Below are positions 1 through 35,395 of a stretch of DNA of 35,395 nucleotides, in pieces (within the stretch, counting starts at the first letter, position 1; the number at the start of each line of letters is the position of its first letter). A program made the position numbers and the translations under genes. The DNA comes from Opitutales bacterium (lineage in GTDB: Bacteria; Verrucomicrobiota; Verrucomicrobiia; Opitutales; JAJFLR01), in the NCBI GenBank assembly GCA_021772565.1, contig JAJFLR010000039.1:1-35395 (forward strand), given 5' to 3'. The notes beneath the pieces are model-generated. The model was not told where the DNA came from and searched no databases. It saw only the letters and a list, made by a program, of their open reading frames with translations.

Positions 1-47
1 TGGGCTTCGGCCGTGAGCTCAGCCGAACGGACAGTCGTCCCTACCCA
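1..47. repeat. GC-rich REP-like palindrome at the window edge
   Basis: The first 47 bases are GC-rich while the following sequence is AT-rich. They contain an inverted repeat with arms TTCGGC (6-11) and GCCGAA around a TGAGCTCA core, and the whole block starts TGGG and ends CCCA. This is the form of a repetitive extragenic palindrome of the type frequent between genes in Verrucomicrobiota (from memory of the style, not a search). One frame stays open from base 1 to a TAA at 85-87 and could be the last 28 codons of an upstream gene, but the palindrome explains the sequence at least as well. Confidence 0.4.
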
Positions 48-208
48 ATCTACTAAAATCGAATTGTTATTGGATCTGCCAAATTAATTTAAAAAAAGAA
101 TTTTCCGTTATTTCGGAAATTTCTAATGGCAGATGCTATAAACGCTAATTATTCTCTATAAAATGGAAGGAATAGCGATAGTCATATTCAGAGTTTATCG
201 TTACCTTC

Positions 209-233
209 GCCCTTTAAGGGCTCTATTCTTTTG
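209..233 (+). terminator. Possible intrinsic terminator
   Basis: A perfect inverted repeat GCCCTTTAAGGGC (209-221) is followed by a T-rich stretch ending in TTTT. It could end transcription coming from the left edge before the phosphate locus. The stem is short, so this is tentative. Confidence 0.35.
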
Positions 234-243
234 ATTCTATTAT

Positions 244-281
244 CCGTAGGGGATCGACGCTCTGCGTCAGTCCTCCTACGG
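244..281. repeat. REP-like hairpin upstream of the porin
   Basis: CCGTAGG (244-250) pairs with CCTACGG (275-281), GGA (251-253) with TCC (271-273), and an inner GACGC-TCT-GCGTC hairpin (256-268) closes the centre. The result is an imperfect 38-base palindrome, GC-richer than its surroundings, with a three-base loop. It lies in the 415-base stretch between the left edge and the porin, which otherwise holds only the Pho-box promoter. Confidence 0.5.
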
Positions 282-395
282 CTATATGTCGTTACTCCTT
301 CAGAGTAATTTACAATTGGTAAAAATAAATCTGGAATACAGATAAAAGATGCAGCGGCTTGTCCTCAACAGGTTAAATTTATGATTTTTATTAAA

Positions 396-439
396 GTTCA
401 CCAAAAGTTCACAGTGCGGACATAAAATCTTCATATTAA
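396..439 (+). promoter_or_regulatory. Pho box and -10 element of the porin gene
   Basis: GTTCAC at 396-401 and 407-412 and the weaker GGACAT at 418-423 sit at exact 11-bp steps. TATTAA follows 10 bp later at 434-439. PhoB-type response regulators bind direct repeats with 11-bp periodicity that take the place of a -35 box, and the promoter of pstS at 1767-1810 has the same geometry. This makes the porin a likely member of the phosphate-starvation regulon. The third half-site is poor. Confidence 0.6.
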
Positions 440-502
440 TTAGATATATTATTCAGGGATCAGACAAATGATTACGAATAAATAACTAAATTAATAAATT
501 AA

Positions 503-1753
503 ATGAACATTAAGAATCAAAAGTATATTATAAAAATTATAACTTATATAACCATACTAAGTTTATCATTCTCGCAACTCAAAGCAGGAGAGATTGATAT
601 ACTTATGGAAAAACTAGTCGAGAAAGGTGTACTCTCACCTGTTGAGTCACAAATCGTTCTAGATGAAACAAAACATCAAGTAGCTAAAGAAGTCAGTCAG
701 GGTAAATCTTATGCTCTACCCAAATGGGTGCAAAAAGTAAATTTGAAACAAGATCTCCGTTTGCGTTATCAATACGAAAAAAGAGATGTCAATGCAGATG
801 CGAGAAATAGAGAGAGACTTCGATACCGTCTAGGTCTTAGTAGTAGTGTAAATGATAGAGTAAAGGTTGGTCTGGGGTTGGCTAGCGGTGGCAGCGATCC
901 CAGATCGACCAACCAAACTTTTCAAAATACGTTTGACTCACCCGATATTCGACTTGATTTAGCGTTTGCTGAATACACCTCAGAAAACGGCTTCAAAATA
1001 GTGGGTGGAAAATTTAAAAGAAAACCGTATCTTTGGGCACCTACAGATTTGATGTGGGACGGTGATATAAATCCTGAAGGTACATCAGTAAATTATAATA
1101 AAAGTCTCAATGACAATACAGACGGATTTATTAATGGAGGCGTCTGGGTGCTCGATGAAAATGGTGCAGCAGCTAAAGCAGACCCAATTATGTTCTATGG
1201 CCAGGCAGGATTTAAATCTAAAAATGATACCATGGACACCCAGTTGGCATTCACCTATTATGGATATAATGCATATAAAGGAATAGATCCTGACAATAGC
1301 CGTGATAGCAATTCAAGAGTTGCCGGAAACTTACTCCAGTTTGACTATGATTCGTTTGGAATATCAGGCGAAATAGGATTCAAAAAACCGTTTGCTTTGC
1401 CGATAAACAGATTAGCAATATTTGGAGAATATATAAATAATATTTCTGATAATGTTGTCGAAGATACCGGCTATGCAATTGGTTTTAAATTCGGTGACAA
1501 AAAAGTGAAGAAAAAAGGACAATGGCAGGGTAAATATATTTACGCAAATTTAGAGGCCGACGCAGTACCTGACACATTTCCAGATTCCGATCGATTTGGT
1601 GGAAGAACCGACATTAAAGGAAGCGAATTTGCGCTGAGCTATGCACTGATGAAAAATATAATATTAAGTGCAGATTACTATATTATAGATCGTATCAAAG
1701 CTGCTGCTGATACAGAGCGGTTATTTCAATTAGATTTATTACTAAAATTCTAA
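503..1753 (+). CDS. Putative phosphate-regulated outer-membrane porin
   Basis: A 416-residue protein with a signal peptide (basic start, hydrophobic residues about 9-24, likely cut after Ala28). Residues 30-55 carry the motif LMEKLVEKGVLSPVES, usual at the start of mature 'putative porin' (Porin_5-like) proteins. From about residue 80 the sequence alternates polar and hydrophobic residues in short aromatic-rich strands and ends in Phe, as expected for an outer-membrane beta-barrel. It lies directly before the pst operon and has a Pho-box-like promoter, so uptake of phosphate or another phosphorus anion across the outer membrane is a reasonable inference. There is no clear Shine-Dalgarno sequence before the ATG. 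Substrate specificity cannot be read from the sequence; it is not close enough to OprP to name it so. Confidence 0.75.
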   Translation: MNIKNQKYIIKIITYITILSLSFSQLKAGEIDILMEKLVEKGVLSPVESQIVLDETKHQVAKEVSQGKSYALPKWVQKVNLKQDLRLRYQYEKRDVNADARNRERLRYRLGLSSSVNDRVKVGLGLASGGSDPRSTNQTFQNTFDSPDIRLDLAFAEYTSENGFKIVGGKFKRKPYLWAPTDLMWDGDINPEGTSVNYNKSLNDNTDGFINGGVWVLDENGAAAKADPIMFYGQAGFKSKNDTMDTQLAFTYYGYNAYKGIDPDNSRDSNSRVAGNLLQFDYDSFGISGEIGFKKPFALPINRLAIFGEYINNISDNVVEDTGYAIGFKFGDKKVKKKGQWQGKYIYANLEADAVPDTFPDSDRFGGRTDIKGSEFALSYALMKNIILSADYYIIDRIKAAADTERLFQLDLLLKF

Positions 1754-1766
1754 AATAACACAATCA

Positions 1767-1810
1767 TTTCACAAAATTGTCACAAGATTGTCACAAAAAT
1801 AAAATATAAA
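1767..1810 (+). promoter_or_regulatory. Pho box and -10 element of pstS
   Basis: Three half-sites TTTCAC (1767-1772), TGTCAC (1778-1783) and TGTCAC (1789-1794) repeat every 11 bp, each followed by an A/T-rich spacer. TATAAA at 1805-1810 is 10 bp past the last one. This is the classical layout of a PhoB-activated promoter without a -35 box. A good ribosome-binding site (AGAAAGG) follows at 1813-1819. Confidence 0.8.
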
Positions 1811-1826
1811 CAAGAAAGGTAAAAAA

Positions 1827-2696
1827 ATGAAATCAATTATAAGAATAATATTAATTACAGGACTACTTAGTGCCAATATATACGGAGCACGAGGTATGTT
1901 ACAAATAAAAGGCTCGGATACTCTGATAAATTTAGTGCAGAGATTATCTGAAGTTTACATGGAAGAAAATCCTGGAGATTATATCGCAGTAACCGGAGGA
2001 GGATCAGGAACCGGTGTTGCCGCTCTAATAAACAAAAAATGTGATGTAGCAAATGCATCACGATTGATGAAACCTAAAGAAGTTGCACAGGCAGTTGAGC
2101 GCAAAGTCGATGTCAGGCGTGTGGTCATAGCTATCGATGGTCTATCAGTCATAGTAAACCCTAATAACCCTATCACGAAACTAACTGTTGATCAAATCGG
2201 TAGAATTTTTCGCGGTGAAGTCAAAAACTGGAAAGAATTAGGCGGCAATGATGTTGCTATCACATTATATGGACGTCAGTCAAATTCAGGGACATTTGTC
2301 TTTTTTCGAGATGCTATATTAAAAAATGACTATTCTCAAAAAATGAATCGGATGAACGGTAATGCTCAAATAGTCGAAGCGATTAAAAGAGATAAATCGG
2401 GAATTGGATATGTTGGAGTTGGATATGTCAAAGTAGCAAAAGGATTAACCGTTTTAAAAGTAGCATCAAGAGAGGGTGGTGAGTATGCTGATCCATTGAA
2501 TGCCAATGACGTAAAATCCGGGAAATATCCAATCTCTCGCCCACTTAATCAATATGTTAATGGAAGTCCAAAGGGAAAAGTCAAAAAATTTCTGCAATTT
2601 GAATTAAGTGCAAAAGGACAAAAAATAATTGAAGCTGAAGGGTTTTTTCCAATATCTGAAGATTATATCACTTTCAATAAAAAAGCCGGATTGTAA
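1827..2696 (+). CDS. pstS: Phosphate ABC transporter, periplasmic phosphate-binding protein PstS
   Basis: A 289-residue PstS-family protein. Residues 1-21 form a signal peptide, probably cut after Ala21. The mature part begins with the family signature LQIKGSDTLINLVQ, followed by the glycine-rich phosphate-binding segment VTGGGSGTGVAAL near residues 55-67 and YGRQSNSGTFVFF near 148-160, which carry the Ser, Thr and Arg residues that hold phosphate in this family. It captures inorganic phosphate in the periplasm and hands it to PstC-PstA. The start is fixed by the AGAAAGG ribosome-binding site. It is the first gene of pstSCAB-phoU and follows a three-site Pho box. A terminator-like hairpin just inside pstC may keep PstS in excess over the membrane components. 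Confidence 0.93.
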   Translation: MKSIIRIILITGLLSANIYGARGMLQIKGSDTLINLVQRLSEVYMEENPGDYIAVTGGGSGTGVAALINKKCDVANASRLMKPKEVAQAVERKVDVRRVVIAIDGLSVIVNPNNPITKLTVDQIGRIFRGEVKNWKELGGNDVAITLYGRQSNSGTFVFFRDAILKNDYSQKMNRMNGNAQIVEAIKRDKSGIGYVGVGYVKVAKGLTVLKVASREGGEYADPLNANDVKSGKYPISRPLNQYVNGSPKGKVKKFLQFELSAKGQKIIEAEGFFPISEDYITFNKKAGL

Positions 2697-2701
2697 ATTT
2701 A

Positions 2702-3622
2702 ATGATAAACAGAAATTTACAACCGTTAAAAAAGCCATGGATAAATTCATCTACAAAAGATAAAATCATCCATGGCTTTTTCTTTTTTAATGGATTGATT
2801 TCTGTTTTTGTTCTTGTCGGCATTTTTGCACTATTAGTTTACACATCAATTCCTGCCTTCAAAGAAATAAATTTGACCTCATTTCTAACGGGCACTAACT
2901 GGAACCCCACCTCATACGTAAAAGAGGAATACGGTATTGTGCCAATGTTGGTCAGTACTTTTATGGTTACAATCGGGGCACTGTGTATAGCGATTCCTCT
3001 TGGAATAGGAACAGCTGCATATTTATCAGATGTTGCAGGTAATAGAACGCGAGAGATTGCTAAGCCTGTTGTCGAAATTTTAGCTGGAATTCCATCAGTG
3101 GTTATTGGATTTCTCGGGATCATTTTAGTTGGGCCATTTTTAGCAAAGATATTCGGCACATCCAATGGTCTAAATGCTCTCAATGGATCAGTGCTTTTAG
3201 CGGTCATGGCATTACCAACGATTATCAGTATTTCAGAAGATGCCTTAAACAGTGTACCCAAAAATTATGATCAGGCGTCGTTAGCATTAGGTGCATCAAA
3301 ATGGCAAACGGTTTATAAAGTTAAAATACCGGCTGCTTTATCTGGAATCATTGCAGCCTGTATGCTTGGAATGGGTAGAGCCATTGGTGAAACAATGACA
3401 GTTTTGATGGCGACAGGTTGTGCACCGGCAATGCCGGAAAGTTTTCTCGGTCCGGTTAGAACCTTGACATCCTCTATCGCTATTGAGTTAGGCGAGGTAG
3501 CCTATAACACAACTCATTACTATGCATTATTTGCCTTAGGTCTGGTTTTGTTTATCATAACATTTTTTATAAATATGGTATCTGATATTATTTTGCATAG
3601 ATTTGAAAAAGTGAACCGATGA
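2702..3622 (+). CDS. pstC: Phosphate ABC transporter permease PstC
   Basis: A 306-residue inner-membrane permease with about six hydrophobic segments (for example residues 29-47, 79-102, 125-150 and 280-297). The cytoplasmic EAA-type loop, LNSVPKNYDQASLALGASKW at about residues 182-201, is the contact site for PstB and identifies the binding-protein-dependent permease family. It starts 5 bp after pstS and overlaps pstA by the four bases ATGA, so the genes are translationally coupled. PstC forms the phosphate channel with PstA. An unusual 14-bp inverted repeat followed by a T-run lies in codons 10-29, described as a separate feature. Confidence 0.93.
   Translation: MINRNLQPLKKPWINSSTKDKIIHGFFFFNGLISVFVLVGIFALLVYTSIPAFKEINLTSFLTGTNWNPTSYVKEEYGIVPMLVSTFMVTIGALCIAIPLGIGTAAYLSDVAGNRTREIAKPVVEILAGIPSVVIGFLGIILVGPFLAKIFGTSNGLNALNGSVLLAVMALPTIISISEDALNSVPKNYDQASLALGASKWQTVYKVKIPAALSGIIAACMLGMGRAIGETMTVLMATGCAPAMPESFLGPVRTLTSSIAIELGEVAYNTTHYYALFALGLVLFIITFFINMVSDIILHRFEKVNR
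2729..2788 (+). terminator. Intragenic terminator-like hairpin in the 5' end of pstC
   Basis: AAAAAGCCATGGAT (2729-2742) and ATCCATGGCTTTTT (2768-2781) are perfect 14-bp inverted copies separated by 25 bases. They are followed by C and six T (2783-2788). Stem plus U-tract is the shape of an intrinsic terminator, yet it lies within coding sequence 27 nt into pstC. It could reduce transcription of pstCAB-phoU relative to pstS. It might also simply protect the 3' end of pstS mRNA after processing. Confidence 0.6.
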
Positions 3623-4473
3623 ATAATAAAAGTATAACACAATTTTTTGGTTTTGGATTGCTGCGACTGTGTATTGTGCTTGTACTCTCTGCGTTAGCAG
3701 TAATCTTGTACGATATTTTTCATAAAGGTGGTGCAATAATCAGCTGGGAATTTGTTTCAGAAATGCCAAAAAAAGGCATGACTGAAGGGGGAATTTTTCC
3801 GGCAATAATTGGAACATTTTATCTGACTATTATTACGGCACTTTTATCGATTCCACTTGGAATGGGCTGTGCTATTTATCTTCATGAATATTCCAAAGGC
3901 GGGAAAATTGCTCGACTGATAAGAATGTCTATCAGAAATTTATCCGGTGTACCATCGATAGTCTATGGGTTGTTTGGTGTGGTAATATTTGTGCAGTTTT
4001 TACAGTTGGATACCTCAATATTATCTGCAGGATTAACTTTGGGATTGATGACACTACCATGGACTATAACAGCGAGTGAGGAAGCATTAAAAAATGTCCC
4101 ACAATCTTATAGAGATGGGTCGCTGGCACTGGGAGCAACAAGATGGCAATCAATCAGGACTAATGTTTTACCCTACTCCATCCCAGGCATGTTAACCGGT
4201 GCAGTACTAGGCCTTTCAAGAGCAGCCGGAGAGACAGCGCCGATTCTGTTTACCGGAGCGGCATTTTTTCTACCCTTTTTGCCAAAATCATTTTCTGATC
4301 AATTTATGGCATTACCTTATCATCTTTATATTATGGCTACACAACATCACGCTATAGATAAGGTGCGTCCTATAGCTTATGGGACAGCTTTAGTATTAAT
4401 TGTTTTAATTTTTTGTATGAATTTTTTTGCAATTTTAATTCGATATCGATTAAGGAAAGTAAAAATGGAATGA
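3619..4473 (+). CDS. pstA: Phosphate ABC transporter permease PstA
   Basis: A 284-residue integral membrane protein and partner of PstC. Hydrophobic segments occur near residues 10-33, 55-80, 115-150 and 255-275. The EAA-type loop [20 protein letters not shown] (about residues 154-173) and the following GATRWQS are typical of PstA. The start ATG overlaps the pstC stop (ATGA), and its own stop overlaps the pstB start in the same way. This gives a tightly coupled pstC-pstA-pstB transcript for high-affinity phosphate uptake through the inner membrane. Confidence 0.93.
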
Positions 4474-5303
4474 GTGTTGAAATTATAGATAAACCAATGA
4501 CAAAATTAAATTTTGCAAAGAGTGGTGTTAAAGATAAATTAGAAAAACATAACGTTAAAGCTAGCGTTAAAAATTTTAATTTTTACTACAGTGATACCCA
4601 AGCTTTAAAAAATATTAATCTGGAAATTAAAGACAATACCGTTACAGGAATTATTGGACCATCCGGCTGCGGGAAATCGACATTTCTGCGCTGTTTCAAT
4701 CGAATGAATGATACTATCCCTCAAATCAGGTATGAAGGCGAAATATTAATCGACGGCACAAATATTTTCAATTCTGAATTAGATGTAGTCGATTTAAGAA
4801 GAAATGTTGGAATGGTATTTCAAAAATCCAACCCATTTCCTAAATCCATTTATGCTAATATAGCTTATGGATTGAAAATAAATGGGATAAAGGATAAAAG
4901 TTTTATTGCTGAAAAAGTTGAAAAAAGTTTAAAAGATGCGGCATTGTGGGATGAGGTAAAAGACAGACTCAACAAAAGCGCATTTGCTTTATCGGGTGGA
5001 CAACAACAACGTCTATGTATTGCCAGAGCGTTGGCCGTAGAGCCTGATGTTCTGTTACTTGACGAACCAGCGTCAGCTTTGGATCCAATTGCAACTGCTA
5101 AAATTGAAGAGTTAGTGCATGAGTTGAAAAAGAATTATACAATTATCATTGTCACCCACAATATGCAACAAGCTGCACGAGTATCGGATTATACCGCATT
5201 TTTTATGATGGGTGAACTTATTGAGTTTGATTTGACCAATAAAATATTTACTAATCCTACAAATAAAATAACTGAAGATTATGTAACGGGAAGGTTTGGC
5301 TAA
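4470..5303 (+). CDS. pstB: Phosphate ABC transporter ATPase PstB
   Basis: A 277-residue ABC ATPase that powers PstC-PstA. Walker A GPSGCGKS (63-70), the Q-loop near [11 protein letters not shown] (116-126, with the Pro-rich stretch usual for PstB), signature LSGGQQQ (174-180), Walker B VLLLDEP (194-200) and H-loop His230 are all present. An in-frame start further upstream at 4413 is open, but the ATG at 4470 overlaps the pstA stop (ATGA), has AAGGAAAG upstream and gives a normal PstB length, so it is preferred. The first about 30 residues before the ABC fold are slightly longer than usual. Confidence 0.93.
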
Positions 5304-5304
5304 A

Positions 5305-5970
5305 ATGGAAAGACACTTAGATGAAGAGTTAGGAAGGTTAAATACGAATTTGCTAAAGATGGCGACTTTGGCGGAAGAAGCTATCCATAAATCAATTGAA
5401 GCTCTGACAAAGGGGAATATTGATTTAGCAAAAAATGTGATAAAGGATGACAAAAGAATCGATGAAATGGAAATTTTGATCGAGGAAGAAATTATCGATC
5501 TTTTGGCACTCTTTCAACCAATGGCTGGTGATTTAAGATTTATTACAACTGGAATGCATATTAATGCTGATTTGGAAAAAATTGCAGATTTAACAGTCAA
5601 TATTTCTCAAAGGGTCATAGATTTAGAAAATCAGCCACTACTTAAACAATTAGAGGACATTCCTAAGCTGGCTGATCAGGCTAAAATAATGGTGCGAAAT
5701 GCCATTGATGCATTTATTAACAGAAAAGAAGAATTAGCTAAAGAGGTAATTTTATCCGATAATAAATCTAATGAATTGCGAACTCGTATCATAAAAGAAT
5801 TGATATTTGACTATATGGTTAAAGATGGCTCTACAGCACCGAGAGCGGTTCCCCTACTCTTAATAGCCAGAGATTTAGAGAGAATTTGCGACCACGCATC
5901 ATCAATTGCTGAAGATGTGATTTATATGGTTGATGCAATTATGATAAAACATCATCGTGACAGGCTATAA
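5305..5970 (+). CDS. phoU: Phosphate-signalling regulator PhoU
   Basis: A 221-residue protein with the two three-helix PhoU repeats. MERHLDEELGRLNTNLLKMA opens the first, and the metal-site-type motifs appear as LRFITTGMHINADLEKIADL (about residues 73-92) and ARDLERICDHASSIAEDV in the second. PhoU links the Pst transporter to the PhoR kinase and limits phosphate uptake. A TTG start at 5296 is possible, but the ATG at 5305 has GGGAAGG (5288-5294) at good distance and starts like the family. It begins one base after the pstB stop. No phoB or phoR lies in the window, so the sensor system is elsewhere. Confidence 0.93.
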   Translation: MERHLDEELGRLNTNLLKMATLAEEAIHKSIEALTKGNIDLAKNVIKDDKRIDEMEILIEEEIIDLLALFQPMAGDLRFITTGMHINADLEKIADLTVNISQRVIDLENQPLLKQLEDIPKLADQAKIMVRNAIDAFINRKEELAKEVILSDNKSNELRTRIIKELIFDYMVKDGSTAPRAVPLLLIARDLERICDHASSIAEDVIYMVDAIMIKHHRDRL

Positions 5971-6004
5971 AATAATATTTTTTAAATTCTAAATTTTTAT
6001 CAGT

Positions 6005-6781
6005 ATGGAAAAATATCTATATCTATCATTAATTCCAGAGTCATTAATTGCATCAATGTTAAGTCCGGAAGAATTTGGTAATTACTATGCAGTCGGGACA
6101 AAATACAGAACCAGTGGACAAGCCATATTCTTTGAAGTAAATCAAGATTTTGAATCTGATTATTTTGATCTCTCGATTATTGAAAACAAATGCGTTCCAC
6201 ACAAAAATGGAAATCCAAAAAAATCAGCCTACTTGAGTGTCTATCGAGTTTTAGAAAATATTCCGCTGTCTGCTTTAGGAAAACTTTATTTGGCAACCGG
6301 CCATGGAAAGGTAATTGGCATTGAACCGCAGACTTATAACTCTGATGAAAAAAGTGAATTACATCTCTATCAGGATATATGTCCGGTAACTCCGAGAGTA
6401 GCCAGTAAGTTAGCACCGTCGGATTTTTGTAAATTTGTCACTAATCCACAAAATCCTATATCAGTAAAAAACATCGTTTTTACTGAATTATCAATCGGAG
6501 ATTTAGCCGAAGATCCAATGTCAGCCAATATTCAGAATTTACCTTATGCAAATGTAATCCATCTGCAAGATTGTTTATCGGCAATTAAAGGTAATGATAA
6601 TAAACCTAACAAAATTGTAATTCGAATTTTACGACAAGGTATTTCCTATCGAATGATTAAAAACGGCTTTTTTGTCGGCAATAATGATGAGATGATTTAT
6701 TACCCGCTGCCTTCGCATGAGGAGCTAAATTCAAATCATTACGAATGGTGGAGGTCTGCTCAAGAGGGTTTCAATATTTAA
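6005..6781 (+). CDS. Conserved-looking protein of unknown function
   Basis: A 258-residue protein that I do not recognise. It has no signal peptide and no membrane segment and looks globular and cytoplasmic, with a mixed alpha/beta character. Notable stretches are YLSLIPESLIASMLSPEEFG at residues 4-23, the centre LATGHGKVIGIEPQ, and a run of charged and aromatic residues at the end (HYEWWRSAQEGFN). It starts 34 bp after phoU on the same strand, so it could be carried on the pst transcript, or be the first gene of the acyl-ACP cluster that begins 79 bp downstream. Its codon and base use resemble both neighbours. No function is claimed. Confidence 0.6.
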   Translation: MEKYLYLSLIPESLIASMLSPEEFGNYYAVGTKYRTSGQAIFFEVNQDFESDYFDLSIIENKCVPHKNGNPKKSAYLSVYRVLENIPLSALGKLYLATGHGKVIGIEPQTYNSDEKSELHLYQDICPVTPRVASKLAPSDFCKFVTNPQNPISVKNIVFTELSIGDLAEDPMSANIQNLPYANVIHLQDCLSAIKGNDNKPNKIVIRILRQGISYRMIKNGFFVGNNDEMIYYPLPSHEELNSNHYEWWRSAQEGFNI

Positions 6782-6860
6782 AAATTTTGCATTATAAAAT
6801 AATATTTGAGAACACGTTACTTTATCTGCAACTAAATTTTTGGTTTTTTAATATTAATAT

Positions 6861-7160
6861 ATGAAGGGGAAAATCGAGAAGCTTATTATTAACGCATTAG
6901 TTGATTATAATGAAGAACTTGAAAACCCGGCATACGGTAATCCCGATGAAAAAACCAGACTCTACAGTTCTGAAGGTGGAATGGACAGTATTGCTTTAGT
7001 TGGATTTATAGCAGATTTAGAAGAACGTTTGGCGGTAGAGTTTAATAAAGATATCATTCTGGCTGATGAAAGAGCAATGAGTCAAAAACGATCGCCATTC
7101 TTAAGTGTTCAATTACTTGCTAACTACATTGAAAATCTGTTACTGGAATCTGAAGAATGA
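6861..7160 (+). CDS. Acyl carrier protein (ACP1)
   Basis: A 99-residue acidic helical protein. The phosphopantetheine attachment motif is GGMDSIALVGF, with Ser43 as the likely carrier residue, preceding the helix DLEERL. It is longer than FabC-type ACPs (about 78 residues) because of an insertion between the Ser helix and the C-terminal helix (LADERAMSQKRSP). Its stop overlaps the SDR start by ATGA. It is the first of four ACPs in the cluster and, being next to an AMP ligase, may be the loading carrier. The partner assignment is inference. Confidence 0.85.
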   Translation: MKGKIEKLIINALVDYNEELENPAYGNPDEKTRLYSSEGGMDSIALVGFIADLEERLAVEFNKDIILADERAMSQKRSPFLSVQLLANYIENLLLESEE

Positions 7161-7858
7161 GCAATGTCATTCTAATAACAGGGACTAGAAAAGGGATAGG
7201 CAAAGAGCTAGCTCAATATTATTTAAAAAATAGCTGGAATGTAATTGGGTGCAGTAGAGGCGAAACTACTATCAGTGATAAAAGCTATCAACACTATCAA
7301 TTTGATGTATCAGATGAAAAAAGCGTAATAAAAATAGTACGTGAGGTGAGTAGGAAATTTGGTAAGATCGATGTTCTATTGAACAATGCCGGTATTGCTT
7401 CAATGAACCATTTACTGCTAACACCAATTGATAAAGCTAAAGATATTTTTAATACTAATTTTTTCGGATCTTTTTTGCTTATGCGAGAAGTCGGAAAAAT
7501 TATGACTAAAAAAAAGAATGGTAGAATAGTAAATTTCACCACTGTTGCTGTTCCACTAAACCTTGATGGCGAGGCAATTTACGCTGCAAGTAAAGCAGCT
7601 GTTGAGTCATTGACAAAAATTTCGGCAAAAGAATTAGCACCGTATGGAATAACGGTAAATGCAGTTGGACCTAGTCCCGTTAAAACTGATTTAATTAAAG
7701 TTGTACCCAAGGATAAAATTAGTGATTTAGTTTCCAAACAGGCAATAAAGAGACTGGGTGAGTTCAACGATGTAGTTAACGTTATAAATTTCTTTATTGA
7801 TAAAAATAGTAATTTCATCACCGGTCAGATAATTTACTTAGGAGGAATTAGTGGCTAA
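7157..7858 (+). CDS. Short-chain dehydrogenase/reductase, FabG-like
   Basis: A 233-residue classical SDR. The Rossmann motif is TGTRKGIG (8-15), NNAG lies at 76-79, and the catalytic pair is Tyr142-x3-Lys146 in IYAASKAAV. The residue that is normally the catalytic Ser is Thr here (FTTVAV, 127-132), which can replace it. The C-terminal ITGQIIYLGG is typical of FabG-like ketoreductases. Coupled to ACP1 upstream (ATGA overlap) and overlapping the ligase by 8 bp, it probably reduces a 3-ketoacyl-ACP to the 3-hydroxyacyl form. An alcohol or sugar substrate cannot be excluded. Confidence 0.85.
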   Translation: MSNVILITGTRKGIGKELAQYYLKNSWNVIGCSRGETTISDKSYQHYQFDVSDEKSVIKIVREVSRKFGKIDVLLNNAGIASMNHLLLTPIDKAKDIFNTNFFGSFLLMREVGKIMTKKKNGRIVNFTTVAVPLNLDGEAIYAASKAAVESLTKISAKELAPYGITVNAVGPSPVKTDLIKVVPKDKISDLVSKQAIKRLGEFNDVVNVINFFIDKNSNFITGQIIYLGGISG

Positions 7859-9221
7859 GACAAACGAGCGACTTTGGATATTTGATAAGATTCGCTCTTT
7901 CGGTGATAAAATATTTTTAGTCCACCAGGATTATCAATATAGCTTTACTGAATTCTGTGATGCGATTGATGCGGCGCAAAAAAAATTAACAGAAAACAAT
8001 GTTACCAAATCCGAAGTTGTCGGAATTTTATCCGACTATTCATTTAACTCTTTAGCCTATTTTTTTGCTCTTTTTCAGAATGGAAATATTATTTCACCGA
8101 TCACAGTAACGGTAAATGAAGAAATTGAAGATAGGCTGAACGAGGGCTTTATAAATAAGGTTCTCAGATTTAGTTCAGATGGTGTGAAAATTTCAGATCA
8201 TGAATCTGCAAAACAAACTCATAGTATTATCAATAACCTAAATGAAAAAAACCAGTCCGGGTTAATATTATTTAGTAGCGGCAGTACAGGTAAACCAAAG
8301 GCAATGGTTCACAATCTTGATAATTTGTTAAATACTTATAGAGACAAACGACCAAAATCGCTGATAATGTTAGTATTATTATTGTTTGATCATATTGGCG
8401 GGCTTAATACTCTGTTTAATGCAATCGCCACAGGATCTACCGTCGTGATTCCGGATTCAAGAGATGCTACTGAAATATGTAAGCTAATTGAAAAATACCG
8501 AGTTAATATTCTGCCGGCATCACCCACTTTTCTAAATTTAATTTTAATGAGTGAGGCAGATAAACAATTCGATTTGAGTTCACTTAGAATTATAACTTAT
8601 GGGACAGAGCCAATGTCAGAAAGTTTGTTGTCTCGAATTCAACATAAATTTTCAAAAGTAAAACTAATACAAACGTTCGGTACCAGCGAAACCGGTATAT
8701 CCCATACCACAAGTAAATCGTCGGCAAGCACACTCATTAAAATAGATGATCCAAACATTGAATATAAAATTGTTGATGACGAACTTTGGTTACGAAGTAA
8801 GACACAAATATTGGGATACTTAAATTATTCAATGGAAAAATTCACTGAAGATGGCTGGTTTGCAACCGGGGACTTTGTTGAACAAAAGACTGATGGTTAT
8901 CTCAAAATAATCGGACGCAAACAAGAAGTTATTAATGTAGGTGGACAAAAAGTTTTACCAGCTGAAGTTGAATCTGTCTTAATGGAAATACCTGAAATTG
9001 CTGATTGCTTGGTTCTGGGAGCAACAAATGCCATTACTGGTCAGGCTGTGATTGCACAGATTGTTTTATCAGAAAATGCCAATGACATAAATATTTCTAA
9101 AATTGTCAGACGTTATTGCAAAAATCATCTCGACCTTTTCAAAGTGCCGACAAAGGTTAAAGTTGTTGAAAAAATTGAATATAGTACTCGATTTAAAAAA
9201 ATCAGGAATTCGGAAAATTAA
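7851..9221 (+). CDS. AMP-dependent acyl activating enzyme (acyl-CoA or acyl-ACP ligase)
   Basis: A 456-residue ANL-superfamily adenylating enzyme. The P-loop FSSGSTGKPK lies at 141-150, the acid-binding A5 region QTFGTSETG at 274-282, DGWFATGD at 334-341, and the hinge GRKQEVINVGGQKV at 355-368. The C-terminal catalytic lysine would be within YSTRFKK (about 444-450), where the usual PRTxxGK context has changed. It is some 50-100 residues shorter than common acyl-CoA ligases, with a reduced N-terminal region. The start is GTG at 7851, set by a strong AGGAGG site at 7840-7845. Next to ACP1 it probably activates a short acid for loading on the carrier. Confidence 0.85.
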   Translation: MAKTNERLWIFDKIRSFGDKIFLVHQDYQYSFTEFCDAIDAAQKKLTENNVTKSEVVGILSDYSFNSLAYFFALFQNGNIISPITVTVNEEIEDRLNEGFINKVLRFSSDGVKISDHESAKQTHSIINNLNEKNQSGLILFSSGSTGKPKAMVHNLDNLLNTYRDKRPKSLIMLVLLLFDHIGGLNTLFNAIATGSTVVIPDSRDATEICKLIEKYRVNILPASPTFLNLILMSEADKQFDLSSLRIITYGTEPMSESLLSRIQHKFSKVKLIQTFGTSETGISHTTSKSSASTLIKIDDPNIEYKIVDDELWLRSKTQILGYLNYSMEKFTEDGWFATGDFVEQKTDGYLKIIGRKQEVINVGGQKVLPAEVESVLMEIPEIADCLVLGATNAITGQAVIAQIVLSENANDINISKIVRRYCKNHLDLFKVPTKVKVVEKIEYSTRFKKIRNSEN

Positions 9222-9236
9222 TTTATACTTTTTATA

Positions 9237-10310
9237 ATGCCACAAGCCAAAACAATACAAAGTAAAATTTCAGCCATTCACACAACTGTCGGATCGATTC
9301 TAAAAAAAATTGATGATGATATTGAAAATTTTGGTGGTAACGTTAGTCAAATAGAAACTATTAAAAAGACGATAGGCTTGAATGAAAGAAGAGTCGTCGA
9401 TCAAAATACGACTGCTGCTGATTTATGTGAAAATTCAGCTAGAACTTTAATTGAAGAATTAAAACTAAACCCAGACGAAATCGATGCATTGATATGTGTC
9501 ACACAAACCCCCGATCATTTCCAACCTTGTAACGCAGCAATTCTACATGGCCGTTTGAAACTCAGTAAATCTTGTGCGGCATTCGACGTAACCCTTGGTT
9601 GTTCCGGGTATGTATATGGATTGTACCTATCATCGATTATGATAGAAAGTGGTGGCTGTAAAAAAATATTATTATTAGCAGGTGATACCATGAGCCGCTG
9701 CGTGAACCCGAAAGATCGTTCAACAGCATCATTATTCGGAGATGCCGGTAGTGCAACGTTGGTAGAATATTCTGAAACAGAAAATTCGATATGGTTTGAT
9801 CTGCATACCAACGGGCAGGGTAGTGATTATATTATAATTCCAGCAGGCGGATTTCGTAACCCTGCTAGTGATAAAACTAAAATTTCCACAATTGATTGTG
9901 ATGGCAATACGAGATCACCGGAAAATCTTTTCATGAATGGAGCTGAGATCTTTAATTTTTCTATAAAAGAAGAACCGCAAGCAATTCGTAAAATCCTTGA
10001 ACTGAGTGGAAAAAAAATCGATGAGATTGATTACATATTTTTTCACCAAGCCAATAAATATATAATCAGTAACATTGCCAGACGCTTAAAATTACCAATT
10101 GAAAGAGCCCCCTACCAAACTGTGGAAAAATATGGCAATCAAAGCAGCGCATCAATACCGGCAACTATATGTGAGACTTATAACCAAGAGTCCAAAAATA
10201 ATTTGAACACCGTGATTTTATCCGGCTTTGGGGTTGGGTTATCCTGGGCAACAAGTTTAATGGAACTTAATCAATTGAAATTTTGTTCTTTAGAACTTTA
10301 CAAAGTCTAA
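9237..10310 (+). CDS. Beta-ketoacyl-ACP synthase III family protein (KAS III-1)
   Basis: A 357-residue thiolase-fold condensing enzyme with the complete KAS III triad: Cys122 in LGCSGYVYG, His270 in FFHQANKYI and Asn301 in YGNQSSASIP. It is longer than housekeeping FabH (about 320) because of an insertion around residues 205-240 with SDKTKI and LFMNGAEIFNFSI, which is shared with the second KAS III at 14513-15589; the two are clear paralogues. Such long KAS III proteins occur in cell-surface polysaccharide and specialised lipid loci. It probably condenses an acyl starter with malonyl-ACP. It is unlikely to be the cell's only FabH. Confidence 0.88.
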   Translation: MPQAKTIQSKISAIHTTVGSILKKIDDDIENFGGNVSQIETIKKTIGLNERRVVDQNTTAADLCENSARTLIEELKLNPDEIDALICVTQTPDHFQPCNAAILHGRLKLSKSCAAFDVTLGCSGYVYGLYLSSIMIESGGCKKILLLAGDTMSRCVNPKDRSTASLFGDAGSATLVEYSETENSIWFDLHTNGQGSDYIIIPAGGFRNPASDKTKISTIDCDGNTRSPENLFMNGAEIFNFSIKEEPQAIRKILELSGKKIDEIDYIFFHQANKYIISNIARRLKLPIERAPYQTVEKYGNQSSASIPATICETYNQESKNNLNTVILSGFGVGLSWATSLMELNQLKFCSLELYKV

Positions 10311-10351
10311 ACTGTTTAATTAAACCAACATAAAAATTTATTCGACACAAA

Positions 10352-10588
10352 ATGAACATTCAAGAATTCATCGACTCAATTGAAAACGAAATCCCCACTA
10401 TTAAATCGGGTTCTCTTCAGGCTAGCTCAATATTTCGTGAAGTTGCTGGCTGGGATTCGCTAGCAAGTTTAATGTTTTTATCTATGTTAGATACCGATTT
10501 TCATGTTGATGTGTCACCGCATGAATTGAAAGATTGTTTAACCATACAAGATCTATTCAATTTTATTGAATCGAAACGAACGAACTAA
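10352..10588 (+). CDS. Acyl carrier protein (ACP2)
   Basis: A 78-residue ACP of normal length. The attachment motif is VAGWDSLASLMFL with Ser36, followed by a helix and a C-terminal helix IQDLFNFIESK. It lies between KAS III-1 and the NeuD-like acyltransferase with short gaps, so it may carry the finished acyl chain to that transferase. Confidence 0.85.
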   Translation: MNIQEFIDSIENEIPTIKSGSLQASSIFREVAGWDSLASLMFLSMLDTDFHVDVSPHELKDCLTIQDLFNFIESKRTN

Positions 10589-10598
10589 AAAATAATTT

Positions 10599-11237
10599 AT
10601 GCGAAAACAACTTGTAATAATTGGTGCCGGTGGTTTTGGACGTGAAGTATATGCTTGGGCTCAGCAAACATTTGATTTTAATGAAGAGTGGGAGTTCAAA
10701 GGATTTTTAGATGACAATTCAAGCATATTAGATAATTTTAATTATAATGCTAAAATTATTTCTAATGTAAATGAATACATGCCGAAGGCAGAAGATCGAT
10801 TTTTATGTGCTATTGGCAATCCAACAATCAAAAAAAGACTCACAAAAATAATATTAGATAAAGGTGGTATTTTCACAAATTTGATACACCCAACAGTTAT
10901 CGTTGGAAATAATGTTTCCATGGGAAATGGAATAATTTTATGTCCTAGAGTAATTCTAACATGTGATATAATAGTTGGTAATTTCGTTTCATTAAATTTT
11001 GATACATCAATAGGTCATGATGTAACCGTGGGCAATTATTGCCAAGTCAGCTCATTTTGCGATGTGACAGGAGGAGTTACTTTGGGTGAAGGTGTATTCA
11101 TGGGTAGTCATGCATCTATTCTGCCTAAAGGTGTTGTAGGAGATTTTGCAAAGGTGGGTGCAGGTAGCATTGTTATTTCCAAAGTAAAAGAATACTCAAC
11201 TGTATTTGGAGTACCTGCGAAACCGATAACTATTTAA
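10599..11237 (+). CDS. NeuD/PglD-like sugar O- or N-acyltransferase (1)
   Basis: A 212-residue protein of the sialic acid O-acetyltransferase NeuD family. The N-terminal Rossmann-like half opens with VIIGAGGFGREV (6-17), followed by a left-handed beta-helix of hexapeptide repeats from about residue 95 to the end (VGNNVSMGNG, VGNFVSLN, IGHDVTVGN, LGEGVFMGS). His140 in IGHD is the likely catalytic base. Family members transfer acetyl or longer acyl groups to amino sugars or hydroxyls. Here, downstream of an ACP, the donor could be acyl-ACP. It ends one base before the stop of the opposing FkbH-like gene. A second copy stands at 15883-16548. Confidence 0.85.
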   Translation: MRKQLVIIGAGGFGREVYAWAQQTFDFNEEWEFKGFLDDNSSILDNFNYNAKIISNVNEYMPKAEDRFLCAIGNPTIKKRLTKIILDKGGIFTNLIHPTVIVGNNVSMGNGIILCPRVILTCDIIVGNFVSLNFDTSIGHDVTVGNYCQVSSFCDVTGGVTLGEGVFMGSHASILPKGVVGDFAKVGAGSIVISKVKEYSTVFGVPAKPITI

Positions 11238-11238
11238 A

Positions 11239-13446
11239 CTATATACCTTTATCTTCAATGTGGGATTTAGAGCGATTAATATATTGAATATTCAAGGTGT
11301 GAACAGATACAGATTCAGAATTTATTTCATTATTATCATCTAATATAAACCCTTTTGATGGATAAAAGTCAGCTACCAGATTATTTTTAGCTGATTCTAT
11401 ATATATTCCTCTTACCTCTGTGGCTCCACTAATAATTGCTGCATCAATGATTGTATTGAGCATAAAGTCTTCCATTGTTCTACCTATTACGCGACAACTC
11501 ATTAATAGAGTATCGACTTCCCAACAAGTATCAATGATTTTGCAAATGACAATACCAATTAAGCCGTTATCGCCGAATTGATCACTAAGCCTAAACCACT
11601 GTGTCCACCATTTTTTTGATTCAGTTAACTTTCTAACCTCATCAATATTTCTTCTTCGGGTTGTCAAATTGAATTGGTTTGTTTTGTTAATTAGTTGAGT
11701 AACACGTTCCATAACTAATTCGTTAAATTTGTCGTGTGACGACTCCATTTTTAGACTATCAAGATATTCTTCCAAAGAAGTCGAAGAATCCAAATGATGT
11801 TGTCTTTCAATATTCGATTTATAACTTTTATTTCTATTTATATCATCATTTGAGAGTGATATAGATTCAAAAAATTTGCCGTGATGTAATCCATGGATAT
11901 ATTCTGAAGGGGTTTCTGGAAGTTGAACAACTTTTACCATTGGAAGTTTACTTCTAACTAGTTTGCACTCAAAAGGGTTATCATCGACAAATACTAAACT
12001 ATCGATTCCCACATTAATTTCTTTGGCAATTTCTATTAAATTTGTCGCCTTATCTAACCAGTTAGCTTTAAATACTATAAAATCATTTAACTTCAAAACC
12101 ATACCATCATGTTTTTCGAATGGTAATTTTGCATCAGCTTCATTATTTTTTGAGCATACAGCTAAAATAATACCTCGTTGTTTTAATTCTAAAATATACT
12201 CTTGAAATGCTGAAAATGCTTCACCAGTAGGCGACGGGGGGCCAATTTTAATACCACCTAATCCATCTTCTCCAATAACGCCACCCCACAGTGTATTATC
12301 CAAGTCCAATACAAGAACCTTGCTGGAAGCTCCCAGGACAGATCTTATTAAGGACATATAACTTTCACACAAATCTGATAATGCGTTGGTATTAGGATAC
12401 TGTTGCGCTCTAAGCCAATTGGATAATTCATCCCATTGCAGACGTCCAAAATTTGCTGCTATGTTATCAAAATCAACAATATGTACACTCTGCGTTTTCT
12501 GTAGTAATAATTCTTCGTTTATCCTCCTAATTGTTCGAGTTCGACCAGATATATTTGAATGCCCGATGTAGCCCAATGAATCAGTTGCAGAAAGATCAAA
12601 GTTATGCTGCAATATCTGACAATTTAATCGCCCATTCAATAAATCCCAATATGACTTCCATTCTTTAACTGTCTCAGTGACAATTCGGTCTGAATCTTCT
12701 GTTAATATTGAAAGTTTCAGATCACGCCAATGACAATATAGTATAATAAATTCAGGTTGAAATTTATATAAACCAGACTCGGGGTTCATTATGTCCTGCT
12801 TTAAATTACCATACGGAGACTCATAAATTTCCAATAAAATATTATTAGAAAATGCCTTTGCATGCAAGATGGGCAATATTAAACTTGTAGTCGAAGTCGA
12901 CAATATGGCTAGTTTAATTTTTGTAATTTCTAAAGGAGGGCTTTTCTTAACGAGTTTTTTTAAGACTTTAGCAATTTGCGTTAAAGTGTAGTAATCGTTA
13001 GTAGCAGTAGATGAACTTTTAAGGGCCAAATAAGCTAACTCAAAATAATCTAATTCTCTATACAATCTCGCCAGCGCCAGATTAGCATAAGCATTACATT
13101 CTTTTATTGAGTCAGCAGTTTCGTGCCATACTTTTATTGCCTCAACATTTTGTTTTTCCAAATGGAGTGCTTCAGCAATAATCACCTTTCCAAGAGATGT
13201 TTTCTGCCAATCAGAATTATGCTCTAAACGTTTTTGAAAAATACTGGTATCATTTTTTGGAAAACGCCTAAGATTGTCACGCAACAAGTAATGATCCTTC
13301 TTGTTATATTCATCACTATTATCAATTACGTAATCGTAAAATTCTAATAGTTCATCAGGTTCTATTGCAGAAATTAACGGTATGATGTTACTCGCAGATA
13401 ACTTCTCAATATTTTCGAGTGAAAATTTATGTTTAGATAAACTCAT
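11239..13446 (-). CDS. FkbH-like HAD-superfamily protein with N-terminal helical extension
   Basis: A 735-residue multidomain protein. Residues 1-170 are helical with TPR-like features (AEALHLEKQNVEAIKVW, ANLALARLYRELDYFELAYL). Residues 175-370 match the SGNH-like N-terminal region of FkbH proteins. The HAD-IIIC domain has DLDNTLWGG (381-389) with the nucleophile Asp381 and VFVDDNPFE (486-494). A GNAT-like C-terminal domain begins with the conserved VTQLINKTNQFNLTTRR (582-598). FkbH enzymes load 3-carbon units such as glyceryl from 1,3-bisphosphoglycerate onto ACPs. Just upstream in the same direction lies ACP3. It is therefore likely to provide a glyceryl- or lactyl-type acyl-ACP; the helical extension is of unknown use. 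Confidence 0.85.
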   Translation of the reverse strand: MSLSKHKFSLENIEKLSASNIIPLISAIEPDELLEFYDYVIDNSDEYNKKDHYLLRDNLRRFPKNDTSIFQKRLEHNSDWQKTSLGKVIIAEALHLEKQNVEAIKVWHETADSIKECNAYANLALARLYRELDYFELAYLALKSSSTATNDYYTLTQIAKVLKKLVKKSPPLEITKIKLAILSTSTTSLILPILHAKAFSNNILLEIYESPYGNLKQDIMNPESGLYKFQPEFIILYCHWRDLKLSILTEDSDRIVTETVKEWKSYWDLLNGRLNCQILQHNFDLSATDSLGYIGHSNISGRTRTIRRINEELLLQKTQSVHIVDFDNIAANFGRLQWDELSNWLRAQQYPNTNALSDLCESYMSLIRSVLGASSKVLVLDLDNTLWGGVIGEDGLGGIKIGPPSPTGEAFSAFQEYILELKQRGIILAVCSKNNEADAKLPFEKHDGMVLKLNDFIVFKANWLDKATNLIEIAKEINVGIDSLVFVDDNPFECKLVRSKLPMVKVVQLPETPSEYIHGLHHGKFFESISLSNDDINRNKSYKSNIERQHHLDSSTSLEEYLDSLKMESSHDKFNELVMERVTQLINKTNQFNLTTRRRNIDEVRKLTESKKWWTQWFRLSDQFGDNGLIGIVICKIIDTCWEVDTLLMSCRVIGRTMEDFMLNTIIDAAIISGATEVRGIYIESAKNNLVADFYPSKGFILDDNNEINSESVSVHTLNIQYINRSKSHIEDKGI

Positions 13447-13472
13447 CGATCTAGACGGCCCAGTGTTTTGGG

Positions 13473-13694
13473 TTAAAATAATCGCAAAATGTCAGCTACA
13501 CTACTGATTTCAGCGACTTCATCTGTAGACAATCTTTTGCCAAATGATTCTTCAATAGCGAGGACAATTTGAACTGTTGCAACTGAATCCCAATCCTCAT
13601 GATCTTGCATAGAAAATGATTCATCAACATCTAAATCAGGCTCATCTAACACATCTCTAAAAATTCGTTGTATAGTGGATAGTTTATCATTCAT
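13473..13694 (-). CDS. Acyl carrier protein (ACP3), probable partner of the FkbH-like protein
   Basis: A 73-residue ACP with the carrier motif DHEDWDSVATVQI, Ser37, then the acidic helix LAIEESF. It is 26 bp upstream of the FkbH-like gene in the same operon, the usual arrangement of an FkbH with its own ACP. The acidic spacing and short length are normal for discrete ACPs. Confidence 0.85.
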   Translation of the reverse strand: MNDKLSTIQRIFRDVLDEPDLDVDESFSMQDHEDWDSVATVQIVLAIEESFGKRLSTDEVAEISSVADILRLF

Positions 13695-13776
13695 AAACAG
13701 TTATTCAGAATTTTAACCATGAAACTGGCAATATAAATTTATATTTTTTTCAACTTTCGAGGCAATGTTAGAGAAA

Positions 13777-14526
13777 TTATAAACTTAAACCACCATCTAC
13801 GATAATGTTTGTTCCTGTAATCCACGAAGCATCATCTGAGAGTAAAAAGCTTGCAACTGAACTCACATTTTCTGGTTTTCCAATTCCAAGCGGGTGAGCA
13901 TTAATAATAGCATCTCTTTGTTCATCAGGCATTTTTCCCATAAATGCTTCGCTTAGAGGAGTCTCAATAACTCCTGGACTAACCACATTGATTCTAATAT
14001 TTCGAGAAGCGAGTTCTGCCGCTAATGTACGTGCAGCTGAAATCATACCTCCTTTGGCAGCACTATATGCAACTGCTCCAGGCTCACCTTTAATTGCAGC
14101 AACTGATGACAACCAGACTATTGAGCTAGTTTGCTTATTGAGTTTACGACTAAAAACCAGTGATTTAGTAAATAAAATACTTGAAAATAAATGGGATCGT
14201 AACATTTCATCAATATCGATTTCTCGAGTAACCTTTAACGGTTTAAGCCAGTGAATACCTGCGCAATGCACTGCACCGTCTATCATATTAATATCATCAG
14301 GCAGCTCTTTAAATAATGATTTTAAATTTGCTTCATTGGTTATATCACATTGGCGATAACAATGCCCCTCACCCTTTAATTGATCTAACGTAACTTTTAA
14401 CCTTTCATCATTTCGTGCTACAAGTATTACACGAGCGCCCTCTTCAGATAATCGAATTGCCGTTGCCTGACCAATTCCTGAAGAAGCTCCAGTGACTATA
14501 TATATTTTATTATTAAAACGATTCAT
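13777..14526 (-). CDS. Short-chain dehydrogenase/reductase, FabG-like
   Basis: A 249-residue classical SDR with the cofactor motif TGASSGIG (12-19), HCAG in place of NNAG (87-90), Ser140/Ser141 in WLSSVAA, and Tyr154-x3-Lys158 in AYSAAKGGM. It ends with the family-typical ITGTNIIVDGGLSL. The chosen ATG lies inside the end of KAS III-2 (14-bp overlap), which points to translational coupling; a longer open frame up to 14565 exists but adds only an unlikely His/Met-rich leader. It is presumed to reduce the product of KAS III-2. Confidence 0.87.
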   Translation of the reverse strand: MNRFNNKIYIVTGASSGIGQATAIRLSEEGARVILVARNDERLKVTLDQLKGEGHCYRQCDITNEANLKSLFKELPDDINMIDGAVHCAGIHWLKPLKVTREIDIDEMLRSHLFSSILFTKSLVFSRKLNKQTSSIVWLSSVAAIKGEPGAVAYSAAKGGMISAARTLAAELASRNIRINVVSPGVIETPLSEAFMGKMPDEQRDAIINAHPLGIGKPENVSSVASFLLSDDASWITGTNIIVDGGLSL

Positions 14527-15589
14527 TTTCACTTTCATTATATTCAATGGATGCATCGGATGCATTTAGTATATCCTTTGGCCATTTAATTATTATTGTC
14601 CCCCAAGAGAGTCCTGCACCAAATGCACAAATTAAAGTTTGACTGTCAGGCGCAATTTTTCCGGATCTCCAAGCTTCTGCCAATAGACAGGGCAATGATG
14701 CACCACTTAGATTGCCGACAGTTTCTGAAAAATAAAATTGTTTTTCAACAGGAACATTTATTTTTCGATAAATTTGGTCTAGCATCATTTTATTTGCCTG
14801 ATGCAATAAAACTAGGTCAATTTCATCAATGGTTATTTTCCATTTATCGAGTGCAGATTGTATCGCTTCTGGCACTTTGTAGATTGAAAAATGGAAAACA
14901 GCAGGTCCGTTCATATATAAATGTTCATCAGTACGTATACAGTTACTATCATCTTTTATCTCAATTTTTGTTTTATCACTTTTGGGAATTCGAGCCCCTG
15001 AAGCTGGTACTATCAAATGCTTATACCCCGAACCGTCCACACCCATATCAACGAAGCAAATCCCTGTATCATCATTTGTTGCTTCAATCAAAGTAGCTAC
15101 TGCACCGTCTCCATGCAGTGGAATTAGTCCTCTATCTTGAGGATGGATAATACTTGTGAGGGCTTCGGCATTTAATAATAAAACTTTTTTTGCTCTGCCT
15201 GAAGCAATATAGCCTTCAGCGGTAGCCAAACCAAATATATAAGTTGAACAACCCTGATTAAGATCGAATGCACCACAATGTTCTGGTAGCTTAAGCCTAT
15301 GATGTAAAATACAGGATGTTGCGGGAATTTGATGATCGCCGGTTTGTGAACAATAAATAATTAAATCAATTTCTTCTGCTTTGATGTGATAACTTTCAAG
15401 TAATCTTTTTGCAGCGACAAAAGCTAAGTCAGATGCTGTTATTCCGTCAGTTACAATTCGACGTTCTTTAACCCCCGACATTCTTGTAATCGATTTTATC
15501 GCTTTAGCAGTAAATCGATCTTCTAATTCCTGATTCGTTAATCGAGTTGTTGGCAAGCAATAATGCATTGCCTTAATTTGGGCTTGCAT
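14513..15589 (-). CDS. Beta-ketoacyl-ACP synthase III family protein (KAS III-2)
   Basis: A 358-residue paralogue of the KAS III at 9237-10310, with a full triad: Cys114 in NQGCSTYIFG, His263 in LLHQANKMM and Asn293 in VGNLSGASLP. Shared details beyond the general family are DRxxxxLxGD, SDKTKI, LYMNGPAVFHFSI and the end GxGLSWGT. It is coupled to the following SDR by a 14-bp overlap and follows ACP4 by 28 bp. It probably extends a different starter from its paralogue, since the flanking carriers and transferases differ. Confidence 0.88.
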   Translation of the reverse strand: MQAQIKAMHYCLPTTRLTNQELEDRFTAKAIKSITRMSGVKERRIVTDGITASDLAFVAAKRLLESYHIKAEEIDLIIYCSQTGDHQIPATSCILHHRLKLPEHCGAFDLNQGCSTYIFGLATAEGYIASGRAKKVLLLNAEALTSIIHPQDRGLIPLHGDGAVATLIEATNDDTGICFVDMGVDGSGYKHLIVPASGARIPKSDKTKIEIKDDSNCIRTDEHLYMNGPAVFHFSIYKVPEAIQSALDKWKITIDEIDLVLLHQANKMMLDQIYRKINVPVEKQFYFSETVGNLSGASLPCLLAEAWRSGKIAPDSQTLICAFGAGLSWGTIIIKWPKDILNASDASIEYNESENESF

Positions 15590-15617
15590 GTCCTATAATT
15601 ATTGAGAAGTTATCAAA

Positions 15618-15860
15618 CTATTCTTCAATTTCTAAACCTTGTTTGTTAGCTATTTCAATGACGTCATCTAGCTTAGTCAACTTAGGCAACATTTCGTGAC
15701 TTACTTTTATGCCCAATTCATCATCTAATGCCACCATTAAGGCAAGCATTACTACTGAATCAAAAATCTCTAATTCTTGAAATAACGAATTGCTGGCTAT
15801 CTCTTCATCTTCTGTTTCAAATACCTCAGCAATACATTCAATAACGTTTTGTTTTTTCAT
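15618..15860 (-). CDS. Acyl carrier protein (ACP4)
   Basis: An 80-residue ACP starting MKKQNVIECI. The carrier motif is LEIFDSVVMLAL with Ser35, followed by the acidic helix ALDDELG. The frame is open up to 15896 (12 more residues), but that would overlap the upstream acyltransferase, and the shorter start gives normal ACP length. It lies between the second NeuD-like protein and KAS III-2. Confidence 0.85.
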   Translation of the reverse strand: MKKQNVIECIAEVFETEDEEIASNSLFQELEIFDSVVMLALMVALDDELGIKVSHEMLPKLTKLDDVIEIANKQGLEIEE

Positions 15861-15882
15861 TTCTAGTAATTTTAAAATTTTC

Positions 15883-16548
15883 TTAATTTTTAACAATCAC
15901 CCTTGCCGGATTTCCAAGTGCTGTACATCTGGCAGGTAAGTTTCTAACTAAAAATGAGCTTGCTCCTAAAACACTGTATTCTTCCATAACAATGTTTTGT
16001 TTAGTAACTGAATTAGATGCGACAAAGGCTCCTTCTTTTAGTATTGTATTTCCTGACAATCTGCTACCCGGACAAATATGAGCATAATCTGCTAGAGTAG
16101 AATCATGTCCAATTGTGCAATGAAGATTTATTATAACATGACTCCCAATTTTTGCATTTGGTGACAAAATAGTTCCCGCACCTACATATGTTCCATCACC
16201 AACTTCTACTTCTCTGGCTCGAATAACGCTTGGATCAATTAAAGTTTCAGGTTGCCACCCCAGTTTTATAGCACGTGCAACAACTTCTTTTCTAATTAAA
16301 TTATTGCCAATTGAACAAAAAAAGTAAACATTGCCATTAATTTTCAAATCTTCGGGTACTCCTAAGTTTTTATAACTATAAATTTCTTTTCCCTGTATAC
16401 TTGTATTGTCATCGCAATAACCAATCATCTCATACTCTGCAGGTTTACCTTCAGACAAATTTTTCTGATTGATATTTTCAGCAACCCAGAACACTTCTTG
16501 TCCAAAGCCCCCTGCCCCTATGACAATTAATTTTTTAAGCGCTTTCAT
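15883..16548 (-). CDS. NeuD/PglD-like sugar O- or N-acyltransferase (2)
   Basis: A 221-residue member of the same family as the protein at 10599-11237. The N-terminal LIVIGAGGFGQEVF (7-20) is the nucleotide- or sugar-binding half. Hexapeptide repeats run from about residue 110 (VEVGDGTYVGAGTILSPNAKIGSHV), with likely catalytic His148 in TIGHDSTL, and end LPARCTALGNPARVI. It is the first gene of the minus-strand half of the cluster. The ATG at 16548 gives a family-like start; an upstream in-frame ATG at 16578 adds only LLFYYVIEY. Confidence 0.85.
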   Translation of the reverse strand: MKALKKLIVIGAGGFGQEVFWVAENINQKNLSEGKPAEYEMIGYCDDNTSIQGKEIYSYKNLGVPEDLKINGNVYFFCSIGNNLIRKEVVARAIKLGWQPETLIDPSVIRAREVEVGDGTYVGAGTILSPNAKIGSHVIINLHCTIGHDSTLADYAHICPGSRLSGNTILKEGAFVASNSVTKQNIVMEEYSVLGASSFLVRNLPARCTALGNPARVIVKN

Positions 16549-16764
16549 ATATTCAATAACATAGTAAAATAATAACATGTATAAAAAATTGTAAATCCGT
16601 CATTGTCAATTGAGTAATCAAATAAAGAACGACAAGATTATTCTACAGATATAATACGTTATTTTAATAATTCTAATCATTATTTTCTGATTGATTAAAA
16701 ACAGCTAGTAAGTAGAAAACAATTTTAGAAAAATTATATAAATTATTCGTTGAATTTTAATAGT

Positions 16765-18201
16765 ATGATATATCGGATTTTTACAATTGAAGATCAAAAT
16801 GCATTTGCTCAAATATCAGGTGACTATAATCCCATGCATATTGATGAGATTGCGGCACGCAGATATATGTTTGGTCAACCGGTAGTGCACGGAATACATT
16901 CATTACTCTGGGCACTTGATAAATTGTATGATGGTTTAAAAAATTCTGCTAAAATAAGATCGATTAAAGCGAAATTTTTGAGACCTATTGTAATGGGACA
17001 ACATGTTGAGTATAAACTAAAATCTCATAAAGATAATCGATTAGTTATAGAACTAATTAGTAACAAATCCACCATGACAAGAATTCAAATTGAATTTGTT
17101 GCTAAAGATTTTGATGAGACTCATGAAATAAAACAAATAACAAATATACATAATCACCCTGACCAGCATACTCCTACAATTTTAGAAGAAGATGAAATAA
17201 TTAATAATTCCGGAGAAATTGAATTAACAATCGATAGCACTGTTGTTTATAAATTATTTCCATCTTTGAAAAATAATATATCACCGAATCAAATTGCTAC
17301 AATCTTGGGAACAACCCGTATAGTAGGTGCCAAATGCCCTGGTTTACATTCTATATACTCAGAGTTAGATATATCAACTGAAACTAATAATAATAAATCT
17401 AACTTAAGTTATGATGTTGTCGATTATGATAAACGGTTTGGCCTGGTTACCCTTCAGGTTAATTCATCGATATTTAAAGGTAAAATTAAAGCATTCAGGC
17501 GCCCACCCCCACAAGAACAAGTTAGTTATATAAATTTAAAATCAAAACTGACAAATAATGCATACAGTAATCAAAAAGCTTTAATTATTGGGGGATCCAG
17601 AGGACTGGGAGAAGTGACAACAAAACTTTTATGTGCTGGAGGTGCCAGTGTGAAATTCACCTATCATCAAGGAGCAGGTGACTCAAAGGAAATTGTGAGA
17701 GATATTTCTTCAAACGGAGGAGTCGTTGATTGTGCGCAAATTGATATTTTGAATAAGAAAGTAGATTTATCTGAAATTTTGGCCAAAGATTGGACACCGA
17801 CTCATTTATATTACTTTGCAACTCCTTTTATTTTCTCAGGGCAAAAGAGTAAATTTTCAGTTGAATTATTCAATAAGTTTTCTGCTTACTACGTGATTGG
17901 ATTTAGTCGTATCGTCAGCAAATTAATCCCATTGGGCTTAACAGATATTTTCTATCCTTCAACTGTAGCAATTGATGAATTACCGATCAACATGGGTGAA
18001 TATACCGCAGCCAAAACGGCTAGTGAAACTCTTTGTAATTTTTTAGAAAAAGCAAATCGTGATATTAAAATTTATAAACCTCGCTTTCCCAGATTGGCCA
18101 CTGATCAAACAGCTAGTTTTATGCCGGTTGTAAACAAGGATCCTGTGCCAGTTTTAATAGATGAATTACAAAAATTTCGGAATTATTCTTTATCTAAATA
18201 A
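16765..18201 (+). CDS. MaoC-like hydratase fused to a short-chain dehydrogenase
   Basis: A 478-residue two-function protein. Residues 10-45 carry the MaoC/(R)-hydratase motif FAQISGDYNPMHID with Asp20 and His25, the pair that catalyses hydration of enoyl thioesters, and then VVHGIH. Residues about 145-245 look like a second, degenerate hotdog domain (ILGTTRIVGAKCPGLHSIYS). Residues 270-478 are an SDR with GGSRGLGE (276-283), Ser399 and Tyr413-x3-Lys417. The ATG at 16765 is preferred over a TTG at 16750. It is divergent from the minus-strand operon, sharing a 216-bp intergenic region. It probably performs dehydration and reduction on ACP- or CoA-bound intermediates of the cluster. Confidence 0.82.
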   Translation: MIYRIFTIEDQNAFAQISGDYNPMHIDEIAARRYMFGQPVVHGIHSLLWALDKLYDGLKNSAKIRSIKAKFLRPIVMGQHVEYKLKSHKDNRLVIELISNKSTMTRIQIEFVAKDFDETHEIKQITNIHNHPDQHTPTILEEDEIINNSGEIELTIDSTVVYKLFPSLKNNISPNQIATILGTTRIVGAKCPGLHSIYSELDISTETNNNKSNLSYDVVDYDKRFGLVTLQVNSSIFKGKIKAFRRPPPQEQVSYINLKSKLTNNAYSNQKALIIGGSRGLGEVTTKLLCAGGASVKFTYHQGAGDSKEIVRDISSNGGVVDCAQIDILNKKVDLSEILAKDWTPTHLYYFATPFIFSGQKSKFSVELFNKFSAYYVIGFSRIVSKLIPLGLTDIFYPSTVAIDELPINMGEYTAAKTASETLCNFLEKANRDIKIYKPRFPRLATDQTASFMPVVNKDPVPVLIDELQKFRNYSLSK

Positions 18202-18214
18202 TATTCGATTCCAA

Positions 18215-18745
18215 TTAATTTTGTATAGGTTTATATTTAAGTAATACAGTATCCTCACCTATTCTTTCCATCGTTTTCAGATGTAGATCAATTTTGCTAC
18301 TTCCATTAAATAATGGCTTACCTTTTCCAAATAGCTGACTTTCAACTGTGATCCAAAACTCATCAATTAAATTATTATTAATCATATCAGTATAAATTTC
18401 AGAACCACCCAGTACTGCACAATTTTGATATCCATCAGCCTTGAGTTGAGCAATCGCCTTTTTGGGCGATAAACCAGTAAATTCAAGTTTACCAGCAATT
18501 CCTTCCTTTAAATATGTTTCTGGCCTTCTAGTTAACACCAATCTTTTTCGACTTAATGTCAGATTGGTCAAAATAAAACTCTTGGCGGATTCAAAAGTAA
18601 CACGCCCCATAATACTGCAATCAAATTGAGCTAAAGCTTTTTTAAAAAAATCCTGATCATCAGCTGATGCAAACATAGTTCCTTCGGTATCACCACAGGT
18701 AATAAATCCATCCAACGAAACAACTGCGATAAGAATTGTCTTCAT
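18215..18745 (-). CDS. Dihydrofolate reductase / RibD C-terminal family protein
   Basis: A 176-residue protein of the bacterial 'dihydrofolate reductase family' (RibD_C fold). It starts MKTILIAVVSLDGFIT, with GRVTFES near residue 47, the NADPH-binding segment CAVLGGSEIYTDMI (about 118-131), and ends with the usual hydrophobic strand. It lacks features of a true DHFR and probably reduces a pteridine- or pyrimidine-type substrate that cannot be named. It converges with the MaoC-SDR gene with 13 bp between stops. Confidence 0.82.
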   Translation of the reverse strand: MKTILIAVVSLDGFITCGDTEGTMFASADDQDFFKKALAQFDCSIMGRVTFESAKSFILTNLTLSRKRLVLTRRPETYLKEGIAGKLEFTGLSPKKAIAQLKADGYQNCAVLGGSEIYTDMINNNLIDEFWITVESQLFGKGKPLFNGSSKIDLHLKTMERIGEDTVLLKYKPIQN

Positions 18746-18884
18746 GGAGTTTGTATTAAATGGTATTAATGTATCTGGTCAATTTTAGAGAAATTGTCAT
18801 TTTCATTAATGTGCTTTAGTACTACGTCAGAATATCATAGTAATTTTTTTTCTCAACAAGCTTAATCATCATCCTAATATTAAT

Positions 18885-18985
18885 CCTGATCCAATCCGAA
18901 TTAACAACTGCTCCTAGGAATCTTGGCAATGGGACTAGCTTACTACCGACGACGTTCAGGAAATAAATTAGGGACTAAGAAATAG
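18885..18985 (+). pseudogene. Decayed end of a PEP-CTERM protein gene
   Basis: In the frame from 18911 to the stop at 18983-18985 the sequence reads LLGILAMGLAYYRRRSGNK, the membrane segment and Arg cluster of a PEP-CTERM tail. Upstream, a different frame at 18885 reads PDP, and one- to two-base shifts would restore a PDPSELTT-type motif. No body of the gene is recognisable before it. It is a remnant with two frameshifts. The tail is nearly the same as the out-of-frame tail of the PEP-CTERM gene at 28326-29027. Confidence 0.65.
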
Positions 18986-19013
18986 TTAAATCATATTGAC
19001 TCTACTCATGGTT

Positions 19014-19027
19014 TGTACAATTGTACT
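19014..19027. promoter_or_regulatory. Probable toxin-antitoxin operator
   Basis: TGTACAATTGTACT contains the perfect palindrome GTACAATTGTAC (19015-19026) ending five bases before the toxin start. TGTACA half-sites are the known recognition core of YefM/Phd-type antitoxins, and the downstream antitoxin belongs to that family. Autoregulation of the pair is therefore likely. Confidence 0.6.
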
Positions 19028-19031
19028 GATT

Positions 19032-19433
19032 ATGAATACTAATAAAGTCCTGGTAGATGCATCTGCGGTTTTGGCTATAATACTGAACGAACCGGAAAAG
19101 GATCAAATTATACACAACACAAAAGGAAAAGTAATATTATCAGTAGGATGTTTGTCATGGGAAATTGGTAACGCTTTTTCTGCTATGTTAAAACAAAAAA
19201 AGCTTAGCTTTTCAGATGTTAAGAATGGATTGGCTATATTTTCTCAAATACCATGGGAAATGATTAAGGAAAATTTGATCAAGGCATTAGATCTTTGCCA
19301 GAAGCATAATATACATGCATATGATTCGTATTATCTGGAGGCTGCAAGTAGAAATAATTTGGTATTACTTAGCCTTGATGAGCACATGAACAGTATTGCT
19401 AAAATTGAGAACATAAAACTATTGGAGGTTTAA
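19032..19433 (+). CDS. PIN-domain toxin (VapC-like)
   Basis: A 133-residue PIN-fold endoribonuclease. It starts MNTNKVLVDASAVLAIILNE with the first catalytic Asp (VDASA), has the conserved Glu of SWEIGNAF near residue 49, the third acidic site AYDSYYLEAA near 96-105, and Asp116 in LLSLDEHM. These acidic residues bind Mg2+ in RNA-cleaving VapC toxins. The ATG at 19032 follows an operator-like palindrome; a TTG 36 bp upstream is also in frame but would place the operator inside the gene. The toxin precedes its antitoxin by 2 bp, the reverse of the commonest vapBC order. Confidence 0.85.
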   Translation: MNTNKVLVDASAVLAIILNEPEKDQIIHNTKGKVILSVGCLSWEIGNAFSAMLKQKKLSFSDVKNGLAIFSQIPWEMIKENLIKALDLCQKHNIHAYDSYYLEAASRNNLVLLSLDEHMNSIAKIENIKLLEV

Positions 19434-19435
19434 CT

Positions 19436-19660
19436 ATGGAAGTATTTACATATAGTGATGCTAGACAACGTTTTTCATCTTTACTGAAACAAGCACAAGT
19501 TGACGGAAAAGTACTGATAAAAAGAAGAGATGGCCAAATTTTTGCCGTTACACCTGAAGAACAAAAGCAGTCTCCACTAGATTTAGAAGGAATTAATACA
19601 AATGTCACAACTAAAGATATCGTCAATGTTCTCAGAAAAACAAGAGAAAGATCCAGATAA
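19436..19660 (+). CDS. Phd/YefM-family antitoxin
   Basis: A 74-residue protein with the Phd/YefM N-terminal DNA-binding fold (MEVFTYSDARQRFSSLLKQA, then VLIKRRDGQIFAVTP). The C-terminal tail after residue 45 is polar and probably disordered, the part that wraps around the toxin. It is preceded by TTGGAGGT, a strong ribosome-binding site inside the end of the toxin gene. It probably neutralises the PIN toxin and represses the pair through the TGTACA palindrome. Confidence 0.85.
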   Translation: MEVFTYSDARQRFSSLLKQAQVDGKVLIKRRDGQIFAVTPEEQKQSPLDLEGINTNVTTKDIVNVLRKTRERSR

Positions 19661-19861
19661 TTTTTAGCGATTAGTTTTATATTACTATTGCTTCGCTTTG
19701 AAAATAATTCCCTCTCATTAATTTTAAATACTAACAATCTAGCTTAGCTAATAATTAGTGAGTTGTACAGCCCAAACCTAATTACAATATACCTACATAT
19801 GAAAAAACATTTTGCGATTTACATTCATTGTTTAAAATTTCAGATTCTATTCTGATATATT

Positions 19862-20473
19862 ATGACAACTGTTAACACAAATATTTACCCGGAATTTACC
19901 AGAATGTTGGGAAGGGAAGAAAAAGAAAAATTTCTCAATCAGCATGGTCTGGTTATCTGGCTTTATGGGCTCTCCGGTTCCGGGAAAAGCACGATCGCCA
20001 ATAGTCTGGAAAGACGGCTGGCAAGCGAATCAATTTTTACTAAAATTCTGGACGGCGATAATATCAGATCGCGGATTAATAGTGATTTGGGGTTTTCTGA
20101 TGAGGATCGGGTTGAAAATATTAGGCGGGTTTCCGAAATTGCCAGATTGTTTTATGAAACAGGTATTGTGACTTTAACATCCTTCATCACACCCAATGAC
20201 AATTTACGGTCACAGGCTAAAAAAATTATTGGTGCAGAAAATTTTATAGAAGTTTTTGTAAAATGTTCCTTTGAAGTCTGCATGCAACGCGATGTTAAAG
20301 GGCTATACGCCAAAGCTAATGATGGAAATGTGAAAAATTTTACTGGCAAGGACTCAGGTTTTGAGGAACCGGCAGACCCAGATATAGTCTTGAATACTGA
20401 GATTGAGAGCCTGGAAGAATCAGTTGATAAACTTTATTCTTTCATCAAACCTAAAATTCAATATAACGCATAA
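19862..20473 (+). CDS. cysC: Adenylyl-sulfate kinase (APS kinase)
   Basis: A 203-residue enzyme that phosphorylates APS to PAPS with ATP. The P-loop GLSGSGKS is at 36-43, LDGDNIRSRIN at 63-73 and SDEDRVENIRRV at 79-90 are the APS-binding signatures, and KGLYAKANDG (about 145-154) is the lid segment. The length is normal for a free-standing CysC. It is followed on the same strand by cysD and cysN, so the three together convert sulfate to PAPS in the cytoplasm. No PAPS reductase or sulfotransferase is in the window. Confidence 0.93.
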   Translation: MTTVNTNIYPEFTRMLGREEKEKFLNQHGLVIWLYGLSGSGKSTIANSLERRLASESIFTKILDGDNIRSRINSDLGFSDEDRVENIRRVSEIARLFYETGIVTLTSFITPNDNLRSQAKKIIGAENFIEVFVKCSFEVCMQRDVKGLYAKANDGNVKNFTGKDSGFEEPADPDIVLNTEIESLEESVDKLYSFIKPKIQYNA

Positions 20474-20545
20474 GTTTATTCATTATTAAAATAGAATTTG
20501 ACAAATAGCCCTAAATATTAGTCGTTCGTTTCCTTTTTTTAAACA

Positions 20546-21457
20546 ATGCAACATCAATCATATTCAGTAGATCATCTACACCATTTAGAATCAGAAGCTA
20601 TTTTTATACTTCGGGAGACGGCTGCCCAGTTTCATAATCCAGTCATACTGTTTTCCGGTGGCAAGGATTCAATAGTTGTTGCTCGTCTCGCTCAAAAAGC
20701 ATTTTGGCCGGCAAAGCTACCTTTTCCGTTGGTTCATATTGATACTGGTCATAATTTTGCTGAGACAATTGAGTTTCGAGATATGCTGGTAAAAAAACTC
20801 AATGCTGATTTGAAAGTGGGCTCTGTCCAAGAGTCGATCGATAAGGGAAGAGCAGTTGAGGAAAAAGGCATAAATGCCAGTAGAAATATGTTACAGACTG
20901 TTACTTTGCTGGACACCCTTGAAAATTTAAAAATCGACGCAGCAATAGGCGGTGCACGTCGTGATGAAGAAAAAGCCCGCGCCAAAGAACGTTTCTTTTC
21001 ACACCGCGATGAATTCGGGCAATGGGATCCTAAAAACCAAAGACCCGAGCTATGGAATCTATTCAATGGCAGAAAAAACATGGGCGAACATTTCCGTGTA
21101 TTTCCATTGAGCAATTGGACAGAGATGGATGTTTGGCAATATATCAAGAGAGAAGAGCTCGACCTGCCTACTATATATTTTTCACACGAAAGAGATGTCA
21201 TTATTCGCAATGGAGTCCATTTAGCAGTTACAGATTTTATAACAGTTCAACCCGATGAAAAAGTGCAGAAAAAAACAGTCAGATTTAGGACTGTCGGTGA
21301 TGCAACTTGTACAGGTGCAGTAGAATCTGTTGCTTCTACACTGGATCATATAATTGCCGAAGTTGCGGCAGCTCGTCAAACAGAACGTGGCACAAGAGCA
21401 GATGATAAACGATCTGAAACAGCGATGGAGGATCGCAAAAAGGAAGGGTATTTCTAA
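20546..21457 (+). CDS. cysD: Sulfate adenylyltransferase subunit 2
   Basis: A 303-residue small subunit of ATP sulfurylase. The PP-loop SGGKDSIVV is at about 39-47, with HIDTGHNFAE at 64-73, GARRDEEKARAKER and WNLFNGR further on, and the C-terminal CysN contact region rich in Arg and Glu (MEDRKKEGYF), all as in the family at normal length. It makes APS from sulfate and ATP with CysN. The gap to cysN is one base. Confidence 0.95.
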   Translation: MQHQSYSVDHLHHLESEAIFILRETAAQFHNPVILFSGGKDSIVVARLAQKAFWPAKLPFPLVHIDTGHNFAETIEFRDMLVKKLNADLKVGSVQESIDKGRAVEEKGINASRNMLQTVTLLDTLENLKIDAAIGGARRDEEKARAKERFFSHRDEFGQWDPKNQRPELWNLFNGRKNMGEHFRVFPLSNWTEMDVWQYIKREELDLPTIYFSHERDVIIRNGVHLAVTDFITVQPDEKVQKKTVRFRTVGDATCTGAVESVASTLDHIIAEVAAARQTERGTRADDKRSETAMEDRKKEGYF

Positions 21458-21458
21458 A

Positions 21459-22721
21459 ATGAGTGAATATTCTAAAATGGATTTACTGCGGTTTACAACA
21501 GCCGGTAGTGTTGATGACGGGAAGAGCACGTTAATCGGCCGTCTCATGTTCGACACAAAAACTATTTTTGAGGATCAGTTGGAAGCAATTGAAGAATCCA
21601 GCAGAAAAAAAGGAGATGAAAATATAAATTTGGCTCTGTTAACAGATGGGCTAAAAGCTGAACGTGAACAGGGAATAACAATCGATGTTGCCTATCGCTA
21701 TTTTGCAACACCAAAACGTAAATTTATCATAGCAGATACACCTGGGCACATTCAATATACCAGAAACATGGTCACAGGTGCTTCAACAGCAAATCTGGCA
21801 ATTATTTTAATTGATGCCAGAAAAGGTGTTTTAGAACAAACGAGTAGACACGCATTTATTGCGTCACTACTGCGCCTGCAACATGTGGTCATCTGCGTCA
21901 ATAAAATGGATTTAGTTGATTACGATGAAAAAATATTTGACGAAATAGTCGATGACTTCACAAATTTTGCTTCTCGTCTTGATATAGCAGATGTAACATT
22001 TATTCCTATCAGTGCATTGCACGGTGACAATGTTGTCGATAGATCAGATAATATGCCATGGTATAAAGGGTCTAGCCTACTCTATCATTTGGAACATGTT
22101 CATATAGGGCCGGACACAAACCATGTCGATTCACGCTTCCCGGTACAATGGGTGATCAGACCGCAATCAGATAAATATCATGATTTCAGAGGATATGCAG
22201 GACGAATTGCTAGCGGTGTCTTTAAACCGGGTGACGATGTAAATATTTTGCCATCCGGATTTTCAACTAAAATTAAAAAAATTCACTCATTAGACGGAGA
22301 GTTAAGTGAAGCATTTTACCCGCATTCTGTCGCACTCACATTAGAGGATGAAATAGATATCAGTCGTGGGGACATGATAGTTAAATCTCAAAACCAACCC
22401 AACGTTGGTCAGGACATTGATCTGATGATTTGTTGGTTTTCTGATAAAACCAAACTACAGCCAAGAAATAAATATATCGTAAAGCACACATCAAAAGAAG
22501 TTAAAGCCATAGTAACTGAAGTTTGTTATAAAGTTAATATCAACACACTTCACAAAATTGAAAACGACACCACTTTTGAGCTTAATGAAATTGGCAGAAT
22601 AAAACTCAGAGTTTCCAGCCCACTATTCTATGACAGCTATACACGAAACAGAAATACGGGTAGTGTGATTCTTATTGATGAATTCACCAACGAAACTGTC
22701 GCTGCCGGCATGATACGTTAG
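21459..22721 (+). CDS. cysN: Sulfate adenylyltransferase subunit 1 (GTPase)
   Basis: A 420-residue EF-Tu-like GTPase subunit. G1 GSVDDGKS is at 16-23, REQGITIDVAYR is the switch I region, DTPGHIQYTRNM is G3 and NKMDLVD is G4. GTP hydrolysis drives APS synthesis by CysD. It lacks the C-terminal APS kinase domain found in CysNC fusions, in agreement with a separate cysC. The ATG at 21459 has AGGAAGGG upstream and starts like the family; the frame is open further upstream into cysD but that part is not used. Confidence 0.94.
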   Translation: MSEYSKMDLLRFTTAGSVDDGKSTLIGRLMFDTKTIFEDQLEAIEESSRKKGDENINLALLTDGLKAEREQGITIDVAYRYFATPKRKFIIADTPGHIQYTRNMVTGASTANLAIILIDARKGVLEQTSRHAFIASLLRLQHVVICVNKMDLVDYDEKIFDEIVDDFTNFASRLDIADVTFIPISALHGDNVVDRSDNMPWYKGSSLLYHLEHVHIGPDTNHVDSRFPVQWVIRPQSDKYHDFRGYAGRIASGVFKPGDDVNILPSGFSTKIKKIHSLDGELSEAFYPHSVALTLEDEIDISRGDMIVKSQNQPNVGQDIDLMICWFSDKTKLQPRNKYIVKHTSKEVKAIVTEVCYKVNINTLHKIENDTTFELNEIGRIKLRVSSPLFYDSYTRNRNTGSVILIDEFTNETVAAGMIR

Positions 22722-22809
22722 TAAATAAGCTTTTCCGTTTATACATATCTTTAGACAAGAAATTTGCAGCAGTTAAAGGCATTCATCTAGTATTATACTC
22801 ACACAAAGT

Positions 22810-22966
22810 CTTTATAGCATTTGCAATAATAAATTTTCAACCATGAAAGTTGGGGTACTTATCAAACAACTTTTTGACTGTAAAACAATATATTTACAAA
22901 TGTTTTGGCAAACATAAATCCTCCCCAATTTCAGAAATATCCAAAGGCAAATACTATAATACCTGA
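22810..22966. repeat. Degenerate inverted-repeat element in the spacer after cysN
   Basis: The 470-base stretch from 22722 to 23191 has no gene that I can support. Within it, TTATAGCATTTGC (22811-22823) and GCAAATACTATAA (near 22950-22962) are inverted copies with one mismatch. The right part (22928-22966) also resembles 112-147 near the left edge, sharing TTTC-GAAAT and GGCA-AT-CTATAA. They may be ends of an old small mobile element or a shared promoter-like block. The evidence is weak. Confidence 0.3.
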
Positions 22967-23191
22967 CTTTGTAATCATAAATCTAAGTGACAATAAATCT
23001 AAAAATTCAATACTTTAAAATAATTATTAAACTACTATTTGCTTTTTATCTAATAACTTTCAATATCATAGAAAATTTCAAAATATTTTTAGTTTGAGCA
23101 TGAAAACAATATCAAATATTAACAAGCTTTTCATCATTCCTAAAAGTCTACTGAAAAAATATCTTATAGAAACACTCTCTTAATAAAATTA

Positions 23192-24868
23192 ATGAGTGAA
23201 ATGGACAAATTGACAAAAGAACAAAGAAAAAAAAATATGCAGGCTGTAAAAAGTAAAGGCTCATTAATTGAAACTTTACTTGCAAAAAAACTTTGGGAAA
23301 AAGGTTATAGATACAGAAAAAATAACAAAACGGTTTATGGCAAACCTGATTTAACATTCAAAAAATACAAAATTGCTGTTTTCGTTGACGGTGATTTTTG
23401 GCACGGAAGGAATTGGGAAACAAAAAAATTTGACCACAAAAGCAATCAAGAATTTTGGCACACAAAAATTGAAAAAAATATAAGAAGAGATAAAAAAGTT
23501 AATACTCATTTAGCAAAAGATGGTTGGAATGTTATCAGGTTTTGGGGTAGTGAAATAGAAAATGAATTGATTTCTTGTGTTCAAATAATTGAACAAAAAA
23601 TAAATGATTCAAAAAGAAAAATGGAATTTAAAGAATTCTATAAAAATGATCTAAAAATAAAAACTGCAGGCACCACTGAGCATGGGGAAGCTGCATTTAC
23701 TCATTATTTAAAAAATCACCAAAATGGTGTTTCAAAGTTCTTTAAAAAAGAAGCACTTAAGCACGTAAAATGCTCAATTAATTATAAATTTACAGAGGAA
23801 GATATTACAATGAAAGTTGCAGAGGAAGCCTTGCAATATATGCTTTTTGATTTCAAAAAAAATGTTCCATTTCCTGACCCGATTAATCCAAAATTCAAAT
23901 TTATTGACTTATTTGCAGGAATTGGGGGATTTAGAATTGCATTTCAAGGTTTAAATGGTAAATGTGTTTACACCAGTGAATTGGATGAACAAGCAAAAAA
24001 GACTTACCAAGCCAATTTTGGTGAAGTTCCATTTGGAGATATAACTAAGGAAAATACTAAGAAATTTATTCCGAATGACTTTGACATTCTATGTGCAGGA
24101 TTTCCATGCCAAGCTTTTTCTATTGCAGGTAAAAGAGGCGGGTTTGAAGATATAAGAGGTACATTATTTTTTGAAGTTGCAGAAATTATCAAAAGAAAAA
24201 AGCCAAAGGCTATTTTTCTTGAAAACGTAAAAGGATTATTCAATCACGATAAAGGAAAAACGATACAAACGATTTTGAGTGTATTAAGAAATGATCTCGA
24301 TTATTTTGTACCTGACCCTAAAATAATAAACGCTAAACATTATGGAGTCCCTCAAAATAGAGAACGAGTTTTTATAGTAGGTTTTAGAAAGAATTTAGGG
24401 ATTACAGAATTTGAGTATCCTAAATCTATCAAAAGAAATGTAAGATTTAAAGATGTTAAAGAGAAGGAGGTTGTATCAGTAAAATATTATTTATCGAATA
24501 GATATTTAAACACTCTCATAAAACACAAAAAGCGTCATGAAAACAAAGGTAATGGATTTGGATACGAAATAATTTCAGACAACAATATCGCAAATGCTGT
24601 TGTCTGTGGTGGCATGGGTAGAGAAAGAAATTTAGTGTATGATGATCGATTAGAAGATTTTACACCAATAACTCATATACAGGGGAAAGTAAATCGAAAA
24701 GGTATTAGAAAAATGACCCCGAGAGAATGGGCAAGACTTCAAGGCTTTCCTGACAAATTTTTAATACCTGTCGCTGATGCATCAGCTTACAAACAATTTG
24801 GAAATTCAGTTGCTATTCCTGCTATTAAAGCAACTGCAAATGAAATTATTAAAAGGATATTAAAATAA
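23192..24868 (+). CDS. Vsr-like endonuclease fused to HpaII-type DNA cytosine-5 methyltransferase
   Basis: A 558-residue fusion. Residues 1-140 match very-short-patch-repair endonucleases: RKKNMQAVKSKGSLIE, GKPDL with the catalytic Asp at about 53, FVDGDFWHG (64-72) and KIEKNIRRD (92-100). Residues 145-235 are a helical linker without known motifs. Residues 236-558 are an m5C methyltransferase: motif I DLFAGIGGF (239-247), GFPCQAFS with the catalytic Cys306, ENVKG (344-348), QNRERV (388-393), a variable target-recognition region and GNSVA near the end. The methyltransferase closely resembles M.HpaII as I remember it, so CCGG is the likely target. An ATG at 23621 could give a separate methyltransferase. 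The restriction gene follows by one base. Confidence 0.85.
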   Translation: MSEMDKLTKEQRKKNMQAVKSKGSLIETLLAKKLWEKGYRYRKNNKTVYGKPDLTFKKYKIAVFVDGDFWHGRNWETKKFDHKSNQEFWHTKIEKNIRRDKKVNTHLAKDGWNVIRFWGSEIENELISCVQIIEQKINDSKRKMEFKEFYKNDLKIKTAGTTEHGEAAFTHYLKNHQNGVSKFFKKEALKHVKCSINYKFTEEDITMKVAEEALQYMLFDFKKNVPFPDPINPKFKFIDLFAGIGGFRIAFQGLNGKCVYTSELDEQAKKTYQANFGEVPFGDITKENTKKFIPNDFDILCAGFPCQAFSIAGKRGGFEDIRGTLFFEVAEIIKRKKPKAIFLENVKGLFNHDKGKTIQTILSVLRNDLDYFVPDPKIINAKHYGVPQNRERVFIVGFRKNLGITEFEYPKSIKRNVRFKDVKEKEVVSVKYYLSNRYLNTLIKHKKRHENKGNGFGYEIISDNNIANAVVCGGMGRERNLVYDDRLEDFTPITHIQGKVNRKGIRKMTPREWARLQGFPDKFLIPVADASAYKQFGNSVAIPAIKATANEIIKRILK

Positions 24869-24869
24869 C

Positions 24870-25949
24870 GTGATAACTGGAAATAAAGGCGAGTGGAGTG
24901 AAATCTATACACTATTTAAATTAATTGCAGACAAAAAATTATATGCTGGTGATAGTGATCTGAATAAAATTGAAAATTTAATTTTCCCTATCATAAAAAT
25001 ACTTCGAGCCGAATCCGACGGAACTTATGAATATTTTTATCATAATAATTTAGTAATTATAACAGGTAGTGAAGAAAAATTCAAAATACCTATAATCCAA
25101 TTTCAAGAGCAGGCATCAACTTTACTAACTGCCTTAAAAACATCAACGAATACTACTTTTTCATTACCTCAAATAGAATCTTTTTTAAATTCTTTCAATT
25201 GTCATTCACTCAAAGCAAGATCGTCTGTTAAAAGTGATATCCGTATAGTAATTCACGATCAGAGAACTGGGACTAATCCTGAATTAGGATTCAGTATAAA
25301 ATCACAGCTTGGTAGTGCATCCACTCTATTAAATGCGGGTAAAACAACAAATTTTATTTTTAATATTGAAAACACAACTTTCAAAGATATTGAAATTGAA
25401 GAAATAAACTCGATTGGTGGTCGTAGTAAAATAAAGGATCGGATTGAAAAAATAATTGAAAAATCCGGTAAACTAACATTTACTAAAACTGAAAGTTCAG
25501 TATTTGGTAACAACCTAGTCATAATAGATAGCTTGCTGCCTAATATTCTTTCAAAAATTATTTATCGTTTTTTTTGTTCTAAACTTTCTAATGTAAAAGA
25601 TTTGGTTACTGAAATAACTGAATCAAATCCACTCGAGTATGATTCAGAAACAAATCATCCATTTTATACATACAAAATTAAAAGGTTTTTAGCTGATATA
25701 GCCTTGGGGATGATGCCTTCAAAGGTTTGGACTGGCGAATTTGATGCAACAGGTGGTTATTTAGTAGTGAAAGAAGATGGCGATATTTTATGTTATCATA
25801 TCTACAACAAAAATGAGTTTGAGGATTATTTATTCAACAACACAAAACTTGAAACAGCAAGCAGCTCAAAACATCATTTTGGAAAGATTTACAATGAAAA
25901 CGGTAAGACGTTTTTTAAGTTAAACTTACAAATAAGATTTATAAAATGA
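24870..25949 (+). CDS. HpaII-family type II restriction endonuclease
   Basis: A 359-residue protein whose start, MITGNKGEWSEIYTLFKLI, is the hallmark of HpaII-family restriction enzymes, and whose length agrees with HpaII. It has a GTG start one base after the methyltransferase stop. The family cuts CCGG; residues 120-160 (IRIVIHDQRTGTNPELGFSI) contain conserved acidic and Lys residues near the likely active site. Expression after the methyltransferase on one transcript allows protection of host DNA first. The system as a whole looks complete and intact. Confidence 0.85.
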   Translation: MITGNKGEWSEIYTLFKLIADKKLYAGDSDLNKIENLIFPIIKILRAESDGTYEYFYHNNLVIITGSEEKFKIPIIQFQEQASTLLTALKTSTNTTFSLPQIESFLNSFNCHSLKARSSVKSDIRIVIHDQRTGTNPELGFSIKSQLGSASTLLNAGKTTNFIFNIENTTFKDIEIEEINSIGGRSKIKDRIEKIIEKSGKLTFTKTESSVFGNNLVIIDSLLPNILSKIIYRFFCSKLSNVKDLVTEITESNPLEYDSETNHPFYTYKIKRFLADIALGMMPSKVWTGEFDATGGYLVVKEDGDILCYHIYNKNEFEDYLFNNTKLETASSSKHHFGKIYNENGKTFFKLNLQIRFIK

Positions 25950-26023
25950 TATCACTCAATAGTAGATTCGAAGCTTTTCCGTTTTATTCTTGAAAAAACA
26001 TTCAGTCACTTTAAATTAGGGCG

Positions 26024-26671
26024 ATGGATTCAATACCCGGAGAGAACCAGGCAATCGACATCGACAAGACGTTAGGGCCGTTTAGTGTCCGAATGGAGCA
26101 TTCTCTTTTGCCTGAAGATTTTGAAGGTAAAGCCCCAAAGGGCCCATATACTCTTGAAAAATTCACATTTAGAGATATTCCCTATCATGATCGGTCTTCA
26201 GACTGGCAACCACCGTACTGGGATGAATTGCGCCAAATCGCCTTGAGCTACTGGATGGGTTCTGAATTTGAAGTTGCCCTTATCAGAAGAGATATTAACC
26301 TAGACAGTTCTGATCCAACCACTATGATCTTACACGTCTATGATCAAAGAACTGACAAAACTATTAACTTGGTCTGTGGTGGTGAATGGGATGATATAAA
26401 CTGCTGGCATTACGTTGAAACCCAGACAAATTATATCCAACTCATATCTTTTTTATTAACTTTTTATAACGGTATAATTTTTGACGATAATGTTGACAAG
26501 GTAAGTCGAATCTATTTTCAAAATCCACTCTCTCGTCCTATTGGAGACACATTAAAAATTAATCGTGGAGTTGGCGGAAAAGTAGTCTTTAAAAAGGAGG
26601 ATCACTGGACAGCTAAGTTAGATAAATTTTACTCTAAATCTGTAAAGCGGAAAAAAGGGAAGTATATTTAA
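26024..26671 (+). CDS. Unknown soluble protein
   Basis: A 215-residue protein that I do not recognise. It has no signal or membrane segment. The N-terminal region is rich in Pro, Asp and Glu, the middle has WDELRQIALSYWMGSEFEVAL and a strand-rich part (MILHVYDQRTDKTINLVCGG), and the end is strongly basic (KSVKRKKGKYI). It follows the restriction gene by 74 bp and precedes the NYN-domain gene by 45 bp, so it may share a transcript with the latter. No function is proposed. Confidence 0.55.
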   Translation: MDSIPGENQAIDIDKTLGPFSVRMEHSLLPEDFEGKAPKGPYTLEKFTFRDIPYHDRSSDWQPPYWDELRQIALSYWMGSEFEVALIRRDINLDSSDPTTMILHVYDQRTDKTINLVCGGEWDDINCWHYVETQTNYIQLISFLLTFYNGIIFDDNVDKVSRIYFQNPLSRPIGDTLKINRGVGGKVVFKKEDHWTAKLDKFYSKSVKRKKGKYI

Positions 26672-26716
26672 CTTTTATAGTAGGTATTTTATTACTTCAA
26701 AAAAATTATTAGATCT

Positions 26717-27172
26717 ATGAATCCTGCTGCTCATCTGCTAATTGATGGATATAATGTCATTCATCAATGGTCAGAGTTAAAAGAATTAAATGACCGAAAT
26801 ATTGAAACTGCACGCAGTCAACTCATCGAAAAAGTTCAAATAATTCATGACTTTGAAGGCATTCGAACTACCTTAGTCTTTGATGGAAAAGGGAGTGAAG
26901 TTAGTATTGAACGACCGTATATCGATCTGACATTCTCAACTGTATTCACACCCTCATCAATGACAGCTGACGATCTTATGGAGCAAATGATAAATAAATC
27001 TAAATTCCCGAATGAAATTATAGTAGTCAGCCATGATAATTTATTATGTGAGACATCATCTGCAATTGGAGCCCAAACGATGTCTCCTGAGTATTTAAAA
27101 AACTGGGTATCTAATTGTGAAAAACGACAGACGGATTTTTTAGTAAGATATAATAAAAAGCAAAATATGTAG
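26717..27172 (+). CDS. NYN-domain protein (YacP/Rae1-like putative ribonuclease)
   Basis: A 151-residue PIN-like NYN-fold protein. LLIDGYNVIH at 7-16 carries the first catalytic Asp, VFDGKGSE the second strand, MTADDLMEQMI the central acidic pair and IIVVSHDNLL the last catalytic Asp. Members such as Rae1 cut mRNA on ribosomes. It is a normal chromosomal gene in many bacteria, so it is not necessarily part of the mobile content around it. Confidence 0.82.
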   Translation: MNPAAHLLIDGYNVIHQWSELKELNDRNIETARSQLIEKVQIIHDFEGIRTTLVFDGKGSEVSIERPYIDLTFSTVFTPSSMTADDLMEQMINKSKFPNEIIVVSHDNLLCETSSAIGAQTMSPEYLKNWVSNCEKRQTDFLVRYNKKQNM

Positions 27173-27280
27173 TATTGATAGAATGATAAATCATACACAG
27201 AAATTGTCATTTCTTGACTCGATAAAAATAGTATGAGATCAGCATTTTTTATTTTTTCGCTTGTAACTGATCATTTCAAA

Positions 27281-27348
27281 ACATGGATGAACAGGATATA
27301 CAGGATATGGAATTTAAAAATAATCCTGTCCATCCTGTTCATCCATGT
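27281..27348. repeat. Dispersed palindromic repeat
   Basis: ACATGGATGAACAGGAT (27281-27297) and its exact inverse (27332-27348) flank 34 bases that hold further CAGGATA/TCCTGT copies. The same words recur in weaker form at 28181-28231 and near 29095-29130. Repeats with the words 'tccatcctgttcatcc' are scattered in many environmental bacterial genomes. The rest of the 360-base gap 27173-27532 has no gene; a T-arm-like segment near 27375-27445 does not fold into a tRNA. Confidence 0.6.
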
Positions 27349-27532
27349 AAATTTATTTGGTAGATACTATAAACCGGGAGGAATTTGAACCCCTATTTTT
27401 ACATCCGTATAGTCAGACTACAATCCAGTAGAATGACTTTAGCTAAGAGTTAAAAAATTAGTTGCTGATTTTAGCTACGAATTCAACGGAATGGGGGCAT
27501 AGAAATTTGACGTTCTATGGAACACCAATGCT

Positions 27533-27868
27533 TTAAAGATCAAAGACAAGACAGAGGGTCGTTTTGATTAATTTCAAATATCGTCTCTCAAGCACGCCTT
27601 GCTTATTCTCAATACGCGATATATCAACAACACGTGCTTGTTTCAGATTGATATGACGATCTTTATCAAGCCCGTTTCCTTTAGTTGGACTTAAATTGAC
27701 TGCAAAGGGCCAGTTTTTATGACCGGGAAGAATAGGAGCGACAATAACAGTTCTAGTTTCTCTATTGACCAAATTAGATTGTAATATCAGGCAAGGGCGT
27801 TTTTTTCTGGTTTCCGCGCCGCGTGTTGGTTCCAGATTAACCCAATAGATTTCTAACTGCTTATACAT
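27533..27868 (-). CDS. MazF/PemK-family mRNA interferase toxin
   Basis: A 111-residue toxin of the MazF fold. QLEIYWVNLEPTRGAETRKKRPCLILQ at the start holds the conserved Gly-Ala-Glu and Arg-Pro segments, with IVAPIL and the DISRIENKQGVL segment later on. These ribonucleases cut single-stranded RNA at short motifs. It follows a ribbon-helix-helix antitoxin gene by three bases on the same strand. All characteristic residues of a working toxin are visible. Confidence 0.87.
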   Translation of the reverse strand: MYKQLEIYWVNLEPTRGAETRKKRPCLILQSNLVNRETRTVIVAPILPGHKNWPFAVNLSPTKGNGLDKDRHINLKQARVVDISRIENKQGVLERRYLKLIKTTLCLVFDL

Positions 27869-27871
27869 TTA

Positions 27872-28096
27872 TTAAGTTAATCCGTCCGTCAAAGTTTCAT
27901 CCCAAACAGCCAGCTCTTCGTGATAGGCTTGATCTTGCGCTTCTTCCTGATTGGCCTTTAAGACAGCCTCATCCAAAGTAACCTGTTTTTTCTTTTTCAA
28001 AAGCGTATTTATGTATGCACTTTTATTGCTTCCGCCCTCAGTCATTAAAAAACCATAGGCTTCATCATCCAGTGTAATTGTAGTCCTATTCGTCAT
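27872..28096 (-). CDS. Ribbon-helix-helix antitoxin (partner of MazF-like toxin)
   Basis: A 74-residue protein. TTITLDDEAYGFL near residues 4-16 is the DNA-contact beta-strand and first helix, and GGSNKSAYINTLLKKKK forms the second helix. The acidic tail (ANQEEAQDQAYHEELAVWDETL) is the likely toxin-binding part. It probably represses its own operon through the inverted repeat directly upstream. Confidence 0.83.
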   Translation of the reverse strand: MTNRTTITLDDEAYGFLMTEGGSNKSAYINTLLKKKKQVTLDEAVLKANQEEAQDQAYHEELAVWDETLTDGLT

Positions 28097-28112
28097 ATGA
28101 TATCATCAATTG

Positions 28113-28143
28113 TCATACAAACTAATCATATAAACTTGTATGA
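28113..28143. promoter_or_regulatory. Inverted-repeat operator of the MazF-type module
   Basis: TCATACAA (28113-28120) and TTGTATGA (28136-28143) are perfect inverted copies with centres about 23 bp apart, two helical turns, 16 bp before the antitoxin start. Ribbon-helix-helix antitoxins bind such paired sites. The assignment is by position and symmetry only. Confidence 0.5.
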
Positions 28144-28180
28144 TGCAATAGCGTTTTAATAATTTTTCCCGAAAATAATC

Positions 28181-28231
28181 TGAACAGGATAAAGAATTAA
28201 AAAAAATCCTGTCCATCATGTTCATGCATGT
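28181..28231. repeat. Second, degenerate copy of the dispersed palindrome
   Basis: TGAACAGGATAAAGAATT (28181-28198) and AATCCTGTCCATCATG then TTCATGCATGT to 28231 repeat the words of the element at 27281-27348 with several mismatches. It has lost part of its left arm. Confidence 0.5.
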
Positions 28232-28290
28232 AAATTGATATTATGTGAAATTTCCTCCTAATTTTTCACGATAATTTTTGTTTTAAAACA

Positions 28291-28322
28291 AAAAACCCCG
28301 GCATCGAAATACCAGGGTTTTT
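28291..28322 (-). terminator. Intrinsic terminator of the PEP-CTERM gene
   Basis: AAAAACCC with CC/GG extension (28291-28301) pairs with CCAGGGTTTTT (28312-28322), one mismatch in an 11-bp stem. Read on the minus strand the hairpin is followed by a T-rich run. It begins four bases after the annotated stop. Confidence 0.75.
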
Positions 28323-28325
28323 AAA

Positions 28326-29027
28326 TTAGTTATGGAATTGTAAATCCGATTCAATTATTCTTTGTCCTGGTTTTATTTCCGGGACGGCGGCGATAGTAAG
28401 CGAGGCCGAGAGAGCACCGAGGCCAAGTGCAGCGGCGTATTCTGATGGTTCAGGGACTACGGTAATCGATGTACCCGGTGTATCATCAAAAAATCCATTA
28501 CCTAAAAAGGTTAAGGTTTTAGTAGAGGCAACCCACGAGACGTGCATATAGCCGAATTCGCCATCACCGTTTCTAAAGCCAATAGCCCCACTAGGCCGGT
28601 CAACTGTCCATTCTCCTAGATTCCCTCCTAAATTGCCTTTACTAATGTATACAGCAGTGTTGGTGAGAGGGTGGAGATTAGTAATATCGACGGAATCACC
28701 GGGAGCAAAATACTTTAAAGTCCTAAACCCCGATTGGAAAGCGGAATAATGAAAAAACGTATTGTTTTGGACGTCCATGCGTACAACTGCTCCAGTAGCA
28801 CCTCCAGTATAACCGAGAAAAAACAGTTTGCCTGATGATGCCGCTGTTTGGGTGATGTCTAGGGTTTCACTAATACCAAGCGATCCGGAGCCATCGGCTA
28901 TAATAGTTTCTCCGTTAGTAAACGTTCCAACGTCAAGAGCCGTTATATTGGCCGAGCAAATCAGCGATTGACCTAAGATACCTGCAACAACCGCCAGACT
29001 CTGTGCCCCCAGCGAATATTTATGCAA
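28326..29027 (-). CDS. PEP-CTERM surface/exported protein with a frameshifted sorting tail
   Basis: A 233-residue secreted protein. Residues 1-27 form a signal peptide (MHKYSLGAQSLAVVAGILG..., cut near SANI). The body (30-190) is beta-rich with many Gly and Thr, like other PEP-CTERM proteins, and does not match a known enzyme. The sorting motif VPEPSEYAAALGLGA is in frame at about 190-204, but the membrane helix and Arg cluster are not: after LGAL the frame runs into ASLTIAAVPEIK. Removing two bases from the CT repeat (28408-28414) restores GLGALGLAYYRRRPGNK and a stop at 28351-28353. Thus the gene is frameshifted by repeat expansion, or the sequence has an error. An intact protein would be anchored and processed by an exosortase. 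Confidence 0.75.
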   Translation of the reverse strand: MHKYSLGAQSLAVVAGILGQSLICSANITALDVGTFTNGETIIADGSGSLGISETLDITQTAASSGKLFFLGYTGGATGAVVRMDVQNNTFFHYSAFQSGFRTLKYFAPGDSVDITNLHPLTNTAVYISKGNLGGNLGEWTVDRPSGAIGFRNGDGEFGYMHVSWVASTKTLTFLGNGFFDDTPGTSITVVPEPSEYAAALGLGALSASLTIAAVPEIKPGQRIIESDLQFHN

Positions 29028-29417
29028 TCTGTTATTAATAACCGTGGTTGTTAGAATTTGAAATAAGTTCAGTTTTAAAATTAAAACACGACTTACAGGA
29101 TATTTTATTTTTTTAATCCTGATATCCTGTCTGAAAAATATTTTTGGATGGGATGATTTAACGGTTTGGCTGTAAGGGCAGTCGGCATTAAATTTCTTGA
29201 ATTGTGTTGTTAAGAAAACGATGCTTTAAAAAATTAAAATGTGTATACTCAAGAAATAGGTGTGAATGTCAATAGAAAGTGAATAATTAACTTCGAGACA
29301 AAAAATAGCCACTCTGCATTCTCAAATTTGCAATGACGGCTTAACTATTGAGATATTCCAGCTTAATGGCCGGCCTTGTCAGAAGTAGGAGCATCCACAC
29401 TCTATAGAAGCTACGCT

Positions 29418-29652
29418 TCAAATATATAGCGATTGCCATAAATGTTTGGATTAAACTAAAAAAATTAATCATGGATCGCCGCGTCGCTCCGCTCCTCGCG
29501 ATGACATATAAAACAAAATTGTCATTGCGAGACTTGTGTAAACAAGGTGTGGCAATCTATCTGACTAACCATTCCTCAATTGTTGTTCTACTGACATATC
29601 ATTAGTAACTTGCAGTAAACGAAAACATTTATGGCAATCGCTATATATTTGA
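29418..29652. mobile_element. MITE-like element with 30-bp perfect terminal inverted repeats
   Basis: Bases 29418-29447 and 29623-29652 are perfect inverted copies, enclosing 175 bases. Inside lies a second, imperfect inverted repeat (29474-29557) whose ends read GATCGCC...CTCGCGATGACA and TGTCATTGCGAG...GGCAATC, the known type of dispersed palindrome 'GTCATTGCGAG'. No coding capacity is present, so it would need a transposase elsewhere. The surrounding gap 29028-29760 otherwise contains a weak copy of the CAGGATA repeat near 29095-29130 and no gene that I can support. Confidence 0.65.
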
Positions 29653-29760
29653 TCTTTGAAAGTTCTTATGACTACTGAATAGTGAATGACCATTGATACC
29701 TTGACTCGATCTATAAAGTATCTGAAATATTTTTCTTCATTAAAAATAATTCTCCCAATT

Positions 29761-30951
29761 ATGAATACTGAATGCGTTGCTGAAATTAATGGCATATATG
29801 GTCCAATTACTGTACCCGAATTATTGATTCAAAAAATTTGGCGGCAGTTAGACTTCATTACCACAAAGTTAAAAACGCAAAATGGTGCGTCACTTGAAAT
29901 TATCTATCCGGGGAAACATAATTTGTTGGAAGGTCCGGATTTCAAAAACGCCATTATCTTAATAAACGATAAAAAAATAATTGGTGATGTAGAAATCCAC
30001 TTTTACGAACAAGACTGGATTAGCCATGGGCATTATAAAAATCCTGAATTCAATAACGTTGTGCTTCATGTTGTTCTGTTTCCTTCTCGATATGATAGAG
30101 CTTCGATTGTTAAGCAAAATGAGGAAATAGCAGAAACGTTTATTATGCTACCGTTTCTTTGGCAAGGCATAGAAGATTACATGATCGACGATTCATTAAG
30201 ATCGTTTGACAACCTTAACACAGATAATCCAATTATTAAGTTAGGTAAATTATCCCTTGATAAAAGGCGAATTATTTTAAATCAAAAATCCTATCTCAGA
30301 TGGCAGCAAAAAATTAAAAATATAAAAACTCGCCTCGACAAATATGGCTGGGCAGAAACCTGTCATCAACTAATTATGGAAGTGTTGGGCTATAACCGAA
30401 ATAGATCTGCAATGGCTACACTAGCTATTAAACATCCAATCTCTAATTATGATTTAGTTTCGTTGACTGCAGAAAATTTATACAATGAACAACAATGTCT
30501 ATGGAAACTTTCAGGAGTAAGACCTGCAAATCATCCTTTTATAAGACTCAGTCAATATAGACAAATTTTAAAACATAACAGTAGTTGGCCAGAAAAACTT
30601 AAGTCGCAAATTAAGTTATTTGAGACAGATTGCACAAACGTAAAAACCAGAGATTTTCGCAAGCTAACAAATATGAAATATATTAGAAATTGTGTAAGCG
30701 AAATAATTTTCAACAATGCAATACCAGGCAACAGACTAGACACAATATTTGTGGATGCTATTTTAGCTCTATTAACATGTTACAGCAAAACAGATTTATA
30801 TCATTATTGGTATCACTGGTACAGTGGTGACTGCTCGGATACCATTAAAATATCAATCAAGGAAATCGATGTGTCAGACGGCAAAGAGTATCCGTACTGC
30901 AATGGAATTCAACAAGGTGCACTACAATTATTTATTGAAAATAAGTTTTAA
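29761..30951 (+). CDS. DUF2851-family protein
   Basis: A 396-residue protein. The N-terminal part has the family marks: ELLIQKIW near residue 20, GASLEIIYPGKHNLLEGPDFKNA (about 43-65), GDVEIHF, DW..HGH, and NNVVLHVVL. The middle and C-terminal part is helical with GYNRNRSAMATLA and QGALQLFIE. Family function is unknown; it is common in Bacteroidota and related phyla. An in-frame ATG at 29686 would add 25 residues, lies close to the MITE-like element, and does not look like the family; the ATG at 29761 is therefore chosen. No ribosome-binding site is visible for either. Confidence 0.78.
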   Translation: MNTECVAEINGIYGPITVPELLIQKIWRQLDFITTKLKTQNGASLEIIYPGKHNLLEGPDFKNAIILINDKKIIGDVEIHFYEQDWISHGHYKNPEFNNVVLHVVLFPSRYDRASIVKQNEEIAETFIMLPFLWQGIEDYMIDDSLRSFDNLNTDNPIIKLGKLSLDKRRIILNQKSYLRWQQKIKNIKTRLDKYGWAETCHQLIMEVLGYNRNRSAMATLAIKHPISNYDLVSLTAENLYNEQQCLWKLSGVRPANHPFIRLSQYRQILKHNSSWPEKLKSQIKLFETDCTNVKTRDFRKLTNMKYIRNCVSEIIFNNAIPGNRLDTIFVDAILALLTCYSKTDLYHYWYHWYSGDCSDTIKISIKEIDVSDGKEYPYCNGIQQGALQLFIENKF

Positions 30952-31147
30952 TAGTTATAGGTAATAGATTAATTTTCTGCTTTTTTAAAATCTACCTTGC
31001 CTATTAGTATTATTTTAATGGTACGCTATTGATTTGATACATTTATGTGGTAATAGCTGACTATAATTATTTGTCATGAATATCCCTGCTATCCAAAATT
31101 ACTTTCTATTAATTTCATACCTACGAAAATTTTTTATTTAAAATTTT

Positions 31148-33148
31148 ATGTTGCCCCAAAATAAAAAGTTAACTGTTCCAATTGATAATGAAAATTATGT
31201 AAGAACAAATGCCTTCAGTATATTTCGGTTTATTATCGGATTTGTACTAACTTTATTAGTTTTAATAATCTCATTTGATATATGGTCGATAGCTAATAAA
31301 AATTTATTACAATTGTTATTAGCTACACCCGTCGTCTTTTTGATCGGGGTTCCCTGTATTAAAGATTCTCTAAATGGTCTGCTAAAATTTCGGATTAAGC
31401 TAAGTTTTCTGGTTACACTGAGCTCTTTTACTGCATATTTCAGCAGCATTATCAGTTTCCTTAATCCAGAATTTATGTCAAAGAGTGGCTTAGCCAATAA
31501 CGTATATTTCGATGTCGCATCAATTATTATGATGATCTATTATTGTGGTAAGATTCTTGAGGAATATTTCGATTTTAAAAATAATAATAAAATTAATAAT
31601 TTCAAAAAATTAATTCCTAAAACTGCACGATTATTAGTAAATGGAAATGAGACAATAATCAGTGCATTAGAATTGGGAACCGGATCAGAATTTAATATTG
31701 AGATAGATGAAATCATTCCGGTAGATGGAATGGTTATCGATGGAATTACCGATATTGATGAATCAATTATTTCCGGAAAAAGTGAACCCGTTAGAAAAAA
31801 AGTAGGTGATCGAATCATTGCTGGAAGTATAAATAAATCCAGTAAAATTCAAGCGCGTGCCAATTGTGACGGCAATGAAACACTTCTCAACCAAATAGTT
31901 AGTCTTGTTGAGAAAAAACAGCAGAGAAAATTATCTATCTCTCGACTGATTGATAGTGTAGCATTTACTTATTTCATAATGGTTATTATTATCACAATTG
32001 GACTCTATATATACTGGTCAAAAACAGCCTCTATCACTAATTCTATCGGGACCATAAGTAATTTGATATCGTTATTCATTATTTTAAGTCCATGTGCATT
32101 ATTATTAGCAGTAATGTTTCCAATATCTATCGCTAACCTCACATGTTTAAAAGCCGGGATAATAATTCGTTCGATAGATAGTTTTAGAAAAGCCAATAAA
32201 TTAAAGGCAATTGCTTTTGATAAATCAGGCACACTGACAATGGGCAAACCATCTGTAATAAAGATATTACCTATAGGGTTATATTCAGAAGAAAGACTCA
32301 TACGATTAGCTGCAAGCGCGGAAATTCACTCAGACCATCCTATTGCAACTGCAATTAAAAATAAGGCAGAATCAAAAGGCATTCAAATAGATGAACCTGA
32401 CTACTTTTTTATCCATGATAGCTATGGAATTGAAGCTACGTTAGATAATAAAAAAATTTTAGTGGGCAACTTAAAATTAATGGAAGAATTTGATATCGAC
32501 ATCAGTCCTATTGAAGAAAGTTTAGATGAATATACTAAAAAAGGAAATACACCGGCAATTGTTGCAGTTAACGGAAGAATTGCAGGTTTAATAAATTTAG
32601 CTGATCGTATTAAACCCGATACAAACTCAGCAATTCAACAGTTAAAAAAGTTAAAGCTTACTTTAATCATGATGACAGGCGAAAATGAAGTTGTATCATC
32701 AGGAATAGCCACACAATTAGGAATAGATGCAATTATGGCAGAAGTACAAGCTGAAGAAAAATTGAATGCTATTGAATCCATTCAAAATGAAGAAAAAATT
32801 ATTGGTATGGTGGGAAGTAACTTTTATGATGCTCAAGCAATTGCAAAATCAGTTGTAGGATTTGTCATTCAAAGTAATTCAACAATAACACAGGAATCCG
32901 GTGATTTCTCACTTCAAAAACATGGACTGGAAGGTGTGGCAAAAGCAATAAGCATATCACGAAAAACTATGCGTGCTATCAGACAAAATGTTATACTTTC
33001 CGTAATATTTAATTTGTTATGCATTCCATTTCTGTTGGGATTCATCAATTTACCCAATATACAATTCAATCCTGGATTTGCACTTTATGTCTATGGCATA
33101 AGTTGTGTAGCAATTTTGTTAAACAGTTTTCGACTGGTAAAAATTTAA
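31148..33148 (+). CDS. Divergent P1B-type (heavy-metal) ATPase, probably catalytically altered
   Basis: A 666-residue P-type ATPase with P1B topology and no N-terminal metal-binding domain. Paired hydrophobic segments lie at 24-45, 55-70, 85-105 and 120-136; the metal-path motif is SPC (314-316) rather than CPC; the phosphorylation site is DKSGTLT (Asp358); HP, diagnostic of P1B, is at 397-398. Three key places differ from the family: TGE is SGK (209-211), losing the Glu needed for dephosphorylation; TGDN is TGEN (510-513); and GDGxND is GSNFYD (556-561), losing the first Asp and the Asn. The frame is intact over its whole length, so it is kept by selection for some role. Metal specificity is not readable. 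Confidence 0.8.
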   Translation: MLPQNKKLTVPIDNENYVRTNAFSIFRFIIGFVLTLLVLIISFDIWSIANKNLLQLLLATPVVFLIGVPCIKDSLNGLLKFRIKLSFLVTLSSFTAYFSSIISFLNPEFMSKSGLANNVYFDVASIIMMIYYCGKILEEYFDFKNNNKINNFKKLIPKTARLLVNGNETIISALELGTGSEFNIEIDEIIPVDGMVIDGITDIDESIISGKSEPVRKKVGDRIIAGSINKSSKIQARANCDGNETLLNQIVSLVEKKQQRKLSISRLIDSVAFTYFIMVIIITIGLYIYWSKTASITNSIGTISNLISLFIILSPCALLLAVMFPISIANLTCLKAGIIIRSIDSFRKANKLKAIAFDKSGTLTMGKPSVIKILPIGLYSEERLIRLAASAEIHSDHPIATAIKNKAESKGIQIDEPDYFFIHDSYGIEATLDNKKILVGNLKLMEEFDIDISPIEESLDEYTKKGNTPAIVAVNGRIAGLINLADRIKPDTNSAIQQLKKLKLTLIMMTGENEVVSSGIATQLGIDAIMAEVQAEEKLNAIESIQNEEKIIGMVGSNFYDAQAIAKSVVGFVIQSNSTITQESGDFSLQKHGLEGVAKAISISRKTMRAIRQNVILSVIFNLLCIPFLLGFINLPNIQFNPGFALYVYGISCVAILLNSFRLVKI

Positions 33149-33262
33149 AATCAAACAATTGAGCAAAAAACCAAAAAGATTTATCACTTATGGTTGCAAA
33201 GCCTCGTTCACCTCGCTGCTACAATATAATTACTGCTCAAAAATTGCAGTAAACTGAACCTG

Positions 33263-34375
33263 CTAAAACTTATAACCAAAATTCAAAAATAAGCGCTCTT
33301 GATTTTTAATGATTCCTTGTGATACTACGTTATCATAATCTATTTCCCAATTGAGATTCAGACTCAATGACTTTGAAATCCGTGTTTTCAATTTAGCTGA
33401 AAGATCTGCAGTTAAAAAATTTTTTGATTGTGGATCATATGAAAAATCAAATTCTTCGTGAAACGATATTCTTTTGCTGATTTTGTAGTGAAAATCTTGA
33501 AAAAGTGTAGCCAAATAATCCCATCTGTTACTTATACCGGGCTTCTCCTGGAATTTTAAAGTGATTGATGGAGTTATTGCAGCCCTCATCTTTTCACTTT
33601 TAAAAATACGCCAACCGAGACCTAGACTTTGTCGGAATTCATTATCGATGTTTTTTACTAAATCTTTTTTATAGCGTGAATTAGATTCTAAAAAAATATT
33701 ACTGTCTAAACTAAACCGACCCTTGAATGAGGATTTATAACTGTCATTACTTTTACTTCGATTGCCTTTAACATCAATCTGTTTGCCATAATTATATCCC
33801 AACTTAAACTTATATTCCCTTTCAGGTTTTTTAATTTTACTCTCAAATTTAATAGAAATATCTTCCTTGTCTGTTTGATTATTCTGAAATTTAAAGCCAA
33901 CACTGATTTTAGATTTCCAATTTTTAAACGGCCTAACCCTGTCAACTGTTTTGAAAAATGCATTATTCTTCCAATTAATTTTATCAGCTAATTCTTTTGA
34001 CGGAATTTCCGATGCTGGATTTTCAATCTGTTGCTTCGAATTATTTTCACTTTTGTTGTCAGGTTTTAATTCAGTTATTTGAACTGCATTTTTTACTTTT
34101 GATTTTTTAGACTTCGCAACAATAACTATAGCATCATCCTCTTTAACTTTAACTTCACCGATTAAGTCAGCTTCAAAAATTATTTTTCCCTCGACCACTT
34201 TGATAAATTTACCGCTTAACTTATCTCCATTATTAAATCGTAGTTGATCTGCATGCAACTTCGGACAATTTGTACAGAGTAATATCAGTAGAAATAATAT
34301 TCCAGAAATCGCCTTAAACTTTGTCAGATAGTAATCTGTTGAACTGAAGCTCTGTTTTGCCAAGTAAAAATCCAT
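33263..34375 (-). CDS. DUF481-like outer-membrane protein
   Basis: A 370-residue exported protein. A basic start and hydrophobic core (residues 23-40, ISGILFLLILL) form the signal peptide, cut near LHA-DQ (42). Residues 43-90 carry the small strand-rich domain LRFNNGDKLSGKFIKVVEGKIIFEADLIGEVKVKEDD that often precedes DUF481 barrels. A low-complexity linker (100-130) follows, then alternating strands from about 150 to the C-terminal Phe (NFGYKF), as in outer-membrane beta-barrels. It converges with the P-type ATPase gene. The function of DUF481/YdiY proteins is not known. Confidence 0.75.
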   Translation of the reverse strand: MDFYLAKQSFSSTDYYLTKFKAISGILFLLILLCTNCPKLHADQLRFNNGDKLSGKFIKVVEGKIIFEADLIGEVKVKEDDAIVIVAKSKKSKVKNAVQITELKPDNKSENNSKQQIENPASEIPSKELADKINWKNNAFFKTVDRVRPFKNWKSKISVGFKFQNNQTDKEDISIKFESKIKKPEREYKFKLGYNYGKQIDVKGNRSKSNDSYKSSFKGRFSLDSNIFLESNSRYKKDLVKNIDNEFRQSLGLGWRIFKSEKMRAAITPSITLKFQEKPGISNRWDYLATLFQDFHYKISKRISFHEEFDFSYDPQSKNFLTADLSAKLKTRISKSLSLNLNWEIDYDNVVSQGIIKNQERLFLNFGYKF

Positions 34376-34510
34376 TATTTTGGGGCAGAGTAATTCAGTT
34401 TTATATTTGTTTCAAATTTTTGTTTCAAAAAATAAAACATAAAATAGACATTTTGATTAATTTCGAATTAAGATGCTATTGAAAATACAAACTCCAACCA
34501 GCACAAACAC

Positions 34511-34601
34511 GGAGAGGTGACAGAGTGGCCGAATGTGTTCGACTCGAAATCGAATGTGCCCCACAAGGGCACCGGGGGTTCAAATCCCTCCCTCACCGCC
34601 A
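34511..34601 (+). tRNA. tRNA-Ser (anticodon CGA)
   Basis: The anticodon stem TTCGA/TCGAA encloses CTCGAAA, giving CGA, which reads UCG codons. The long variable arm (GTGCCC/GGGCAC) is that of a class II serine tRNA, and CCA is encoded at the 3' end. The T-stem (GGGGG with CCCTC) has a G-T pair and the acceptor stem (GGAGAGG with CCTCACC) has an A-A mismatch at pair 3-70. The 5' and 3' parts do not match each other well, and the base composition of the window changes here; see findings. Confidence 0.85.
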
Positions 34602-34711
34602 TTTCCCCCCATAAGGGGGGAAAGAGGCCCCTTCGGGGCCTCGCCGCCAGAGGCGGCAGGCGGATTCCCCTGGTCGCACCAGAGGTGCGACGGCGCCGCC
34701 CCTACGGGGCG
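34602..34711. repeat. Array of five GC-rich triloop/tetraloop hairpins
   Basis: Consecutive perfect hairpins stand at 34602-34623 (TTTCCCCCC, loop ATAA), 34624-34642 (GAGGCCCC, loop TTC), 34643-34657 (GCCGCC, loop AGA), 34673-34691 (GTCGCACC, loop AGA) and 34697-34711 (CGCCCC, loop TAC). The stem sequences differ but size and loop are alike. The first could be a terminator-like end to the tRNA transcript. The open reading frames seen through this part are by-products of the high GC content. Confidence 0.6.
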
Positions 34712-34802
34712 ACGCTGGACAGCCCACGGGAACGGAGGGGCACCGCGGTTCCTTGTGTGACACGTCCCTTGGGGCACCGGCGGTTGGTTTCATCATCTAT
34801 GC

Positions 34803-34892
34803 GGAGAGGTGTCTGAGTGGCTGAAGGAGCACGCTTGGAAAGCGTGTGTGTGGGTAACTGCACCGAGGGTTCGAATCCCTCTCTCTCCGCCA
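34803..34892 (+). tRNA. tRNA-Ser (anticodon GGA)
   Basis: CACGC/GCGTG encloses TTGGAAA, anticodon GGA, for UCC and UCU codons. It has a class II long variable arm, a T-stem GAGGG/CCCTC with loop TTCGAAT, the acceptor stem GGAGAGG/TCTCTCC (one G-T), discriminator G and encoded CCA. All stems pair well, unlike the preceding tRNA-Ser. Confidence 0.93.
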
Positions 34893-34946
34893 TTCACCCA
34901 CCGACTCCTCGGAGACGGCGGACGTTGGCGACAATTGGATACGTTG

Positions 34947-35073
34947 GATGGGCCCGGCAGTGGGCCCGGTCCCACGCGATGGATCGTGGTCGAACCGGGT
35001 CAGGCCGGGAACGGAGCAGCCCTAAGGTCAACGATTCAAGCGCGAGGTGCCCGGGTCCTCTGGCGGGCCCATC
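34947..35073 (+). ncRNA. ffs: Bacterial signal recognition particle RNA (4.5S type)
   Basis: The conserved domain IV core GGTCAGGCCGGGAACGGAGC with AGCAGCCCTAAGG around it is the Ffh-binding hairpin. The ends GATGGGCCCG (34947-34956) and CGGGCCCATC (35064-35073) pair over 10 bp, giving an RNA of about 127 nt that closes as one long hairpin. CCCTTTT after the 3' end suggests termination. The order tRNA-Ser then ffs is common in bacteria. Confidence 0.9.
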
Positions 35074-35142
35074 CCTTTTGACCCAGGGGAGTCACGGAGG
35101 AGGCGGTCGCGCTGGAGTCGGTCACACCGTGACGCGTGAGCT

Positions 35143-35258
35143 GTCCGCCTGAGAGGCGGGGGTTACACCCAGGGACGTTGTGATCTTGTCACCTTGTGGC
35201 ATGACGCACGGGAGATTGGGATTCGTCCGCCTGAGAGGCGGGGGTCACACCTAGGGAC
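35143..35258. repeat. Two 34-bp GC-rich repeats with internal hairpins
   Basis: Units at 35143-35176 and 35225-35258 differ at two positions. Each has GTCC at one end and GGAC at the other and an inner hairpin CCGCCT-GAG-AGGCGG; the first also has GGGT-TAC-ACCC. A more distant third unit begins at 35343 (GTCCGCCGGGGAGGCC). The remaining 3' stretch to 35395 is GC-rich without a supportable gene. Confidence 0.55.
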
Positions 35259-35395
35259 ATGGGGGACATACGGTGCCAGGCACTGTTCAGTACCTGGCCC
35301 AGTCTGTGCGGGGGTGGCAAGAGGCGTCGGGGGAGGGGGGCGGTCCGCCGGGGAGGCCGGGGTCGGACTCGGACGGGAGGATCGCGTGGGGCGGG

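Follow-up and report, generated by a model that had tools for sequence, protein, structure and literature searches.

How does an AT-rich contig come to turn GC-rich inside a serine tRNA gene, 0.8 kb before it ends? The contig in question (C57) is the window analysed here, meaning the whole stretch of 35,395 bases, and is one of the 124 contigs of a 3.57-Mb genome bin with a listed completeness of 95.3% and a listed contamination of 0.37%. The first-pass annotation of this DNA had described a composition break at the tRNA gene, had regarded the gene as parts of two different serine tRNAs joined in the T-loop, and had named two possible causes, integrase recombination and the joining of unrelated contigs by an assembler over conserved tRNA sequence. 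The window bears a foreign tail, a hybrid tRNA gene and, within that gene, a switch interval between the two parts (Table 1). On the evidence presented below, the end of this contig is almost certainly an assembly chimera formed over sequence shared by two serine tRNA genes, that is, an artefact rather than biology.

Table 1. Features around the junction, with window coordinates and the evidence for each
Feature	Coordinates	Strand	Evidence
Host DNA, AT-rich, ~34% GC	1-34510		ORFs, composition, tetranucleotides
DUF481 protein gene, last before the tRNA	33263-34375	-	Pfam/ORFs
tRNA-Ser(CGA), hybrid	34511-34601	+	ARAGORN, Rfam
Host 5' part of tRNA-Ser(CGA): GGAGAGG acceptor 5' strand, D arm, anticodon arm, 5' side of variable arm	34511-34566	+	Diagnostic sites
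Switch interval common to the tRNA-Ser(CGA) of both lineages, GGGCACCGGGGGTTCAAATCCCTCCCTC, 28 nt	34567-34594	+	Log-odds scan, longest common substrings
Planctomycete 3' end of tRNA-Ser(CGA): acceptor ...CCTCACC, G, CCA	34595-34601	+	3' suffix identity
tRNA-Ser(GGA), planctomycete	34803-34892	+	ARAGORN; 96-97% identity to tRNA-Ser(GGA) of G092-G095
Small SRP RNA gene (ffs), planctomycete, second copy of the bin	34963-35060	+	Rfam, identity, tree
Planctomycete repeat-rich intergenic DNA upstream of dnaX, to contig end	35061-35395		Match to G079:C589

Composition on the two sides of the tRNA gene

In the 800 bp upstream of tRNA-Ser(CGA) the GC content is 0.299, as compared with 0.671 downstream, and in the spacer that follows the gene it reaches 65-78% in 40-bp steps. 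Background values for the genome were drawn from the window, ten further stretches and the RNA-gene loci. Segments of 800 bp had a mean GC content of 0.343 (sd 0.033; n = 1,135 sampled segments) with a maximum of 0.439, and the flanks of the other tRNA and ffs genes (60 flanks of 800 bp each) had a mean of 0.338 and a maximum of 0.404. Given these two maxima, the break described in the first-pass annotation is real and does not represent a trait of the RNA genes of this genome; similar GC-rich RNA regions elsewhere, which that annotation had named, together with even coverage by spanning long reads, as refuting its reading, occurred in none of the 60 flanks. The tetranucleotide comparison of the two sides that it had suggested gave a concordant result, in that positions 33700-34500 showed a correlation of 0.93 with the rest of the genome and of -0.46 with planctomycete loci. 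Among the host's genes are one for a Porin_5 porin and one whose product has a PEP-CTERM-like C-terminus, a content that may point to Verrucomicrobiota.

A planctomycete RNA locus at the contig end

The source of the GC-rich part was approached through its gene order. A pattern consisting of a tRNA-Ser 3' end located about 100 nt upstream of the SRP core was searched in approximately 85,000 species genomes and yielded five loci, all with the order tRNA-Arg(ACG), tRNA-Ser(CGA), tRNA-Ser(GGA), ffs; three of the five bear the title Planctomycetota. An actinobacterial source was also considered and was dropped when this synteny pattern returned Planctomycetota. Within 154 genomes from the order of one of the five loci, matches were obtained at 81% over tRNA-Ser(GGA)-ffs, 97% over tRNA-Ser(GGA) and 85% over the last 208 bp of the window. 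The last of these matches lies in a planctomycete contig (G079:C589), where it is followed by an AlkD-like gene and then by dnaX, so that the window breaks off between the ffs and dnaX genes of a planctomycete.

Among 20 planctomycete loci studied in detail, tRNA-Ser(CGA) and tRNA-Ser(GGA) were adjacent in 19 and ffs came next in 18, with dnaX downstream on the same strand in every one of these 18. The parts missing from the two exceptions (L102 and L105) fall where their contigs end, and every examined planctomycete locus with a spanning contig keeps the order tRNA-Ser(CGA)-tRNA-Ser(GGA)-ffs-dnaX. The longer arrangement tRNA-Arg(ACG)-tRNA-Ser(CGA)-tRNA-Ser(GGA)-ffs-dnaX is likewise conserved, with a gap of about 0.7-1.1 kb between the arginine and serine tRNA genes (L056-L060, L094-L108). 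Like this planctomycete locus, the tail of the window retains the 3' end of tRNA-Ser(CGA) followed by tRNA-Ser(GGA) and ffs, with order and orientation unchanged, and its end matches the sequence upstream of dnaX in G079; unlike it, the 5' part of tRNA-Ser(CGA) and the genes upstream are gone, with host DNA in their place.

The ffs gene also served as a test of this origin. The window copy shares identities of 0.72-0.90 with 18 planctomycete ffs genes and of 0.45-0.61 with 26 from the host order, whereas the other ffs of the bin, on the AT-rich contig C107, shares 63-88% with the host order and 46-58% with planctomycetes. The tree separates the two copies to opposite sides and groups the window copy with planctomycetes. 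Matches to ffs were obtained in 32 of the 35 host-order genomes searched (the bin included), with two in the bin and exactly one in each of the others. The C107 copy represents the host's own ffs, and the host's own tRNA-Ser(GGA), tRNA-Ser(GCT) and tRNA-Ser(TGA) are found on the AT-rich contigs C27, C39 and C46. Judged by its sequence, everything from the 3' strand of the acceptor stem to position 35395 can be assigned to Planctomycetota.

The donor species itself is absent from the genomes searched, in which the best matches were a tRNA at 97%, an ffs gene at 90% and, to the tail, a sequence at 85%. A search of G079, which best matches the last 208 bp, for the matching tRNA-Ser-ffs part did not find it, and the contig of G079 breaks in the repeats of the tail described below. 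No match was obtained with an exact 48-nt SRP pattern in genome contigs or with a 33-nt pattern in viral contigs; plasmid and phage collections yielded nothing but ordinary tRNA-Ser matches, which rules out a plasmid or phage source. Positions 35061-35395 contain a dispersed planctomycete intergenic repeat, CATACGGTGCCAGGCACTGTTCAGTACCTGG, with units GTCCGCCTGAGAGGCGGGGGTNACACC, which is also present in G079:C589 and at about 20 other places in G079. This repeat has 24 matches in G079, many of them within 100 nt of contig starts, and hence probably breaks assemblies.

The hybrid tRNA-Ser(CGA)

The tRNA-Ser(CGA) of the window was aligned with 21 distinct host-order and 21 planctomycete sequences. 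At nine strongly diagnostic sites (34520, 34536, 34538, 34540, 34542, 34543, 34550, 34552 and 34554) it carries the host-type rather than the planctomycete base, and planctomycete-leaning bases begin at 34567, with the strongest at 34595. Its last 33 nt are identical to those of the planctomycete loci L102-L104 and its last 26 nt to those of L056, L059 and L099-L101. The 3' suffix shared with any of the 21 distinct host-order sequences is at most 6 nt long, since all of them end in the acceptor sequence CTCTCC or TTCTCC and the window has CTCACC.

Read directly from the sequence, A34513 opposes A34595 (position 3.70), which bears out the A-A acceptor mismatch of the first-pass annotation. This mismatch arises because the partner of the planctomycete CCTCACC is GGTGAGG, whereas its partner in the window is GGAGAGG. 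The GGGGG of the T-stem, which had likewise been taken as a sign of mismatched halves, loses that meaning: opposite CCCTC it forms a complete stem that includes a single G.U pair. This combination is native to tRNA-Ser(CGA) in both lineages, being the commonest form in the host order (16/21) and also common among the planctomycete sequences (9/21). The T-stem is therefore uninformative on the join. Only the acceptor A.A mismatch and the CCTCACC sequence can be regarded as diagnostic of the hybrid, and the join can be placed only within 34567-34594. The proposal that two serine tRNAs had been joined is thus upheld by the alignment, but its placement in the T-loop gives way to these wider bounds.

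According to the longest common substrings, the stretch shared with planctomycete tRNAs ends at 34594 and measures 26-28 nt, a length judged from the tRNA-Ser(CGA) of relatives rather than from the host's own intact gene. Native cross-order pairs of tRNA-Ser(CGA) have up to 34 nt in common, and 5% of the pairs share at least 21 nt. The motif TTCAAAT is present in two host-order tRNA-Ser(CGA) sequences, and for the host's own gene the shared length is an estimate.

Origin and implications of the junction

Three findings bear on how the two parts came together. The two sides originate from different organisms, as indicated by GC content and tetranucleotides and, on the right side, by ffs, the tRNAs and a synteny typical of Planctomycetota; the join falls in shared sequence that, by comparison with relatives, is long enough for assembly k-mers; and single-copy genes are doubled in the bin, which holds two ffs genes and a further tRNA-Ser(GGA) on C27. 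An AT-rich path of the assembly graph, or a read, would have entered the host tRNA-Ser(CGA), and the assembler would then have swapped, over the shared stretch within the switch interval, to the tRNA-Ser(CGA) path of a co-occurring planctomycete. This path would run for 0.8 kb through tRNA-Ser(GGA) and ffs and stop in the dispersed repeat at 35395. A de Bruijn assembler with k in the low twenties is able to cross such a stretch between organisms. We infer that the switch took place in the assembler rather than in the cell and that the bin is a metagenome assembly.

Genuine horizontal transfer, in which an integrative element or a recombination event placed planctomycete DNA in the host tRNA-Ser(CGA), appears very improbable, even though tRNA genes are common integration sites and the break lies within one. 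Among the Pfam-tested ORFs near the tRNA, of which DUF481, a P-type ATPase and DUF2851 are the nearest, an integrase is absent, as is an att duplication in the window, where the only other match to the 3' end of the tRNA is tRNA-Ser(GGA), with 3 mismatches. An element might extend past the contig end, yet the foreign DNA opens with planctomycete housekeeping genes: what arrived is a housekeeping locus of chromosomal RNA genes arranged as is customary in planctomycetes, and the foreign part contains no protein-coding genes beyond short mechanical ORFs that overlap the RNA genes. Moreover, integrases that target tRNA genes restore an intact tRNA, whereas the A34513.A34595 mismatch leaves this one damaged.

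That a real recombination inserted the planctomycete tRNA-Ser-ffs-dnaX region into the host tRNA-Ser(CGA), so that the cell would carry a hybrid tRNA as well as a foreign SRP RNA beside its own, is scarcely credible. The same negligible probability attaches to a natural island of GC-rich structural-RNA genes and spacers belonging to the AT-rich host. RNA genes in AT-rich genomes are GC-richer than the background, but the flanks of this genome's other tRNA and ffs genes stay close to its mean, the spacer behind the tRNA is itself GC-rich, and the host's own ffs and tRNA-Ser(GGA) lie on other contigs. Of the two causes named in the first-pass annotation, an assembler join over conserved tRNA sequence is thus strongly supported by the foreign housekeeping tail, the duplicate ffs and the shared stretch, while integrase recombination finds no backing in either the neighbouring genes or the cargo.

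An assembly chimera of this type carries a lesson for quality control, as it represents a cross-phylum join inside a bin of very low estimated contamination, which is accounted for by the foreign DNA consisting of RNA genes only. Conserved 3' ends of tRNA genes (T-arm plus acceptor) that are common to phyla over at least 26 nt are plausible bridges for short-k assemblers. Studies of horizontal transfer or of the evolution of tRNAs should leave out both the hybrid tRNA and the second ffs. Contigs that join different species are a known error of metagenome assemblies, of the kind that GUNC is designed to recognise (PMC8201837). The present contig resembles them in combining two lineages on one contig through a short conserved join near the contig end, and differs in that its foreign part comprises only RNA genes and intergenic DNA, and is therefore invisible to checks based on protein markers.

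Two further loci were observed on the host side of the window. A fusion protein of 558 aa, encoded at 23192-24868, combines a Vsr mismatch endonuclease (residues 4-76) with a C5-cytosine methylase (residues 235-554) and is directly followed by a gene for an HpaII-type restriction enzyme (PF09561, E 1e-142) at 24870-25949; by their predicted domains, the two genes would constitute a compact restriction-modification-repair unit. A cluster at 6005-18201 encodes two KAS III-like proteins, acyl-carrier-protein-like ORFs, an FkbH-like protein, SDRs, an AMP-ligase and two NeuD-like acyltransferases. It is laid out, according to the ORF translations, in two opposed halves, and looks like a duplicated locus for acyl or surface-polysaccharide biosynthesis.
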